This document shows, one piece after another, positions 1 through 64,000 of a DNA stretch of 64,000 nucleotides. The stretch is from Carnobacterium pleistocenium FTR1 (lineage in GTDB: Bacteria > Bacillota > Bacilli > Lactobacillales > Carnobacteriaceae). The position numbers and the translations under genes were made by a program. The notes under the pieces are model-generated. The model made no database searches, was not told the DNA's origin, and saw only the letters and a program-made list of their open reading frames with translations. The DNA lies in assembly GCF_000744285.1 (NCBI RefSeq), contig NZ_JQLQ01000002.1, forward strand, positions 1,612,001 to 1,676,000, in the 5' to 3' direction. Within the stretch, counting starts at the first letter, position 1, and each line of letters begins with the position of its first letter.

Positions 1-2414
1 TTAAATCCGAACTGGATATTGTTCCCAGTTAATGTAAAACCACTCAGACTGTCATTGATATCTGGTGAAAGAACCTTAATCGTTCTTTTCTTTGCTTCAA
101 TAATATATTCCTTCATTTTAGTTGAATTATTTAAAGCAGAATTTAATAAGGCCACAAAAAAAGCGTTGGGGTAATGTGCTTTTAAATACGCCATCTGGTA
201 GGCGATAAAAGAGTAAGCTACGGCATGAGACCGATTGAAGCCATAATTCGCAAATCTTTCGATGTAATCATAGACCTGCGTGGCCACCACTTTAGTATAG
301 CCTAGTTGACTAGCACCAGATACAAAGTGATTTCTTTCTTTATCAATAATTGCCTTTTGTTTTTTTCCAATCGCTCTTCTTAAAATATCCGCTTGGCCTA
401 ATGTGTATCCACCCATCTTTGCCGCCACTTGCATAACTTGTTCTTGATAAACCATTACACCATATGTGACCGCTAGAATAGCAGATAAACTTTCATGAGG
501 ATACTCAATTGGGAGGATGCCTTTCTTTCTTTTAATAAACGTATCGATTTGTTCCATAGGACCTGGACGATACAATGCATTTACAGCTGCGATATCCTCA
601 ATCGAGGAGGGTTCTAATCTACGAAGAACATTTTTAATTCCTTCAGATTCAAATTGAAAGATTCCCACCATATCTGCTTGACGAAATAATTGAAGCGTTT
701 TTTGGTCCTGCATTGAAATTTTCAGCAAATTAATGCGTTTTCCAGTTTCTCTTTGAATCAGTTTTAACGCATTGTCTATAATAGTTAAATTTTTCAATCC
801 TAAAAAATCCATTTTTAACAAACCAATTTCTTCCACATTTCCCATCGGATACTGTGTTAATAAAATTTCTCCCCCACCTTGTTGCAAAGGAACATATTGC
901 GTTAAGGGTTTATCACTGATAACAATACCTGCTGCATGTGTTGATATGTGTCGCGGTAACCCTTCAATTCTTCTAGCCGTTTCAAATAAGAGCTTGTTTT
1001 CATCATTTTCTCCAACTAACTTTTTGAGAGTCGCTGATAGTTGATAAGCTTTTTCTAGCGTGATCCCCAGTACTTTTGGAATAGCTTTAGACCACACATT
1101 TGCTTCTGCAGGGCTTAGACCAAATACCCGCGCTACATCTTTTAAAGCCATTTTAGCCGCTAAAGTCCCAAAAGTAGCAATTTGAGCAACATGATTTTGT
1201 CCATACTTATTTTTTACGTATTGTAGAATTTCTTCTCGTCGATTATCTGGAAAATCCAAATCAATATCAGGCATTGTATACCTTTCTTCATTTAAAAACC
1301 GTTCAAATAATAAATTATATTCAATTGGATCAACATCCGTGATTTCAAGCAAGTAAGCAACCAACGACCCAGCTGCTGAACCTCTACCTGCACCTGTCAC
1401 AATTTTCACTTTATGAGCATAAGCCATTACGTCCCAAACGATTAAAAAATAATCTTCAAATCCCATTTTTTGAATGACCGTTAACTCATAATCTAAGCGT
1501 TTAGTATATCGTTCATCTGAATTTGGTACTCTTAGATTCAGACCTTTCAGGCATTGTTCTCTTAAAAATTCAGTTGTCATTCTCTCATTTTCAAGAGGGA
1601 ATTTCGGCAACAATTGCTGGTCCAATGCTATTTCTACATCGATCATATCAGCTATTTTATTGGTTCGTTGAGCAGCCTCTTCTAAGCCGTTGTCTTTGAA
1701 TATTTTTTCTATTTGACTACTTTCAGGCAAATAATATTCGCCAGTTGCAGTTTGAAGCGAGAGAATTTCGCCTTTGTTAATTGCTTTTAAAACTTGGGTG
1801 CTAAAATCGTCTGTTGCATCAATGTATCGAATATCTTGTAATGCAACGGTTAAGACTCCTGTTCCGCTTGCTAATGTGCTTAACTCATCTTTAATGGATT
1901 CCAAATTTTGATGGAGTTGGATTCCCAAATAAAATTGGTTCTCTGGAAATATATTTTGCCATTTTTTTACGACTATTGCTGCAGAATCCTTTTCATTTTG
2001 GAGCAATAACTTTTCTACTTCTCCTGTTTCTCCAGGTGTCAGCGCAATTAAATTTTGACTGTAGGGTTTGATCTGTTCGATCGTTAATCGTTTATTTTCA
2101 GTTAACAACATTTTTTCACTTGAAAGAGTCATCAAATTTTCATATCCTGCAGCATTTTTAGCTAACAATATAATCGAGTGATTCTCCTCTTCTTTTATAA
2201 TACCTTCAACATCCAATGTTAATCCTAAGATAGGTTTGATATGATGTTTTTTACACATTTTATAAAAATCAACCATCCCATATAAGATATTGTGATCAGT
2301 CAAGGCTATTGCTTGATAACCTCTTTCTTTAGCTTTGATCACTAATTCTTCAATTGTAATGGTACTTTGTAACAGACTATAAGAACTTATAACTTGTAAT
2401 TGTACAAATGACAT
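1..2414 (-). CDS. dnaE: DNA polymerase III alpha subunit DnaE (5' part, cut by window edge)
   Basis: Replicative DNA polymerase of the DnaE type, which in Gram-positives works with PolC, mainly on the lagging strand. About 804 codons are open from the ATG at 2414 to the window edge; the family is about 1,100 residues, so the C-terminal third lies outside. The N-terminal PHP domain begins around residue 10 (ALTDHNILYG near residue 38). The palm motif PDIDLDFPDNRREE with catalytic aspartates lies near residue 382, and the fingers signature around AVAYSFIAYQMAYLKAHYP is near residue 735. A promoter is visible just upstream (2447-2476) and the start has a GGAG Shine-Dalgarno 8 nt away. The short plus-strand frame at 772-1044 is a shadow of this gene. 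Identity is secure; the 3' end cannot be seen. Confidence 0.95.
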   Translation of the reverse strand, partial: MSFVQLQVISSYSLLQSTITIEELVIKAKERGYQAIALTDHNILYGMVDFYKMCKKHHIKPILGLTLDVEGIIKEEENHSIILLAKNAAGYENLMTLSSEKMLLTENKRLTIEQIKPYSQNLIALTPGETGEVEKLLLQNEKDSAAIVVKKWQNIFPENQFYLGIQLHQNLESIKDELSTLASGTGVLTVALQDIRYIDATDDFSTQVLKAINKGEILSLQTATGEYYLPESSQIEKIFKDNGLEEAAQRTNKIADMIDVEIALDQQLLPKFPLENERMTTEFLREQCLKGLNLRVPNSDERYTKRLDYELTVIQKMGFEDYFLIVWDVMAYAHKVKIVTGAGRGSAAGSLVAYLLEITDVDPIEYNLLFERFLNEERYTMPDIDLDFPDNRREEILQYVKNKYGQNHVAQIATFGTLAAKMALKDVARVFGLSPAEANVWSKAIPKVLGITLEKAYQLSATLKKLVGENDENKLLFETARRIEGLPRHISTHAAGIVISDKPLTQYVPLQQGGGEILLTQYPMGNVEEIGLLKMDFLGLKNLTIIDNALKLIQRETGKRINLLKISMQDQKTLQLFRQADMVGIFQFESEGIKNVLRRLEPSSIEDIAAVNALYRPGPMEQIDTFIKRKKGILPIEYPHESLSAILAVTYGVMVYQEQVMQVAAKMGGYTLGQADILRRAIGKKQKAIIDKERNHFVSGASQLGYTKVVATQVYDYIERFANYGFNRSHAVAYSFIAYQMAYLKAHYPNAFFVALLNSALNNSTKMKEYIIEAKKRTIKVLSPDINDSLSGFTLTGNNIQFGF

Positions 2415-2446
2415 TTTTGTCACTCCATTCTAACTCGCTATTTACC

Positions 2447-2476
2447 ATTATACCCTTCTGAGATTCGTATACGCAA
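2447..2476 (-). promoter_or_regulatory. SigmaA-type promoter of dnaE
   Basis: On the minus strand, -35 TTGCGT (2471-2476), an 18-nt spacer and a perfect -10 TATAAT (2447-2452), placed about 35 nt upstream of the dnaE start codon. Inference from consensus match only. Confidence 0.6.
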
Positions 2477-2554
2477 ACCTTCTAAACGAATTTTTTATTC
2501 TTGCCTACTCATTTTAATGCGAAACGTTTGTAAAAAAATCCTATTAACTTCTGC

Positions 2555-2582
2555 TTTACAAACTTCTTGAAAGTGATAGAAT
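2555..2582 (+). promoter_or_regulatory. SigmaA-type promoter of the DUF2929 gene
   Basis: TTTACA (2555-2560), 16-nt spacer, TAGAAT (2577-2582), ending 30 nt before the start codon at 2612. Diverges from dnaE. Confidence 0.5.
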
Positions 2583-2611
2583 AAATGTGTAAAAGAAGAG
2601 AGGTCAAATTT

Positions 2612-2800
2612 ATGAAATATCTAATAACTTTATTTTGGGGATTCTTTATAGGACAAGCCGTAAATTACATTGGAAGTTCATTGTCCGGCAGTTCATATGA
2701 TTTTGTAGTTGCTTCAGGTATGGGTTTATTTATCGGAGTCATGGTCATTTTGATTGCTAAAAGTCTTCCTGACCAAAGACATGAACATGCTACTAAATAA
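2612..2800 (+). CDS. Small membrane protein, YjzD/DUF2929-like
   Basis: A 62-residue protein with two hydrophobic segments (about residues 4-20 and 32-50) separated by a glycine/serine-rich turn, and a short charged tail with histidines. The pattern MKYLITLFWGFFIGQ..NYIG resembles the YjzD (DUF2929) family of Firmicutes, whose function is unknown. I chose the ATG at 2612 because AGAGAGG lies 6-8 nt upstream; an in-frame ATG at 2585 would place the ribosome site inside the gene. Monocistronic: its own promoter is upstream and a strong terminator follows at once. Family match is moderate. Confidence 0.75.
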   Translation: MKYLITLFWGFFIGQAVNYIGSSLSGSSYDFVVASGMGLFIGVMVILIAKSLPDQRHEHATK

Positions 2801-2804
2801 ACTT

Positions 2805-2852
2805 AAGTAAACAAAAAAAGACATTCATCAGAATGTCTTTTTTTGTTTACTT
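2805..2852. terminator. Bidirectional terminator between DUF2929 gene and clpB
   Basis: A perfect 22-bp inverted repeat (2805-2826 and 2831-2852) around a 4-nt loop, with seven A/T runs inside the stem so that either strand gives a hairpin followed by U residues. It serves the convergent plus-strand gene ending at 2800 and clpB ending at 2855. Confidence 0.9.
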
Positions 2853-2854
2853 AT

Positions 2855-5467
2855 TTACCTATCTAGAATTACCGTTTCATAAGATAATTGATTTGCTTTT
2901 AACGTAATCGTAACTCTAGATTTTGGTGGGATTTCTCCAGAAATAATCCCTTTAGCTAAAGGTGTTTCTATTTGTTTCGTAATAAATCTTTTTAACGGTC
3001 TTGCGCCATACATAGGATCATAAGCTTTTTCTGCTATCCATACTTGTGCCTCTTCTGAAATAGACAGTTCAATATCTTGCTCTGCCAAACGCAAGGCCAA
3101 ATCACGCGTCAATTTAAGAATGATTTTTTTCACAACATCTATGCCCAATGGTGCAAATAGAATTGTATCATCAATACGGTTTAAAAATTCTGGTTTGAAA
3201 GACATTTTCAATAGTGACATTACATGCTCTTTAGTTGTTTCTTTTATTTGTCCTTGTTCATCCGTACCTTCTAGCAATAAATCAGAACCAATATTGCTCG
3301 TCATAATTAAAACAGTATTTTTAAAATCCACCATTCTACCTTTTGAATCTGTCAGACGTCCATCATCTAATACTTGCAACAAAATGTTAAACACATCTGG
3401 ATGAGCTTTTTCTATTTCATCTAATAGAACAATCGTATAAGGACTTCTTCTGACTGCTTCAGTTAACTGCCCACCTTCATCATATCCGATATATCCAGGA
3501 GGAGCACCTATTAACCTTGAGACAGTATGTTTTTCCATATACTCACTCATATCGATCCGTACCATATGATCTTGCGAATCAAATAAGTTTTCGGCTAACG
3601 CTTTAGCCAATTCCGTTTTCCCTACACCAGTTGGTCCTAAAAAGAGGAATGAGCCTAGCGGACGATTTGGATCTTGAATACCTGCTCGAGCCCTTATAAC
3701 TGCATCTGATACACTTTGTACCGCTTCTTCCTGGCCAATGACGCGCTCCCTTAAAGATGCATCTAAATGCATCAATTTTTCGCGCTCTCCCTTGATCAAC
3801 TTGCTGACAGGAATACCCGTCATTCGACCGATAACGACTGCAATTTCTTCTTCAGTAACCGATTCTTGTACCAATCTGACTTGACCATCTTGAGCTGCCA
3901 ACTGTTGCTCTTCAAGCAGTTTCAATTCTTTCTCTAGGGCTGGAATCTGTCCATGTCTGAGAACGGCGGCTCGTTCTAAATCATAATTGCCTTCTGCCTC
4001 TTCTAATTCATGACGCGCCTTTTCGATTTCAGCACGTTTATCACGTAATTTAGCTACTTCTTCTTTTTCTGTCTCCCACTTCATCTTCAACTGATTGGCA
4101 TCTTCACGCAAATTAGATAATTCTTCTTGAATAAGCGCTAATCGCCGCATACTGGCATCATCTTTTTCTTTTTTCAACGCAGCTTCTTCTATTTCTAATT
4201 GCATCAAGCGGCGAGAAACTTGGTCCAATTCAGTGGGTCTTGAATTCATTTCAACCCGGATAGTTGCACAGGCTTCGTCTATTAGATCAATTGCTTTATC
4301 TGGTAAAAATCGATCCGTAATATAACGGTTGGATAACGTTGCGGCAGCGACTATTGCATTGTCATGGATATTTACGCTGTGGTGAATCTCAAACCGTTCT
4401 TTTAGTCCTCTTAAAATACTGATGGTTTCTTCTACTGTCGGTTCATCAACGAGTACTTTTTGGAAGCGTCTTTCAAGAGCTTTATCCGTTTCCATATATT
4501 TTCGGTATTCATCTAGTGTCGTTGCACCAATACAATGCAGTTCACCACGAGCTAGCATAGGCTTTAATAAATTTCCTGCATCCATGCTGCCTTCCGTTTT
4601 TCCAGCGCCAACAATGGTATGGATCTCATCGATAAATAAAATAATTTGACCTTCACTCTTTTTCACTTCTTTTAGTACAGCTTTCAAACGTTCTTCAAAC
4701 TCTCCACGGTATTTTGCCCCGGCAATCAAAGATCCCATATCTAATGAAAAAATTGTTTTCCCTTTTAAGTTTTCTGGTACATCTTTTCGAACGATTCGTT
4801 GGGCTAACCCCTCAACAATAGCTGTCTTACCTACTCCAGGTTCTCCAATCAATACAGGATTATTCTTTGTTTTACGAGATAAAATACGAATCATATCACG
4901 AATTTCGTCATCTCTTCCGATGACTGGGTCTTGATCTCCACTTTTTACAGCCTTGACTAAATCTGTTCCATACTTTTCGAGTGCCTGATACGTTTCTTCT
5001 TGATTTTGTGAGGTCACACGATCTCCTCCTCTTATTTTTTCAATTTCTTTTTTTACTATTTTTTCAGTTAATCCATTTTTAGTCAAAAAATTAGTCAAGC
5101 TGTGGTTTTTTAGTTTCATTAGTGCCAATAAAACGATTTCGGTAGAAAGAAAATCATCTTGAAAGTCCGTTCTAATTTTATCGGCTTCCGTTAATAGACG
5201 GTATAAATTTTGACTCATCCCTTGTCCATATTGAACGTTCGAGCCTTCTACAGTTGGGTAGTTATCTAATTCTTGGTCTACAAAAGATTCAAAGTTTTCT
5301 GTATTGATCCCTAACGATTGGTAAAATCCTCGCGCAAAATGATTGGGTGTTAAAAAAACTTTCCATAAATGGAGAAGATCAATCTCTTGATGTTTTCTCA
5401 TTACGGCGATACTTTGAGCTTCTCCAAAGGTTTGCTGCATTGTTGTAGTCATTTTTTCAATATCCAT
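2855..5467 (-). CDS. clpB: ATP-dependent disaggregase ClpB
   Basis: Hexameric AAA+ chaperone that, with DnaK/DnaJ/GrpE, pulls polypeptides out of aggregates in the cytosol. The 870 residues match the family. In order: Clp N-domain (about 1-145), first AAA+ module with Walker A GEPGVGKT at 208-215 and Walker B FIDEIH, a coiled-coil middle domain (about 400-520), second AAA+ module with GPTGVGKT near 609 and [10 protein letters not shown], and a C-terminal ClpB D2 small domain. The middle domain separates it from ClpA/ClpC. ATG start at 5467 with AAGGAGGAG upstream. It is transcribed alone, from a sigmaA promoter overlapped by a CtsR-like operator, so heat-shock control is likely. Confidence 0.97.
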
Positions 5468-5497
5468 TCAAACTCCTCCTTGAATTTTATTAATTTT

Positions 5498-5526
5498 ATT
5501 ATATTCAATTAGTCAGTAAAGGTCAA
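5498..5526 (-). promoter_or_regulatory. SigmaA promoter of clpB
   Basis: Minus strand: -35 TTGACC (5521-5526), exactly 17 nt, -10 TATAAT (5498-5503). The -35 is embedded in the CtsR-like operator. Confidence 0.8.
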
Positions 5527-5527
5527 A
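5511..5527 (+). promoter_or_regulatory. CtsR-type heat-shock operator
   Basis: AGTCAGTAAAGGTCAAA matches 15 of 17 positions of the known CtsR consensus RGTCAAANANRGTCAAA (two heptads separated by 3 nt). It overlaps the clpB -35 box, so a bound repressor would block polymerase. The regulator itself is not in this window. Confidence 0.75.
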
Positions 5528-5614
5528 TGAAACATCTGACTTTTATTTAGTATATTGTTGACTCTCCTTAACAAAATTTCAACTCTCAAAGCCAAAGCCT
5601 TTATTTTATTATAA

Positions 5615-5656
5615 CTACTAAAAAAGTTCACTCTAACTTTTTAGTAGAGTAAACTT
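5615..5656 (-). terminator. Terminator after the sufT-like gene
   Basis: Hairpin with arms near 5620-5634 and 5644-5657 (AAAAAAGTTCACTCT pairing AGAGTAAACTTTTTT, one mismatch), giving a U-run on the minus strand just past the stop codon at 5659. An overlapping alternative hairpin (CTACTAAAAA with TTTTTAGTAG) is also possible. Confidence 0.6.
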
Positions 5657-5658
5657 TT

Positions 5659-5988
5659 TTATCTCACACCTAATGAAATTCTTGCATAACGGCTCATTTT
5701 GCTTGTGTCCCAAGCCGGATACCAGACTAACTTCACTTCGGTTGAAGTAATTTCAGAGATCGATTGCATAGCTGCCATAATATCACTGGTAATCGTATCT
5801 GCTAATGGGCAGCCCATCGTAGTTAATGTTAACTTTATCACACAACAATTTTCATCTATCAATTCAACAGCGTAAACTAACCCTAGATTGACAATGTCAA
5901 TGTTTAGCTCTGGATCTATAACTTTTTCTAATGCTGTCATTATACGCCCTTTAAGCTCTTCTGTTTGATTTTCATTAGTTGGTTCCAT
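5659..5988 (-). CDS. MIP18/DUF59-family iron-sulfur assembly protein (SufT/YitW-like)
   Basis: A 109-residue protein of the MIP18 (DUF59) family, linked in bacteria to iron-sulfur cluster maturation. Visible hallmarks: VIDPELNIDIVNLGLVY near residues 24-40, the TTMGCPLAD segment with the conserved cysteine near residue 60, and a C-terminal VKLVWYPAWDTSKMS. The ATG at 5988 is preferred because AAGGCGG sits 7 nt upstream; an earlier in-frame start at 6039 would add 17 residues unlike the family. It stands downstream of a YitV-like hydrolase, and with the divergent HAD gene this recalls Bacillus yitW-yitV-yitU. Exact client proteins are unknown. Confidence 0.85.
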   Translation of the reverse strand: MEPTNENQTEELKGRIMTALEKVIDPELNIDIVNLGLVYAVELIDENCCVIKLTLTTMGCPLADTITSDIMAAMQSISEITSTEVKLVWYPAWDTSKMSRYARISLGVR

Positions 5989-6070
5989 ATGGTAACCGCC
6001 TTCTCTTTTTGACTCTATTTTACCTTTTGTTTTCTTCAAAGTAAATCATTTCAGCAAGAGATCTGTTTTT

Positions 6071-6832
6071 TTATAAGTGTCTATTGAAAAATTCAGCTGT
6101 TTCAATCGAAATCATATATGGAACATGATGACCATAACTCCCAGTTGTTGTAAAACTAACATGCCTTCCATAATCTTGGTCCTTAATTTTTTTATAAAAA
6201 TCAAAAGTAGGTTGATAAGGTACCAAATCATCGTCTTCATCATGCCAAAAGTGAACAAATTTCCCATTAATTTTTTCGGGTTGTAAATCAAGTGAAATCA
6301 TTTTTAAGGATTCAATAGCCGGAGCAAATTGATCCGACTCAAGATTGATTTCTGCTCCTGTTTGCCATTTTGATGTTAATAACCACTTAGAAAAGGAGAT
6401 TGGTGACGGGCTTCCCATTAACACAACAGCCGTTTTCAACCAAGGGTATTGCGTCAAAATTGCACTCGTTGTCATTCCACCCATTGAGAGCCCTGAAACT
6501 CCAACACGTTTTTGATCCGTTAACCCTGCTTTAACGTAGTGATCAACTATCATGGGAAATTCAACAATATTATGTTGCACAACATCCCAAAATTCCAAGC
6601 TTCTCTCATTTACCGGCGTTCCTTCGCTTCTTTCCCCGTGCAAATAAGCTTCAGGTATTAATGCTCGAAAGCCTTTTTTAGCAATTTCATAGCCATGAAC
6701 TAAAGAACTTTCTTTAAGATTTGTCCATCCATGATAAAAAATAACTGTTGGCAAGGTTTCATTTACCCGTTCTGTTAATACAACTTCTAATAAAGGAATC
6801 CCATTAATGGATTCATGTTTTACTGTTATCAT
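6071..6832 (-). CDS. Alpha/beta hydrolase, YitV-like (dienelactone hydrolase/prolyl oligopeptidase fold)
   Basis: A 253-residue cytosolic serine hydrolase with no signal peptide. The nucleophile elbow GLSMGG is near residue 114, an oxyanion-side FYHGWTN near residue 32, an aspartate in FWHDEDDDLVP near residue 197, and a terminal catalytic histidine in YGHHVPY near residue 235. Length and motifs fit the YitV-type esterases of Firmicutes. The substrate is unknown. It ends about 80 nt before the sufT-like gene on the same strand and may be co-transcribed with it. Confidence 0.85.
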   Translation of the reverse strand: MITVKHESINGIPLLEVVLTERVNETLPTVIFYHGWTNLKESSLVHGYEIAKKGFRALIPEAYLHGERSEGTPVNERSLEFWDVVQHNIVEFPMIVDHYVKAGLTDQKRVGVSGLSMGGMTTSAILTQYPWLKTAVVLMGSPSPISFSKWLLTSKWQTGAEINLESDQFAPAIESLKMISLDLQPEKINGKFVHFWHDEDDDLVPYQPTFDFYKKIKDQDYGRHVSFTTTGSYGHHVPYMISIETAEFFNRHL

Positions 6833-6968
6833 CTATCTATCTTCTTTCTATATTTATTCTTATAGACTTTATGTTACACTATTTGTATAGATTCTTTGTA
6901 GTAAGTGTATCATAAAAAATACTTAGAAACTTTTATTAATAAAAATGGATAACAGTCGGAGGATCTTG

Positions 6969-7781
6969 ATGAATAAAAAATTAATTGCTCTTGATTTAGA
7001 TGGTACTACATTAAATAATCGTTCAGAAATTTCAGTTAGGACTAAAAAAGTTTTAACGACTCTAAGAAATGCTGGTCACCTTGTATCGATCGTAACTGGG
7101 AGACCTTATCGCAATAGTAAACAGTTTTACGCTCAATTAGGTATGGAAACGCCTATTGTAAATTTTAACGGCGCTTTATGCCACTTACCAGACCAATTAA
7201 ATTGGAAATCACAATACCACAAAACGTTAGATCGTGAAATTGCTTTAGACATGCTGACGTTGAAAAAAGAATTAGATATCCATTTAATTGCCGCAGAACT
7301 CAGAGATACTGTTTTTGCAGATAATTATTTTGTTCCTTACAATGACTTCTTTCCTGAAGGAAAAACAGGTACTTCCAAACTTACGGCATCTAGTCTAAAA
7401 GAAGATCCTACTGCTATTTGTGTTTTCACAGACGCAGAAAACCAAACCTATATTACTGAAAGAATCCTAGCACGTTATGGAGATTCTGTTGAAGTTAGAA
7501 CTTGGGGCGGACAATCGCCTTGTTTAGAAATCGTCGCAGCTGGTGTACAAAAAGCATTAGGTGTTGAACGTATTGCACAAGTATATGGCATCAAACAAAA
7601 AGATATTATGGCTTTTGGTGATGAAGACAATGATTATGAAATGATTCAATATGCCGGACATGGCGTAGTGATGAAAAATGGAATCGACGCTCTGAAACAT
7701 ATTTCAAATGATATCACAGAAAAAACCAATGATGAAGATGGATTAGCTCATTATTTAGAAAATTATTTTAGTTTAGTTTAA
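6969..7781 (+). CDS. HAD-superfamily Cof-type phosphatase, YitU-like
   Basis: A 270-residue cytosolic HAD hydrolase of subclass IIB. Motif I is DLDGTTLN (residues 9-16), motif II is the threonine/serine region SIVTGRP near 45, and motifs III-IV comprise a lysine in QKALGVERI and GDEDNDYEM near 215. In Bacillus, YitU and relatives remove phosphate from the riboflavin precursor 5-amino-6-ribitylamino-uracil phosphate; assigning that substrate here rests on similarity and the yitV/yitW neighbourhood. I chose the ATG at 6969, with CGGAGG 6 nt upstream, over the ATG at 6945, which lies before this Shine-Dalgarno. Confidence 0.88.
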   Translation: MNKKLIALDLDGTTLNNRSEISVRTKKVLTTLRNAGHLVSIVTGRPYRNSKQFYAQLGMETPIVNFNGALCHLPDQLNWKSQYHKTLDREIALDMLTLKKELDIHLIAAELRDTVFADNYFVPYNDFFPEGKTGTSKLTASSLKEDPTAICVFTDAENQTYITERILARYGDSVEVRTWGGQSPCLEIVAAGVQKALGVERIAQVYGIKQKDIMAFGDEDNDYEMIQYAGHGVVMKNGIDALKHISNDITEKTNDEDGLAHYLENYFSLV

Positions 7782-7805
7782 TAACTACTCTCAATCAACT
7801 ATTAA

Positions 7806-7845
7806 AAAAGTAGGGAGCCACTCATATGAATGGCTCCCTACTTTT
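7806..7845. terminator. Bidirectional terminator
   Basis: Arms AAAAGTAGGGAGCCA (7806-7820) and TGGCTCCCTACTTTT (7831-7845), 10-nt loop, T-run on both strands, between the convergent HAD and YitT-type genes. Confidence 0.9.
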
Positions 7846-7846
7846 A

Positions 7847-8743
7847 TTATTTTTTTAGTTGAGATTCTTTTTGTCGATCAAAACTCCAGAATTCTCCTAA
7901 TACTTTATTTGTTTCCATGAAGTTAACAAATGCTGAAGCATCTGCTTCTCTGACCGCTTGTTCTAAATCATACATTTCATAACGAGTAATAACCATCATC
8001 AAAACAGAACGATCGGTTTTTGAATAAGCACCTTTGGCAGGAATAATGGTAATTCCTCTTATTAATTGTTCGTGTATTTTTTTTACTAAAGCATCTGGTT
8101 CATTGGTTACAATCATAGCTGTCACTTTTTGGTGACTAGTGTGTATTGTATCAATCATTTTAGTCATGACGTAAATCGATACTAAGGTATAAAGAGCATA
8201 TTCCCAACCGTATAGTAAACCAGCTGATGAAACAATGAGTAAATTCATTGAAAATATTAATGTCCCAATCGATCTCCCGGTTGTTTTAGCTAATACCATC
8301 GAAATAATATCCATTCCACCCGTTGAGAAACCAAATTTTAAAGCGAAACCAATTCCTGCTCCACTGATGATACCTCCAAAAAGAGCATTCATTAATGGAT
8401 CAGCTGTTAGTGGATTTATTGGTAAAAAAATGGCGAAAAACGAAATCAAAACAGAGGTCAAGAAACTATATAATGTGAAATTCTTTCCCACTTTAAACCA
8501 TCCAAGTAATGCGATGGGTATATTGAATAAAAGTATTAATACACCAGTGTCGATAATGATTCCTAGAGAACCATCTAAGATACCTGATATTAATTGCGAA
8601 ACTCCGTTAATACCTGCAGCATAAATATTAGAGGGAATTAAAAAATTATTCAAAGCAATTGCATTTGTAATCGCTGCAAAAAAAACAAAAAATATTTTCT
8701 TTGCCTGTTCAATCCAAAAAACTGGTGTTTTTAATTGTGTCAT
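7847..8743 (-). CDS. YitT-family membrane protein (DUF161 + DUF2179)
   Basis: A 298-residue integral membrane protein of the widespread YitT/YpjC/YqfU/YvjA family. Five or six hydrophobic segments fill residues 15-195, including glycine-rich repeats (GGIISGAGIGFALKFGFSTGG) typical of DUF161. The last ~80 residues are a soluble DUF2179 domain (about 205-285) that contains VTAMIVTNEPDALV and ALMMVITRYE-like beta strands. Transport function has been suggested for the family but is not established. ATG at 8743. Single gene, with a bidirectional terminator at its 3' end. Confidence 0.88.
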   Translation of the reverse strand: MTQLKTPVFWIEQAKKIFFVFFAAITNAIALNNFLIPSNIYAAGINGVSQLISGILDGSLGIIIDTGVLILLFNIPIALLGWFKVGKNFTLYSFLTSVLISFFAIFLPINPLTADPLMNALFGGIISGAGIGFALKFGFSTGGMDIISMVLAKTTGRSIGTLIFSMNLLIVSSAGLLYGWEYALYTLVSIYVMTKMIDTIHTSHQKVTAMIVTNEPDALVKKIHEQLIRGITIIPAKGAYSKTDRSVLMMVITRYEMYDLEQAVREADASAFVNFMETNKVLGEFWSFDRQKESQLKK

Positions 8744-8868
8744 TTCACAACTCCCTACTCACTTAATCAAACAAGGATAACAACTTTCCCCTTATAAATA
8801 AAGAAAAAACATCTCTTTTTCATTACCTTCTCATTTGTATCCGTTTCCTTCTGCTACGCACGCCTTTG

Positions 8869-8877
8869 TGGTATAAT
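8869..8877 (+). promoter_or_regulatory. Extended -10 promoter of the YajQ-family gene
   Basis: TGGTATAAT: a TGn extension directly before a perfect -10 at 8872-8877, 33 nt upstream of the start codon. No convincing -35 is seen, as is common for extended -10 promoters. Confidence 0.55.
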
Positions 8878-8909
8878 TCAATAGCGCACAGTAGAAGGAG
8901 GAAACAATT

Positions 8910-9401
8910 ATGGCAAAAGAAGCAAGTTTTGATATCGTTTCAGAAATGAATCTAGAAGAAATAAAGAACTCTGTACAATTAGCATCAAAAGAAATCGCTA
9001 ATCGATTTGATTTTAAAGGTTCAATCAGCGAAATCAAATTAGAAAAAGAAAAATTAGTTTTAGTTTCAGACGATGATTTTAAATTAGAGCAAGTAAAAGA
9101 CGTATTAACAAATAAATTAGTTAAAAGAGGCGTTCCTACCAGAAATCTTCATTATTCTTCAACAGAAAAAGCTTTCGGTGGGAATGTGCGTCAATTTGCT
9201 GACTTGATCAGTGGAATCGACAAAGAACATGCAAAAACGATTACTCAACTTATTAAAAAATCTGGTATTAAAGTTAAAACACAAATCCAAGATGACCAAA
9301 TACGAGTAATTGGAAAAAATCGCGATGATCTTCAACAAGTTATTACTTTATTACGAGATACTAACTTGCCTATCGATTTACAGTTTATAAACTATAGATA
9401 A
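8910..9401 (+). CDS. YajQ-family (DUF520) nucleotide-binding protein
   Basis: A 163-residue cytosolic protein with the full YajQ pattern: N-terminal [17 protein letters not shown], then NRFDFKGS near residue 31, and a second half with [14 protein letters not shown] and a closing [11 protein letters not shown]. YajQ proteins have two ferredoxin-like domains; some bind cyclic di-GMP or tRNA, but the role in Gram-positives is unclear. ATG at 8910 with GAAGGAGG 8 nt upstream. Transcribed alone, with its own extended -10 promoter and a strong bidirectional terminator. Confidence 0.92.
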
Positions 9402-9404
9402 TTT

Positions 9405-9453
9405 AAAAAACAAAAAGACCTTCAAAATAATATTGAAGGTCTTTTTGTTTTTT
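9405..9453. terminator. Bidirectional terminator
   Basis: Perfect 21-bp arms (9405-9425 and 9433-9453) around a 7-nt loop, A-run and T-run at the two sides. Shared by the converging YajQ-family and OsmC genes. Confidence 0.92.
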
Positions 9454-9456
9454 AAC

Positions 9457-9879
9457 TTAAAATTCTTTAACTGCTTTTACGGATACGGTCTTGCTCCCCG
9501 CCAATAATTTAGATACCGGACACCGAAGTTCAGCTTCTTCTATGATTTTTTTACTTTCTTCAAAAGGCAAACCATCAATTTTTGCAAAAGCATTTACGTT
9601 AAAGAAATACCCAATTCCATTTGATTCACGCATAAAATCAACGTGAGCTTCAACGCGACTTGTATTTTCTTTTCCTCTTGCTTTTAGTAAAGATTGAATC
9701 GTAGCATTTAGACAAGTACTTAAAGATAATCCAATTAATTCTTCAGGATTAGTGCCTTCATTGCTATTTAACGGACTAGAAACTTTAACCTTTAATCCAC
9801 CATTCTTCACAAATGATTGACCATTTACACCCGATTCATTAACCATCTCAGCATGAAATAAGGACGCTTGCTCTTTCAT
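9457..9879 (-). CDS. OsmC/Ohr-family peroxiredoxin
   Basis: A 140-residue thiol peroxidase of the OsmC/Ohr family, which reduces organic hydroperoxides in the cytosol. The two redox cysteines are present: LSTCLNATI near residue 58 and ELRCPVSKLL near residue 121, in the usual spacing. The GTNPEELIGLSLSTC context matches Ohr-like members. ATG at 9879; the Shine-Dalgarno (GGGA) is weak. The gene is followed by a strong terminator. Whether it is Ohr (alkyl hydroperoxides) or OsmC sensu stricto cannot be settled by eye. Confidence 0.9.
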   Translation of the reverse strand: MKEQASLFHAEMVNESGVNGQSFVKNGGLKVKVSSPLNSNEGTNPEELIGLSLSTCLNATIQSLLKARGKENTSRVEAHVDFMRESNGIGYFFNVNAFAKIDGLPFEESKKIIEEAELRCPVSKLLAGSKTVSVKAVKEF

Positions 9880-9921
9880 GAAATCCCAGCTTTCTTTTGA
9901 CTATTTCCTTTAAATTGAATT

Positions 9922-10395
9922 TTATTTTTTGCCCACTGTTTCTTCAATTTTTGGCAGGATACTCTTAGCTATCGTTGAGCCCACAATCATCATTTCGTAA
10001 GCCGCTCTCACATCTTCAGTTGTACGAGAAAGAAGTCTCATATAGATTTCTCCGTCTCCTGCAAGACAGATTCGATAATACCCTGTTTTCATTTCATTTA
10101 ATTCATTTAAAACTGCTAATACTTGATTCTTTTTATCGAAATTAGTGACATAAGCTAATTTATGGTAGACAATTTGAAAATCAATAATACCTTCTTCTTT
10201 ATTGTCAAAAACAATCCCAAATGGTAAAGATTGACTATCATTTAGTTTAAATTTACCATTATACAGAATTTGTCCATTTTTTATTTCTTTCTTAGCTAAA
10301 GGAACATTTTTTGCTTTTAATATGGCTTCAAAGTTTACTAATGCTTTATTCACTCTACAATACCCCACTTTTTTAAATTCTAATCGCTTTTTCAT
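9922..10395 (-). CDS. Conserved hypothetical protein, possibly YbjN/type III chaperone-like fold
   Basis: A 157-residue soluble protein I do not recognise with certainty. It has no signal peptide or membrane segment. An alternating beta pattern in the middle (LPFGIVFDN, IIDFQIVYH), a VLNELNEMKTGYYRICL segment near residue 90, and a following DGEIYMRLLSRTTEDV and long helix recall the layout of YbjN-like proteins with a type III secretion chaperone fold. That is a weak structural analogy and no function is assigned. It lies 42 nt upstream of the OsmC gene on the same strand, so the two may be co-transcribed. Confidence 0.7.
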   Translation of the reverse strand: MKKRLEFKKVGYCRVNKALVNFEAILKAKNVPLAKKEIKNGQILYNGKFKLNDSQSLPFGIVFDNKEEGIIDFQIVYHKLAYVTNFDKKNQVLAVLNELNEMKTGYYRICLAGDGEIYMRLLSRTTEDVRAAYEMMIVGSTIAKSILPKIEETVGKK

Positions 10396-10450
10396 TTTTA
10401 ATTATAACGTACTCTGTTTATAATTAACAGTGTCTTTTAGAAAACAAAAA

Positions 10451-10478
10451 AAGTTCTAACCCATGTAGGTTAGAACTT
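10451..10478 (-). terminator. Terminator of rplS
   Basis: Arms AAGTTCTAACC (10451-10461) and GGTTAGAACTT (10468-10478), 6-nt loop, followed on the minus strand by a T-rich run; 13 nt after the rplS stop codon. Confidence 0.9.
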
Positions 10479-10490
10479 AAAAAAAACATC

Positions 10491-10838
10491 TTAACGACGC
10501 ATTTCTTTAATACGAGCTGCTTTTCCGTGCAATTCACGTAAGTAGTACAATTTAGCACGACGTACTTTACCAAAGCGAACAACTTCAATTTGAGCAACAC
10601 GTGGTGAGTGTAATGGGAATGTACGTTCAACGCCGATTCCATTAGAAATTTTACGAACTGTATAAGATTGGCTAATTCCACCACCACGGCGTTTGATTAC
10701 AACACCTTCAAATAATTGGATACGTTCTCTAGTACCTTCGACGATTTTAGCATGAATACGTACAGTATCTCCTGGACGGAAAGCTGGAATGTCTTCACGT
10801 AATTGGCCGTTAGTAATTGCTTCTATTAATTTACTCAT
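10491..10838 (-). CDS. rplS: 50S ribosomal protein L19
   Basis: A 115-residue large-subunit protein at the 30S-50S interface. Recognisable throughout: [14 protein letters not shown] at the start, [20 protein letters not shown] near residue 20, [12 protein letters not shown] near 43, and a basic C-terminus with [20 protein letters not shown]. The length is that of the family. Start is the ATG at 10838 with GGAAGGAG 8 nt upstream; the frame stays open upstream to 10895, but that part lies in the structured leader. It is separated from trmD by its own promoter and leader, although in many Firmicutes it follows trmD in one operon. Confidence 0.97.
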
Positions 10839-10925
10839 TGTATTTTCTCCTTCCAACAAACATTCATGTATCACGATATAGACACAGCGGAACATCGTTT
10901 AATGGCAGGTTCTACCCGCTCACCA
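10839..10925 (-). promoter_or_regulatory. Candidate ribosomal-protein L19 leader
   Basis: The roughly 90-nt 5' leader of rplS shows compact pairing elements on the minus strand (GAGCGG with CCGCTG around a GGTAGAACC...GCC element, then TCTATATCGTGATA). A putative autoregulatory L19 leader is known from low-GC Gram-positives; position and compactness fit, but the family match was not computed. Confidence 0.45.
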
Positions 10926-10929
10926 AATA

Positions 10930-10958
10930 ATATTACCATATGTTCTAATTGGTGTAAA
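10930..10958 (-). promoter_or_regulatory. SigmaA promoter of rplS
   Basis: Minus strand: -35 TTTACA (10953-10958), 17-nt spacer, -10 TAATAT (10930-10935). It starts transcription just ahead of the structured leader. Confidence 0.7.
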
Positions 10959-11027
10959 GTAAATTCCCTTATTTTCTAATTTAAAAAGCCCTTTATCTTT
11001 GTTCTTTTGAAACGTTTTATCAAAAGT

Positions 11028-11762
11028 TTATTTTTCTTGTTTTATTTCTTCTACGTATTTTTGCTGATCAGCTGATAGTAATACCGTCTCAAGCATGTCA
11101 GGGCGTCTTTCTATTGTACGTCTAATGGATTCTTTATCTTGCCATTCTTTTATTTTTTTGTGATTGCCACTGATTAAGACATCCGGAACCTTCATTCCTC
11201 TGTATTCAGCTGGTCTAGTGTATTGCGGATGTTCCAAAAGACCTGTAGAATGAGAATCAGTTTTAGCTGATTGATCATTTCCTAAAACTTCAGGTAATAA
11301 ACGAACGGTTGCATCGATTATTACCATAGCTCCTAATTCACCACCCGTTAAAACGTAATCTCCTAAAGAAATTTCATCAGTTATCAACGTGCGGATCCGC
11401 TCATCATATCCTTCGTAATGTCCGCAAATAAATACTAAGTGTTCTTCTTCTGCTAATTCTTCTGCTACTGACTGAGTAAAAGGAACACCTGCAGGATCTA
11501 GTAAAATTACACGTTTTTTAGTAGTCGAAGAATTTTCGTTTATGGCATCCATCGCAGCAAAAATAGGCTGCGCTTTTAATAACATTCCCGCACCGCCACC
11601 ATACGGATAATCATCTACATTTTGGTGTTTATTATCTGTATAGTCTCTAAAATTCATCACATTTACTTGTAACAAGTCTTTTTCAATGGCTTTTCCAATA
11701 ATGGACTCGTTTAATGGTCCTTGGAACATTCTTGGGAATAAAGTCAAAACATCAATTTTCAT
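11028..11762 (-). CDS. trmD: tRNA (guanine37-N1)-methyltransferase TrmD
   Basis: Methylates N1 of G37 next to the tRNA anticodon using S-adenosylmethionine, preventing frameshifts. The 244 residues include the trefoil-knot SPOUT core: [13 protein letters not shown] at the start, [11 protein letters not shown] near 52, [11 protein letters not shown] near 112, and the knot segment [17 protein letters not shown] near 128. A C-terminal RPDMLE segment closes the protein. Its ATG overlaps the rimM stop codon by one base (TAATG), so the two are translationally coupled. Confidence 0.97.
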
Positions 11763-12274
11763 TAATCATCTAGCCCTTCCATCATGTGAATTGTCACTAA
11801 TTGATTTTCTAAATCTACTGCTATGACAATCTCTTCAATATATGGGATCAACAAATCTTTCTTTTTAGGTCGTTCAATTACCCATACATCGTTAGCACCT
11901 GGTGACATTACTTCGCTGATTTTTCCGATTATGTTTTTTTCTTCATCTTGAACGGTCAATCCAATAATTTGGTGTAAATAGAATTCATTTCTAGGCAAAT
12001 TAGTTAATCGCTCTTCACTAACTTTCAGCATACAATCTCGGTATTTTTCTACATCGTTGATATTAGGATGATCTTCGAAAGAAAGAATATCAAAATTTTT
12101 CTGTTTACGGTGACTTGCAACCGTTAATTCAGTTACTTTTTTACCATCTTTAAATAAAGATAAAGTTGATCCTTTTTTATAGCGTTCTTCGGGGAAATCT
12201 GTTTTTGAAATAACACGAACTTCACCCTTTAACCCTTGTGTATTAACAATTTTTCCTACGTTATACATTTTCAT
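11762..12274 (-). CDS. rimM: 16S rRNA processing protein RimM
   Basis: Assembly factor that binds S19 and helps mature the 30S head. The 170 residues show the two-domain layout: an N-terminal RimM barrel ([18 protein letters not shown] at the start, FYLHQIIGL near 97) and a C-terminal PRC barrel ([10 protein letters not shown] near 124, [10 protein letters not shown] near 141). ATG at 12274 with GAGGGA 9 nt upstream; an ATG two codons later is possible. First gene of a rimM-trmD pair, separated from khpA by a terminator. Confidence 0.95.
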
Positions 12275-12396
12275 TATCTTATTCCCTCATTTTCATTTTG
12301 TTATTCCAGCAATTTTAAGTGTCTGCACCATTTAACGTAAAACTTAAAAAGCGTAGACTTGCTTTATTTAGTAGTATTTTTGATAAAATAATTAAT

Positions 12397-12433
12397 AAAA
12401 AAAGAAACCATCTCTTATTGAAGAAATGATTTC
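12397..12433 (-). terminator. Terminator of the rpsP-khpA unit
   Basis: On the minus strand GAAATCAT and ATGGTTTC pair (one G-U) around a 14-nt loop and run into seven Ts (12397-12403), 11 nt past the khpA stop codon. Confidence 0.75.
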
Positions 12434-12444
12434 TTTTCCAGAAT

Positions 12445-12687
12445 TTAGCTATTTACAATTGTTAATTTTACGCGTTTAGGTCCAAGAACTCTCACACTGT
12501 AAACAATTGTACGGATAGCTTTAGCTACGCGACCTTTTTTTCCAATTATTCGCCCTACATCATCTGGATGAACTGATAATTGATAATCTAAAAACTCTTC
12601 AGTTTCTACTACATCAATTGCTAATTCATCAGGATGACTTACAAGAGGACTCACAACTGTAAGAATTAATTCTTTTATGTCAGCCAT
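12445..12687 (-). CDS. khpA: KH-domain RNA-binding protein KhpA
   Basis: Small RNA chaperone that pairs with KhpB/EloR in Gram-positive cell elongation and division control. The 80 residues are a single KH type II domain with the loop motif GRIIGKKGRVAKAIR near residue 48. The ATG at 12687 has AGAGGA 8 nt upstream; longer in-frame versions starting at 12723 would overlap the ribosome site and the rpsP stop. It lies 13 nt after rpsP, the usual Firmicutes arrangement. Confidence 0.93.
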   Translation of the reverse strand: MADIKELILTVVSPLVSHPDELAIDVVETEEFLDYQLSVHPDDVGRIIGKKGRVAKAIRTIVYSVRVLGPKRVKLTIVNS

Positions 12688-12700
12688 AGAAAACATCCTC

Positions 12701-12973
12701 TTATTTAGTGTTTTTTGATTCATGGAATTTTTTCATAATGCCTTCTTTTGAAAGGATGTTACGAATTGTATCAGAAGGTTGAGCACCATCTGCTAACCAT
12801 TTTAATACTGCTTCTTCATCCACTTTTACTTCTGCTGGATTAACAACTGGGTTGTATGTTCCTACAGTTTCGATGAAACGTCCATCACGTGGAGAACGTG
12901 AATCTGCAACTACGATACGGTAAAAAGGATTTCTTTTAGATCCCATGCGTTTTAAACGAATTTTTACTGCCAT
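12701..12973 (-). CDS. rpsP: 30S ribosomal protein S16
   Basis: Small-subunit protein of 90 residues with the diagnostic start [29 protein letters not shown] written here as segments [16 protein letters not shown] and [17 protein letters not shown], then GTYNP near residue 38 and the DGAQPSDT motif near 67. ATG at 12973 with GGAGGTG 8-9 nt upstream. It begins a short operon with khpA under its own promoter. Confidence 0.97.
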
Positions 12974-13009
12974 ATTTCTTACACCTCCATTAACTATCTC
13001 ACAACAATT

Positions 13010-13038
13010 AGTTTACCAGTTTATTTATAGCTTGTAAA
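13010..13038 (-). promoter_or_regulatory. SigmaA promoter of rpsP-khpA
   Basis: Minus strand: -35 TTTACA (13033-13038), 17-nt spacer, -10 TAAACT (13010-13015), about 35 nt upstream of the rpsP start. Confidence 0.7.
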
Positions 13039-13098
13039 GTGTTTTTTCTTTACAGCATGTTTTTTTTTTATAAACGAACAATTTACTATTGTGGAATA

Positions 13099-14526
13099 TT
13101 ATTTGTGACTTTTTTTGTTCTTTTTCTTCATTTTTTTCTTATTTTTGCGAACCATAGAATTCATAGCCATTTTTCCAAGTTTGCCTTTTGCACCTTGTCC
13201 AAATAGATTTTCCATACCACTCATATTTCCTTTAGACATTTGACCCATCATTTTTTTAGATTCGTTAAATTGTTTAATCAATCGATTTACTTCAGCTATT
13301 GGACGTGCAGACCCTCTAGCAATTCTACGACGACGACTTTGAGATAAAAGATCGGGATTTTCTCTCTCTTTTGGTGTCATAGACAAAACAATAGCTTTCA
13401 TTCGGGCAGTATCTTTTGGATCGATTTGAAGTTTATCTAATCCAGGAACATTGCTCATACCTGGGATCATTTTTAATATATCTTCCATCGGTCCCATATT
13501 GCTGACCTGATCCATTTGTTCAATGAAATCATTGAAGTCAAAACTATTTTCACGTAATTTTGTCATCATTTCTTCTGATTTTTTTTCGTCGAAATCTTCT
13601 TGAGCCTTTTCAATCAGAGTCAACATATCTCCCATACCTAAAATACGGTTGGCCATACGTTCTGGATAAAACGGCTCTAGAGCATCTAATTTTTCGCCAG
13701 ACCCTGTAAATTTAATGGGCTTACCGGTAACTGCACGAATAGAAAGTGCCGCTCCACCACGAGTATCACCATCTAATTTTGTTAGGATAACACCAGAAAT
13801 ATCTAATTGCTCATTAAAAGAAGAGGCAACATTTGCAGCTTCTTGTCCAGTCATAGCATCTACAACTAAAAAGATTTCTGTTGGCTGTGTTATTTCTTTA
13901 ATATCGCTTAATTCTTGCATTAAGGTTTCATCAATTTGTAAACGTCCAGCTGTATCGATCAGCACAACGTCTAAATGCTCTGCTTTAGCTTTCTCAATCC
14001 CTTGTCTTGCAATTTCAACAGGACTTACTTGATCTCCCAGGGAGAAAACCGGGATATCTAACTGTTTACCAATCGTTTCCAATTGTTGGATAGCTGCTGG
14101 ACGATAAATATCTGCAGCAATCAATAAAGGACGTTTATTTTGGTTTTTACGTAAGTAGCTAGCCAATTTACCAGCTGTAGTCGTTTTACCTGCCCCTTGA
14201 AGCCCTACCATCATGACAACAGTTGGTGATTTTGCCGCTGTTTGGATCGTTGCTTGTTCTCCGCCCATTAAATCAGTTAATTCTTCACTAACGATCTTAA
14301 TGATTTGCTGTCCTGGAGAAAGGCTGTCCAACACTTCAGAACCTACTGCACGAGCACTCACCGTTTTAATGAAATCTTTTACAACTTTAAAGTTAACGTC
14401 AGCTTCTAATAAGGCTAAACGCACTTCTCTCATCATTTCTTTTACATCAGCTTCTGATACTTTTCCCTTGCGACGCATTTTCGTCATCGCATTTTGGAGA
14501 CGTTCCGTTAGACCTTCAAATGCCAT
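13099..14526 (-). CDS. ffh: Signal recognition particle GTPase Ffh
   Basis: Protein part of the signal recognition particle; it binds signal peptides and 4.5S/6S-type RNA and docks with FtsY. Of 475 residues, about 1-85 are the N domain, about 100-300 the G domain with GLQGAGKTTTAGKLA near 107, DTAGRLQ near 190 and TKLDGDTRGGAA near 247, and the rest the methionine-rich M domain (MGPMEDILKMIPGM near 345, SRRRRIARGS near 400). The very basic C-terminus (KKNKKKMKKKNKK) is typical. ATG at 14526; it follows ylxM by 17 nt. Confidence 0.97.
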   Translation of the reverse strand: MAFEGLTERLQNAMTKMRRKGKVSEADVKEMMREVRLALLEADVNFKVVKDFIKTVSARAVGSEVLDSLSPGQQIIKIVSEELTDLMGGEQATIQTAAKSPTVVMMVGLQGAGKTTTAGKLASYLRKNQNKRPLLIAADIYRPAAIQQLETIGKQLDIPVFSLGDQVSPVEIARQGIEKAKAEHLDVVLIDTAGRLQIDETLMQELSDIKEITQPTEIFLVVDAMTGQEAANVASSFNEQLDISGVILTKLDGDTRGGAALSIRAVTGKPIKFTGSGEKLDALEPFYPERMANRILGMGDMLTLIEKAQEDFDEKKSEEMMTKLRENSFDFNDFIEQMDQVSNMGPMEDILKMIPGMSNVPGLDKLQIDPKDTARMKAIVLSMTPKERENPDLLSQSRRRRIARGSARPIAEVNRLIKQFNESKKMMGQMSKGNMSGMENLFGQGAKGKLGKMAMNSMVRKNKKKMKKKNKKSHK

Positions 14527-14543
14527 TTTACTTCACCATTCCT

Positions 14544-14888
14544 TTATTTCTCATCTCTGTCTCTTTTTAATAACTGAATATACTGTTCTAACGATTCATC
14601 TTTTGGATAATGACTATTAATGTAACTCGACATATCTTCAACGACCGATTTTGTTGCATTGAAATCTTCTAACAAATGCAATTTCCGTTCATATTCTATT
14701 AAACTGTTTTCAGTTCGCTTTATGTTATCATAAATCGCTTGACGACTAACTTCAAATTCTTCTGCAATTTCACCTAAAGAAAAATCATCTGCATAGTACA
14801 ATTGCATATAGCTTTTTTGTTTCTCTGTTAATAAGGAGCCATAGAAATCGAATAAGGCGTTCATTTGATTTGTTTTTTCAATTTCCAA
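14544..14888 (-). CDS. ylxM: YlxM-family SRP-associated helix-turn-helix protein
   Basis: A 114-residue protein of the UPF0122 family that accompanies ffh and stimulates SRP GTPase activity in streptococci. A sigma-70 region-4-like HTH is visible: [19 protein letters not shown] near residue 32 followed by [12 protein letters not shown] chose the TTG at 14888 because GAAGGG lies 5 nt upstream and the resulting [19 protein letters not shown] matches the family start. The ATG at 14957 would lie on top of the -10 box found at 14947-14952, so transcripts from that promoter could not carry it. Confidence 0.9.
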
Positions 14889-14946
14889 CTTAACCCTTCT
14901 TTCTTCGGTTGCAACTGTCAAGGAAAACACGTTTACATACTTTAAT

Positions 14947-14975
14947 AGCGTACCCATTTTTACCTAAATAGTCAA
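14947..14975 (-). promoter_or_regulatory. Promoter of ylxM-ffh
   Basis: Minus strand: -35 TTGACT (14970-14975), 17-nt spacer, -10 TACGCT (14947-14952). The -35 is good and the -10 poor. Its position supports the TTG start of ylxM. Confidence 0.5.
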
Positions 14976-15219
14976 TAGCTTGTCTTGTTTTTGCTAACAT
15001 TTCTTTTGACTATTAATTCATATTTGTTGCTTTTAAAGATTATATGATTTCTGATATGGATAAATAATTAAATTCAATGACTCATCTCAAATAAATGGAG
15101 GAATAAGGGTTACTTGTAGCCATGCATTGAAGCCAACGTGTTTGAAACATCCAAACCATTTGACCTAGAGCCCTTTTAAATCATCTTAATGAAAAAAATC
15201 TATTTGATGTAAAAAAATA
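14976..15219. other. Intergenic region upstream of ylxM, holding repeat copy A
   Basis: Together with the ylxM promoter this fills the ~395 nt between ylxM and ftsY. There is no plausible gene. From about 15055 to 15121 it carries a sequence similar to one at 41011-41075 (see the repeat entries). The rest is AT-rich and shows nothing I can name. Confidence 0.6.
15055..15121 (+). repeat. Dispersed intergenic element, copy A
   Basis: About 67 nt similar to 41011-41075. The shared core is TGGAGGAATA(A)GGGTT.(A/C)TTGTAGCC, preceded in both by GGAT(A/G)AA..AATTAA and AATGACT(C/A)A. By eye roughly three quarters of positions agree, with small gaps. Similarity fades after the core. Both copies have the same orientation relative to an adjacent operon terminator. 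It may be a remnant of a mobile element or a small RNA gene. Confidence 0.55.
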
Positions 15220-15261
15220 AACTCCTTTAACACTTGTTGATTGCTCAACTGTTAAGGAGTT
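15220..15261. terminator. Terminator of ftsY
   Basis: Arms AACTCCTTTAACA (15220-15232) and TGTTAAGGAGTT (15250-15261), then a T-rich run on the minus strand. It could also end a plus-strand transcript through the adjacent repeat. Confidence 0.8.
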
Positions 15262-15283
15262 CTTTATTGGATTTATGAAGCTC

Positions 15284-16282
15284 TTAAATTGAGTGTTGAA
15301 TTAGTTCACTGAACAACCCGTAGACGTATTCATTTGGATCAAATGGTTGCAAATCATCCATACTTTCACCTAGTCCAATGAATTTCACAGGAATATCTAG
15401 TTCCTTACGAATAGCTAAAACAATTCCACCTTTAGAGGTGCCATCTAATTTAGTTAATACGATCCCTGTTACATCCGTTGCTTTTTTAAATTCTTTTGCT
15501 TGATTCATTGCATTTTGTCCAGTTGTTGCATCCAACACCAATAAGACTTCATGCGGTCCACCAGGTATTTCGCGTTCTATGATCCGCTTCATTTTTTCTA
15601 ACTCGTTCATTAAATTCACTTTATTTTGCAATCGTCCTGCTGTATCTACAAACAAAATATCTGCTTCTTGTCGCTTGGCTTCTTTTATAGCATCGAACAC
15701 TACAGCGGCTGGATCTCCACCAGCTTTACCACTGACTACTTCTGCTTCAACACGTTCGCCCCAAACATGTAGCTGTTCGATTGCGCCGGCTCTAAACGTA
15801 TCTCCAGCTGCTAACATAACTTTTTTTCCTTCTTGTTGATAGAGATGCGCCATTTTACCAATTGTCGTTGTTTTACCTACACCATTAACGCCAACCAGTA
15901 ATATGACAGTTAATCCTTCAGCGTTTAGATTGACAACTGGTTTATCTGTATTGCCTTTTTCATAAATTTCAACCATTTTTTCAATGATTACTTGCTGAAC
16001 TTCATTTGATGCTTTTGCATTTTTCAATTTTACTTCTTGGCGTAAGGCATCTGTAATTTCCATTGCTGATTCAAAACCAACATCTGCTCCAATTAAAACT
16101 TCCTCTAGTTCATCAAAAAAATCTTCATCAACTGTTCTGAAATTAGCAAACAGTTCATTCATGCGTTGAGAAAATGTTTTCCTTGTTTTTTCAAGACCCT
16201 TTTCATATTTTTCCGTTACTTCAGTGGTCTCGACTTTTTCTTCGCCCGTAAAAGCTTTCTTTATTTTATCGAATAATCCCAT
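15284..16282 (-). CDS. ftsY: Signal recognition particle receptor FtsY
   Basis: Membrane-associated GTPase that receives SRP-ribosome complexes. At 332 residues it has the short acidic/amphipathic N-terminus (MGLFDKIKKAFTGEEK) of Gram-positive FtsY rather than the long A domain of E. coli. The NG domain carries GVNGVGKTTTIGKMA near 130, DTAGRLQNKVN near 210 and TKLDGTSKGG near 270, then GLGESMDDLQPFDP near 307. It ends in a terminator, and lies 29 nt downstream of a HAD phosphatase gene. Confidence 0.97.
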   Translation of the reverse strand: MGLFDKIKKAFTGEEKVETTEVTEKYEKGLEKTRKTFSQRMNELFANFRTVDEDFFDELEEVLIGADVGFESAMEITDALRQEVKLKNAKASNEVQQVIIEKMVEIYEKGNTDKPVVNLNAEGLTVILLVGVNGVGKTTTIGKMAHLYQQEGKKVMLAAGDTFRAGAIEQLHVWGERVEAEVVSGKAGGDPAAVVFDAIKEAKRQEADILFVDTAGRLQNKVNLMNELEKMKRIIEREIPGGPHEVLLVLDATTGQNAMNQAKEFKKATDVTGIVLTKLDGTSKGGIVLAIRKELDIPVKFIGLGESMDDLQPFDPNEYVYGLFSELIQHSI

Positions 16283-16311
16283 TTTACACCCTCTTTTCTT
16301 GGCATTTCACC

Positions 16312-17124
16312 TTATTGGTTAAGCACAAATTTATGAATGGCATGTGCTACACCGTGCTCTTCATTCGTTTTGGTGATGTACTGGGCCATCGCCTTGATCT
16401 CATTCGTAGCATTTCCCATAGCTACTCCTATACCTGCATATTCGATCATGGCTGCATCATTGGCTTCATCTCCCAAAGACATCACTTCTGAAGCTTCAAA
16501 ACCTAGTAAATCAGCTAAAACAGCTATCCCTGTGCCTTTATCTACATTCTTAGGCATCAATTCTAATAATATTGGTCTTGATTTCATAATAGTGTATTTT
16601 TCATAAAAATATGCTGGGATATTTTTAATTGCCTCGTCTAATAAGTTTTGAGTATAACAAAAGACCGTTTTATTGATTGCAATATCACTAGACATTTCTT
16701 CCATTACAATGGGAATATAGGGTAATGCAGTCATAACTGTAGGGTAAAGTGAATCACGACCTTGAGGATAAGGCGGTTCATAAATTTTTTCTAAATCAAT
16801 GAAATTACATGGAAGATTGATTTTTTTACTTAATTCAAAAATTTCTTCAATTTCAACTTTAGTTAATGTTTTTTTAGACAATACTTCACCAGTATCTGTA
16901 CGCTGCACTAAACCACCATTATACGTAATACCATAGTCTCCAGATTCTCTTAAGTTTAACTCTTCTAAATATAAGATCATTCCTAATAACGGTCTACCGG
17001 TACATAGGACCACTTTAACACCTTGTTCTTTTGCTTTTTTGATAGCTTCTTTGTTTTCATCTGATATAATATGTTCACCATTTAGTAATGTTCCATCCAA
17101 ATCAATTGCAACTAATTTAATCAT
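16312..17124 (-). CDS. HAD-superfamily Cof-type sugar-phosphatase, YidA-like
   Basis: A 270-residue HAD hydrolase (IIB cap). Motif I DLDGTLLNGEH at residues 8-18, motif II CTGRPLLGM near 41, motif III lysine and motif IV GDEANDAAMIEYAGIGVAM near 218. It resembles YidA-type sugar-phosphate phosphatases; the substrate is not determined. Its insertion between smc and ftsY is a departure from the Bacillus order, where these two are adjacent, but is common in Lactobacillales. A terminator-like hairpin separates it from smc. Confidence 0.9.
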   Translation of the reverse strand: MIKLVAIDLDGTLLNGEHIISDENKEAIKKAKEQGVKVVLCTGRPLLGMILYLEELNLRESGDYGITYNGGLVQRTDTGEVLSKKTLTKVEIEEIFELSKKINLPCNFIDLEKIYEPPYPQGRDSLYPTVMTALPYIPIVMEEMSSDIAINKTVFCYTQNLLDEAIKNIPAYFYEKYTIMKSRPILLELMPKNVDKGTGIAVLADLLGFEASEVMSLGDEANDAAMIEYAGIGVAMGNATNEIKAMAQYITKTNEEHGVAHAIHKFVLNQ

Positions 17125-17159
17125 ACTTTAACTCCAATCTTTCTAATCGTTCATTTAAA

Positions 17160-17187
17160 AAGAAAAAGATCGACATCAATCGACCTT
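17160..17187 (-). terminator. Probable terminator after smc
   Basis: GGTCGA/TCGATC stem (17168-17173 with 17180-17185, one G-U) and a T-rich stretch on the minus strand. Short stem, so possibly leaky. Confidence 0.55.
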
Positions 17188-17204
17188 CCTCCTCTTTTAC
17201 TTTT

Positions 17205-20200
17205 TTAGGATATTCCTACATGAGCATCTGTTGAGTCTTCTAAACGAACAGATACAACTTTAGAAACCCCTGATTCTTGCATCGTAATACCATAAAGAAC
17301 ATCTGCTTCTTCCATTGTTCCCTTACGATGAGTAATCACAATAAATTGTGTGTCGCCATCAAATTGCTTTAAGTAACGCCCGAATCTGACAACATTCGCT
17401 TCATCAAGCGCTGCTTCAACTTCATCTAAAATACAAAAGGGTACTGGACGGGCTTGTATAATTGAGAACATTAAAGCAATTGCTGTAAAGGCTCGTTCCC
17501 CACCTGATAATAAACTTAATTGCTGCAGTTTTTTACCTGGGGGTTGAGCAATAATATCAATGCCGGTTGTTAACAATTCTTCAGGATTTGTTAAGCGTAA
17601 TTCAGCAGAACCGCCGCCAAACATTTGTGGGAAAACTTCAGAAAACTTTATGCGAATATCTTCAAATACCTCTAGAAATCGGATCTTAACTTCTTCGTCC
17701 ATCTCATTCATGGTCGTATATAAACTGATTTTTGCTTCTAATAGGTCTTCACGTTGATCTATAAGAAAAGTGTAACGTTCGTTCACTCGTTCAAATTCTT
17801 CAATTGCACCACTATTAACAAAACCTAACTCTTCAATACTTTGCTTTAAAAGTTTAACTTTACGTGTCGCTTCTTCAACAGAGATTTCAAGTAAATGGTT
17901 CATTTTAGCAGCCTCGAAAGTTAACTCATACTCTTCACTTAGATAATCCAAGTGATTTTCAATTGCAACATCTGTTCGATTCATCGCTACTTCAGATTTC
18001 GCTTTTTCTTCTAATAGATAATGCTTTTGATTATTTGTATTGGTAGTTACTTGCTCAAGTTTATCTAATTGGCTTTCAATAGTCGTTTTTTCGTTTTTTA
18101 TTTTTGATAATTGCGTTTCTAGCGTATATTTCGTTTTACTTAATTGAGCCAATTTATCACTTAATTCTTGTTTCGTCATCTGATGAGTACCTTCAAATCG
18201 AGTCATTTGTTCCATCCTGCTAGTAGTAGTTATACTCTCATTGCGGTTACTTTCTAGTTGACTAGATACTGCTTTTTGTTCTTTTTTCAAACCAATTAAT
18301 TGCTCTTTTAAAGCAGCTAGTTCGGTCCGCAAATTTTGCTGTTTTTCATTTACCAGTGTATGATTTTTTTCACGCTCTTCATTTTGAGAAGAAGCCAATA
18401 AGATCTGACGATTAATTTGTTCCATGTCTTTTTTGACCTTTTGCAAAGATTCTGCTAATTCAGCTTTTTTGAATTCATAAGATTCAACTTCTTCTTTAGC
18501 TTCTTGGTATTCGTATTGAACAGCTTTCAATTCTCTAGTAAACCGCAGCTGGTTTTCTTGCAATGTTTCAGATTGATTCTTTAATTTTTGCTCCTTCAAC
18601 CGTTGGCTTTCACCAAGTTCACGTAACTCATTTAAACTGACTTCTTCTTTTTTGATTACTTGTTTCATCGTACGAACTTCTATTTCTTTTTCTACTAAAG
18701 TTGCTTCCATTTGTGCTATTTGCTCCGTCAAATGTGTTAACTCATTTTTCCGAGCAAATAAACTTCCTTGATTTCCAGATTTGCTTGCTCCACCAGTCAT
18801 TGAACCACCAGCATTCATAACATCTCCTTCAAGAGTCACAACGCGGTATTTAAACTGTATTTCACGGGCAATACTATTAGCAGAGGGTAAATCTTTAGCA
18901 ACAATAGTTGTTCCTAATAAATTTTGAATAATCGTTGCAACAGCTTCAGGGTAAGCAATCAATTGGCTAGCAATCCCTAAGAAGCCTTCACAGTTGCGCG
19001 CCTTATTTTCTACAGAAATTGGTAATTGACGAGCCTTTATGGTTGTTAATGGTAGAAAAGTTGCTCTACCAATTCGCTTTTGCTTTAAATATTGAATCCC
19101 TTTACGGCCGCTTTGTTCATCTTGAACAATGATATTTTGACTTGCTGCACCAAGAGCAATATCAATAGCAAGTTCAGCTTGTTTAGGTACTTCAATCAAT
19201 TCAGCAACGGCGCCGATAATACCGCCAATTTTCTGTTTTTGTTTTAAAACTTCTTTAACACCTTGATAAAAGCCTGCATAATCTTCATTCAATTCTTTTA
19301 GGCTTTCTTTTTTTGCTTTTGCTTGTTGCACAACTTTTAACGCATCATACATACGTGTTTCAGTTACTTCTAACTCTTGTCTTCTCGTTTGAATAGTTGC
19401 TTGTTTCTCTTGATAAAGCAATAATTTTTGAGCAATCTCTTGTTGAGAATCAGTCAACTCTTGAGTAATATATTCAAAACTTGAAGTGATTTCGTCTATA
19501 TTTTTTTCAATTTCTGTAACTGATACATCTGATTTTAAATTCTTTTGTGCTATCTGATAAGAACTACGTTCAAGATAACTTTGCTCATTTCTAAAGCTAG
19601 TTTGTTTTTGCATTAAATCAATATATTCATCTCGTAAACTCTCTATCGTTTCTTTTGAATTCCCAGAAAGAGATAAAGCTTCTTTTTCTGCAGCTAAGAA
19701 AGCTAGCTTCAACTGTTTCTCTTGTTCACTTTTTCCCTCAAGCTCTTCATTGATTGTCTCTAATTGTTGTTCCAATTGACTAATCTTTTGATTCGATTGT
19801 TCCCTGGAAGATTCGAGTTGTTGAAGATTTTCAGTGGTATATTTATTGCGCTCAGATAAAACATTTTTTTGGCCTTCCGTCTGTTCAAATAGTTGGATGG
19901 TTTGAACCAATTGTTGTTGAATTTCTTCTATTTCTTCAGTTAAGTTCACTTTTTGTTTGCGTTTAATTTTTAGCTGATTTTCACATTCTGATAAATTTTG
20001 TTTTTTTTCAGTCAACTGTTTTTCAAAAGAACCGATTTCTTTTTTTCTTTCATCCCAATTGATTTTCAACTGGTCAATTTCAACGACCATTAAAGCAATA
20101 TCCATTTCGGTTAGTTGTTCTTTATACGATAAAAAGTCTTTTGCTATACTGCTTTGTTCTCTTAACGGTTCGACTTGTCCTTCTAACTCGTAGACGATAT

Positions 20201-20777
20201 CTTGAACTCGATTTAAATTCTCTTCCGTTTCAGTTAATTTTTGTTCAGCCTTTTTTTTACGTGTTTTGTATTTTAAAACACCAGCAGCTTCTTCAAAAAT
20301 AGACCGTCGCTCTTCCGGCTTACTGTTAAAGATACTTTCTACTTTTCCTTGTGATATAATCGAAAAAGATTCTTTTCCTAATCCAGAATCCATAAACAAG
20401 TCAACAATATCTTTCAAACGACAAGCTTGTTTATTCAAATAAAATTCACTCTCACCATTTCGATGTAGCCGTCTTGTGATACTTATTTCACTGAATTCTA
20501 ACGGTAGAAAATGATCTTCGTTTTCTAGTATCAGTGTGACTTCAGCTAAATTAACGGATTTTCTAGCTTCAGATCCTGAAAAAATAATGTCGTTCATCTT
20601 TCCGCCACGTAAATTCCTTGCCGATTGTTCGCCTAAAACCCAGCGAATAGCTTCTGTTATATTGCTTTTTCCACTTCCATTAGGGCCAACAACTGCGGTT
20701 ACACCTTCATGAAACTCAATTGTCGTTTTATCTGCAAACGATTTGAAACCAGTGATGTCTATTCTTTTTAATTGCAC
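17205..20777 (-). CDS. smc: Chromosome partition protein SMC
   Basis: Condensin ATPase that with ScpA/ScpB organises the nucleoid. The 1,190 residues show GPNGSGKSNITEAIRWVLGE at about 32-51, long coiled coils (about 170-500 and 680-1010), a glycine-rich hinge (about 510-670, with GGIIGAVAELIEVP and GGSMTGGASKSG), and the C-terminal head with LSGGERAFTAIALMF near 1090 and ILDEVEAALDEAN near 1120. GTG start at 20777 with AGGAG 9 nt upstream. It follows rnc by 24 nt, as in most Firmicutes. Confidence 0.97.
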   Translation of the reverse strand: MQLKRIDITGFKSFADKTTIEFHEGVTAVVGPNGSGKSNITEAIRWVLGEQSARNLRGGKMNDIIFSGSEARKSVNLAEVTLILENEDHFLPLEFSEISITRRLHRNGESEFYLNKQACRLKDIVDLFMDSGLGKESFSIISQGKVESIFNSKPEERRSIFEEAAGVLKYKTRKKKAEQKLTETEENLNRVQDIVYELEGQVEPLREQSSIAKDFLSYKEQLTEMDIALMVVEIDQLKINWDERKKEIGSFEKQLTEKKQNLSECENQLKIKRKQKVNLTEEIEEIQQQLVQTIQLFEQTEGQKNVLSERNKYTTENLQQLESSREQSNQKISQLEQQLETINEELEGKSEQEKQLKLAFLAAEKEALSLSGNSKETIESLRDEYIDLMQKQTSFRNEQSYLERSSYQIAQKNLKSDVSVTEIEKNIDEITSSFEYITQELTDSQQEIAQKLLLYQEKQATIQTRRQELEVTETRMYDALKVVQQAKAKKESLKELNEDYAGFYQGVKEVLKQKQKIGGIIGAVAELIEVPKQAELAIDIALGAASQNIIVQDEQSGRKGIQYLKQKRIGRATFLPLTTIKARQLPISVENKARNCEGFLGIASQLIAYPEAVATIIQNLLGTTIVAKDLPSANSIAREIQFKYRVVTLEGDVMNAGGSMTGGASKSGNQGSLFARKNELTHLTEQIAQMEATLVEKEIEVRTMKQVIKKEEVSLNELRELGESQRLKEQKLKNQSETLQENQLRFTRELKAVQYEYQEAKEEVESYEFKKAELAESLQKVKKDMEQINRQILLASSQNEEREKNHTLVNEKQQNLRTELAALKEQLIGLKKEQKAVSSQLESNRNESITTTSRMEQMTRFEGTHQMTKQELSDKLAQLSKTKYTLETQLSKIKNEKTTIESQLDKLEQVTTNTNNQKHYLLEEKAKSEVAMNRTDVAIENHLDYLSEEYELTFEAAKMNHLLEISVEEATRKVKLLKQSIEELGFVNSGAIEEFERVNERYTFLIDQREDLLEAKISLYTTMNEMDEEVKIRFLEVFEDIRIKFSEVFPQMFGGGSAELRLTNPEELLTTGIDIIAQPPGKKLQQLSLLSGGERAFTAIALMFSIIQARPVPFCILDEVEAALDEANVVRFGRYLKQFDGDTQFIVITHRKGTMEEADVLYGITMQESGVSKVVSVRLEDSTDAHVGIS

Positions 20778-20801
20778 AACTACTGGCTCCTTTCCCCTGT
20801 A

Positions 20802-21497
20802 TTATTTTTCTTGTAGAGCAAGTAATGCATTTTCGGCAGCTACTTGTTCAGCTGCTTTTTTTGTTTTTCCTTGTCCTTGTCCTAAGATTTGTCCCTCAGC
20901 AAGTACTTCTACTACGAAAGCTTTTTGATGTGCTGGTCCAATTTCATCGATCAATTGATACCCAATTTCAATTTCACCTTTTTTTTGTAAAAACTCTTGT
21001 AAATTAGTTTTATGATCCATCACATGTGAGAAAGCACCGGAATTGATTTTCGGAAAGATTGTTTGTTCAAGAAAAAATAACACACTATCTATTCCTTGAT
21101 CCAAATATAACGCTCCGATAAAAGATTCAAATAAATCGCAAAGTAATGCTGGACGTTTTCGTCCATTCATACGTTCTTCTCCTTTGCCTAAACGGATATA
21201 TTGATCGAATTCGTACTCTTTTGCGAATTGGCTCAGACTCGCTTCACAAACAACAGTCGCTCTCAATCGTGTTAATTTCCCTTCAGGTACATCAGGATAT
21301 AATTCGTATAAGAATCTTGAAACGGTTAGCTCTAAAACAGCGTCTCCTAAAAATTCGATTCTTTCATTATCTTTCAATTTAAGATTCCTGTGCTCATTCA
21401 CATATGATGAATGGGTGAATGCTTCTTCTAAATAAGAAAGGTCATTAAAAACCAAACTAAATTCAGCTTTTAAATGTGTTAAAAATGCTTCATCCAT
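20802..21497 (-). CDS. rnc: Ribonuclease III
   Basis: Double-strand-specific endoribonuclease for rRNA and mRNA processing. 231 residues: the RNase III signature ERIEFLGDAVLELTVSRFLY begins near residue 45, the second acidic cluster is CDLFESFIGALYLDQG near 118, and the C-terminal dsRNA-binding domain (about 160-230) carries KTNLQEFLQKKGEIEI and GQGKTKKAAEQVAAENAL. ATG at 21497. Upstream lies acpP with a terminator between, so rnc-smc probably has its own promoter in the interval 21498-21625. Confidence 0.97.
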   Translation of the reverse strand: MDEAFLTHLKAEFSLVFNDLSYLEEAFTHSSYVNEHRNLKLKDNERIEFLGDAVLELTVSRFLYELYPDVPEGKLTRLRATVVCEASLSQFAKEYEFDQYIRLGKGEERMNGRKRPALLCDLFESFIGALYLDQGIDSVLFFLEQTIFPKINSGAFSHVMDHKTNLQEFLQKKGEIEIGYQLIDEIGPAHQKAFVVEVLAEGQILGQGQGKTKKAAEQVAAENALLALQEK

Positions 21498-21625
21498 TAT
21501 ATTCTTCCCTTCTATTAAAATTTATTCATGCTCTACTATTATACTGCTTTTACTTATAAAAATAAACCATTTCTAGTCTGGTGATACTAACGAGATTTAA
21601 TCTTTCTTAAAATTCGATTTATTTG

Positions 21626-21667
21626 TTAAAAAAAGAGTCACTAACTTATTATAAGCTCAGTGACTCT
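21626..21667 (-). terminator. Terminator of acpP
   Basis: Outer arms GAGTCACT (21635-21642) and AGTGACTC (21659-21666), inner arms CTTAT/ATAAG, followed on the minus strand by seven Ts; 12 nt after the acpP stop. Confidence 0.88.
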
Positions 21668-21678
21668 GGATTAATAGA

Positions 21679-21921
21679 TTAATTTTTGTGGTCTTCAATA
21701 TATGCTACTGCATTTCCAACTGTATTAATTTGTTCAGCATCTTCATCAGATATTTCCGTTCCAAAAACATCTTCTAATTCCATGACTAATTCTACAACAT
21801 CAAGAGAATCAGCACCTAAATCTTCTTTAAAAGTAAGCTCTTTAGTAACTTTTTCCTCGTCAATCCCAAATCTTTCAACAATAATTTTTTTTATTTTTTC
21901 GAAAGTTTCATTAGTAGACAA
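21679..21921 (-). CDS. acpP: Acyl carrier protein
   Basis: Carries growing acyl chains in fatty acid synthesis. An 80-residue acidic protein with the phosphopantetheine serine in [17 protein letters not shown] near residue 38. The TTG at 21921 is the likely start: GGAGG lies 8 nt upstream and the product has the right length. The frame extends to 21972, but that region contains the -10 box of an acpP promoter. In Bacillus acpP follows fabD and fabG; here it directly follows plsX, with its own promoter and palindromes. Confidence 0.95.
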
Positions 21922-21971
21922 TACACACACCTCCGTATTCGACTTTTTATACTTATACATAAATTTCGTCA

Positions 21972-22008
21972 CTTGATTATTTTAACGATAATCAAGGACA
22001 TTGTCCAA
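21972..22008 (-). promoter_or_regulatory. acpP promoter with two palindromes
   Basis: Minus strand: -35 TTGGAC (22003-22008), 18-nt spacer, -10 TAAAAT (21979-21984). The -10 sits inside a perfect inverted repeat CTTGATTAT-N7-ATAATCAAG (21972-21996) and the -35 overlaps GGACATTGTCC (21996-22006). No T-run follows the repeat, so an operator is more likely than a terminator. The TTGATTAT half recalls FabT-type sites but is not a clear match. Confidence 0.55.
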
Positions 22009-22042
22009 CTATTTTTTAGCGTTATTTTTTATCAAAATAACA

Positions 22043-23053
22043 TTAGTCAACTGATACTTCTTTTTCTTCAAAATGCTGAACTAAGTCATCAATAACATGA
22101 GAAGATAACATTTCATGAATTTGTTTGATTGTATGATAGACTGCTTCTTTTTCTGTTGATCCATGCGTTTTAATGACTGGTGCTTTAACCCCAAATAATA
22201 CTGCCCCACCATGTGTAGAATAATCTAGAACGTCTCTCATATTAGAAAAACTATCTTTTAATAATAATCCACCTAGTTTAGCTTTTGTACCATTCTCATA
22301 CACAGCATTTTTAATTAGTTTCATCATAGATAAAGCTGTTCCTTCAACTGTTTTCAATACAGCATTTCCTGTAAAACCATCTGTAACAACTACGTCTGCT
22401 ACACCGCTCAACAGCTCACGGGCTTCTACATTTCCGATGAAATTGATATCGGTATTACTTGCTAACAACTGATAAGCTCTCTTAGTGACATCATTTCCTT
22501 TATTCTCTTCCGTTCCATTGTTTAATAAACCAACTTTTGGATTTTTTACTCCTCTAACAAATTGAGCATAATAACTACCTAATAGTGCATATTGGTTAAT
22601 ATTTTCAGGTTTAGTATCTGCGTTCGCACCTACGTCCATTAAATTGAAAGCTCCTACTTCTTTTCCAATTACAGGTAATGTCACTAATAAACCTGGTCGA
22701 TCGATTCCTTTGATTCTTCCAATAATCAATAGTCCAGCAGTCAACAATGCACCGGTATTTCCCGCAGAAAATAATGCATCAGCTTTTTTATCCTTAACAG
22801 CTTGAGCAGCTAATACCATTGAAGCATTTTTTTTACGTCGAACAGCACGAATAGGATCATCTTCACTCGCAATTTTTTCATCTGTATGAACGATGGTAAT
22901 ATTTGTTTCATCTATTAAGTACTTTCTAATTGATTCTTCTTTTCCATACAAAATAAACTCAATATCTTTATATTCTTTAACCGCCATCATGATGCCTTCT
23001 ACAATTGCTTTTGGAGCGTTATCTCCGCCCATAGCATCTACTGCAATTTTCAA
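22043..23053 (-). CDS. plsX: Phosphate acyltransferase PlsX
   Basis: Makes acyl-phosphate from acyl-ACP at the entry to phospholipid synthesis; peripheral membrane enzyme. 336 residues with [20 protein letters not shown] at the start, [12 protein letters not shown] near 97, [10 protein letters not shown] near 138 and [11 protein letters not shown] near 224. TTG start at 23053 with GGGAGG 8 nt upstream. It follows recG on the same strand (80 nt) and lacks the fapR regulator gene that sits between the two in Bacillus. Confidence 0.96.
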
Positions 23054-23133
23054 ATCATTTGCCTCCCTAGTTAACTTCCAACATTTCTAAACTTTACGTT
23101 CTACTAAATTCTACCACTAATCATGATTGAACC

Positions 23134-25182
23134 TCAATTAAAATCTAAACCTTCTAATGCATCAAACCCAATGGCTTCTCTAAGTGGCTGATAAAGTTCA
23201 TTTGATAGAAAATCTTTTTGATTGATTAAATCACTCGCTTCTTGTCTGGCTGCTTCTAAAGCTCCAAAATCATTTACGATATCTCCTATTTTAAAATTTG
23301 GCAATCCGGATTGCTTATTGCCAAAAAGATCTCCTGGTCCTCTTAACTCTAAATCTTTTTCACTTAGTAAAAAGCCATCTGTTGTTTCTGTCATTATCTT
23401 CATGCGCTCCATCCCATTTTCTGTTTTGGGATTTGCGACAAGAACACAGTACGATTCTTTATCTCCACGACCAACGCGACCTCTCAACTGATGCAATTGA
23501 GACAGACCAAAGCGATCAGCATCATAAATAATCATGGTCGTCGCATTAGGTACGTTTACACCTACTTCAATAACAGTTGTGGAAACAAGAACTTGTATCT
23601 TTTTTTCTTTAAAATTTTCCATGATACTTTCTTTATCTCTTGATTTCATTTTTCCATGAAGCAATCCTACTTGAAAGCGACTACCGTAGTAAGCAGTTAG
23701 CTTTTCATAGATATCCGTAGCATTTTTAACATCTATACTTTCTGATTCTTCAATCAACGGGCAAATAACATATGCTTGCGACCCTTTTCTTATTTGAAAT
23801 TCAATAAATTCTAATATTTTTTCAAAATTCTGAGGTTTGATCCAAGTTGTTTTAACTGGAATTCTTCCAGCAGGCATCTCATCAATAATTGAAACATCCA
23901 TTTCGCCGTAAGCTGTAATTGCTAACGTTCGTGGAATTGGAGTAGCCGTCATAAATAAGACATCCGCATCTTTTCCTTTATCCCTCAATAATTTTCGTTG
24001 ATTCACCCCAAAACGATGTTGTTCATCTGTGATGACTAAACCTAAGTGAGAAAAAAACACACCTTCTTGAATCAATGCATGTGTGCCTATAAGAACGTCC
24101 AATTCACCATTAGCTAATTGTTCTAAAATTATACGTCGTTCTTTTGTTTTTGTTGAGCCGGTCAGTAAAGCAATCCGGACTTCAAGAGGATCAAACAATT
24201 CTGATAGACTCTCCATATGCTGTTCAGCAAGAATTTCAGTTGGTACCATTAAAGCCGATTGGACACCCACGTTTGTAGCAGCATATAACGCGATTGCAGC
24301 AACAATTGTTTTTCCGCTCCCAACGTCTCCTTGCAGCAATCGATGCATATGGATTGGCTGTCTTAAATCGCTACAGATTTCATTTACGACTCGCTTTTGA
24401 GCTTTCGTCAATTCAAAAGGCAAGGTTTCAATAAATTTTCTCAAATCAGTCACATTATAATTGATGGAATTTCCTTTGCCCATCGCTTTTTGTTTTTTTC
24501 GGACGATCTGCATACGCATTTGATACAACAAGAACTCTTCAAAGATTACTTCTCTTCTAGCTTGATTTTTTTGTTCTTCTGAAGCTGGAAAATGCATCGC
24601 ATCAATCGCGTCACGATGAGAAATCAATCGATACTTTATTCTCAACTCTGGCGGTACAACTTCTGGAATATAATCTTGGTAAAGTTTAAAGGCTTCTGTA
24701 ATCAATTTCAAAATCGTGCTTTGTTTAATCGCTTTATTTGCACTATAAACTGATTCAAAATCGCTATTTTCAGAATCTGAACGAATTCCTAAAATTTTTA
24801 TACCCGTTAAAATCTTTCTTTTTGCATCCCATTTACCAAATACGGCTATTTCTTCTCCTGTAACGATTTTGCTTTTTAAATAGGCTTGATTAAAAAAAGT
24901 AACCGCTATTACTGCATGGTCAATAATAAGACGAAATGATAAGCGATTTTTCTTCGGACCAAAGCGACTAATCACCGCTTCTGAAACCACGTTTCCTTTC
25001 AACGTTACTTTTTCTTGATCTCCTATCTCTAATATGTCCTTTTCCTGGATATCTTCATAACGAGTCGGATAATGAGACAGTAAATCAGAAATAGTATGGA
25101 TACCTAATTGATGCAAAGCCTCTAAGCGCTTTTCTCCAACATAAGGGAGGGTAGACACAGAATCATAAATTGTTTTAGTCAT
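23134..25182 (-). CDS. recG: ATP-dependent DNA helicase RecG
   Basis: Branch-migrating helicase that regresses stalled replication forks. 682 residues: an N-terminal wedge/OB domain (about 55-150, with SRFGPKKNRLSFRLI), helicase motif I GDVGSGKTIVAA near 282, motif II DEQHRFG near 384, motif III TATPIPRTLA near 410, and motifs V-VI STTVIEVGVNVPNATTM and QLHQLRGRVGRG near 535-565. ATG at 25182. I see no good Shine-Dalgarno for it, which suggests weak or coupled translation. Confidence 0.96.
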   Translation of the reverse strand: MTKTIYDSVSTLPYVGEKRLEALHQLGIHTISDLLSHYPTRYEDIQEKDILEIGDQEKVTLKGNVVSEAVISRFGPKKNRLSFRLIIDHAVIAVTFFNQAYLKSKIVTGEEIAVFGKWDAKRKILTGIKILGIRSDSENSDFESVYSANKAIKQSTILKLITEAFKLYQDYIPEVVPPELRIKYRLISHRDAIDAMHFPASEEQKNQARREVIFEEFLLYQMRMQIVRKKQKAMGKGNSINYNVTDLRKFIETLPFELTKAQKRVVNEICSDLRQPIHMHRLLQGDVGSGKTIVAAIALYAATNVGVQSALMVPTEILAEQHMESLSELFDPLEVRIALLTGSTKTKERRIILEQLANGELDVLIGTHALIQEGVFFSHLGLVITDEQHRFGVNQRKLLRDKGKDADVLFMTATPIPRTLAITAYGEMDVSIIDEMPAGRIPVKTTWIKPQNFEKILEFIEFQIRKGSQAYVICPLIEESESIDVKNATDIYEKLTAYYGSRFQVGLLHGKMKSRDKESIMENFKEKKIQVLVSTTVIEVGVNVPNATTMIIYDADRFGLSQLHQLRGRVGRGDKESYCVLVANPKTENGMERMKIMTETTDGFLLSEKDLELRGPGDLFGNKQSGLPNFKIGDIVNDFGALEAARQEASDLINQKDFLSNELYQPLREAIGFDALEGLDFN

Positions 25183-25261
25183 ATATTTTCAACAGATTTA
25201 AAGTTGTAGATTCTACTTTTCGGTCTGTCTCTTACCTCCCTTTTTAACTGACTAAAAAAGA

Positions 25262-25299
25262 CAAAAATAGGAATGGAATAAAATCCCGATCTATTTTTG
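25262..25299 (-). terminator. Terminator of fakA
   Basis: Arms CAAAAATAG (25262-25270) and CTATTTTTG (25291-25299) with an inner GGAAT/ATCCC-type pairing, then T-rich sequence on the minus strand. Confidence 0.75.
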
Positions 25300-25307
25300 C
25301 CTTTTAA

Positions 25308-26981
25308 TTATTCTACCGACAAGATATAAGGATAAACTGGTTGTTGACCGTCATGAATTTCTACTTCTACTTCTTTAAATAGCTTTTCAATTTCAGCAGC
25401 AATTTCAGCAGCTTCATTTTCATCGCCATCTTCTCCAAGTAAAATCGTCACAATTTCGCTATCTTTTGATATCATTTTTTTCAAGGTTTCAATCGTAACC
25501 TTTTTACGGTTTGATTGGGCTACTTTGATATCCCCTTCAATAATTCCCATAAAATCATCTTTTTTGATTTTCATTCCATTGATTTCTGTATCTCTTACTG
25601 CATTCGTAACTTGCCCACTTACAACATTTGCTAATTCACTCATCATTTCAGACTTATTCATTTCTAAATCATTGGATTCATTGAATGCTAACATTGCCGT
25701 CATGCCTTGTGATACTGTTTTACTAGGGATAACGACCACTTGCAAATCACTAACTTGAGCCGCTTGATCTGCCGCCATAAAAATATTTTTATTGTTTGGT
25801 AAAAGAATGATTTTTTCAGCATTCACTTCTTCGATTGCCTTAAGAATATCTTCTGTACTTGGATTCATTGTTTGTCCGCCACTAATGACATAGTCCACAC
25901 CTAAACTTTTAAATAAATTTTGAACTCCTTCTCCTGCTGCAACTGCGATAATACCATAAGGAGTTTTAGCTTTTTTATTAATTGGTTGGTGCGACTCACT
26001 TTCAAGAATCGTTTCATGTTGAACACGCATATTATCAACTTTAATTTTAAGTAATGAACCAAATTTTTGGCCATAGTTCATTACTTCTCCAGGATGTTCT
26101 GTGTGAACATGAACCTTAACGATATCGTCATCAGAGACAACTAGCAACGAATCCCCAATATCATTTAGATGGTTGCGGAATGTGTCATAGTCAAACTCGC
26201 TGTCAACTGTTTCGCCTTTGCCAATTTCAACCATGATCTCTGTACAATACCCAAATTTGATATCTTCAGTATGGATGTGGTCGGAAACACTTTTATGATG
26301 TTCCGCATTAACTAATGCTGACATTTCTTGTGGAGAAGGTTGATTGACATCTTCTTCTATAATTTTCCCAGACAACACCTCTAAGAATCCTTCATAGATA
26401 AATAATAGACCTTGTCCACCACTATCTACAACTCCAACTTCTTTAAGTATAGGCAATAAATCAGGCGTCTTAGCCAGTGATTTTCTAGCTCCGCGTACGA
26501 CAGCTTCCATAACAATGATAATATCATCTGTCTCTTTTGCTTTTTTTTCGCCAGCTTTAGCAGACTCGCGAGCTACGGTTAAGATGGTTCCTTCAACGGG
26601 TTTCATAACCGCTTTATAGGCTGTTTCAACACCTTTAGTAAAAGCTTCAGAAAAGTCTTTACTAGACAATGTTTCTTTATTTTCAATTGCTTTGCCAAAA
26701 CCTCTAAATAATTGAGATAGGATAACGCCAGAATTCCCACGAGCTCCCATTAACAGACCTTTAGATAGAGCTGCTGACAAATCCCCAATACTTTCAGAAG
26801 CCGTATTAGAGACTGCTTTAGCTCCGCTAGCTAATGATAAATTCATATTGGTTCCTGTATCACCATCCGGAACTGGAAAAACATTCAATGAGTTAACATA
26901 TTCCGCATTTTTAGCTAACCGATTAGCTCCTGTTGCTATCATTAAGCGAAATTGCTTACCTTCTAATTTTGTAACTTTCAC
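25308..26981 (-). CDS. fakA: Fatty acid kinase catalytic subunit FakA (DhaL/YloV family)
   Basis: Phosphorylates fatty acids presented by FakB (DegV) proteins, allowing exogenous fatty acids to enter phospholipid synthesis through PlsX/PlsY. 557 residues: the DhaL-like kinase domain (about 1-200) with FPVPDGDTGTNMNLSLASG near 33 and MGARGNSGVILSQLFRG near 77, then a middle domain and a C-terminal EDD-like domain ending in a DGQQPVYPY segment. GTG start at 26981 with GGAGG 9 nt away. It follows the Asp23-family gene by 69 nt, the usual yloU-yloV pair. A DegV-family candidate partner lies at 50198-51067. Confidence 0.93.
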   Translation of the reverse strand: MKVTKLEGKQFRLMIATGANRLAKNAEYVNSLNVFPVPDGDTGTNMNLSLASGAKAVSNTASESIGDLSAALSKGLLMGARGNSGVILSQLFRGFGKAIENKETLSSKDFSEAFTKGVETAYKAVMKPVEGTILTVARESAKAGEKKAKETDDIIIVMEAVVRGARKSLAKTPDLLPILKEVGVVDSGGQGLLFIYEGFLEVLSGKIIEEDVNQPSPQEMSALVNAEHHKSVSDHIHTEDIKFGYCTEIMVEIGKGETVDSEFDYDTFRNHLNDIGDSLLVVSDDDIVKVHVHTEHPGEVMNYGQKFGSLLKIKVDNMRVQHETILESESHQPINKKAKTPYGIIAVAAGEGVQNLFKSLGVDYVISGGQTMNPSTEDILKAIEEVNAEKIILLPNNKNIFMAADQAAQVSDLQVVVIPSKTVSQGMTAMLAFNESNDLEMNKSEMMSELANVVSGQVTNAVRDTEINGMKIKKDDFMGIIEGDIKVAQSNRKKVTIETLKKMISKDSEIVTILLGEDGDENEAAEIAAEIEKLFKEVEVEIHDGQQPVYPYILSVE

Positions 26982-27050
26982 TACATATATCCTCCTTAGT
27001 TACTTTTCAATAAAGTGATAGTAACTATTTCTTCTTTTATAGGTCCTCAT

Positions 27051-27413
27051 TTAGTCATTTAGTACACGAACACCTTGAACATAAATATTTACAGTATTAG
27101 CGGTTACACCTAACATTGTTTCCAAATTGTATTTTACGATTTCTTGCACATTACGGCTAACTTCAGAAACTTTTATTCCGTAACTCACAATAATGTAGAT
27201 ATCAACTGCTACGCCATTATCTTCTTGGCGAACGATTACTCCACGTGAATAGTTCTCTTTTTTTAGTATATCATTCAAATTATCCCGTATTTGGCTCTTA
27301 CTTGCCATACCAACGATTCCAAAAATTTCAGTTGCAGCACCACCAACAACAGTCGCAATGACTTCGTTTGAGATATCTATTGTTCCAAATTGTGTTTTGA
27401 TTTTAACTGCCAT
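27051..27413 (-). CDS. Asp23/Gls24-family envelope stress protein (YloU-like)
   Basis: A 120-residue Asp23/DUF322 protein. It begins AVKIKTQFGTIDISNEVIA, has the family core VVGGAATEIFGIVGMASKS near residue 22, then VDIYIIVSYGIKVSEVSRN near 75 and a VNIYVQGVRV end. Members associate with the membrane and relate to envelope stress; the role of the YloU branch is unknown. ATG at 27413 with AGGAGGA 8 nt upstream; the frame upstream to 27470 does not look coding. Conserved partner of fakA. Confidence 0.93.
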   Translation of the reverse strand: MAVKIKTQFGTIDISNEVIATVVGGAATEIFGIVGMASKSQIRDNLNDILKKENYSRGVIVRQEDNGVAVDIYIIVSYGIKVSEVSRNVQEIVKYNLETMLGVTANTVNIYVQGVRVLND

Positions 27414-27580
27414 GTTAAAAATCCTCCTCTTGGCTAGCACGCCATAAATTACTACTCTATATTTTATCATAGCAGACTAAATAAGAAAAGAAAAACAAAG
27501 TTTCTCTATTTCTCTCCTCATCTAAAATAATACTAGGTAACAATAAAAGGCTGTCAAGTAAATTCCCTTTAAAGAAGTTC

Positions 27581-27609
27581 TTGCAAAGGCAACTAAATTG
27601 TGATAAATT
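27581..27609 (+). promoter_or_regulatory. SigmaA promoter of rpmB
   Basis: TTGCAA (27581-27586), 17-nt spacer, TAAATT (27604-27609); about 60 nt upstream of the rpmB start, leaving a leader with small hairpins. Confidence 0.6.
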
Positions 27610-27670
27610 ATTAAAGTATGAGTATTGATTGAAGCTTTGCTTCGATATATCGGCAAAGGAGGAAAGACTA

Positions 27671-27859
27671 ATGGCTAAAGAATGTGTAATTACAGGACGT
27701 AAAGCAAGAAGCGGAAATAACCGCTCTCACGCTATGAACAAATCAAAACGTACTTGGGGTGCTAACTTACAAAAAGTTCGTATCATGATCGACGGCTCAC
27801 CTCAAAAAGTTTGGGTATCTGCTCGAGCACTTAAATCTGGTAAAATTGCACGCGTATAA
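27671..27859 (+). CDS. rpmB: 50S ribosomal protein L28
   Basis: A 62-residue basic large-subunit protein: [19 protein letters not shown] at the start, then [17 protein letters not shown] and a C-terminal [16 protein letters not shown]. It is the cysteine-poor form, lacking the zinc-ribbon pairs found in some L28 proteins. ATG at 27671 with AAAGGAGG 8 nt upstream. It is one of the few plus-strand genes in the central block and faces thiN, exactly as in Bacillus. Confidence 0.97.
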
Positions 27860-27867
27860 TTTTACTT

Positions 27868-27911
27868 AAAAAGAACCTTTCCCGTCGTTATGGAAAAGGT
27901 TCTTTTTATTT
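27868..27911. terminator. Bidirectional terminator rpmB/thiN
   Basis: AAAAAGAACCTTT..CC and GG..AAAGGTTCTTTTT arms around an 8-nt loop, with A-run and T-run; between converging genes. Confidence 0.88.
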
Positions 27912-27916
27912 TTTAA

Positions 27917-28570
27917 CTAACTATCTTTACTTTGAATGACTGCTATTATTCCTGATTTAAAAGAAAATGTTACGCTATCTGAGATGAATTCATTGCTTGC
28001 TAAAGAAACCGGATGAGTAAAATTTGCATTTTTCAATTGATATTTTGCATCTTTTATTGATAGTTGCTCTACAGCAGATAAACAAGTAAAGGCAAGATAC
28101 TTTTTATCTTGTTCTTTCGTTATCGTATGTGTCCCTGATAAAAAATAAGATATCGTATTCTGGATATCTATTAAGCGTATTTTTGAAGCTTGCTGAAAGA
28201 TTTTTGGTTGGAAGATCATGTAGATATTATTTAATAAATGATCCATTCTTCCACCAGTTGCCCCATAAATAGAGACACTAGTTGGTGTAAATTCATCAAA
28301 AGCAATTTGGACGGCCAATTCTGTATCCGTCGCATCTTTTTCAGCTTTGTAGGTCCGAATATCAGCAACTTCTTGCTTGATTTTTCTAAATTCCTCTTTT
28401 GTAACAGAATCAAAATCACCTAAAGCTATCCTAGGAACAATGCCTTGTTCCAATAAACGTATTGCCCCTCTGTCAACACCTATCCAGATAAGGTCCTTTG
28501 AATTGATGTCTGTTAGTACTGGTATTCGTTCGCAAGGTCCACCAACCATAATCGCAAGATGCTGTTCCAT
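27917..28570 (-). CDS. thiN: Thiamine pyrophosphokinase
   Basis: Converts thiamine to thiamine pyrophosphate with ATP. 217 residues; the nucleotide/metal-binding motif LGDFDSVTKEE is near residue 50, KAEKDATDTELAVQIAF near 75 and the loop GATGGRMDHLLNNIYM near 103. Together with the TPP-riboswitch-controlled thiT at 56990-57553, it gives the cell a salvage route: import thiamine, then pyrophosphorylate it. It overlaps nothing; rpe ends one base upstream of its start. Confidence 0.94.
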   Translation of the reverse strand: MEQHLAIMVGGPCERIPVLTDINSKDLIWIGVDRGAIRLLEQGIVPRIALGDFDSVTKEEFRKIKQEVADIRTYKAEKDATDTELAVQIAFDEFTPTSVSIYGATGGRMDHLLNNIYMIFQPKIFQQASKIRLIDIQNTISYFLSGTHTITKEQDKKYLAFTCLSAVEQLSIKDAKYQLKNANFTHPVSLASNEFISDSVTFSFKSGIIAVIQSKDS

Positions 28571-28571
28571 C

Positions 28572-29222
28572 TTATCTTACCGCATCCATCAATAAGGCCA
28601 TTTGATTCACAGGCTCCTCTGCATTATAAATATAAGAACCTGCTACAAAAACAGATGCGCCAGCTTCCTTACATTGTTTAGCAGTCTGTTCAGCTATTCC
28701 TCCATCAACTTGGATTTCATAAGTATAGCCTCCTTTTTCTTTTAGCTCTTTTGCTGTCTTTATTTTTTTAAGTGTTTCAGGAATAAAAATTTGTCCACCA
28801 TAACCAGGATTAACGGTCATGACTAAAACCAAATCAACTAATCCTAATATATGAATCAGTGATTCAATCGGTGTGCCTGGATTAACTGCAATCCCTGCTT
28901 TAACTCCTTGATCTTTTATCAGTTGAATAACGCGATGAATATGGGGTGTACTTTCAGCATGTACTGTAATAATATCAGCCCCAGCTTTAGCAAAATTTTT
29001 AACGTGCTTTTCTGGATACTCTACCATCAAATGGCAGTCTAAAGGTAATTTTGTTACCGGGCGGATTGCAGCTACAGTATCTGCTCCAAATGTAATATTA
29101 GGGACAAAATGACCATCCATCACATCCACATGGATATAATCGGCTCCTCCATCTTCTACTAAACGAATATCTCTTGCCAAATTTGCAAAGTCCGCACTTA
29201 AAATAGATGGTGCTAGTTTCAT
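28572..29222 (-). CDS. rpe: Ribulose-phosphate 3-epimerase
   Basis: Interconverts ribulose-5-P and xylulose-5-P in the pentose phosphate pathway. 216-residue TIM barrel: LAPSILSADFANL at the start, metal ligands in IHVDVMDGHFVPNITFG near 32 and DCHLMVEYP near 65, VNPGYGGQIF near 140 and the phosphate-binding DGGI..AGASVFVAGS near 175-195. ATG at 29222 with GAGG 8 nt upstream; the frame runs on to 29282, inside rsgA. Ten nt separate it from rsgA, so rsgA-rpe-thiN form one unit. Confidence 0.96.
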   Translation of the reverse strand: MKLAPSILSADFANLARDIRLVEDGGADYIHVDVMDGHFVPNITFGADTVAAIRPVTKLPLDCHLMVEYPEKHVKNFAKAGADIITVHAESTPHIHRVIQLIKDQGVKAGIAVNPGTPIESLIHILGLVDLVLVMTVNPGYGGQIFIPETLKKIKTAKELKEKGGYTYEIQVDGGIAEQTAKQCKEAGASVFVAGSYIYNAEEPVNQMALLMDAVR

Positions 29223-29232
29223 TTCTTCATCC

Positions 29233-30135
29233 TCATTTCTTTTCTTTATTATTGTACCTTGGTTTACGGATTTCAATTTCATTTAAAAATTGCAAATAAT
29301 GTTTATACCGGTATTCTGGTATCTTATTTAGTTCGACATCCTTTTTCACTTGACACCCTGGTTCCTTTTTATGCATACATCCTCTGAATCGACATTCATC
29401 TTGTACCTCAACAAAATCAGGGAAACAAGCAGAAAGTTCTTCAGCTTCAAGTTCTAAAAAATCGATTGAACTAAAACCAGGAGTATCTGCCACTAACCCA
29501 TCGTATAAAGGCAATAACTCAACATGTCTCGTTGTATGTTTTCCTCGTCCAAGCGAGCTTGAAATTTCAGCTGTTTTTAATAATAAATCGGGGGCAATGC
29601 TATTTAATAATGTTGACTTACCAGCTCCTGATTGCCCCATAAACACGGTTAATCTATTAGGGAAATAAGAAACTAATTCCTCTAATGCTTTTTTATTGTT
29701 TTCTTGTTCAGGTACAATAATTGAATAACCAATTTTTTCATATGCTGATTGTATTTCTTTTATTTGTTGCAGGGTTTCATTCGTCAACAAATCAATTTTA
29801 CTAATATAGATAATTGCTCGGATTCCTTTACTTTCTAAAGTGACCAAAAAACGATCTAATAAGTTTGTCGAAAAATTTGGTTCAACAGCTGACATAACTA
29901 CAACACCTATATCAACATTTGCTACTGGTGGACGAACCAATTCGTTTTTTCTAGGCAATAATTCTTGCACTACGCCTTCTTTTAAATTTCCACTTTCAAA
30001 TAGGACATAGTCGCCAACTAAAGGTGTCAACTCTCTTTTTCGAAAGTTTCCTCTACCTCTAGTCTGATAAGTTTCCCCTTTATAATAAACATAATAAAAA
30101 CCACTCAATGCTTTTCTAATTTGACCTTCCGGCAA
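29233..30135 (-). CDS. rsgA: Ribosome small subunit-dependent GTPase RsgA
   Basis: Circularly permuted GTPase checking late 30S assembly. 300 residues: an N-terminal OB fold (about 1-65), then motifs in permuted order: G4-like YISKIDLLTN near 114, G1 GQSGAGKSTLLN near 168, G2/G3 GRGKHTTRHVEL and DTPGFSS near 195-220. The C-terminal zinc site is CRFRGCMHKKEPGC near 248. First gene after the prkC terminator and probably of its own transcript with rpe and thiN. Confidence 0.96.
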   Translation of the reverse strand: MPEGQIRKALSGFYYVYYKGETYQTRGRGNFRKRELTPLVGDYVLFESGNLKEGVVQELLPRKNELVRPPVANVDIGVVVMSAVEPNFSTNLLDRFLVTLESKGIRAIIYISKIDLLTNETLQQIKEIQSAYEKIGYSIIVPEQENNKKALEELVSYFPNRLTVFMGQSGAGKSTLLNSIAPDLLLKTAEISSSLGRGKHTTRHVELLPLYDGLVADTPGFSSIDFLELEAEELSACFPDFVEVQDECRFRGCMHKKEPGCQVKKDVELNKIPEYRYKHYLQFLNEIEIRKPRYNNKEKK

Positions 30136-30234
30136 TAAAATCCCTCCTAATACGTGCTCTCAGTTCTACTCTACTGAATGAATCTCAAGAAAGCAAGATT
30201 TTAATCAGACAAGGTTTATTTCTTTCATGCAAAA

Positions 30235-30277
30235 ATTGCAGATCAAAGAACTTGAAATTAGTTCTTTGATCTGCAAT
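30235..30277 (-). terminator. Terminator of the prkC operon
   Basis: 18-bp perfect arms (30235-30252 and 30260-30277) around a 7-nt loop, with TTTTT following on the minus strand; 4 nt past the prkC stop. Confidence 0.9.
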
Positions 30278-30280
30278 TCT

Positions 30281-32272
30281 TTATTCCGCTGTAACATTGG
30301 TATTTTCTTCTATAACTTCTCCATCTCGTTCAATACGGTAGGATCCTGTATCGCCTTCTTGGAGAACAAATGGAATAACCGTTTCAAAATCTTCTGTGAT
30401 TGTAAATTTTTGAAATTCATTCTCTAAAGTATGCTCGTTATCTTTAATGTAAATGACAACTTCATTTGGTATAGGATTCGATTCTTGAGAACTGCTTTCA
30501 GATTCTTTTGCAGACTCAGACTCTGCCTTTTCTGATTCATTCGCTTTTGGTTCAACATAAGGAATAGTTACCGTTTTTGAAAAAGTTTGTTCTGGTTCTT
30601 CTCCCAATGAAATGACGACTGAGAACGAAGCACCACTAGACAATAATTCTCCTGCTGCAGGGTCTTGCGTAATGACCTGGCCTTCTGAAACTTCTCCAGA
30701 GTAATCTTCAGTTATAGTAACTGTTAGCCCCTGTTCATTCGCATAATCTTGGACACCTTTTTCAGAATAGCCAGCTAAATCCTTCATTTCGATTTTTGCT
30801 TCACCAGTACTTACTGTTAACGTAACTGTTGTTTCACTCGGAACAACCTCTTCATCTTCATCTATACTTTGTTCAATAATTGACCCCTCTGAAAAAGTAT
30901 CGCTATTCTCGTCTACCCGTTCGGTAATAAACCCTTGTTCTATAAGTTCCGCTCGAACTTCTTCATAGGGTTCACCTGTATAATCTTTAAATGAAACAGT
31001 CTCTTTCCCAGAACTGATATATAAATTCACATTGGTTTCTTCTTTAACACTTGAATTGATTTCTGGATCAGTTTTTGTAACCAACCCTTCCTCAACATCT
31101 TCGCTTGTCTCTACAGTCGTTGTATTGACATATAAATTAGCTGCTAAAAGTGCGTCTTCAGCCTCTTCTTCTGACATTCCTGCAACATCTGGTATTAACA
31201 CATCTTTAGGTGCTGTAAGGGCGAATGCAACCATGCCTCCTGTGATAATAAGTAAGAGTAATAATAATCCAAGCCACATTATTTTCCGCTTTTTTTTCTT
31301 CTTTGGCTCTACTTCTTTGTCTATTTCTTTATTTTTAAGGTCAAGCTCTTTTTCTTTGACAATCGCGGTTGGGGCTATAGGTACGATTGGTTCCAATATC
31401 TTTGTCTTCTCCATTAAACTAGCTGGAGTAAATTTTGACTCTTTGATTCTTTGAGGTGATAAAGAAGTCTCTAAATCAGAAGCCATTTCTTGTACTGAAC
31501 GATACCTATCAATCGTCTCTTTTGCGGTTGCTTTAAGAACAACATTTTCTAAAGACTGTGGAATACGATGATCAAAATCTTTCACTGATGGAAGAGACTC
31601 TTGAAAATGCTTTAAAGCAATCGATACCGCAGACTCGCCCTCAAAAGGAACATTACCGGTTAGCAATTCATATAGAATAATACCTAATGAATAGATATCT
31701 GATTGATTAGTGGCCATGCCTCCCCTTGCTTGTTCTGGAGAAAGGTAATGAACCGATCCTAATAAAGAATTTGTTTGAGTAATAGATGTTTGCGATAACG
31801 CTACTGCAATTCCAAAATCAGTTATTTTAACTACACCAGATTCATCAATCAAAACATTTTGGGGTTTTAAATCTCTATGGATAATGCGATTTTTATGAGC
31901 TTCTCCAACAGCCGCCAGAATTTGTCTCATAATATCGAGAACTTTTTGATAGGGTATGGGGAAATTACTATGAATATAATGCTTTAGATCCATTCCTTTA
32001 ATGTACTCCATAACAATGTATTGGTTGTTTTCTTCTTCCCCAACGTCATATACACTTACAATATTAGGATGAATCAGTTCTGTAGCGGCTAACGCTTCCC
32101 TTTTGAACCGTCGGATGGTGTTTTGATCATCTCTAAAGTCAAAACGCAATACTTTAACTGCAACATCTCTTTCTAAGATTAGATCTCTTGCAAGGTAAAC
32201 ATTTGCCATTCCGCCAGAACCGACCGATCCAATTATTTTATAACGGCCATTCAGTTTCTTCCCCTTTTCCAT
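30281..32272 (-). CDS. prkC: PASTA-domain Ser/Thr protein kinase PrkC/Stk
   Basis: Membrane kinase that senses cell-wall material and phosphorylates division, wall and translation proteins. 663 residues: cytosolic kinase domain (about 11-270) with GSGGMANVYLA, catalytic HRDLKPQN at 132-139, TDFGIA and activation-loop threonines near 160-170; a basic juxtamembrane stretch; one transmembrane helix (about 331-352); three PASTA repeats (about 355-422, 423-490, 491-557); a serine/glutamate-rich linker; and a C-terminal domain. Catalytic residues look complete. ATG at 32272 with GGGGGG 9 nt upstream; it overlaps the end of prpC by 35 nt. The partner phosphatase gene is truncated (see prpC). Confidence 0.96.
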   Translation of the reverse strand: MEKGKKLNGRYKIIGSVGSGGMANVYLARDLILERDVAVKVLRFDFRDDQNTIRRFKREALAATELIHPNIVSVYDVGEEENNQYIVMEYIKGMDLKHYIHSNFPIPYQKVLDIMRQILAAVGEAHKNRIIHRDLKPQNVLIDESGVVKITDFGIAVALSQTSITQTNSLLGSVHYLSPEQARGGMATNQSDIYSLGIILYELLTGNVPFEGESAVSIALKHFQESLPSVKDFDHRIPQSLENVVLKATAKETIDRYRSVQEMASDLETSLSPQRIKESKFTPASLMEKTKILEPIVPIAPTAIVKEKELDLKNKEIDKEVEPKKKKKRKIMWLGLLLLLLIITGGMVAFALTAPKDVLIPDVAGMSEEEAEDALLAANLYVNTTTVETSEDVEEGLVTKTDPEINSSVKEETNVNLYISSGKETVSFKDYTGEPYEEVRAELIEQGFITERVDENSDTFSEGSIIEQSIDEDEEVVPSETTVTLTVSTGEAKIEMKDLAGYSEKGVQDYANEQGLTVTITEDYSGEVSEGQVITQDPAAGELLSSGASFSVVISLGEEPEQTFSKTVTIPYVEPKANESEKAESESAKESESSSQESNPIPNEVVIYIKDNEHTLENEFQKFTITEDFETVIPFVLQEGDTGSYRIERDGEVIEENTNVTAE

Positions 32273-32873
32273 GATGGTTATCCCCCCCTTCTAATTCTGT
32301 CTGTACTAACATAATTGTTATATTATCATATCCTCCACGTTCATTAGCCATTGCTATCAATGTTTCAACTTTTTCTTTAGCTGATTCTTGAGTACATAAA
32401 ACACTTTTTATTTCTTGATCTTTAACCATATTTGTTAAACCATCTGAACAAAGCAGTATCTGATCATTAGGTAAAGCTGGTAGAATCGTTACATCAATAT
32501 CGATTTCTTCTGTTACACCCAAAGAGCGAGTCAGTACGTTTTTTCTAGGATGATTTTCAGCATCTTCTGAAGAAATTTCACCGCTTTTTACTAGTTCATT
32601 TACTAAAGAATGGTCTTCGGTCACTTGGCTTAAGCGTCCGCCAGTATAGTGGTACCCTCTGCTATCGCCAATATTTGCAATAACAAATTCTTTATTAACC
32701 AGTGCTGTTGCAACGAGTGTCGTTCCCATTCCTTCTAAGTCAGAAAATTGACGTGATTTCTCCAAAATATGTTTATTTTCAAGACTAATACAAGTCAACA
32801 TCCATTGCGTAATTTGTTCAGCATCCTGTACATCGGACTCTTCCCATGAATGCCCTAAATGTGAGACCGCCAT
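32238..32873 (-). pseudogene. prpC: PP2C-type Ser/Thr phosphatase PrpC/Stp, 5'-truncated
   Basis: The remaining 211 codons read as the body of the PrpC/Stp phosphatase: SEMAVSHLGHSWEES at the start, MGTTLVATAL near 50, ANIGDSRGY near 68, LLCSDGLTNMV near 142 and GGYDNITIMLV near 185. Family members are about 245-250 residues and begin with an RxxNxD motif and then DGMGGHxxGDVAS, whose aspartate binds both catalytic metals. Here the frame is readable only from GGDVASEMA (about 32898), after an in-frame TGA. The 150 nt up to rsmB hold a terminator and no trace of the lost part. No good ribosome site precedes the ATG at 32873. An active enzyme is very unlikely; a folded fragment cannot be excluded. 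Confidence 0.8.
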
Positions 32874-32965
32874 TTCACTAGCAACATCTCCACCTCATGC
32901 CTTTCGATAATTCATTCTAAATTAAATTCAAATTGATTACTATTGCTTTATAAGTACTTATAAAA

Positions 32966-32997
32966 ATAAAAAAACCGGGAAAAGGGTTCTTCCCGTT
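32966..32997 (-). terminator. Terminator after rsmB
   Basis: CGGGAA (32976-32981) and TTCCCG (32990-32995), 8-nt loop, followed on the minus strand by GTTTTTTT. In related genomes rsmB and prpC usually adjoin without a terminator, so its presence here goes with the prpC deletion. Confidence 0.75.
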
Positions 32998-33022
32998 ATA
33001 TTTGTATTAGCTTTTAAGTTGG

Positions 33023-34399
33023 TTAATTTTGTACTTTTCTTAGACAACTAATAAAGAAGCCATCTGTTCCAAAATCATGCGGATAGAGTTGAAGAGAGCC
33101 ATCTTTCAAACATCCAGATAATGATTCTTCAACTTTTATAGAGGCCTGTTCAAAGTTTTTATGCGTAGCTAGAAATTTTTCAACCGTTTCTTTATTTTCT
33201 TCATTTGTTATTGTACATGTACTATAAACTAAAAGTCCACCTACTTTTAATTTTGGAGCTACTTGTTCCAAAATTCCAAGCTGTACTTTCTGTAAGTTTA
33301 ATAAATCTTTTTCCTTTTTAGTGTACTTAATATCCGGCTTACGTCTCATTAAACCTAAACCAGAACAAGGAGCATCCACTAATATACGATCAAACTGTTC
33401 ATTTGGAAACACTTGATCGACATTTCTGGCATCCAATTTCATCGCTACTACAACATCTTCTATGTGCATTCTTTTAGCATTTTCAGTAATCAACGCTACT
33501 TTGTGTTCATGAAGATCAAGTGCAGTTACTTTTCCACCTGCTTCAGCAGATAAGTAAGAAGCAATATGCGTTGTTTTCCCACCAGGAGCAGCACAAGCAT
33601 CCAACACTTGATGATGCGGCTCTAACTGTAAAATAGGTGCAACTAATTGAGAAGATTCATCTTGAATCGTTAATTGTCCAGATTGAAATAAAGGAGAGGA
33701 AGCAAAATGTCCACCATCACTGATGATACCAACTGAAGAAATAGCACTTTTACGAACACCAAAGCCTTCTTCTTCCATGGCTTCTATGGCTTCTTCGACC
33801 GTCAAAAATTTCTCGTTTACTCGTGCACTTGAATGACTAGGATGAAGCAAAGATTCACCCATTTTTTGAGTTTCTTCTAATCCAATATCCGCAATAAATC
33901 TTTCGACTAGCCATGTTGGCATGCTCAACTCAATACTTAATCGTTCAATGGGATCTTCAATCATCTCGATGCTAGGAAATCCTTTACGATCAGCGTTTCT
34001 TAATACCCCATTAATGAATTTACTGATTCCGATATGACCTTTTTTCTTAGCCACTTCAACAGCCTCAAACAAAATCGCATGTACCGGTATTTTATCTAAA
34101 TAAATCATTTGATAGATTGATAATCTCAATAGATTTCGGACCCATACATCAATTTTTTTAGCTTCACTTAAAAACGGAGCTAAATAAAAATCCAACGTTA
34201 ATTTCCGTTGCAAAACACCATATACCAATTCAGTTAACAAGCGTGCATCCGCTGCGCTTAACTTATTTTTTTGAATCGCTTCATTAATCAATAAATTCGA
34301 ATACGAACCTGTCTTATCCGTCCGTTCTAAAATTGACATTGCTAAATAACGACTTGTTTTTTTCACATTTCTTTTTTGCAGATTCTCATTAGTTTCCAT
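33023..34399 (-). CDS. rsmB: 16S rRNA (cytosine967-C5)-methyltransferase RsmB
   Basis: Methylates C967 of 16S rRNA. 458 residues: N-terminal NusB-like helical domain (about 12-145), then the Rossmann methyltransferase with CAAPGGKTTHIASYL near 265, DLHEHKV near 290, VDAPCSGLGLMRRKPDIKY near 340 and the catalytic cysteine region LVYSTCTIT near 393. ATG at 34399; it overlaps the end of fmt by 11 nt, showing coupled translation. Confidence 0.96.
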   Translation of the reverse strand: METNENLQKRNVKKTSRYLAMSILERTDKTGSYSNLLINEAIQKNKLSAADARLLTELVYGVLQRKLTLDFYLAPFLSEAKKIDVWVRNLLRLSIYQMIYLDKIPVHAILFEAVEVAKKKGHIGISKFINGVLRNADRKGFPSIEMIEDPIERLSIELSMPTWLVERFIADIGLEETQKMGESLLHPSHSSARVNEKFLTVEEAIEAMEEEGFGVRKSAISSVGIISDGGHFASSPLFQSGQLTIQDESSQLVAPILQLEPHHQVLDACAAPGGKTTHIASYLSAEAGGKVTALDLHEHKVALITENAKRMHIEDVVVAMKLDARNVDQVFPNEQFDRILVDAPCSGLGLMRRKPDIKYTKKEKDLLNLQKVQLGILEQVAPKLKVGGLLVYSTCTITNEENKETVEKFLATHKNFEQASIKVEESLSGCLKDGSLQLYPHDFGTDGFFISCLRKVQN

Positions 34400-35342
34400 T
34401 TGACCCTACCTTTTCTCCAACTTTTAGTTGGCTTCCCACTCCAGTTAAAAAAGCCATGATAGTCATTTTACTTCTTCCAGCTGGTTGAACTTCATTTATT
34501 TTTACAACTGTCTGATTCCCACAAGCTAAATAGAGTCCATCTTTTTCAATTCGTACAATGACTCCAGGAGAAGCAGTTGTTTTTTCTTCAGTAGGCGTCA
34601 CATCCCATAACTTCAGCCTTTTCCCCTCTGCTACCGTATAGGCTACTGGCCAAGGACGCATGCCGCGAACTTGGTAATCAACTTCAGCAGCTGTCTTAGT
34701 CCAATCGACTTCTTCTTCTTCGCGTTTAATATTAGGTGAAAACGTAACTTCTGCTTCGTTTTGTTTTACCGGTGTAATGTCTCCTGCTAATAATTTAGGT
34801 AAAGTTTCCATTAATAATTCTTTGCCTAAAAGACTTAACCGATCAAATAAAGTTCCAACATCATCATCTCGAGTAATTTCTAATGATTTCTGTAAGATAA
34901 TATCTCCTGCGTCCATTTTTTTCTCCATATATATGATGGAAACCCCAGTCTCTTTTTCTCCTTGCATGAGGGCATAGTGAACTGGAGCACCGCCACGATA
35001 CTTAGGCAATAATGAAGCATGCACATTAATAGCTCCATATTTAGGAGCAGCTAAGAGTTTTTGCGGCAAAAATTGTCCAAACGCTGCTGTAACGATCAAG
35101 TCTGGTTCTAATGCAATAAGTGCTTCCATTTCGGGAGAGCCTGAAATTTTTTCTGGTTGAAAAACAGGTAAATTATGTTGCATAGCAGCTGCCTTAACAG
35201 GCGAAGCTGTCAAGGTCTTCTTTCTACCCACTGGTCTATCTGGTTGTGTAACAACAGCTACGACTTGATACTCAGAATCAATTAATGCTTCTAGTATTGG
35301 AACCGAAAAAGCTGGAGTTCCCATAAATATGATTTTTGTCAT
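34389..35342 (-). CDS. fmt: Methionyl-tRNA formyltransferase
   Basis: Formylates initiator Met-tRNA using 10-formyl-tetrahydrofolate. 317 residues: MGTPAFSVPILEAL near residue 7, catalytic region INVHASLLPKYRGGAPVH near 104 and MDAGDIILQ near 143, with the C-terminal OB-like domain from about 205. Overlaps def by 4 nt (ATGA) and rsmB by 11 nt, so def-fmt-rsmB is a tight unit producing and later removing the formyl group. Confidence 0.97.
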   Translation of the reverse strand: MTKIIFMGTPAFSVPILEALIDSEYQVVAVVTQPDRPVGRKKTLTASPVKAAAMQHNLPVFQPEKISGSPEMEALIALEPDLIVTAAFGQFLPQKLLAAPKYGAINVHASLLPKYRGGAPVHYALMQGEKETGVSIIYMEKKMDAGDIILQKSLEITRDDDVGTLFDRLSLLGKELLMETLPKLLAGDITPVKQNEAEVTFSPNIKREEEEVDWTKTAAEVDYQVRGMRPWPVAYTVAEGKRLKLWDVTPTEEKTTASPGVIVRIEKDGLYLACGNQTVVKINEVQPAGRSKMTIMAFLTGVGSQLKVGEKVGSNGN

Positions 35343-35833
35343 TCTAAGTTCGCCTCCATATAGTTTTCTAAATCTTCTGGTTTAATTTTTTGAATAATTT
35401 TATCAGTGAATAATTTTCCATCTAAGTGCTCTAGCTCATGCTGAAAAGCGCGGGAGAGGTAGTCATCCGCTTCTACTTCAAATTCATCCCCATTACGGTC
35501 GTAGTACCTTAAAACAATTGTATCTGCTCTTTTTATCGTCCCGTATACTTCTGGAAAACTCAAACAACCTTCAACATCTATCGTCTCTCCGGTTGCTTGT
35601 ATAATACGTGGATTAATCATTTCAAATAAGCCTGATTCTTCATCAATTTCGACTATTGCTAATCTAAGATTGCTATTTACCTGTGGAGCGGCAATCCCAA
35701 TTCCATCACTAGCAACCATTGTTTCATACATATCTTCTAATAATTGAATCATTTCATCTGTAATTTCATCTACTTCTTTGGTAGGAGTAGTCAACATTGG
35801 ATCAGGGTATTTTAAAATTGGTAATACAGGCAT
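35339..35833 (-). CDS. def: Peptide deformylase (type I-like)
   Basis: Metalloenzyme removing the N-formyl group from nascent proteins. 164 residues with all three motifs: GIGIAAPQ at 44-51, EGCLS at 88-92 and QHELEH at 131-136, which provide Cys90, His132, His136 as metal ligands and Glu133 as the base. Length and motif spacing fit the type I class rather than the longer Gram-positive type II. It sits between priA and fmt, as in Bacillus defA. ATG at 35833. Confidence 0.95.
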   Translation of the reverse strand: MPVLPILKYPDPMLTTPTKEVDEITDEMIQLLEDMYETMVASDGIGIAAPQVNSNLRLAIVEIDEESGLFEMINPRIIQATGETIDVEGCLSFPEVYGTIKRADTIVLRYYDRNGDEFEVEADDYLSRAFQHELEHLDGKLFTDKIIQKIKPEDLENYMEANLE

Positions 35834-35881
35834 GATTGACCTACTTTCTTTTTATTCTTTGGGCAAGTGAAAATTAATCTG

Positions 35882-38296
35882 TTAAACAAAATTCATCGGT
35901 TCAGAGTCAATGGCAATTTGTAGTCCTTTAACCATTTCTTTTTGGGAGTCCATTAGAATCGTTTGTAGAATAGCTTTTAAATGCGGTTCACTTTTATATT
36001 TGATGATTGTTTGATAATAATAACGATTATTGATACGGGCAACTGCTTTTGGTGTTGGACCCAACAGGATAGTCTCAGACTGTAACTGAGGTTTAATAAT
36101 TTGAACAATTTGCTGCATTTTTTTTGCCGCTGTAAGTTCTTCTTCGTGACTAGTTGTAATCAGAATCGTGTAGAAATAAGGCGGATAGTTTCCTCGATGC
36201 CTTAACGACATCTCTTTTTTATAAAACGCATCATAATCATGTTCTTTTGCTAACTGAATCGCATAATGTTCAGGATTAAACGTCTGAACGATTACTTCTC
36301 CAGTCAGCTCAGCTCTACCAGCACGTCCACTCACTTGAGTCAACAATTGAAAGGTCCGCTCACTCGCTCTAAAGTCAGGCAGACCTAATCCTGTATCGGC
36401 ATTCAGAACCCCAACAAGTGTAATATTTGGAAAATCCAACCCTTTTGCAATCATTTGCGTTCCTAATAAAATATCCGCTTCACCATTTCCAAAAGAAGCT
36501 AGCAATTTTTCATGCGCGCCTTTTTTTCTGGTTGTATCAACATCCATTCGGATCACTTTTGCTCCTGGTAAAACATCTCTCAGTTCTTCTTCAATTTTTT
36601 GTGTTCCAGTACCATAATACCGAATTTTATTTCCTTTGCAACTTGGGCAAGTATGCGGTATTTTTTCCTCATGACCACAATAATGGCATTTCATTGTCTT
36701 TGTGTCCATATGCAGTGTTAATGAAATATCACAATTTGGACAAGGCAAAACAAATCCGCAATCCCGGCACATTACAAAAGATGAATAGCCGCGTCGATTC
36801 AATAATAAAACGATTTGTTCTTTTTTTTCTATCCGATCACGGATTTTTTCTTGTAAAAGAATTGAAAAACTACTGCGGTTTGCTTGCTTAATTTCTTCTC
36901 TCATATCTACAATCTCAACAGCAGGTAATTCTTTTTTGTTGATTCGAGTTGGCAATTCCAATAGTGTATAAACCTTTTTTTGAGCCCTAGCCCTTGATTC
37001 TAATGAAGGCGTAGCGCTCCCCAAGATGACCGGACAATGGTGGTAATTCGCTCTCCAAATTGCTACATCTCTAGCATGATACCTTGGATTTTCATCTTGC
37101 TTGTACGTTGCTTCATGCTCTTCATCAATAATGATGACGCCAATATTTTTAACTGGTGCAAAGATAGACGAACGAGCACCTACTACTACACGTGCTTCAC
37201 CACGTTCGATTTTTCGCCATTCATCATATTTTTCGCCTACAGATAAACCACTGTGCAACACGGCTACTTCTTCGCCAAATCGTCCTTTAAAATGATTGAC
37301 CATTTGAGGAGTCAAAGCTATTTCGGGCACTAACATCAAAGCACTTTTATTATCTTTGAGTGTTTGAGCAATAGTCTGCAAATAAATTTCAGTCTTACCG
37401 CTACCGGTTACTCCCTTTAACAAGAATACTTCAGTTCGTTCCTCAGCTACAGCTTTTAAAATAGGCTGAATTACTTTTTCTTGTCCTTCATTTAGTTGAA
37501 AAGATACTGTCTGTTTAAACGAATGATTTTTGAATGGATCACGATAGACCTCGACTTCTTTAATTGTTAACCAATCTTTCTTTTCACCTGCTCGAATATC
37601 AGCAGCAGTAAGCAGGGTTGTTGCAGTAATTTCGCTCACACTAATTGTTTGATCATTTAATGATTGCATAACTTCTAATAGCAACCGCTGTTTTGGTCCT
37701 CTCTTACCTAAAGCAATTTTTTCATTTTCTAATTGTTCAAAGGATAATTTAGCTTGGAACATCCTTTTCTTTTTTGTTTTTGCTTGATTTTTCACTTCAT
37801 AAACAACTTCAACTGCATCTTTCTTCTTCAGTTCAACAAGTTGTGGCAAAATAGCTCTATCTTCAGCTTCTTCCCAAGTGATTTCATTTTTCCCTTTAAA
37901 TAAGTCAAAAAATAAATCTTCAGGTATTTCATCGATCAATCGGATTTTTTTTTCATATTTTGCTTTTAAAATAGCAGGCAGCATTGTCTGGTAACAGGTT
38001 ATTTGAAAAGCATAAGTTTTATGTGCCATCGCTTTTCCTAGGAGCAACATTTCTTCGTCAAGAACGGCTGTTAAATCCATTAAACCAACAATTGATTTTA
38101 ACTCGCCTTCATAATCGGTTGAGTGAGTAATCTCTACTACGAAGCCTTGGACTTGCCTCGTACCTTTGCCAAAAGGAACCGCTACACGCATTCCTTGAAC
38201 AATATCTTGTTCAAATTCTTCTGGAATACGATAATCATAAGGTTTATTTGTTTGCATTGTTGGAACATCCACAATCACTTTAGCAATTGAAACCAC
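35882..38296 (-). CDS. priA: Primosomal replication protein PriA
   Basis: Helicase that restarts stalled forks. 804 residues: N-terminal DNA-binding domain (about 1-105), a winged-helix part, Walker A GVTGSGKTEIYLQ near 294, DEEHEATYKQDE near 391, and the zinc-binding insert with eight cysteines (CRDCGFVLPCPNCD near 507 to CPSCKG near 550), then helicase motifs with GTQMIAKGLDFPN and SGRAGRAE near 610-660. GTG start at 38296 with AGGTG upstream; an ATG nearby is out of frame. It lies 14 nt after coaBC. Confidence 0.96.
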   Translation of the reverse strand: MVSIAKVIVDVPTMQTNKPYDYRIPEEFEQDIVQGMRVAVPFGKGTRQVQGFVVEITHSTDYEGELKSIVGLMDLTAVLDEEMLLLGKAMAHKTYAFQITCYQTMLPAILKAKYEKKIRLIDEIPEDLFFDLFKGKNEITWEEAEDRAILPQLVELKKKDAVEVVYEVKNQAKTKKKRMFQAKLSFEQLENEKIALGKRGPKQRLLLEVMQSLNDQTISVSEITATTLLTAADIRAGEKKDWLTIKEVEVYRDPFKNHSFKQTVSFQLNEGQEKVIQPILKAVAEERTEVFLLKGVTGSGKTEIYLQTIAQTLKDNKSALMLVPEIALTPQMVNHFKGRFGEEVAVLHSGLSVGEKYDEWRKIERGEARVVVGARSSIFAPVKNIGVIIIDEEHEATYKQDENPRYHARDVAIWRANYHHCPVILGSATPSLESRARAQKKVYTLLELPTRINKKELPAVEIVDMREEIKQANRSSFSILLQEKIRDRIEKKEQIVLLLNRRGYSSFVMCRDCGFVLPCPNCDISLTLHMDTKTMKCHYCGHEEKIPHTCPSCKGNKIRYYGTGTQKIEEELRDVLPGAKVIRMDVDTTRKKGAHEKLLASFGNGEADILLGTQMIAKGLDFPNITLVGVLNADTGLGLPDFRASERTFQLLTQVSGRAGRAELTGEVIVQTFNPEHYAIQLAKEHDYDAFYKKEMSLRHRGNYPPYFYTILITTSHEEELTAAKKMQQIVQIIKPQLQSETILLGPTPKAVARINNRYYYQTIIKYKSEPHLKAILQTILMDSQKEMVKGLQIAIDSEPMNFV

Positions 38297-38310
38297 TCAT
38301 TCTCACACCT

Positions 38311-39516
38311 TTATTTTTTCATTTTAGTAAGGGCTACTGCTAGAATTTTTTCAGCTATTACCTGCTTACTATTTACTGCTAATTCAATCGTTTCTTCATC
38401 CAGCATAAAAATAGAAACTTCATTTGTATCTTTATTGAACCCTGCATTTGGTTTAGACACATCATTAGCCACGATCATATCTGCTTTTTTATCAATTAAT
38501 TTTCTTCTAGCATATTCTTCTACATCATGTGTTTCAGCAGCAAAACCAATTAAAAATTGATCTTTTTTCTGAGTACCTAGAGTAGCTAAGATATCTGTGT
38601 TTTTCACTAATTGAAGAACCATTTCTTGTTCGTTTTTCTTGATTTTTTTAGTTGAAACATCTCTTGGACGATAATCTGATACTGCTGCAGCCATAATAAC
38701 GATTGCGGCTTTTTCAAACTCAGCATTTACAGCTTGATGCATTTGGTCAGCAGTTTCAACAGGTATTAAGGTCACCCCATAAGGTGCCTTCAGGACAGTA
38801 GAAGTAGAAATCAAATGAACTTCTGCTCCTAAATTGCGTGCAGCAATAGCTAAGCTATATCCCATTTTACCTGAAGAATCATTTGTAATGTATCGGACAG
38901 GATCGATTCTTTCTTTTGTTCCACCTGCTGTGATTACGACTTTTTTATTTTTCAATGGCAAATTTATTTCTAAGTTTAATAAAAATTCTTGAATTGTATC
39001 AATAATTTTACTTGGCTCAGGAAAACGGCCTTTCCCTTCATATCCCTCAGCTAAAAAACCAGTTTCAGGTTCCATAATAAAATGTCCGTCATTTTCTAAC
39101 ATCTTAATATTTCTTATCGTTGCTGCATTTTCTAGCATATGCTGATTCATAGTAGGAACAATAAAAACAGGTGCGGTCGTAGCCATTAATGCAGTGGAAA
39201 CAAAATTATCTGCAATGCCATTTGCAATTTTAGCCAGACTATTAGCTGTTGCTGGTGCTACAACTGCTAAGTCCGACCAATCTGCTAAATAGATATGGCT
39301 AACCTTATCTCCTTCACGTTCATCAAATGTATCTATATATACATGGTGCTTACTTAATATTTGAAAAGTCAGTGGTGTCACAAATTCAGTTGCCGACTTT
39401 GTCATGGCTACACGAACAGTAGCCCCTGCTTTTATTAAGCGTCTTACCAAGTCAGCAGCTTTATAAACTGCAATTCCTCCGGTAACATACACAACGACTT
39501 TCTTCCCTTTTAACAA
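38311..39516 (-). CDS. coaBC: Bifunctional phosphopantothenoylcysteine decarboxylase/synthetase CoaBC
   Basis: Two consecutive steps of coenzyme A synthesis in one 401-residue protein. The N-terminal flavoprotein CoaC (about 1-185) has VTGGIAVYKAADLVR near 11, an APATANSLAKIANGIADN region near 85 and PTMNQHMLEN near 115. The C-terminal CoaB (about 190-401) has VVITAGGTKERIDPVRYITN near 197 and SSGKMG. TTG start at 39516 with AGGAGG 8 nt upstream. Head of the coaBC-priA-def-fmt-rsmB run. Confidence 0.96.
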   Translation of the reverse strand: MLKGKKVVVYVTGGIAVYKAADLVRRLIKAGATVRVAMTKSATEFVTPLTFQILSKHHVYIDTFDEREGDKVSHIYLADWSDLAVVAPATANSLAKIANGIADNFVSTALMATTAPVFIVPTMNQHMLENAATIRNIKMLENDGHFIMEPETGFLAEGYEGKGRFPEPSKIIDTIQEFLLNLEINLPLKNKKVVITAGGTKERIDPVRYITNDSSGKMGYSLAIAARNLGAEVHLISTSTVLKAPYGVTLIPVETADQMHQAVNAEFEKAAIVIMAAAVSDYRPRDVSTKKIKKNEQEMVLQLVKNTDILATLGTQKKDQFLIGFAAETHDVEEYARRKLIDKKADMIVANDVSKPNAGFNKDTNEVSIFMLDEETIELAVNSKQVIAEKILAVALTKMKK

Positions 39517-39653
39517 CTGGCATTCCTCCTGATAGAGCCTCGAAATAAATGATGCTTCTCTTCTTTATATTTTACTAGAAATAGAACCGTTTGTCTTAAC
39601 TATCCTATAATTCATCGTATTAAACCATCCTGCTCTCATTAATTTTCAATAAA

Positions 39654-39695
39654 AAAGTGCTTCAAAGTAAGAAATACATTACTTTGAAGCACTTT
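39654..39695 (-). terminator. Terminator of gmk-rpoZ
   Basis: Perfect 17-bp arms (39654-39670 and 39679-39695), 8-nt loop, T-run on the minus strand; 12 nt past the rpoZ stop. Confidence 0.9.
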
Positions 39696-39707
39696 AAGTT
39701 GGATATC

Positions 39708-39923
39708 TTATTCTTCTGGTCCAACGGTTGAAGGATCAATAACTAAATCGCCATTAATAATTTCTTCTAAAGCACGCCCAACATTCTTGTGTGACTGATA
39801 TTTTTCTAACATTGGCATAGAACCTCCATCAAGTTCATGAGCTCGTTTGCTTGCTAGTGTAACCAATGAATACTTGGACTCAATTTTTTCTAATAAATTA
39901 TCAATAGATGGTTCTAACATCAT
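39708..39923 (-). CDS. rpoZ: RNA polymerase omega subunit
   Basis: A 71-residue subunit that helps assemble RNA polymerase. [20 protein letters not shown] at the start and ASKRAHEL near residue 30 are diagnostic. The first of two tandem ATGs (39923) has GAGGAG 10 nt upstream; an earlier frame opening at 39941 overlaps gmk. It begins 4 nt after gmk ends, the normal gmk-rpoZ pair. Confidence 0.95.
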
Positions 39924-39927
39924 GATT

Positions 39928-40542
39928 TTACAGCTCCTCAATCATTTTTTTATATCGTTGTATCACGCGTGAAACTTTTAAGTGTTCACTTTCAATGATT
40001 TGCTTAATTTTTCTTACAGCATTTTCAACTTGGTCGTTTTCAACTGCATAATCATAATAACGCATTAAATCAATTTCTTCAATTGCTTTTGTCATCCGTT
40101 GTTCAATTATAGCCATTTCATCTGTCCCACGGCCAATAATTCGAGATTTTAACTCTTTTAAATCTGGTGGTGTTAAAAAGATAAATATTCCTTCAGGCAT
40201 TTTTTCACGAACTTGAAGGGCTCCTTGAACTTCTATTTCTAAAAATACGTCCTTGCCACTTTGTAGCGTTTTTTCAACATATCCAAGAGGAGTCCCATAG
40301 TAGTTCCCTACATATTCAGCATATTCCAATAACCCTCCACTTTCAATCAAAGCTTCAAATTCTTCTTTTGTACTGAAAAAGTAATCTATTCCATCTCTTT
40401 CGCCTACTCTTTTTTTTCGAGTTGTCATTGAAATTGAATAATCAAAATCATTGTCCTCACTCTCAAATATTGCCTGTCTTACTGTCCCTTTTCCTACTCC
40501 AGATGGTCCAGAAAGAACAATTAAAAGTCCCCGTTCAGTCAT
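39928..40542 (-). CDS. gmk: Guanylate kinase
   Basis: Phosphorylates GMP to GDP. 204 residues: P-loop [17 protein letters not shown] near residue 10, GMP-binding [21 protein letters not shown] near 36 (read as [11 protein letters not shown] and DGIDYFF), [13 protein letters not shown] near 73 and the lid IIGRGTDE near 133. ATG at 40542. Lies downstream of the ydbC-like gene with a 74-nt gap. Confidence 0.96.
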
Positions 40543-40616
40543 GTCAAAATCCTTCCTATCATCAAAATGTTCGAAATATACTCACCCATTATCAAGATTC
40601 AACAAATTTCATCGTG

Positions 40617-40832
40617 TTAAGCATTTAAAAATTGTTTAAAAACAGCTAATTCTTCATTTGTTAATGTAATACCTTTTCCCATTTTTTCATGGTCAGGGCT
40701 CCAGTCACGAATGTCGAATTTAGGGGAATTCTCGTTCCAACGCACTAAATTTAATTCTTTACGCCATCCTTTAGTGTTTTCAGAAAGAACAGCTAATTCT
40801 TCCACTATCTCAAATGAAAATTTCTGATTCAT
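40617..40832 (-). CDS. YdbC-like PC4-family single-strand DNA-binding protein
   Basis: A 71-residue protein that resembles lactococcal YdbC, a bacterial relative of the eukaryotic coactivator PC4 that binds single-stranded DNA as a dimer. Features: FSFEIVEELAVLSENTKGW, then ELNLVRWNENSPKFDIRDW (a PC4-like beta hairpin), WSPDHEKMGKGITLTNEE and a short C-terminal helix. ATG at 40832 has GAGGTG 6 nt upstream; a GTG three codons earlier lies within that ribosome site. Cellular role unknown. Confidence 0.85.
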   Translation of the reverse strand: MNQKFSFEIVEELAVLSENTKGWRKELNLVRWNENSPKFDIRDWSPDHEKMGKGITLTNEELAVFKQFLNA

Positions 40833-40895
40833 TATAGACACCTCAACAATCTAAACTACTTTTCTTTTTTATCTGTTAGAGATAACTTATTCTCC

Positions 40896-40904
40896 AGTTT
40901 AGCA
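40896..40904 (-). promoter_or_regulatory. Possible extended -10 promoter of the ydbC-like gene
   Basis: TGCTAAACT on the minus strand, about 65 nt upstream of the start; no clear -35. Confidence 0.35.
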
Positions 40905-41280
40905 TAAATTTCTATTTTCTTATAGCTTTTTATTTTTTAGAAATTACTTTTAAAAATATTTCGTTTTTTTCAAGCCTATACCGATTTATAATGGCTGTAT
41001 AATTTTTGGTGTGGATGAAGAAATTAATTAAATGACTAACTCAAAATTTTTGGAGGAATAGGGTTGATTGTAGCCGCGCGTTGTATTCAATGAGAATTAC
41101 AAAACGTTGGCGCTTTAGCGCAATTACGGTTTGTTTGAAGCTTGAAAGTCTGCAAGACTTCTTTTTAGGCTTCAGACGTTCCCATGGTTTCGCAAGCAAA
41201 TCCGTACATTCCGGGAAAAAAATTTGTTTTGAAGCACCCACACTATTTGTTGAACAACCTTTATAATTTCAAAAAAAAGA
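40905..41280. other. Intergenic region between ntpD and the ydbC-like gene, holding repeat copy B
   Basis: Nearly 500 nt without a convincing gene. A plus-strand frame at 41081-41266 (61 codons) has odd composition and no ribosome site and is not called. The segment 41011-41270 is less AT-rich than its surroundings and full of small inverted repeats (GGCGCTTTAGCGC at 41112-41124; AAGTCTGCAAGACTT near 41146-41161), suggesting a structured RNA or a mobile-element remnant. Confidence 0.55.
41011..41075 (+). repeat. Dispersed intergenic element, copy B
   Basis: Partner of 15055-15121; the best-kept part is TTGGAGGAATAGGGTTGATT and GTAGCC. Here the conserved block continues into ~190 nt of structured sequence that copy A mostly lacks, so A may be a deleted version. 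Directly followed by the ntpD terminator. Confidence 0.55.
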
Positions 41281-41315
41281 ACGTTGAATCAAGGATAGAA
41301 TTCTTGATTCAACGT
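41281..41315. terminator. Terminator of the ntp operon
   Basis: ACGTTGAATCAAG (41281-41293) pairs with CTTGATTCAACGT (41303-41315), 9-nt loop; eight Ts follow on the minus strand. A weaker T-rich run also exists on the plus strand. Confidence 0.88.
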
Positions 41316-41330
41316 CTATTTTGGACTTTT

Positions 41331-41957
41331 TTAACCCATATCTTTAACTTTCATTAAACGAGTGATTGCGGCTCTTTCACTTTCATCTAATTTCATTTGT
41401 ATAAAATAGATGGTTTCTTGATAACGAGGAATCGTCATATATTCAAGAGCGTTAACTCGGCGACGAGTCTTTTCTATTTCATTCGCCATTAATTGACATG
41501 TTTTTTCTATTTCAGATAATTCTAATAGTTGCACCATTACATCTGACATTTGCTCAATAGATGTATCTAACGAGCTGTTAGAATTAAGGTAGCCATAAAA
41601 TATTTCGTCTGATTCTTCATCATCTTTATAATTGAAATTCATTACTGGTACTTTTACACTCATAATGTTTTTTTCATAAAGATCAAGACTGACGCTTCTA
41701 GGCGGGATAACTATTAATTCTTCAATAAATTTTTCATTCAATAGCGCTTTTGCCATAACGAAAGACTGCATAGCTTTTGTTAACTTTTCTTCAACTTCTG
41801 TACGCAAATCATTATTTTTCCGAATAAGTAAGATAAATTGTCTCATCAGTTCATCTTGCTTATCCTTTAATAATTTATGTCCTCGAGTTGCTGTGCTTAG
41901 TCTACCTTTTAATGTCGCTAGTTCCATCCTTGTAGGGTTGACATTTAATTTCACCAT
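41331..41957 (-). CDS. ntpD: V-type ATPase subunit D (central stalk)
   Basis: Rotor shaft of the V1 part. 208 residues, mostly two long helices forming an antiparallel coiled coil: [20 protein letters not shown] at the start and [20 protein letters not shown] near 165 are typical. Last gene of the ntp operon; begins 6 nt after ntpB. In E. hirae ntpH and ntpJ follow here, but this window has only a terminator and the intergenic element. Confidence 0.95.
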
Positions 41958-41963
41958 TTAGAC

Positions 41964-43340
41964 TTACTCCCCTTTCGGCAGGTATTCGTCTAACATATCG
42001 TCTTTAATTCGTTTCAATTCAGTTCTTGGCAGAATAGATAATAATTCCCATCCTAGATCCAAAGTCTCATCAATTGTACGATTTGTATAGTTTCCTTGAT
42101 TTACATATTCTTTTTCAAAGCGATTTGCAAATTCTGCAAACATTTTATCTTCTTCTGACAATGCTGAATCTCCTAAAACGACTGCTAATTCTTTAGCTTG
42201 TTTTCCTTGAGCATAAGCAGCAAATAATTGATTCATTGTAGCGGCATGATCTTTTCTCGTTTTGCCTTCACCAGTTCCTTTGTCTTTTAGACGAGAAAGA
42301 GATTGCAATGCATCGATTGGAGGTTGAACACCACTATTGTATAAATCACGTGACAATATTATTTGACCTTCCGTGATATATCCAGTTAAATCAGGAATTG
42401 GATGTGTTTTATCATCTTCCGGCATCGTTAAGATAGGAATCTGCGTAACTGATCCTTTTCCTCCGACTAAACGACCAGCTCTTTCATATAAAGTTGCCAA
42501 GTTTGTATATAGGTATCCTGGGTAACCACGACGACCTGGAACTTCACGTCTAGCTGCTGAAATTTCACGTAATGCTTCACAGTAGTTTGTCATATCAGTC
42601 ATAATAACCAATACATGCATGTCTTTTTCATAAGCTAAATATTCAGCTGCTGTCAATGCCATTTTAGGTGTTGCGATCCGTTCAATAGCTGGATCATCTG
42701 CTAAATTCACAAACATAACAGAGCGGTCGATAGCTCCTGTTTTACGGAAATCTTCCATAAAGAATTCAGCTTCTTCAAAAGTAATCCCAATAGCTGCAAA
42801 TACAACAGCAAACTTTTCATCTGAATTTTTTACAGTAGCTTGACGAGCAATTTGTGCAGCTAATTCTTTATGTGGCAGACCAGAACCTGAGAATACTGGT
42901 AACTTTTGTCCTCGAACCAATGTATTCAAATGATCGATAGAAGAAATACCTGTTTGAATAAACTCATCTGGATAGTCACGTGCCATTGGGTTGATTGCTT
43001 CACCATTAATATCTAACGTTTTTTCAGGAATCAATTCTGGGCCACCATCATTTACGCGTCCCATTCCATCAAACACACGTCCAACCATATCTTCAGAAAC
43101 ATCTAACGATAAAGGTCTTCCAAGAAAACGAACTTTAGTATCTTGCAAGTTGATCCCACTTGATCCTTCAAAGATTTGAACCATGGCTTTATCGCCATCA
43201 ATTTCAAGAACTTGTCCACGTCTTTTTTCACCATTTTGCATTTGTATTTCAACTAACTCATCGAATTTGACACCTTCTACGCCTTCAACGGCCATCAAGG
43301 GTCCTACGACTTCATTTATTGTACGATATTCTTTAAGCAT
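41964..43340 (-). CDS. ntpB: V-type ATPase subunit B (non-catalytic)
   Basis: Regulatory nucleotide-binding-like subunit alternating with A in V1. 458 residues, the same as E. hirae Ntp[21 protein letters not shown] at the start, [19 protein letters not shown] near 365, no intact Walker A, as expected. The ATG at 43340 overlaps the ntpA end by 8 nt with GGAGG 11 nt upstream; the longer frame to 43367 is inside ntpA. Confidence 0.96.
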
Positions 43341-45117
43341 TTGTTTCCATACCTCCTTCTGAAACAACTACATGAATAGCTTCTTTGATGTCATTTCTTA
43401 ATGCTTCAAATTTAGCAATTTGATCTTCAGGGAAGTATTTAGATTTAGCAATCTGCTCACGAGCAGCTGCCGTACCTTTTCTGATTTCAGCGAAATAAGC
43501 ACCAAGTTCCATACCAGCTCTTGCTTCATCTTCAAAACTCAAGATAGTAGCCAACATTTCATATTGTTTTTCTCTTGATGTATAAGTATCTATATCATCA
43601 AAAGCGTTTTGTTGTAGAAAATCTTCACGAATCATTTTAGCAGTTTCTAATTTCAAACGGTCTTTTTCTGATAAAGAATCTACCCCAACTAGTCGAACAA
43701 TTTCTTCTAATTCAGATTCATCTTGCAGAAGTAATTTTGTTCTTGTAACCATACCTGACCAATCTTTGCCTAAAAGATTTCCAATGTATTCATTCAATTC
43801 ATTAGAATATAACGAATAAGACGTTAGCCAATCGATAGATGGAAAATGACGTTTTTGAGCTAATAGATTATCCAAACTCCAGAATACTTTTACTACTCGT
43901 AATGTATTTTGTGTTACCGGCTCAGATGTATCTCCTCCAGGAGGGGATACTGCTCCAATAGCTGTTATACTTCCTTCACGACCTTCTGAACCTAAAGTGA
44001 TTACTTTACCTGCACGTTCATAATATTCTGCAATACGACTACCTAGATATGCTGGGTAACCTTCATCCCCTGGCATTTCTTCTAAACGACCAGACATTTC
44101 ACGTAAAGCTTCTGCCCAACGAGAAGTCGAATCCGCCATGATAGCTACACTGTAACCCATGTCACGGAAATACTCTGCAATCGTGATTCCTGTATAAATT
44201 GAAGCTTCACGAGCCGCAACAGGCATATTAGACGTATTGGCAATCAAAATAGTTCTTTCCATGATAGATTCACCCGTATTAGGATCAATTAGTTCTGGAA
44301 ATTCATTGATTACGTCCGTCATTTCATTTCCACGTTCACCACAACCTACATAAACAACTAAATCAACATCAGCCCATTTAGCGATTTGGTGTTGCACAAC
44401 TGTTTTACCGGCACCAAAAGGACCCGGTACAGCTGCTGATCCACCTTTAGCAACTGGAAATAGTGTATCAATAACACGTTGTCCTGTTACCATTGGTTCA
44501 ACTGGATTTAATTTTTTAGCCGTTGGACGACCTTGTCGAACAGGCCATTTTTGCATCATGGTAAACTCTTTTACGCCTTCATCTGTTTCGATACTATAAA
44601 TAGTATCATGAATAGTAAATTGACCTTGTTCAATTGATTTAATCGTTCCTTCAATACCATGTGGAACCATGATTTTATGAGAAATAACTTTAGTTTCTGG
44701 AACAGAACCCACGATGTCTCCTGTAGATACTTTTTGTCCAACTGTAACGGTTGGGGTAAATTCCCATTTTTTTGAACGATCTAACGGTTCAATGCTTACT
44801 CCTCTAACTAAATAGTTACTTTCGGTCTTTTCCATAAATTTATCTAAAGGACGTTGAATTCCGTCAAACATTTGTGCAATCATTCCAGGCGCTAATTCAA
44901 CAGATAACGCATCTCCTGTCGTTTCAACTGGTTCCCCAGGTCCAATCATAGATGTTTCTTCATAGACTTGAATAGAGGCTACATTGCCGCGCATTTCAAT
45001 AATTTCGCCGATTAGGCCTAGTTTTCCGACTTTACAAATATCTTGAATATTCGCTTCTTCCATTCCTTCAGCTGTAACTAAAGGACCGGAAACACTAACG
45101 ATTCTTCCTATTTTCAA
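43333..45117 (-). CDS. ntpA: V-type ATPase catalytic subunit A
   Basis: ATP-hydrolysing subunit of V1. 594 residues: beta-barrel domain (about 1-75), the non-homologous insertion characteristic of V/A-type A subunits (about 110-185), Walker [14 protein letters not shown] near 230, [10 protein letters not shown] near 258 and [18 protein letters not shown] near 322. Preceded by ntpG (12 nt) and overlapping ntpB. Confidence 0.97.
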
Positions 45118-45129
45118 ACTCGTAACCTC

Positions 45130-45441
45130 CTATAAAATATTTTGTCCAACCGCTTTTTCAACATTTTCTTGAATGCGGTTTTTACCGATATCTAGTGATC
45201 CTAAATGATTTGGAATCAGTATCACAGCAGGTGAAATCACTTCATCATATCGTTTTATAGTATCTGGAATCAATTTACCTAATGGTTCCGTCAAATAGAT
45301 AACACCATAATTTTCTGATGCTAAACAATCGATTGTTTTTCTAGCTTCTTTAGCTTCAGATGCGAAAAAAACATCAAAACCTAAGATTTTAAATGGCAAG
45401 ATAGAATCTTTATCTCCGACCACACCGATTTTATGAGACAT
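45130..45441 (-). CDS. ntpG: V-type ATPase subunit F (NtpG in E. hirae naming)
   Basis: Small rotor subunit bound to D. 103 residues with the family opening SHKIGVVGDKDSILPFKILG and FASEAKEARKTIDCL near 33, then VIYLTEPLG near 53 and VILIPNHLGSLDIG. ATG at 45441 overlaps the end of ntpC by 11 nt; the longer frame from 45498 lies inside ntpC. Confidence 0.92.
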   Translation of the reverse strand: MSHKIGVVGDKDSILPFKILGFDVFFASEAKEARKTIDCLASENYGVIYLTEPLGKLIPDTIKRYDEVISPAVILIPNHLGSLDIGKNRIQENVEKAVGQNIL

Positions 45442-46435
45442 AGTTTGTTCGCATCCTTTCTCTAATAGCTGAAATTGGAAGATCATTCTCTTTGCCAACT
45501 AGTATCAGTCTTAAATTCTTCACTTCATTCTCTTTAGCATAAAGATAAGCGATAATTGGTAATGGTCCAAAAACTTCAAGTTTAGCAGCTTTTATTAAAT
45601 TAATGAAAGCATTATCTGTTTCTAAATCTATTTTTTCAGGTGATAATTCACTTGTCTTATCGTCAATTGACGATAAAATAATCGCTTTATATTTAGATTC
45701 AGCAAGTTTTTTTCCTGCACTAACTAAATCATCTGCTCCCATTTGAACGAGTTGATCTTTAGGTATCGTCCCTGAACTAGATAGAATAGTTGTTAAAAAA
45801 TTACGCGTTCTTTTTTGACGAATGGCTCTTGTTAAAGTAGATAAATTATTCATATCAATATAAAAAGTTATTATATCTAAAATTTTAGCGTCGTTTATAT
45901 TTTCTGCAATGTGTCTTAAATGAGTAAAGTAACGACGATCAAGAATAATATCGATGGATTGACTATTTTTATATTCCTCATAATCATCCATTGCCTCTTT
46001 GATACTGATTAAATAATCTTCATTCAAATCATTCGATCTTTTTGTTTCAACGGCTTGTTTTAATACTGAAATAGGTTCTTTGCCAATATCTATAAGCAAT
46101 GATTCAAAATTTTCTCCAGTAACTTTTTCTTTTAATAAAACTTTTAAATTATGATAAGAATAGCGCAATGAAAACAACTCAATTAAATCAAGATTAGGAG
46201 TAATTTTAAATAAATCAGTATAGACAGACTGCAATTCATTCATCAATAGCGTATCGTAATTCTTAGTCTCCTTTAACTCTTCAACATCATTTCGATAAGG
46301 AGTATCTTTTAACAGATTTACCGCTTCTTCAAAACTATTGGCTTGTAACATCCGTTCATATTGATCATTTCTAAGGAGACTGCTCTCATATACACGGACC
46401 CGTGTATTTGCGCCAACAAAGTCTGTTGATTCCAT
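45431..46435 (-). CDS. ntpC: V-type ATPase subunit C (NtpC, d-type)
   Basis: Links the central stalk to the membrane ring. 334 residues, almost entirely helical: NTRVRVYESSLLRNDQYERM near residue 10, FSLRYSYHNLKVLLKEKV near 87, MNNLSTLTRAIRQKRTRNF near 197 and a VKNLRLILVGKENDLP end. Lies between ntpE (17 nt) and ntpG (overlap). Confidence 0.93.
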   Translation of the reverse strand: MESTDFVGANTRVRVYESSLLRNDQYERMLQANSFEEAVNLLKDTPYRNDVEELKETKNYDTLLMNELQSVYTDLFKITPNLDLIELFSLRYSYHNLKVLLKEKVTGENFESLLIDIGKEPISVLKQAVETKRSNDLNEDYLISIKEAMDDYEEYKNSQSIDIILDRRYFTHLRHIAENINDAKILDIITFYIDMNNLSTLTRAIRQKRTRNFLTTILSSSGTIPKDQLVQMGADDLVSAGKKLAESKYKAIILSSIDDKTSELSPEKIDLETDNAFINLIKAAKLEVFGPLPIIAYLYAKENEVKNLRLILVGKENDLPISAIRERMRTNYVS

Positions 46436-46452
46436 TATTTCCTCTCCTTTTT

Positions 46453-47034
46453 TTAATCAAATAATTTTTTTGAAACTGATGAAACAAGTTGTCCCTTAAT
46501 GTCTTTGATCAATTCATCAAAAAGATAATTGTATTGTATCCCATTTTTTTTAAGAATGAAGCCATTCTTTTTAGAAATGACTTCAGTTGAAGATTCAATA
46601 TTAGCTACTTTTTTGGCTGTATTATTAATCCAGTCAGTTGATACTTTATCTACCGAATTTTGACCTAATACCAATTCAATAGATTCACTATTTTTATGCT
46701 GCTGTAAAACCAGCAATAAAAATTGTTGAAATTCTGAATCTGTCCATTGATTCATTTGTTTTTCAGCTTCATTAAAAGCTGCTCTTAACACTTTTTGTTT
46801 TTCAGAAAGTATTTGATCTCTTTTATTGATTTGAAGCGTATGTTTATCTTGTTCAAATTGTCTTGCCAAACGAGAATCGATTAAAGTTACTTGTTTGGCT
46901 TTTTCTTCAGCTAACTTATCATCTGATTCTGATTGCATTTTTACATTTTCAGCTTCGGCTTTTTTTATTTTATCTTGCACTCCAGCTTTTTTATTTTCAA
47001 TTAAACGGTCTGTTAATAATTTCAAATCTGACAT
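46453..47034 (-). CDS. ntpE: V-type ATPase subunit E (peripheral stalk)
   Basis: Peripheral-stalk subunit pairing with NtpF. 193 residues: a long charged N-terminal helix (about 1-100, rich in K, E and Q) followed by a small alpha/beta domain with LVLGQNSVDKVSTDWINN near 120. Position between ntpK and ntpC is the standard one. Sequence conservation in this family is low; identification leans on architecture and operon order. Confidence 0.9.
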   Translation of the reverse strand: MSDLKLLTDRLIENKKAGVQDKIKKAEAENVKMQSESDDKLAEEKAKQVTLIDSRLARQFEQDKHTLQINKRDQILSEKQKVLRAAFNEAEKQMNQWTDSEFQQFLLLVLQQHKNSESIELVLGQNSVDKVSTDWINNTAKKVANIESSTEVISKKNGFILKKNGIQYNYLFDELIKDIKGQLVSSVSKKLFD

Positions 47035-47083
47035 TTTCCCGCCTCCATTCTTTCTCTTTTTACAATAAATGGAATTATTATTA

Positions 47084-47575
<492 letters not shown>

Positions 47576-47590
47576 TTAATATTCATTTTT

Positions 47591-49552
47591 TTATTTGTTG
47601 GTTCTATTTTTTAAATATATATGTTTTTCAAAAGTTTTAAAAGGACTTAACGCTCTTCCTCCTCCTTCGTAGAATTTACCGAAGAATTCAACATATTGAA
47701 GTCTTATTGTGTGAATATACGCACTTAAATATGTTAAGAAGATATTTAGTGAGTGTAAGACGATAAATAATAAGGCACCGATTGTGAATTTTAATGCCGT
47801 TGGAAAAATATCTACAATAGAATTAAATGCTACCGCAATACTCCCACCGGAAACTCCTAATGCCATTAAACGAGTATAACTTACTATATCTCCAATATAA
47901 TTGGTTGCGCCATAAATATTGTAAAGACCTAAACCAAAACCAGCTGCTTTATTATCAGATGCCAACATAGTCATCAAGATAATTCCAATGACATTTGCAA
48001 TAATCACAACATAAGAAATGGTTTGTACAAGATCATTATTCCAGAACGTCATATTGATTACTAAAAGACCAACTCCTAATAGAATAAGAGCCCATGCTGT
48101 TCCATCAATATAACTAGCTGCTCTTTGATGTTTACGCCATTTTATACCACCATTTAAAATCAACCCATAGACCAATTGGATAAATCCAAATACAACAGAT
48201 AAGATTAAAATGGTGATTACATCATTCGTAATGGACAATAATTGGAATGGCAAATCATACCCAAAGAAACTCCCATAAATAAATCCCCAAGCTATGACTG
48301 AATAAGATAAATAATGAAAGAGTTGAACAAAGTTTTGCATACTCTTTTCAAGCTTGAATAATTTTGAAGCGACTAAAGTTGCTACCCAGAGTAATATTCC
48401 ATACCCTAAATCAGCACTCATCATTCCGAAAAAGACAAAATAAAAAGGCATCATAAACGGAGTAGGGTCTACATCATCATATTTAGGCATACTGTACATT
48501 TCTGTAATGCTTTCAAAAGGTTTCACTAATTTATTATTCTTTAAGACGACTGGCACTTTAGCGTAGTCCTTAAATTTAATTTCATCCGCGATAACAACGT
48601 AATTTTCTTTCCCAACCTGTTCATCTAAAAGGCTATTCAATTCAGGAATTCGTTCCTCTTCTAACCAACCATTCAAAATAAATAAGTCATTACCATTTAG
48701 CAGCAAGGTTTTTCCAATTTCTCTTTCAACTAAATTATAATAATATTCCTCGCCTAGTTGCAACTCTCTTACTTTTTCTTTAAATGACCTTATTGTACCT
48801 TTAAGTTCATTTTCCTCTTTTTGTACATCTTTAATTTCTTTAAGCGCCGTCTTTAGTTCATCTTGTGGGTGCATCTTATATGGATAAACAAGTCTTGATA
48901 ATTGAAATTGATCAAAAACTTCTTCCGTTAAAGATGCTAAATTTGACGGTACTAAAATTAAATAAGAAGCTTCATCTTTATAATGAAATATCTTTTTAAA
49001 ATAGCTGTTTTCTACTGCTGCGACTGCTTCTTCAAAAGATTCAACATTACCAGAAGCTATGCTGCCAACAGTCCCATACATTAGCTGAAATGATTTCAAA
49101 TCATTGGGATTGAAATTCATATTCTGCCATTTACGAAAAAACTCTTCTTTTTCATTAAGATTTTTTTTCATCTGATCTAACTCAACTAGTCGTTTTTCAT
49201 TTTTTTCTAATTCAGTGATTGTTTGCTTCAAATCAGAATTAGCGACATACTGTTCAAGGTCTTCAAGAGTATACTCTTCACGACCTTTTTTTAATTTTTC
49301 AATCATACCTGGTTTAGCAATATGTTGTTTTAAAAAAAGCAATACTCCTTGAATTTCTTTTAACTTTTCCTCATAGATAACACGTTTTTGAGGTGCTGTA
49401 TCTGTTGAATAATATTCAAGTAATTCAGGTTCTTCTAAAGTAGATAATTCAACTAATTCAAGTCTTTGCAATTCTTGTACTGCCTTTAATAAAGAATCTT
49501 TATTTCCTTGTTCAGCTAAAAGTGTCATTTGTTTCATTTTAGCTATTGCCAT
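47591..49552 (-). CDS. ntpI: V-type ATPase membrane stator subunit I (a-subunit)
   Basis: Provides the ion half-channels beside the c-ring. 653 residues: soluble N-terminal half (about 1-340) with coiled coils, and a C-terminal membrane half with about seven or eight helices from MMPFYFVFFGMMSADLGYG near 370. The conserved arginine needed for ion transfer is in DIVSYTRLMALGVSGG near 550. Overlaps ntpF by 14 nt. Confidence 0.94.
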   Translation of the reverse strand: MAIAKMKQMTLLAEQGNKDSLLKAVQELQRLELVELSTLEEPELLEYYSTDTAPQKRVIYEEKLKEIQGVLLFLKQHIAKPGMIEKLKKGREEYTLEDLEQYVANSDLKQTITELEKNEKRLVELDQMKKNLNEKEEFFRKWQNMNFNPNDLKSFQLMYGTVGSIASGNVESFEEAVAAVENSYFKKIFHYKDEASYLILVPSNLASLTEEVFDQFQLSRLVYPYKMHPQDELKTALKEIKDVQKEENELKGTIRSFKEKVRELQLGEEYYYNLVEREIGKTLLLNGNDLFILNGWLEEERIPELNSLLDEQVGKENYVVIADEIKFKDYAKVPVVLKNNKLVKPFESITEMYSMPKYDDVDPTPFMMPFYFVFFGMMSADLGYGILLWVATLVASKLFKLEKSMQNFVQLFHYLSYSVIAWGFIYGSFFGYDLPFQLLSITNDVITILILSVVFGFIQLVYGLILNGGIKWRKHQRAASYIDGTAWALILLGVGLLVINMTFWNNDLVQTISYVVIIANVIGIILMTMLASDNKAAGFGLGLYNIYGATNYIGDIVSYTRLMALGVSGGSIAVAFNSIVDIFPTALKFTIGALLFIVLHSLNIFLTYLSAYIHTIRLQYVEFFGKFYEGGGRALSPFKTFEKHIYLKNRTNK

Positions 49553-49865
49553 AGTGAGTGCTTACCTCCTTTACAATATGATCAACAACACTATTTTGTT
49601 TGTTTTCTACCGATTTAAGCATCGCTTCTGTTTCAATAGATAATTCTTGATCAACTGTTTGCTTTACTTCTGCTAACTGATCACGATAAATGGCTTGTTG
49701 ACTAGCTTCGTAATCTTGTAATTCTTGTTGCATATTTTGATCATTTTCTTTGATTCTTTCTTTAATAGACTGATTGATTTCTTGAATTTTTTCTTCTCCA
49801 TTAATCTCAATTTGTCGGGCTCTCTCTTCTGCTTCTTTTACATATTCAATTACTTCCAAACTCAT
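49539..49865 (-). CDS. ntpF: V-type ATPase peripheral stalk subunit NtpF (subunit G/H-like)
   Basis: First gene of the ntp operon. 108 residues, one long charged coiled-coil helix (KEAEERARQIEINGEEKIQE near 11, then Q/E/K-rich repeats) that pairs with NtpE in the peripheral stalk. Little else is conserved, so the call rests on coiled-coil composition, length and being upstream of and overlapping ntpI. ATG at 49865 with GGGGGTG 5 nt upstream, at the end of a structured leader. Confidence 0.85.
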   Translation of the reverse strand: MSLEVIEYVKEAEERARQIEINGEEKIQEINQSIKERIKENDQNMQQELQDYEASQQAIYRDQLAEVKQTVDQELSIETEAMLKSVENKQNSVVDHIVKEVSTHYGNS

Positions 49866-49886
49866 CTTTACACCCCCTTAAAATAC

Positions 49887-49954
49887 AAAAAAAGACATCG
49901 CTTAAGGAATCTTCTTCTCACCCCTTGAAGAAAATATCCTTGAAAGCTAATGCC
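49887..49954 (-). promoter_or_regulatory. Attenuator-like hairpin or riboswitch expression platform in the ntp leader
   Basis: On the minus strand the leader RNA folds into one long hairpin: GGCAT/ATGTC, GCTT/AAGC, AAGGA/TCCTT and ATTTTCTTC/GAAGAAGAT pair in order with small bulges (49894-49954, loop near 49917-49925), followed directly by seven Ts (49887-49893). It lies between the promoter and the ribosome site of ntpF, so it would stop transcription before the operon unless refolded. A 14-codon frame without ribosome site (49918-49962) spans the 5' arm. What signal it reads is not shown by the sequence. Confidence 0.65.
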
Positions 49955-49981
49955 CCAACCATTTTTTATTTAACTATCAAT

Positions 49982-50010
49982 AATTTAACATAGGATTCAC
50001 TCATTGTCAA
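49982..50010 (-). promoter_or_regulatory. Strong sigmaA promoter of the ntp operon
   Basis: Minus strand: perfect -35 TTGACA (50005-50010), exactly 17 nt, -10 TAAATT (49982-49987). Start of transcription expected near 49975. Confidence 0.85.
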
Positions 50011-50197
50011 GTTATAAACTCTTAATAGTCAACGTTTAGAGCATTATTTCAGCCATATAATTTTCTCATTAGCATTCATTATATATGAAGAAAATTTAAC
50101 AATATACTTAGATTCCCAAAAGAAGTAAAACTACTTTCATTAGTATATCGACTGTTTATTTTACTTATTAAGGCTTTGTTGAGTTAAAGAACACTGC

Positions 50198-51067
50198 TTA
50201 TTTTCTTGTTTTCCCAAATGAGAATAGTGCAACCGATCCAAATCCAGTATGTGTCGCAATTGTAGGGCCATAAGGGTGTATTTGTATATCTTTCACCTTT
50301 ATTTTTGATTCGATTTCGTTTTTGATCCATTCAGCTTCTTCTGGGACACCAACATGACCAATAAAGATAGTTTGATCCTCAGGGTTCACCATACCCTCAA
50401 TGGTTTTATTAATTAAGTAGTGTAATGATTTTTTTCTTCCTCTAACTTTAGCAAAAGGAACTAAACCACCTTTTTCATTTATAACGATAATAGGTTTAAC
50501 ATTTAGAACACTTCCAAGTGTTGCGGAGACAGACGAAATTCTTCCACTACGTTCAAGATGTTTAATATCATCAACTGTTACCCATGAATGAAGTTTCATT
50601 TTATTGTCTTCTATCCAGGTTACAACTTCTGCTAAAGATTGACCTTCTTTTTTTCTATTTACAGCTTCATACACTAAAAGTCCTTCTCCCAAGCAAGCAG
50701 CTTTACTATCAATAATCGTTATATTTACTTGTTCATACGTTTCTTTCAGCATTTCTACAGCTGCTACGGCATTATTGTACGAACCACTTAAAGCTGAAGA
50801 TAAACCTAAAAATATCACAGGTTGTCCTTTAACAACATATTTTTTGAAGACTTCTATAAATGTTCCAATATTAACTTGAGAACTGGTAGCTTTCGCACCA
50901 TTTTTTAAAGCCTCAAAAAAAGCATCTCTATCAAAGCTTTCTCCCATATCATCTAGAAGATCTTTTCCTTCAAGATTGATCATTAACTTTATAATTTCGA
51001 TATCGTTATTTTTTATAAAAGCTAAAGGCAAATCACAACATGAATCTGCAATAATTTTATAATCCAT
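50198..51067 (-). CDS. DegV-family fatty-acid-binding protein (FakB type)
   Basis: A 289-residue EDD-fold protein that holds a fatty acid for phosphorylation by FakA. DegV hallmarks: IIADSCCDLPLAFIKNNDIE at the start, GAKATSSQVNIGTF near 58, and the ligand pocket LGLSSALSGSYNNA near 85, followed by DIKHLERSGRIS near 165 and a HTGFGSVALF end near 275. The FakA candidate is at 25308-26981. Which fatty acids it prefers is unknown. ATG at 51067 with AAAGGAG 8 nt upstream. Confidence 0.92.
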   Translation of the reverse strand: MDYKIIADSCCDLPLAFIKNNDIEIIKLMINLEGKDLLDDMGESFDRDAFFEALKNGAKATSSQVNIGTFIEVFKKYVVKGQPVIFLGLSSALSGSYNNAVAAVEMLKETYEQVNITIIDSKAACLGEGLLVYEAVNRKKEGQSLAEVVTWIEDNKMKLHSWVTVDDIKHLERSGRISSVSATLGSVLNVKPIIVINEKGGLVPFAKVRGRKKSLHYLINKTIEGMVNPEDQTIFIGHVGVPEEAEWIKNEIESKIKVKDIQIHPYGPTIATHTGFGSVALFSFGKTRK

Positions 51068-51162
51068 TATTAAAACTCCTTTTTCATAAATCTATAGATT
51101 CTTACTTTTCATTATGCCATTTTTCCAGAAAAATAGAAACTTTTTAAAAAAAATTAAACAGC

Positions 51163-51213
51163 TTGCTTTGTTGAACGTTTGTTCGTATAATATAATTATC
51201 AAACAAACGTTCG
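51163..51213 (+). promoter_or_regulatory. Promoter with two SOS-type boxes upstream of the YolD-like gene
   Basis: TTGCTT (51163-51168), 17-nt spacer, perfect TATAAT (51186-51191). The spacer contains TGAACGTTTGTTCG (51172-51185), one mismatch at the outer base from the Gram-positive LexA pattern CGAAC-N4-GTTCG. CAAACAAACGTTCG (51200-51213) lies between -10 and start. The two form an inverted repeat (GAACGTTTGTT and AACAAACGTTC). LexA control is likely; a TetR-type operator is an alternative. Confidence 0.65.
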
Positions 51214-51224
51214 GAGGAATTCAG

Positions 51225-51551
51225 ATGAAAAAAAACACAGTAGAAGAGCAAGTTCATCCCTTTAACTTTTTGCAAAAAAAATTCTTTTTATCTAATGCAA
51301 CCAATGAAATGGCTTTTTTTCCGCAAATGCCTAAAGAACAGATTACTTTTTTCTTGAATCAAGCTTTTACTAAAAAGAAGAAAATCACTTTACAATTGAA
51401 TCAATTAAAAAATAGATCATATTTAACTGAAGCTACTGGTTACATTAGATACACTCCTTTTAAAAAATCACAAATTGTTTTAGAAAATCCTCTTACTCAT
51501 GTGACTTATCTGATCCATCCCAGTGATATAAGGTATATCCGACTACCTTAA
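51225..51551 (+). CDS. YolD-like small protein, probably SOS-induced
   Basis: A 108-residue soluble protein. The C-terminal half (KKITLQLNQLKNRSYLTEA, then TGYIRYTPFKKSQIVLENP and HPSDIRYIRLP) follows the beta-rich pattern of the YolD-like family, which often accompanies Y-family DNA polymerases in Firmicutes; the family call is moderate. No polymerase gene adjoins it here. ATG at 51225 with CGGAGGAA 6-7 nt upstream; the track-like longer frame from 51114 would cross the promoter. Monocistronic, diverging from the DegV gene. Confidence 0.7.
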   Translation: MKKNTVEEQVHPFNFLQKKFFLSNATNEMAFFPQMPKEQITFFLNQAFTKKKKITLQLNQLKNRSYLTEATGYIRYTPFKKSQIVLENPLTHVTYLIHPSDIRYIRLP

Positions 51552-51610
51552 ATCACTTTTTACTTAGTTCTCTAAGTAGTTCTTTACTTTATAGCTGATT
51601 TTAAAAAAAA

Positions 51611-51663
51611 CTCTCCTTAGCTAAATTAGATCAAGCTTCATCTAATTTAATCACTAAGGAGAG
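51611..51663. terminator. Bidirectional terminator YolD-like gene/opuC operon
   Basis: CTCTCCTTAG (51611-51620) pairs with CTAAGGAGAG (51654-51663) and an inner CTAAATTAGAT/ATCTAATTTA stem; A-run and T-run at the flanks. Confidence 0.88.
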
Positions 51664-51714
51664 TTTTTTTTTAATTGGCTCGCTAATTTTTAAACTTACT
51701 TAGTACATAACCAG

Positions 51715-52386
51715 TTAGGACAATCTTTTATTGTTTTTTGTTGGATCTAATTTTTTCTCGATCCATCCTAATGCCAAATCACTAATCACTGCCATCAATG
51801 CAGTTGGAATTGCACCTGCAAGAATAATAGCTCCTCCATCGGTTACATTTACTCCTCGAGTAATAATATCACCTAAACCACCGGCACCAATAAAGGTCCC
51901 AATTGCCGTTACACCAATACCGACTACCATAGCATTACGAATCCCAGCCATGATAACAGATAAAGCTAACGGAAGTTCAACCATGTAGGTTAACTGCCAT
52001 CTTGTCATCCCCATTCCTTTACCTGAGTCTAAAATATTTTCATCTACGCTTTGAACTCCTGCATAGGTATTTTTAATGATTGGCAATAATGAATAGAGAA
52101 ATACGGTTGTAATAACAGTATTTACACCTAAACCAAGGCCTAACATTAAAATAGACAACATTGCTAATGAAGGAATCGTTTGAATCACGTTAGCAGCCCC
52201 TATTACCCAGTCTGCTAATTTCCCATGACGAGAAATCCAGAACCCAAGAGGAACGCCAATAATTCCGGCAAAAAGCACACCGTAAATCGATATCAAGAAG
52301 TGGCGAAGAAATTGACTCCAAATATATAGACCATTTTCTGAGAAGTAATAAAATAATTGTTCCCATAAACTCATTTGTGCCATCAT
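51715..52386 (-). CDS. opuCD: Osmoprotectant ABC transporter permease OpuCD
   Basis: One of two membrane subunits of an OpuC/OpuB-type importer for glycine betaine, carnitine or choline. 223 residues with five or six helices and the ATPase-coupling EAA loop (DSGKGMGMTRWQLTYMVELP, near residue 123). [20 protein letters not shown] near 155 is typical. The start ATG overlaps the binding-protein stop (TAATG). Confidence 0.88.
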   Translation of the reverse strand: MMAQMSLWEQLFYYFSENGLYIWSQFLRHFLISIYGVLFAGIIGVPLGFWISRHGKLADWVIGAANVIQTIPSLAMLSILMLGLGLGVNTVITTVFLYSLLPIIKNTYAGVQSVDENILDSGKGMGMTRWQLTYMVELPLALSVIMAGIRNAMVVGIGVTAIGTFIGAGGLGDIITRGVNVTDGGAIILAGAIPTALMAVISDLALGWIEKKLDPTKNNKRLS

Positions 52387-53327
52387 TATTGTTCGCCCCC
52401 TTCCATTACTTCAACTGCTTCAAAGTAATTATTTTCTTCTAAAAAATCATCTGCTACAACTTTAGGTTCAATTAAATTATTATCTGAAATATAGTTTAAT
52501 TCTTGCATTTCTTCATCTGTTATAGAGTTTTGTAATTTCAATAAAACTTCATTTAATTCAGGATAAGCTTCTAATACTTCGAAGGTCGCAACCGGGCTTG
52601 CATCATATGGTGGAAATAACTGTCTATCATCTTCCAATACAACTAAGTCATAACTTCTAATACGACCATCAGTTGAATATCCTAATACCACATCCATCTC
52701 TCCGGCTTGCAAGGCATTATAGACTAGCCCAACTTGCATAGGATAAACACGATTAAAATCGAAACCATACGTGTTTAAAAAAGCATCATAACCGTCTCCT
52801 TCACGTTGAATCCAAGATGTATCTACTCCCGCATCTAATTCACTAGCTATATCTTCTAAATCGCTAATGGTAACTAAGTCATATTGATCCGCGAGTTCTT
52901 GTGTCACCATAAAGGCATACGTATTTGCAAAACCATATGACGGAAACCATTTTTGGTCAAATTCATCATCAAATCCAGCTACTACAAGTTCCAATGCTTT
53001 TTCAGGATCAGTAATTGGATCTTGTCCTAGCTCACCAGTTAAAGAAGTTCCTGTGTATTTTATTGAGGCTATATTGGCATCTCCACCAACTAAAGCTTGA
53101 TGATTTAAAGAAGATGAGCCTAAATTATTTACGATTTGAGCATCTATGTCAATGTAATGCTCAACCATTCCTTCAACAATATAACCAATAATTTGCTGTT
53201 CTGTCGTTGAACCACCTGTAATCGTGATTCCTTCTTCATTAAATCCACTACCTAACCCTGGTAACGAGCAACTGCTTAATACTGTTGCTGTCAGAAAAAG
53301 GGCAGCAATTTTTTGAATTTTCTTCAT
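52386..53327 (-). CDS. opuCC: Osmoprotectant-binding lipoprotein OpuCC
   Basis: Extracellular substrate-binding subunit anchored by lipid. 313 residues: signal peptide with lipobox LSSCS (cysteine near residue 20), then the OpuAC/ProX-type domain with ITGGSTTEQQIIGYIVEGMV near 34 and a DVVLGYSTDGRI region near 205. Ligand-class residues resemble the choline/carnitine/betaine OpuBC-OpuCC branch, but the exact ligand is not decided. ATG at 53327 with GGAGGG 8 nt upstream; the frame opening at 53348 overlaps the preceding gene's ribosome region. Confidence 0.88.
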   Translation of the reverse strand: MKKIQKIAALFLTATVLSSCSLPGLGSGFNEEGITITGGSTTEQQIIGYIVEGMVEHYIDIDAQIVNNLGSSSLNHQALVGGDANIASIKYTGTSLTGELGQDPITDPEKALELVVAGFDDEFDQKWFPSYGFANTYAFMVTQELADQYDLVTISDLEDIASELDAGVDTSWIQREGDGYDAFLNTYGFDFNRVYPMQVGLVYNALQAGEMDVVLGYSTDGRIRSYDLVVLEDDRQLFPPYDASPVATFEVLEAYPELNEVLLKLQNSITDEEMQELNYISDNNLIEPKVVADDFLEENNYFEAVEVMEGGEQ

Positions 53328-53340
53328 AGTTGAAGCCCTC

Positions 53341-53976
53341 CTATTCATTTCCTTGCACAGTTCTAGGTGTTACTTTCTTTTCTAATTTTCCTAGTCCAAA
53401 GTCTGTTAACAGTGCAAGAATAGTTACAGGGATGGTCCCACCAATAATTAGACTGGGAATAAAAAGATTTAATCCATTAAAGATAAAATCACCTAATCCT
53501 CCAGCACCTATAAATGATGCTAAAGCAGCCCAAGATATAACATAAACACCTGATAACCGGACTCCTGCCATAATAACTGGCGCAGCTTGAGGTAACTCAA
53601 CACGACGAATCATCTGTAGATTGGTCATTCCCATCCCTTTACCTGCGTCACGTAAATTAACATCTACTCCATTCATACCAATATAAGTATTTCTCAAAAT
53701 AGGCAATAATGAATAGATAAATAATGCAGCGATTGCCGGTACTTTTCCAATTCCAAACAATGGAATCATTAAAGCTAGTAATGCTAAAGATGGGACGGTT
53801 TGTAGAATGGTAGCTAGACCAATAATAAATTTGGCGCTTTTTTCAAATCTCGTTAACATTACCCCCAAAGGGACAGCTACGATTACACCTAGCAATAACG
53901 CAAATGCTGAAATATAAAAATGTTCCCATGTCTTCAGGAGCAAGTCAGAGCCATTTGTTGCAAAAAATTCAGCCAT
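53341..53976 (-). CDS. opuCB: Osmoprotectant ABC transporter permease OpuCB
   Basis: Second permease of the importer. 211 residues with about five membrane helices and an EAA loop [20 protein letters not shown] near 112 nearly the same as in OpuCD, as usual for this paralogous pair. 14 nt after the ATPase gene. Confidence 0.88.
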
Positions 53977-53990
53977 TATTTTCCCCTCCT

Positions 53991-55172
53991 TTAATCATTA
54001 ATTTCCTCAGGACTGGTCGTTTCAAGTGCACTAACTTTTTCGCCTTTTTCTTCTTCTTCGCCCCATATTGTATCGTAAACAATATCCACTAATGATGTAC
54101 GAGTAACCAGACCAATTAATCGATTTTTATCATCAACAACTGGAATATTTTTAAATCCACGTTTCAATATTTTTTGAACAGTATCTCTCAAAAAGGTTCC
54201 TTCTCGGACAAAAGAAACTTCTTCTTTCATAATATCCCCTACACTTGTAGCGTGTTTGCGGTTACGATTGATTATTTCAATGTCTACATATCCCTTTAGG
54301 ACACCCGAATCATCCGTAACAAATAACGAATCTACTCGTTTATCTCTCATCAAACGTATAGCTTCTGAAAGAGTTTTCCCAGGAGTTACTGAGACTGGAT
54401 TCTTTATCATCACTTGGTCTACTGTTTGGATATTTGGCCTAGCCATGATCAATCGATCCTCGCCAATAAAATCTTCTACAAATTGATTAGCCGGTTCAGC
54501 CAATATATTATCGGGCGTGTCGAATTGTACTACGCGTCCGTTTTGCATAATAACAATACGATCAGCTAATTTTAGAGCTTCATCCATATCATGAGTCACA
54601 AAAATAAATGTTTTCCCCATCTCTTTTTGTAGCTCTTTTACTAATTCTTGTAAAGCATCTCTAGTAATTGGATCCAGTGCTCCGAATGGTTCATCCATCA
54701 AAATAATATCTTGATCAGCTGCTAAGGCACGAATAACACCAATTCTTTGCTGTTGTCCTCCTGAAAGTTCACCTGGATAGCGCGCTAGGAATTCTTTTGG
54801 CATATCTACTTTTGCAAGTAGTCGTTCAGCGGATTCTCGCTGCTCTTCCTCTGACCATTTTAATAGTTTAGGAACCATCACAATATTGTCATAGATTGTC
54901 ATGTGAGGCATTAGGCCGATTTGTTGAATAACATAACCAATTTTCCTTCTTAATTGAACAGGATCTTTCTCCATAATATCTTCTCCATCAATTAAAATCT
55001 GACCTGACGTTGGCTCGATCATTCGATTTATCATTCTCATTGAAGTTGTTTTACCACTTCCACTTGTACCAATAAAAACAATAAACTCTCCATCATTAAA
55101 TGTGAGGTTAATATTATCAACGGCTTTTTTTCCACCTTTATATACTTTGGAAATATTTTTAAATTCTATCAA
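53991..55172 (-). CDS. opuCA: Osmoprotectant ABC transporter ATPase OpuCA
   Basis: Cytosolic ATPase, 393 residues: Walker [14 protein letters not shown] at about 35, signature [15 protein letters not shown] near 134, Walker [13 protein letters not shown] near 155, and two CBS domains (about 255-375) that in OpuC proteins regulate transport by binding cyclic di-AMP. The TTG at 55172 has GAGGTG 6 nt upstream and gives the family start [19 protein letters not shown]; the frame goes on to 55235, across the -10 box. First gene of opuCA-CB-CC-CD. Confidence 0.92.
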
Positions 55173-55221
55173 TCCATTCACCTCATTAGTATAATTTCTT
55201 TTTTTTACTATCAACAATTTT

Positions 55222-55250
55222 ATTATCTCAAACATTTTCTATTCATTCAA
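55222..55250 (-). promoter_or_regulatory. Promoter of the opuC operon
   Basis: Minus strand: -35 TTGAAT (55245-55250), 17-nt spacer, -10 GATAAT (55222-55227), 50 nt upstream of the TTG start. Confidence 0.6.
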
Positions 55251-55376
55251 ACTTACTGATTTTTCTATGAAAAAGCAAGTTAAGATTAGTATTTAGATTT
55301 CCTGAGCTCATAATAAACTGCGACTTATACGTAACAATCAAATCATTTTATTTTCAATTACTTATTTCAGTTTGGT

Positions 55377-56828
55377 TTATAATATTGGAGAAAATAATCG
55401 TGAAAAAGTTTGTTTCAATTTCAACCATTTAGACTGATTATCTAGCATTTCTTGTGTTAATAGATAACTATTTTTCATATCTTCATAGAAAGAATTTTGT
55501 TGTTGTTGCGCAATTTCAAAATCATAAATAAATACGTTTACTTCAAAGTTCAGCTTGAAACTTCGAATATCAAAATTTGCTGTACCAATTGAACAAATAT
55601 CTCCATCAACAACTACCGTTTTAGCATGCAAAAATCCATTATCATAAATATAAACTTCTGCTCCAACCGCTACCATTGCTGCAGCATAATACATTGTTGC
55701 TCGGTATATAAAAGGATGATCTGGCTTATTCGGTATCATAATTTTTACATCAATACCAGACATAACAGCAATTTGGATGGACTCTAACACTGAGTCATCT
55801 GGTACAAAATAAGGTGTTTGAATAAAAACAGATTCTTTAGCCATACTGATCATTTTGATGTACCCTTTTTTGATTTGTTCAAAATCTGAATCAGGACCAC
55901 TTGATACAACTTGAACATTTGAGTGCCCTTTTTTATCGATCAAAGGGAAATAGTTTTCTTCATATTCCAACTTGTGCTTAGGAACAGCTGCATTCCAATC
56001 CATCAAGAAACGACTTTGAAGTGCTAGAACCGCATTACCTTGAATTTTCAGATGTGTGTCTCGCCAGTAGCCAAATTTTTTATATTCACCTAAATATTCA
56101 TCTCCAACATTAAATCCACCAGTATAACCGATTTTCCCGTCGATAATAACAATTTTACGGTGATTACGATAGTTGAATCGTAAATTAATAATTGGAAGTT
56201 TCGATCCAAAAAAAGACTCAGCTTTTCCACCTAATTTTTTTAGTGTCTTAAAAAAGCTAGGTTTCAATGATCGAGAACCTAATGCATCATAAATGACCAA
56301 AACATCAACCCCTGCTGCTGCACGTTCTTCCAGTGCTTTAAGAACACGGTTACCTACTTTATCATCATGAATAATATAATAAATCATATGAATATGGTGT
56401 TCAGCTTTAGAAATGTCTTCAATCAATGAATCAAACTTTTTGGCACCGTCGGTAAATATTTCAACCTTATTTCCTTTGGTTAAAATGGATTCATCACTTT
56501 CTAAAAATAAACTAGCCATTTCTTTTGCATTTTCTGTAGCTTGTTTAGCAGATAGCAAATCTTCATCCTCTGCAAGAATATCTTTTTGAGCTTGAACAAG
56601 CTCTGGCATTCCAATATTCTCTTGGGATTTGATATCAAATATTTTATCACGAGTCAATTTTTTACCAATAAATAAATAAAAGATAAAGCCAATTCCTGGC
56701 AAAAGAATCAATACGAGCAACCATGCCCAAGTAGCAGCAATATCACGTTTTTCACGAAATACCGTGATAATAGCCAAAATAGTATTTAAAATAAAAATGC
56801 CTAAAAGTATGTATATAATTATGTTCAT
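55377..56828 (-). CDS. cls: Cardiolipin synthase
   Basis: Joins two phosphatidylglycerols to cardiolipin at the membrane. 483 residues: two N-terminal transmembrane helices (about 2-22 and 36-56), then two phospholipase D motifs, HRKIVIIDGKIGYTGGFNVG near 224 and HAKTVVVDGDICSIGTANFD near 402. ATG at 56828 with AAAGGA 8 nt upstream; a TTG six codons earlier precedes that site. Cardiolipin content often rises under salt stress, which fits the neighbouring osmolyte genes, but this link is inferred. Confidence 0.95.
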   Translation of the reverse strand: MNIIIYILLGIFILNTILAIITVFREKRDIAATWAWLLVLILLPGIGFIFYLFIGKKLTRDKIFDIKSQENIGMPELVQAQKDILAEDEDLLSAKQATENAKEMASLFLESDESILTKGNKVEIFTDGAKKFDSLIEDISKAEHHIHMIYYIIHDDKVGNRVLKALEERAAAGVDVLVIYDALGSRSLKPSFFKTLKKLGGKAESFFGSKLPIINLRFNYRNHRKIVIIDGKIGYTGGFNVGDEYLGEYKKFGYWRDTHLKIQGNAVLALQSRFLMDWNAAVPKHKLEYEENYFPLIDKKGHSNVQVVSSGPDSDFEQIKKGYIKMISMAKESVFIQTPYFVPDDSVLESIQIAVMSGIDVKIMIPNKPDHPFIYRATMYYAAAMVAVGAEVYIYDNGFLHAKTVVVDGDICSIGTANFDIRSFKLNFEVNVFIYDFEIAQQQQNSFYEDMKNSYLLTQEMLDNQSKWLKLKQTFSRLFSPIL

Positions 56829-56923
56829 CGAATTATTCCTTTCCAACTTTTCTATTGACTAATCTTACTACGTCCTCTTTTTTTTAGCTACTAGAAATTG
56901 GCTGTTTCTTAGAAATACTTCAT

Positions 56924-56957
56924 AAAAAAAAGAGATTAGAATCAGTGTCTAATCCCT
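56924..56957 (-). terminator. Terminator of thiT
   Basis: GGGATTAGA/TCTAATCTC stem (56932-56940 with 56948-56956, one G-U) and eight Ts on the minus strand, about 33 nt past the thiT stop. Confidence 0.85.
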
Positions 56958-56989
56958 TTTTCTATGCAATTATTTAGATAAATTTATGG

Positions 56990-57553
56990 CTATCTTTTTA
57001 TCAGAAATAGCGTTGAAGTAGTCTTAGCCATGATACCTAAAACGATACTTGTGGCTATTCCTGTTGCTAATGCACTTCCGCCATTCGCAATGAAAGAGTA
57101 CCATAATGGATTCATGCCTTCTGGAGCATAGCTTCCCCAAAAATAATAGCCTGCGATAAAATGCCAGAAGAAACGAGCAATTGTGCCAATCGTTGTTCCT
57201 ATTATAATGTATTGATACTGTCTAACTTTATTATTCTCTTTAAAAGCAAGATATAAAGGTTTCCTAACAATACCTGCAAATCCAACAAATGAAAAGGCAA
57301 CGAAATATTCTATAAAACCCTGTACTGGATGCAAGATACTAGCGGTCCCAATTAAAAAATGCAATATTCCCCATAGAAAACCCGCTCCTGAAGCTGCTAT
57401 AAAGCCATATCTAAAAGCAAATAATGTTAGAGGGATCATCCCTAAAGAAATAGTAAAACCCGTTCCAATATTAGTTGGAATCAAAGACAATACAATTGCT
57501 AAAGCAGCAAACACCGTTCCTTCTATCCAAACACGTAATCGATCACTTCTCAA
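56990..57553 (-). CDS. thiT: Thiamine ECF transporter substrate-binding subunit ThiT
   Basis: Membrane S-component that captures thiamine and works with the shared EcfA/A'/T module. 187 residues with six helices; the thiamine-site segments GFLWGILHFLIG near 63 and QGFIEYFVAFSFVG near 85 carry the conserved tryptophan, tyrosine and glutamate, and ARFFWHFIAGYYFWGSYAP near 128 is diagnostic. The TTG at 57553 is chosen: AGGAGGAG lies 6 nt upstream, and an earlier in-frame TTG at 57589 would contain that site. Controlled by the TPP riboswitch directly upstream. Confidence 0.93.
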   Translation of the reverse strand: MRSDRLRVWIEGTVFAALAIVLSLIPTNIGTGFTISLGMIPLTLFAFRYGFIAASGAGFLWGILHFLIGTASILHPVQGFIEYFVAFSFVGFAGIVRKPLYLAFKENNKVRQYQYIIIGTTIGTIARFFWHFIAGYYFWGSYAPEGMNPLWYSFIANGGSALATGIATSIVLGIMAKTTSTLFLIKR

Positions 57554-57604
57554 AAAAAACTCCTCCTTTAATATGTTGAACAGTGCCAAACATCAAAGGA
57601 GGAG
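57552..57604 (-). promoter_or_regulatory. TPP riboswitch expression platform: terminator that also hides the ribosome site
   Basis: CTCCTCCTTT and AAAGGAGGAG (57595-57604 and 57560-57569) pair perfectly, with an inner ATGTT/AACAT helix, and eight Ts follow (57552-57559). The 3' arm is itself the thiT Shine-Dalgarno, so the hairpin can stop transcription and block translation at once. Confidence 0.8.
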
Positions 57605-57642
57605 CTCGAATTATTATTTTAAAAAACAATATTCCGTCCCCG

Positions 57643-57732
57643 TCACAATCCCTACGCTCGTATTAACGAACAGGTTCCAAGGGTTAGAATCACTTGATTC
57701 AATCTCAGCTTTTTACGGCACCCCTTTGTGAT
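57643..57732 (-). ncRNA. TPP riboswitch (THI element) upstream of thiT
   Basis: The aptamer signatures stand in order on the minus strand: GGGGTGC, GCTGAGA, AACCCTTGGAACCTG and GCGTAGGGA, closed by a P1 helix of ATCACAA with TTGTGA. These are the conserved thiamine-pyrophosphate-binding elements. With high TPP the downstream terminator should form and shut off thiamine uptake. The TAATACGAGCG segment replaces the usual TAATGCCAGCG, a small deviation. Confidence 0.95.
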
Positions 57733-57811
57733 GGTTGTTCATTCAATTTTCTTTACATTTATTATAGTACGTTTATTGTTTGAAATTGTCAATCTTCATT
57801 CTGTTTTTATA

Positions 57812-58297
57812 TTAGTTCGTTATATGTTTAGCATAGACAAACTTATATTCATCTGATTCTTTAACTTTATTTCCGGTATTTTTAAACCCTGATTTTAAAT
57901 ACATCATTTGTCCACTGATGTTTTCATAATCAATTAATAAAATGATCTCATTAATAGAAGAGAAATTTCTTTTTATGAATTCAGGCAACTTTTCCATTGA
58001 CGCTTTTCCATATCCCTTTTTTTGATAGCGCTTGTCAACTGAATGGTTTTTTAACAAGATTGCATGGGGATTTGAAGTATACTTTAGAATAGATTTTCCT
58101 GTTTGAAGGATAAAAAAACCCACCATCTTCTTTTTATCTAAAATTAGAATTGGGTATTTTTCATATTCATGCAAGCTTTCTGTCATCGCATCCATTGGCA
58201 TCACCGTATATGCGTTTTCCTCTATTACATAATTTTCTATCATCTGAATATCGCCTACAGTTGCTTCTAGTAATATAAGTCCTTCTACTCCATCCAT
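57812..58297 (-). CDS. GNAT-family N-acetyltransferase
   Basis: A 161-residue acetyltransferase of the GNAT fold. Visible parts: EATVGDIQMIENYV at the N-terminus, the acetyl-CoA binding loop VDKRYQKKGYGKASMEKL near 85-102 (Q/RxxGxG/A type) and IDYENISGQMMYLKSGFKNTG near 122-142 (an N-x-x-A/G-x-x-x-Y-x-x-x-G-F pattern). The substrate is unknown. ATG at 58297 with AGAGG 7 nt upstream. It follows the HD hydrolase by 59 nt on the same strand and may share its transcript. Confidence 0.87.
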   Translation of the reverse strand: MDGVEGLILLEATVGDIQMIENYVIEENAYTVMPMDAMTESLHEYEKYPILILDKKKMVGFFILQTGKSILKYTSNPHAILLKNHSVDKRYQKKGYGKASMEKLPEFIKRNFSSINEIILLIDYENISGQMMYLKSGFKNTGNKVKESDEYKFVYAKHITN

Positions 58298-58356
58298 AAG
58301 CTAACCTCTCCCCCCTATCTCATTGCTTTAAATTAAAGTAGTCATTTAATAGAAAT

Positions 58357-59025
58357 TCACCTTTCCCCATCCCACTCAGCGAAAAATTCCTCCAGATAAT
58401 CCTCCATATAACTATGTCTTTTTTCTGCTAATGCTTTACCAACAGTTGTATTCATGCCATTTTTTAGTTTTAATAATTTTTCATAAAAGTGCATAATAGC
58501 AGTATCTTCACCAGAACGATATTCTTCTAATGTAAGATGATCGCCACGTGCTTTTTTTGCCGGATCATGAATCAAGCGGTTTTTTGATCCTGAATAAGTC
58601 ATTGTTCGTGCTATTCCAATTGCGCCAATTGCATCTAAGCGATCTGCATCTTGAACAATTTTACCCTCTATAGAAGACAATACTACTTTATTTGTTCCGC
58701 CCTTATAAGACATATGAAGGATAATTCCCATTATTTGCTGAAGCTCTTTATTCGTCAATGAATACTGTGACAACCAGTTTCTAACTTTATATTCTCCATC
58801 GGCTTCTGATTTATTCAACTTTCCATCTGCTACATCATGCAAGAGAGCTGCTATTTCACAAACAAAAAGGTTTACATCTTCTTGTTCATTTTCAGCTATC
58901 TTTCTAGCTAAATTTCTGACTCGCTGGATATGCCACCAGTCATGACCACTAGCATCATCTTTTAACAATTGATATACATACTCTTCTGTGTTTTTTATTA
59001 TTGATTTTTGCGCTTTTGTTAACAC
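58357..59025 (-). CDS. HD-domain phosphohydrolase
   Basis: A 222-residue metal-dependent phosphohydrolase. The metal ligands follow the H...HD...D pattern: HDWWHIQRVRNLA near residue 29, ALLHDVADGK near 62 and QDADRLDAIGAIGIARTM near 128. It resembles small uncharacterised HD proteins of the YpgQ/YedJ type, some of which hydrolyse nucleotides. GTG start at 59025 with AGGTGG 7 nt upstream. The substrate is not known. Confidence 0.88.
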   Translation of the reverse strand: MLTKAQKSIIKNTEEYVYQLLKDDASGHDWWHIQRVRNLARKIAENEQEDVNLFVCEIAALLHDVADGKLNKSEADGEYKVRNWLSQYSLTNKELQQIMGIILHMSYKGGTNKVVLSSIEGKIVQDADRLDAIGAIGIARTMTYSGSKNRLIHDPAKKARGDHLTLEEYRSGEDTAIMHFYEKLLKLKNGMNTTVGKALAEKRHSYMEDYLEEFFAEWDGER

Positions 59026-59475
59026 TGAATATCCACCTCTCTTACAACCCTTATGAACTACCTAAATTAAGTCTATCAATCCCTTAAAAAAACTACAAGT
59101 TTTATCTCTGTTCTTTATACTACATCTTTTATAGAATCCTCCAAAAAAAAGGAATGAAAGCGTGTTTTAAAAAGTTTCTCCTTTTTCTTCTCTTTACTCT
59201 AAAGATTGTTATGAAAGGAAATAAGAGATAATAAGACGTGTTTTTTAATGAGCCGTCATTTTTTATTCTTTCACATCCATGTTATACTTGTAATTGTGTT
59301 TCATTCAACAATATTCTTTTTGTGAAAAGTGGTTGTTAATTTTTCATGAAAAGAATTTTAAAAAAAATCACTTTTCACGGTGGTTTGCTTGTCAATTTAT
59401 GAATCTTTTCTCTCTCAATCATTTTGATTTATATAGATGAGATTCATAAATAAAAAAAGGAAGGGGTTGTTATTT
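59026..59475. other. Intergenic region between the HD hydrolase and opuAA
   Basis: About 450 nt, very AT-rich, no gene. Contents: a good -10 TATACT at 59283-59288 with a weak -35 (TTTTTA, 59260-59265), a 10-bp inverted repeat (separate entry), and the opuAA ribosome site at 59459-59466. Several possible promoters exist for opuA; none stands out. Confidence 0.6.
59322..59378 (+). promoter_or_regulatory. Inverted repeat upstream of the opuA operon
   Basis: GTGAAAAGTG (59322-59331) and CACTTTTCAC (59369-59378) are perfect complements 37 nt apart; TTTTCATGAAAA (59341-59352), a perfect palindrome, lies between. Could be an operator pair or a leader RNA hairpin for osmotic control. Confidence 0.45.
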
Positions 59476-60672
59476 TTGTCAAAAATAACTATTGAAAATG
59501 TAACAAAAGTATTTGGTAAAAAAACACCGCAAGCCTTAGAACTGTTAAAACAACAGAAATCTAAGCAAGAAATATTTAAAGAAACTGGGGTTACCGTTGG
59601 AGTCAACAATGTTAGCTTTACAGTTGAAGAAGGCGAAATTTTCGTCATCATGGGATTGTCCGGTAGTGGAAAGTCAACTCTTGTTCGGATGTTTAACCGT
59701 CTGATTGATCCTACTGAAGGTAATATTTATGTAGATGATGAAAACTTATCTACTATGGATAAGAAAGCATTACGTCAAGTACGAAGAGAAAAAATGAGCA
59801 TGGTCTTCCAAAATTTTGGTCTTTTCCCTCATCGCAGTATTTTAGAAAATACTGAATACGGATTAGAGATTCAAGGTGTAGACAAATCTGAAAGACAACA
59901 AAAAGCTCAAAAAGCTTTAGATAATGCAGGGCTAGGAGATTATAAAGATCAATTGCCTAAACAATTATCTGGTGGGATGCAACAAAGGGTTGGACTAGCA
60001 CGTGCTTTAGCTAATGATCCTGAAATCTTATTAATGGATGAAGCTTTTTCAGCATTAGATCCGTTGATTCGTCGTGAAATGCAAGATGAACTAATCGAAC
60101 TTCAATCCAATGTTAAAAAGACGATCATTTTTATTACTCATGATTTAAATGAAGCTTTGAGAATAGGCGATAAAATTGCTTTAATGAAAGATGGATCAAT
60201 TGTACAAATTGGATCACCTGAAGAAATTTTAACTCACCCTGCAAATGATTACGTTGAAAAATTCATTGAAGACGTAGATCGTTCTAAAGTGCTGACAGCC
60301 GAAAACATTATGCAACGTCCTGAAACTTTAAACATTAAAAATCATGGACCACGTTTTGCATTAGAACAAATGCGTAAACAAGGAATATCTAGTATGCTTG
60401 TTGTGGATAGCAAACGGACTCTCTTAGGCTATATTACTGCTGAAGATGCTTCAGATGCCCGCAAAAAAAATATTGAAACAATTGAAAATATTGTTAAAGT
60501 CGATATCCCTACTGTTAATAGAACAACATCAATGAATGATATCTTTACTGTTATTCATGATTCAACTACTCCAGTAGCCGTTGTCGATGAAGGAAAATTA
60601 GTTGGTATTATTGTTAGAGGCGCTGTTATAGCCGCTCTTGCAGGAGAAAGTGAGGTGCTTGAAAATGTCTAG
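59476..60672 (+). CDS. opuAA: Glycine betaine ABC transporter ATPase OpuAA
   Basis: ATPase of an OpuA/ProU-type importer. 398 residues: [14 protein letters not shown] at the start, the extra helix typical of OpuA/ProV ([20 protein letters not shown]), Walker [10 protein letters not shown] at about 60-68, signature [15 protein letters not shown] near 167, Walker [14 protein letters not shown] near 188, and two C-terminal CBS domains (about 275-395). The TTG at 59476 has GGAAGGGG 9 nt upstream and gives the family start; the ATG at 59437 would add 13 basic residues and precede that site. Overlaps opuAB by 8 nt. Confidence 0.93.
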
Positions 60673-61510
60673 TTTATTAGATATTATCCCAGAAATACCC
60701 GTAGCAGATGGAGTCGAGAACCTTACAGTTTGGTTAACAGATACTTTTGCCTTTTTGTTTGATCCAATTCAAAAATATTCTGAAATTGCTATGGAATTTA
60801 CGACAGAAACATTACTATTAATTCCTCCCGTTTTATTTATTTTGATTATTGCTGCAATTGCTTTTTTCGCTTCAAAGAAAACATTTGGTTTAGCAACATT
60901 TTCAGTAATCGGTCTTTGGTTCATTTATAATCAAGATCTTTGGTCAGATTTAATGAACACCTTGACTTTAGTCTTGGTCGCTAGTTTATTGTCTATTATT
61001 ATTGGGGTTCCATTTGGGATTTTGATGGCTAAAAGCAAAATTGCGAATGCAATTATTGCTCCTATTCTTGATTTCATGCAAACAATGCCTGCATTTGTCT
61101 ACTTGATTCCGGCAGTTGCTTTCTTTGGTATTGGTATGGTCCCAGGAGTATTCGCTTCTTTAATCTTTGCTATCCCACCCACTGTTCGATTTACTAACCT
61201 TGGAATCAGACAAGTTTCATTTGAACTAGTTGAAGCTGCTGACTCGTTTGGTAGTACTGGTGCTCAAAAATTATTTAAAGTCGAACTACCTTTAGCTAAA
61301 TCAACTATTATGGCTGGTATCAACCAAACAGTTATGTTGGCTTTATCTATGGTAGTTATTGCTTCAATGATCGGTGCACCTGGTCTTGGTAGAGAAGTTC
61401 TTTCTTCCTTACAACGTGCTCAAGTCGGTACAGGATTTGTATCTGGTTTAGGTTTAGTTGTTTTGGCAATCATCATTGACCGTTTGACACAAAAATTAAA
61501 CAAAAAATAA
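60665..61510 (+). CDS. opuAB: Glycine betaine ABC transporter permease OpuAB
   Basis: Membrane subunit, 281 residues, with an N-terminal tail, about six to seven helices, and the EAA loop [20 protein letters not shown] near 198 followed by [13 protein letters not shown] near 235. Unlike Lactococcus, where the permease is fused to the binding domain, the binding proteins are separate genes here, as in Bacillus. ATG at 60665 with GAGGTG 7 nt upstream; the frame starting at 60638 is inside opuAA. Confidence 0.93.
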
Positions 61511-61538
61511 CTAATATTTTTTAGTAATCTTTACTCGA

Positions 61539-62607
61539 AAATTTGATTTAATTATAAAGGAGAGATTTATCAGATATGAAAAAATTAAACTGGAAATATT
61601 TAAGTCTTACAGCAGGGTTAGGATTATCATTAGTTGCGGCAGGTTGCGCAGCAGAAGAAACAAACGAAAATGAAGCTACAAATGTTGGTAACGGACAAGA
61701 AATTGAATTAGCTTTCGTCGAATGGGATACTGAAGTCGCTTCTACTAACGTTATCGGTAAAGTTTTAGAAAACTTAGGCTATGAAGTAACTCTGACCCCT
61801 TTAGATAATGCTGTCATGTGGCAAGCCGTAGCTAGTGGCAATGCTGATGCTATGGTAGCTGCATGGTTACCTGAAACTCATGCTCCTCAGCTTGAAGAAT
61901 ACGGTGACCAAATGGTTAATCTTGGAGTGAATTTGGAAGGTGCAGTACTTGGTTTAGTTGTCCCTGAATATATGGATGCTGATTCTATTGCTGACCTGAG
62001 TGATGAAGCTGAAAAAGCCATCACAGGTATTGAACCTGGTTCTGGTATCGTCACCGCAACTCAAACAGCTTTAGAAGTATACCCAAACTTGAGTGATTGG
62101 GAAATTAAAACTTCTTCATCTGGTGCAATGGCAATTGAGTTAGGTCAAGCAATTTCAAATGAAGAAGAAATTGTTATTACTGGTTGGTCGCCACACTGGA
62201 TGTTCGCCACTTATGACTTGAAATATCTTGAAGATCCTGAAGGAGCATTTGGTGGAGCAGAAACAATCAACACTATGGCTCGTGAAGGTTTAGAAGAAGA
62301 TATGCCTGAAGCTTATCAAGTATTAGATCAATTTAACTGGAGCTCTGAAGAAGTTGAAAGCCTTATGTTAGTTATTTCAGAAGGTGAAGATCCTGAAGAT
62401 GCTGCAGAAGCTTGGATTGAAGAGAATCCAGACCGTGTTGCTGAATGGACTGAAGGCGTAGTAGAATAATCTTCTTCGTCCAGACCACTGCTTAATTTAT
62501 CAAAGGTTGGTATTACTCAAATCAGTAAAAACTTCATTTCCGTCTTAATCACTACTATCTATTGCTCAAAAAATTTGATTTAATTATAAAGGAGAGATTT
62601 ATCAGTA
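61539..62607 (+). repeat. First unit of the tandem duplication carrying opuAC
   Basis: The sequence AAATTTGATTTAATTATAAA, the ribosome site GGAGAG and the whole coding region from 61539 recur 1,032 nt downstream from 62571. The match includes untranslated upstream sequence, so it is a segmental duplication and not only homologous genes. Confidence 0.85.
61576..62469 (+). CDS. opuAC: Glycine betaine-binding lipoprotein OpuAC, copy 1
   Basis: Substrate-binding subunit of OpuA. 297 residues: signal peptide with lipobox LVAAGC (Cys24), then the OpuAC domain with FVEWDTEVASTNVIGKVLE near 46, NAVMWQAVASGNADAMVAAW near 77, and GWSPHWMFATYDLKYLEDP near 203 that supplies tryptophans for cation-pi binding of the trimethylammonium group. 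The mature protein is very acidic, as often seen in salt-adapted surface proteins. 65 nt after opuAB. Confidence 0.93.
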   Translation: MKKLNWKYLSLTAGLGLSLVAAGCAAEETNENEATNVGNGQEIELAFVEWDTEVASTNVIGKVLENLGYEVTLTPLDNAVMWQAVASGNADAMVAAWLPETHAPQLEEYGDQMVNLGVNLEGAVLGLVVPEYMDADSIADLSDEAEKAITGIEPGSGIVTATQTALEVYPNLSDWEIKTSSSGAMAIELGQAISNEEEIVITGWSPHWMFATYDLKYLEDPEGAFGGAETINTMAREGLEEDMPEAYQVLDQFNWSSEEVESLMLVISEGEDPEDAAEAWIEENPDRVAEWTEGVVE

Positions 62608-63497
62608 TGAAAAAATTAAACTGGAAATATTTAGGTCTTTCAGCGGGTCTAGGATTATCATTAGTCGCTGCAGGTTGTTCAACAGAACCATCAGAAGATG
62701 TATCAGAAACTGTTGGTCAAGGACAAGAAATTGAATTATCATATGTAGAATGGGATACTGAAGTTGCTTCTACTAACGTTGTTGGTAAAGTTTTAGAAAA
62801 CTTAGGTTATGATGTAACATTAACACCATTAGATAATGCTGTAATGTGGCAAGCCGTAGCTAGTGGCGATGCTGATGCAATGGTAGCTGCTTGGCTACCC
62901 GCAACTCATGGTTCTCAATTTGAAGAATATGGTGACCAAATGGTTAATCTAGGAGCTAACTTAGAAGGCGCAGTAGTTGGTTTAGTTGTTCCTGAATACA
63001 TGGATGTTGACTCTATCGCTGATCTTAGTGATGAAGCTGGAAAAACTATCACAGGTATTGAACCTGGTGCTGGTGTTGTTGCAGCAGCTGAAACGGCTGT
63101 AGAAACTTACCCTAACTTGAGTGATTGGGAACTTAAAACTTCTTCATCTGGTGCAATGACTGTTGAATTAGGTCAAGCTATTTCAAATGAAGAAGAAATT
63201 GTCATCACTGGTTGGTCTCCACACTGGATGTTCGCCACTTATGACTTGAAATATCTTGAAGATCCTGAAGGAGCATTTGGTGAAGAAGAAACAATCAACA
63301 CTATGGCTCGTGAAGGCTTAGAAGAAGATATGCCTGAAGCTTATCAAGTATTAGATCAATTTAACTGGACAACTGAAGAAATGGAAAGCCTAATGCTAGC
63401 TATTTCTGAAGGTGAAGACCCTGAAGATGCAGCAGAAACTTGGATTGAAGAAAATCCAGACCGTGTTGCCGAATGGACTGAAGGCGTAACTGAATAA
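62607..63497 (+). CDS. opuAC2: Glycine betaine-binding lipoprotein OpuAC, copy 2
   Basis: Second binding protein, 296 residues, about 85% identical to copy 1 by counting differences by eye (roughly 46 of 297). Lipobox LVAAGC (Cys24) and the GWSPHW motif are kept. Differences concentrate in the post-lipobox linker and in the segment near residues 150-170 (AGVVAAAETAVETYP versus SGIVTATQTALEVYP). ATG at 62607 with GGAGAG 10 nt upstream; the frame from 62562 is upstream sequence. Both copies look functional, possibly with different ligand affinity. Confidence 0.92.
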   Translation: MKKLNWKYLGLSAGLGLSLVAAGCSTEPSEDVSETVGQGQEIELSYVEWDTEVASTNVVGKVLENLGYDVTLTPLDNAVMWQAVASGDADAMVAAWLPATHGSQFEEYGDQMVNLGANLEGAVVGLVVPEYMDVDSIADLSDEAGKTITGIEPGAGVVAAAETAVETYPNLSDWELKTSSSGAMTVELGQAISNEEEIVITGWSPHWMFATYDLKYLEDPEGAFGEEETINTMAREGLEEDMPEAYQVLDQFNWTTEEMESLMLAISEGEDPEDAAETWIEENPDRVAEWTEGVTE

Positions 63498-63517
63498 TCT
63501 TTTTATTAAGAAAATTA

Positions 63518-63548
63518 AAGAGCATTCACATTTTGTGAGTGCTCTTTC
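63518..63548 (+). terminator. Terminator of the opuA operon
   Basis: AAAGAGCATTCACA (63518-63531) pairs with TGTGAGTGCTCTTT (63535-63548, one G-U), then T-rich. Confidence 0.85.
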
Positions 63549-63557
63549 TTATTGCAA

Positions 63558-63601
63558 AAAAAGCTCTGATTGCCTTTAAAAAGGCAATCAGAGCTTTTTT
63601 A
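63558..63601. terminator. Terminator of the RNase J gene
   Basis: AAAAAGCTCTGATTGCCTTT (63559-63578) pairs perfectly with 63581-63600; A-run and T-run flank it. Six nt past the RNase J stop on the minus strand, and it backs up the opuA terminator on the plus strand. Confidence 0.9.
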
Positions 63602-63606
63602 TCTAT

Positions 63607-64000
63607 TTAATTTCTACGGTTACGTGAACTTGTTTCCATAATAATTGGCAAAATAACTGGCCGTCTACGTGTTTGTTCAAAAAGATGTTTATTTAAAGCA
63701 TCTCTAATTTCTTGTTTTAGACGACTCCATTCAAATTCTTTTCGGTTTAGGTTTTCTTCGACTACTTTTCTAATAATTTCATTGCTTTGATTGACTAAAT
63801 CAGTATTGTCTTTAACATAGACAAAACCTCTCGTCATAACTTCAGGTCCTGAGATAATTTTGCTCTTTCTACGATTAATCGTAACTACCGCTACAAATAT
63901 ACCGTCTTCAGATAGCAATTTACGGTCACGTAAAACAATATTTCCAATATCGCCTATTCCAATACCATCGACCATCGTATTGCCTACAGTCACTTGACCA
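63607..64000 (-). CDS. Ribonuclease J, C-terminal part (cut by window edge)
   Basis: The last ~131 codons of an RNase J gene, the 5'-3' exo/endonuclease central to Gram-positive mRNA decay. The visible part is the end of the beta-CASP/metallo-lactamase core (TVGNTMVDGIGIGDIGNI, with VLRDRKLLSEDG) and the C-terminal domain (SGPEVMTRGFVYVKD, then TRRRPVILPIIMETS). The codon at 63993 is an internal GTG and the frame continues past the window edge. Whether it is J1 or J2 cannot be told from this fragment. Confidence 0.9.
   Translation of the reverse strand, partial: GQVTVGNTMVDGIGIGDIGNIVLRDRKLLSEDGIFVAVVTINRRKSKIISGPEVMTRGFVYVKDNTDLVNQSNEIIRKVVEENLNRKEFEWSRLKQEIRDALNKHLFEQTRRRPVILPIIMETSSRNRRN

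Follow-up and report, generated by a model that had tools for sequence, protein, structure and literature searches.

In Gram-positive bacteria, the balance of cell-wall synthesis depends in part on pairs of PASTA-domain Ser/Thr kinases and PP2C phosphatases. In Staphylococcus aureus, an early stop in the phosphatase gene stp1 leads to lower glycopeptide susceptibility; excerpts of the study in question give the teicoplanin-selected Q12stop single mutant a teicoplanin MIC of 2 ug/ml, compared with 1 ug/ml for its parent (PMC3124529). In Listeria monocytogenes, excerpts of two papers describe gpsB suppressors with prpC truncations 1-44, 1-73, and 1-109, as well as a prpC deletion obtained together with prkA*; prpC deletions were confined there to backgrounds with a weakened kinase or lacking gpsB, and MurA built up (PMC8959180, PMC7286690). 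In Enterococcus faecalis, ireP mutations emerge under beta-lactams, according to excerpts of two further papers (PMC11633384, PMC13377840). The phosphatase losses that we found in print are of laboratory origin, in mutants that were constructed or selected there. Our searches of open-licence papers retrieved nothing on a Carnobacterium PrpC phosphatase, with Carnobacterium unmentioned among the looser matches listed, and nothing direct on natural loss of the phosphatase. The need for the eraser beyond a few model species could be tested in a genome where the kinase and its known substrate are intact but the phosphatase is missing.

The window analysed here, a stretch of 64,000 nucleotides from Carnobacterium pleistocenium FTR1, contains a single phosphatase frame, which lies on the minus strand at positions 32238-32873 and adjoins the gene of a PASTA kinase. 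The best reading of this locus is a natural, recent loss of the Stp1/IreP phosphatase, and we consider it very likely that prpC was inactivated in this lineage, probably recently, by a deletion of 135 nt between two short repeat copies. The features on which this reading draws are as follows, in window coordinates:

30281-32272, minus strand: prkC, intact, encoding a PASTA-domain Ser/Thr kinase of 663 aa; it shares 35 nt with the frame of prpC
32238-32873, minus strand: what remains of prpC, 211 aa when counted from the first ATG in frame (32873), matching positions 45-232 of the 232 in the Stp1/IreP model
32885-32887, minus strand: out-of-frame ATG, 3 nt past the retained GAGGTG, opening a 10-codon frame that ends in TAG (read from the sequence)
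32889-32896, minus strand: deletion join, GAGGTGGA, where the prpC Shine-Dalgarno site is fused to codons 42-44 (R-G-G)
32895-32897, minus strand: in-frame TGA at the deletion join (read from the sequence)
about 32945-32953, minus strand: place of the 54-nt hairpin that congeners carry and that is missing here (junction alignment)
32976-32995, minus strand: hairpin resembling a terminator, downstream of rsmB and with a T run behind it
33023-34399, minus strand: presumptive rsmB, intact upstream neighbour

Read along the minus strand, the gene order is fmt, rsmB, prpC remnant, prkC, rsgA, and rpe. The names fmt, rsmB, rsgA, and rpe are presumptive ones given from the proteins, while prpC and prkC were assigned to their families by NCBIfam. 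The place of the prpC remnant, after rsmB and adjoining the PASTA kinase gene, is that of the Stp1/IreP family. Against NF033484, the NCBIfam model of the Stp1/IreP/PrpC family of PP2C phosphatases, the remnant scores 227.2 bits and does not reach the cut-off of 230, compared with 301.9 bits for the intact protein of the congener G001, whose nearest solved structure is Stp1 (2pk0, 1.4e-65). The original prediction, made from the letters alone, held that prpC is recognisable only from GGDVASEMA onwards, after an in-frame TGA, and the frame listing and the sequence bear this out: the open frame can be traced 5' no further than GGDVASEMA, and the TGA (32897-32895) stands just before it. The motifs of the C-terminal part of the protein (GDSR, EDHSL, CSDGL, and DNIT) are all kept, whereas RxxNxD and DGMGGH are both absent, deleted in comparison with congeners.

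An alignment of the rsmB-prpC junction with five congeners (G001-G005) shows the window to be without exactly 135 nt that all five possess, and the junction is thus not one common to its close relatives: each of the five has a full-length prpC with both RxxNxD and DGMGGH. What is missing runs from the Shine-Dalgarno site through the spacer and codons 1-41 and into codon 42, with one copy of the repeat retained. The loss of the N-terminus with its two motifs had been called correctly, at a somewhat larger extent of roughly 45 codons. The window tracks the congeners up to ...GAAAGGCAT and then skips to GAGGTGGAGATGTTGC. The missing stretch begins at the Shine-Dalgarno site, which reads GAGGTGGAACA before the ATG in G005 and has close variants in the other four congeners, and it ends at similar letters in codons 42-44, which read CATCGAGGTGGAGATG in G002. 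Within the congeners, 4-6 nt are exactly shared between the two sites, and the spacing of the repeat sites, measured as 135 nt in G001, has one identical value across all five. Repeat letters at both sites, together with the sequence at the join, make up the pattern left by a deletion between short direct repeats. One repeat copy would be the prpC Shine-Dalgarno site and the other would lie in codons 42-44; the deletion itself is established by comparison, and slippage or short-homology recombination would be its route.

An error of assembly, or a sub-population of the culture, with most cells carrying an intact prpC, would produce the same picture, and the species is represented here by one genome, in an assembly where three small contigs accompany the 2.63-Mb contig. 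The join is nevertheless internal to that 2.63-Mb contig, both of its flanks align well with the congeners, and it bears the signature of a genuine short-repeat deletion; common base-level sequencing errors would not be expected to produce a clean loss of 135 nt. We consider this explanation quite unlikely.

The original prediction had also described the 150 nt up to rsmB as holding a terminator and unrelated AT-rich sequence. A terminator-like hairpin is indeed present at 32995-32976, but the AT-rich part does have a counterpart towards its end: roughly the final 50 nt, ending GAATTATCGAAAGGCATGAGGTGGA, align with the congeners' prpC leader, including its Shine-Dalgarno site, and are what is left of the old prpC leader. 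A further difference, beyond those first noticed, lies in the same interval between rsmB and prpC, which in all five congeners carries an inverted repeat of 54 nt, each arm 24 nt long, once per genome (positions 2887-2940 of locus L068, with the matching place in L069-L072). Its stem is perfect in four congeners and has one mismatch in G004, the predicted energies run from -36 to -41 kcal/mol, and changes in the arms are paired. No T run follows this hairpin in the stretches printed or aligned, Rfam returned no match at gathering score in three congener loci that carry it, and Rfam on the hairpin-less window region 32000-33400 gave one weak match, far under its gathering score. Across 18 genomes the arm pattern occurs twice (that is, as one hairpin) in each congener, and once with three mismatches in G007 and in G018; the idea of a dispersed or mobile repeat was rejected, given one hairpin per congener genome among these 18. 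The hairpin is absent from the window's genome at up to three mismatches per arm. As G001, by dS the closest of the congeners, has the hairpin, its loss in the window's lineage is the simpler reading of these sequences.

Returning to the phosphatase, we aligned the N-termini of 18 loci, a subset of the 29 relatives' loci obtained by the search with the remnant. The residues M1, G10, R13, N16, D18, N25, D36, G37, G39, G40, and H41 are invariant among them, with M38 present in 17 of 18, and all 11 invariant residues are deleted in the window's prpC. We take D18 and D36 to be metal ligands, and the aspartate of DGMGGH to be the metal-bridging one. With the start codon, codons 1-41, RxxNxD, and DGMGGH gone, the product, if made, should neither hold the metal pair nor dephosphorylate, as judged from the family. 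Little of it is to be expected in any case, since the retained Shine-Dalgarno site now faces the out-of-frame ATG, which may capture initiation; the in-frame ATG at 32873 sits 17 nt from the retained GAGGTG, and translation of the remnant would be weak.

It is conceivable that ATG 32873 still yields the truncated protein and that this protein is retained in a non-catalytic capacity, for instance to bind PrkC or phosphorylated substrates, or that the frame is kept for the coupling of its translation to that of prkC. The remnant frame is unbroken over 211 codons, retains the four C-terminal motifs, and overlaps prkC by 35 nt (32238-32272). The end of prpC and the start of prkC overlap in the same way in G001, which suggests coupled translation of the two genes. 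Compared with G001 over 210 codons, the remnant has a dN of 0.046 and a dS of 0.644, for a dN/dS of 0.071, while seven further pairs, the window being a member of two, gave 0.064-0.100. No change is seen in the remnant at any of the 55 columns whose residue is shared by 95% or more of the other rows, a result of low power in that 22 of the 29 other rows likewise have none. By an estimate of free drift, a count of at most 22 non-synonymous differences has a P of 0.04 after an own branch that was unconstrained for 5% of its length and of 0.002 at 10%; this is a rough Poisson calculation in which about 480 non-synonymous sites and a pre-deletion ratio of 0.08 were both set by hand. The undecayed remnant and the drift estimate imply that the deletion happened recently, or else that the frame remains in use, and the lack of decay fits a recent deletion and a kept function equally well. 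The changes polarised to the remnant's own branch (five synonymous and six non-synonymous, against six and four for G001) are too few to separate the two. The distance of ATG 32873 from GAGGTG, however, is far for normal initiation, with the out-of-frame ATG closer, and a recent deletion accounts for the undecayed frame just as well; a retained non-catalytic or coupling role is therefore, in our view, very unlikely.

We would like to note that the kinase, in turn, appears sound, as had been proposed. PrkC passes NF033483, which is NCBIfam's model of PASTA kinases of the Stk1 family, scoring 666 bits where the cut-off is 450 and matching positions 2-563 of 563, and its HRDLKPQN and DFG motifs and activation loop are the same as in eight other genomes. 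Where those eight agree, the window's PrkC differs solely by V299I and K322E, both outside the kinase domain; G123 is private to the window and falls within the kinase domain, but the other genomes vary among themselves at this column. With prkC full length and no kinase-domain change at positions where the eight others agree, a compensating change in the kinase was rejected. Separately, residue 15 of the G001 PrkC, just ahead of the glycine-rich loop, is R, and is G in the eight other genomes compared.

The partner proteins were compared in six genomes each. IreB/ReoM has no private changes, and all six sequences agree completely at the N-terminus, counted from the first Met; GpsB has three private changes, DivIVA one, one MurA-like protein three, and the other MurA-like protein 17, of which 11 are in or before the first open-frame residues, upstream of or at the likely start. 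The compensating changes known from Listeria were sought in PrkC, IreB/ReoM, and GpsB, and none were seen. A third EPSP-synthase-family (AroA-like) protein of the window's genome (G000:C2:253168-254355) has 52 private differences, compared with 1-11 in four congeners, and has no match in G001; from these sequences, it is possibly a replaced gene. That the lineage has rewired its wall phospho-signalling, with the eraser lost, the kinase, IreB/ReoM, and GpsB intact, Listeria-type compensation absent, and the remnant serving as a dead binding partner or as a coupler of prkC translation, strikes us as unlikely.

A backup PP2C or SpoIIE phosphatase elsewhere in the genome was likewise considered and rejected. 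The genome-wide search for another PP2C gene that accompanied the original prediction as a proposed check was carried out for PP2C and SpoIIE phosphatases with PF13672, PF00481, and PF07228, and each of these three Pfam families matches the prpC remnant only. The proposal that PrkC acts here with no cognate eraser is hence supported as the best reading, given a full-length kinase, no second PP2C or SpoIIE phosphatase matched, and full-length phosphatases in the congeners. The strain probably has an on-switch, the kinase, without the matching off-switch. PrkC and its substrates should then be more phosphorylated, with turnover, or phosphatases other than those identified here, as the only counterweight.

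To place the loss among other bacteria, we note that the search with the remnant as query gave one match in each of 58 relatives out of 58, and that a full-length PrpC query found a match in 394 of the 395 genomes of the order. Among the matches listed for the full-length query, which are the better-scoring part, this genome alone is without the N-terminus. An N-terminal model of 64 positions also matches 394 of 395 genomes, with this genome the weakest at 1.0e-7 and the next weakest at 5.3e-16, and such a collapsed match is found in this genome alone among the 395. In G208 (C2:252500-257500), prpC is split into two frames near an A run, with prkC present; this could be either another candidate for such a loss or an error in sequencing. 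The 1.3-Mb genome G273, of the same order, has no match to PrpC or PrkC and seems to have lost the whole pair. The presence of prkC was checked in G208, G273, the window's genome, and G001. The survey thus yields a rough rate, in which 2 of 395 genomes showed a prpC break next to a prkC that is present (this one, and G208 by an uncertain frameshift; C-terminal breaks outside the matches listed would escape) and the pair is absent in one.

Compared with the Stp1/IreP/PrpC family (NF033484; Stp1, 2pk0), the remnant is alike in its gene place beside a PASTA kinase and in covering positions 45-232 of 232, and differs in being without positions 1-44, where RxxNxD and DGMGGH lie, and in scoring below the family cut-off. 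The S. aureus stp1 Q12stop likewise removes the phosphatase early, but in the excerpts of that study it is a drug-selected nonsense mutation and not a deletion (PMC3124529). In E. faecalis the cognate phosphatase of the PASTA kinase is likewise mutated, but under drug selection in the laboratory, and by a missense change in the excerpts of one of the two papers, PMC13377840 (PMC11633384, PMC13377840). By analogy with other genera only, drug tolerance in this strain might be altered. In L. monocytogenes, PrpC is likewise lost from strains in which a PASTA kinase and ReoM are present, but the changes described in the excerpts of those papers are mostly premature stops, as opposed to a deleted N-terminus, and they are paired with gpsB deletion or a weakened kinase, while GpsB and PrkC look intact here (PMC8959180, PMC7286690). 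If the need for a weakened kinase or an absent gpsB that these excerpts describe extended to Carnobacterium, it would count against a simple loss in this strain, where neither change was found. Nevertheless, a recent deletion remains our preferred reading, and the loss observed here is a natural instance of an already known kind of phosphatase loss.
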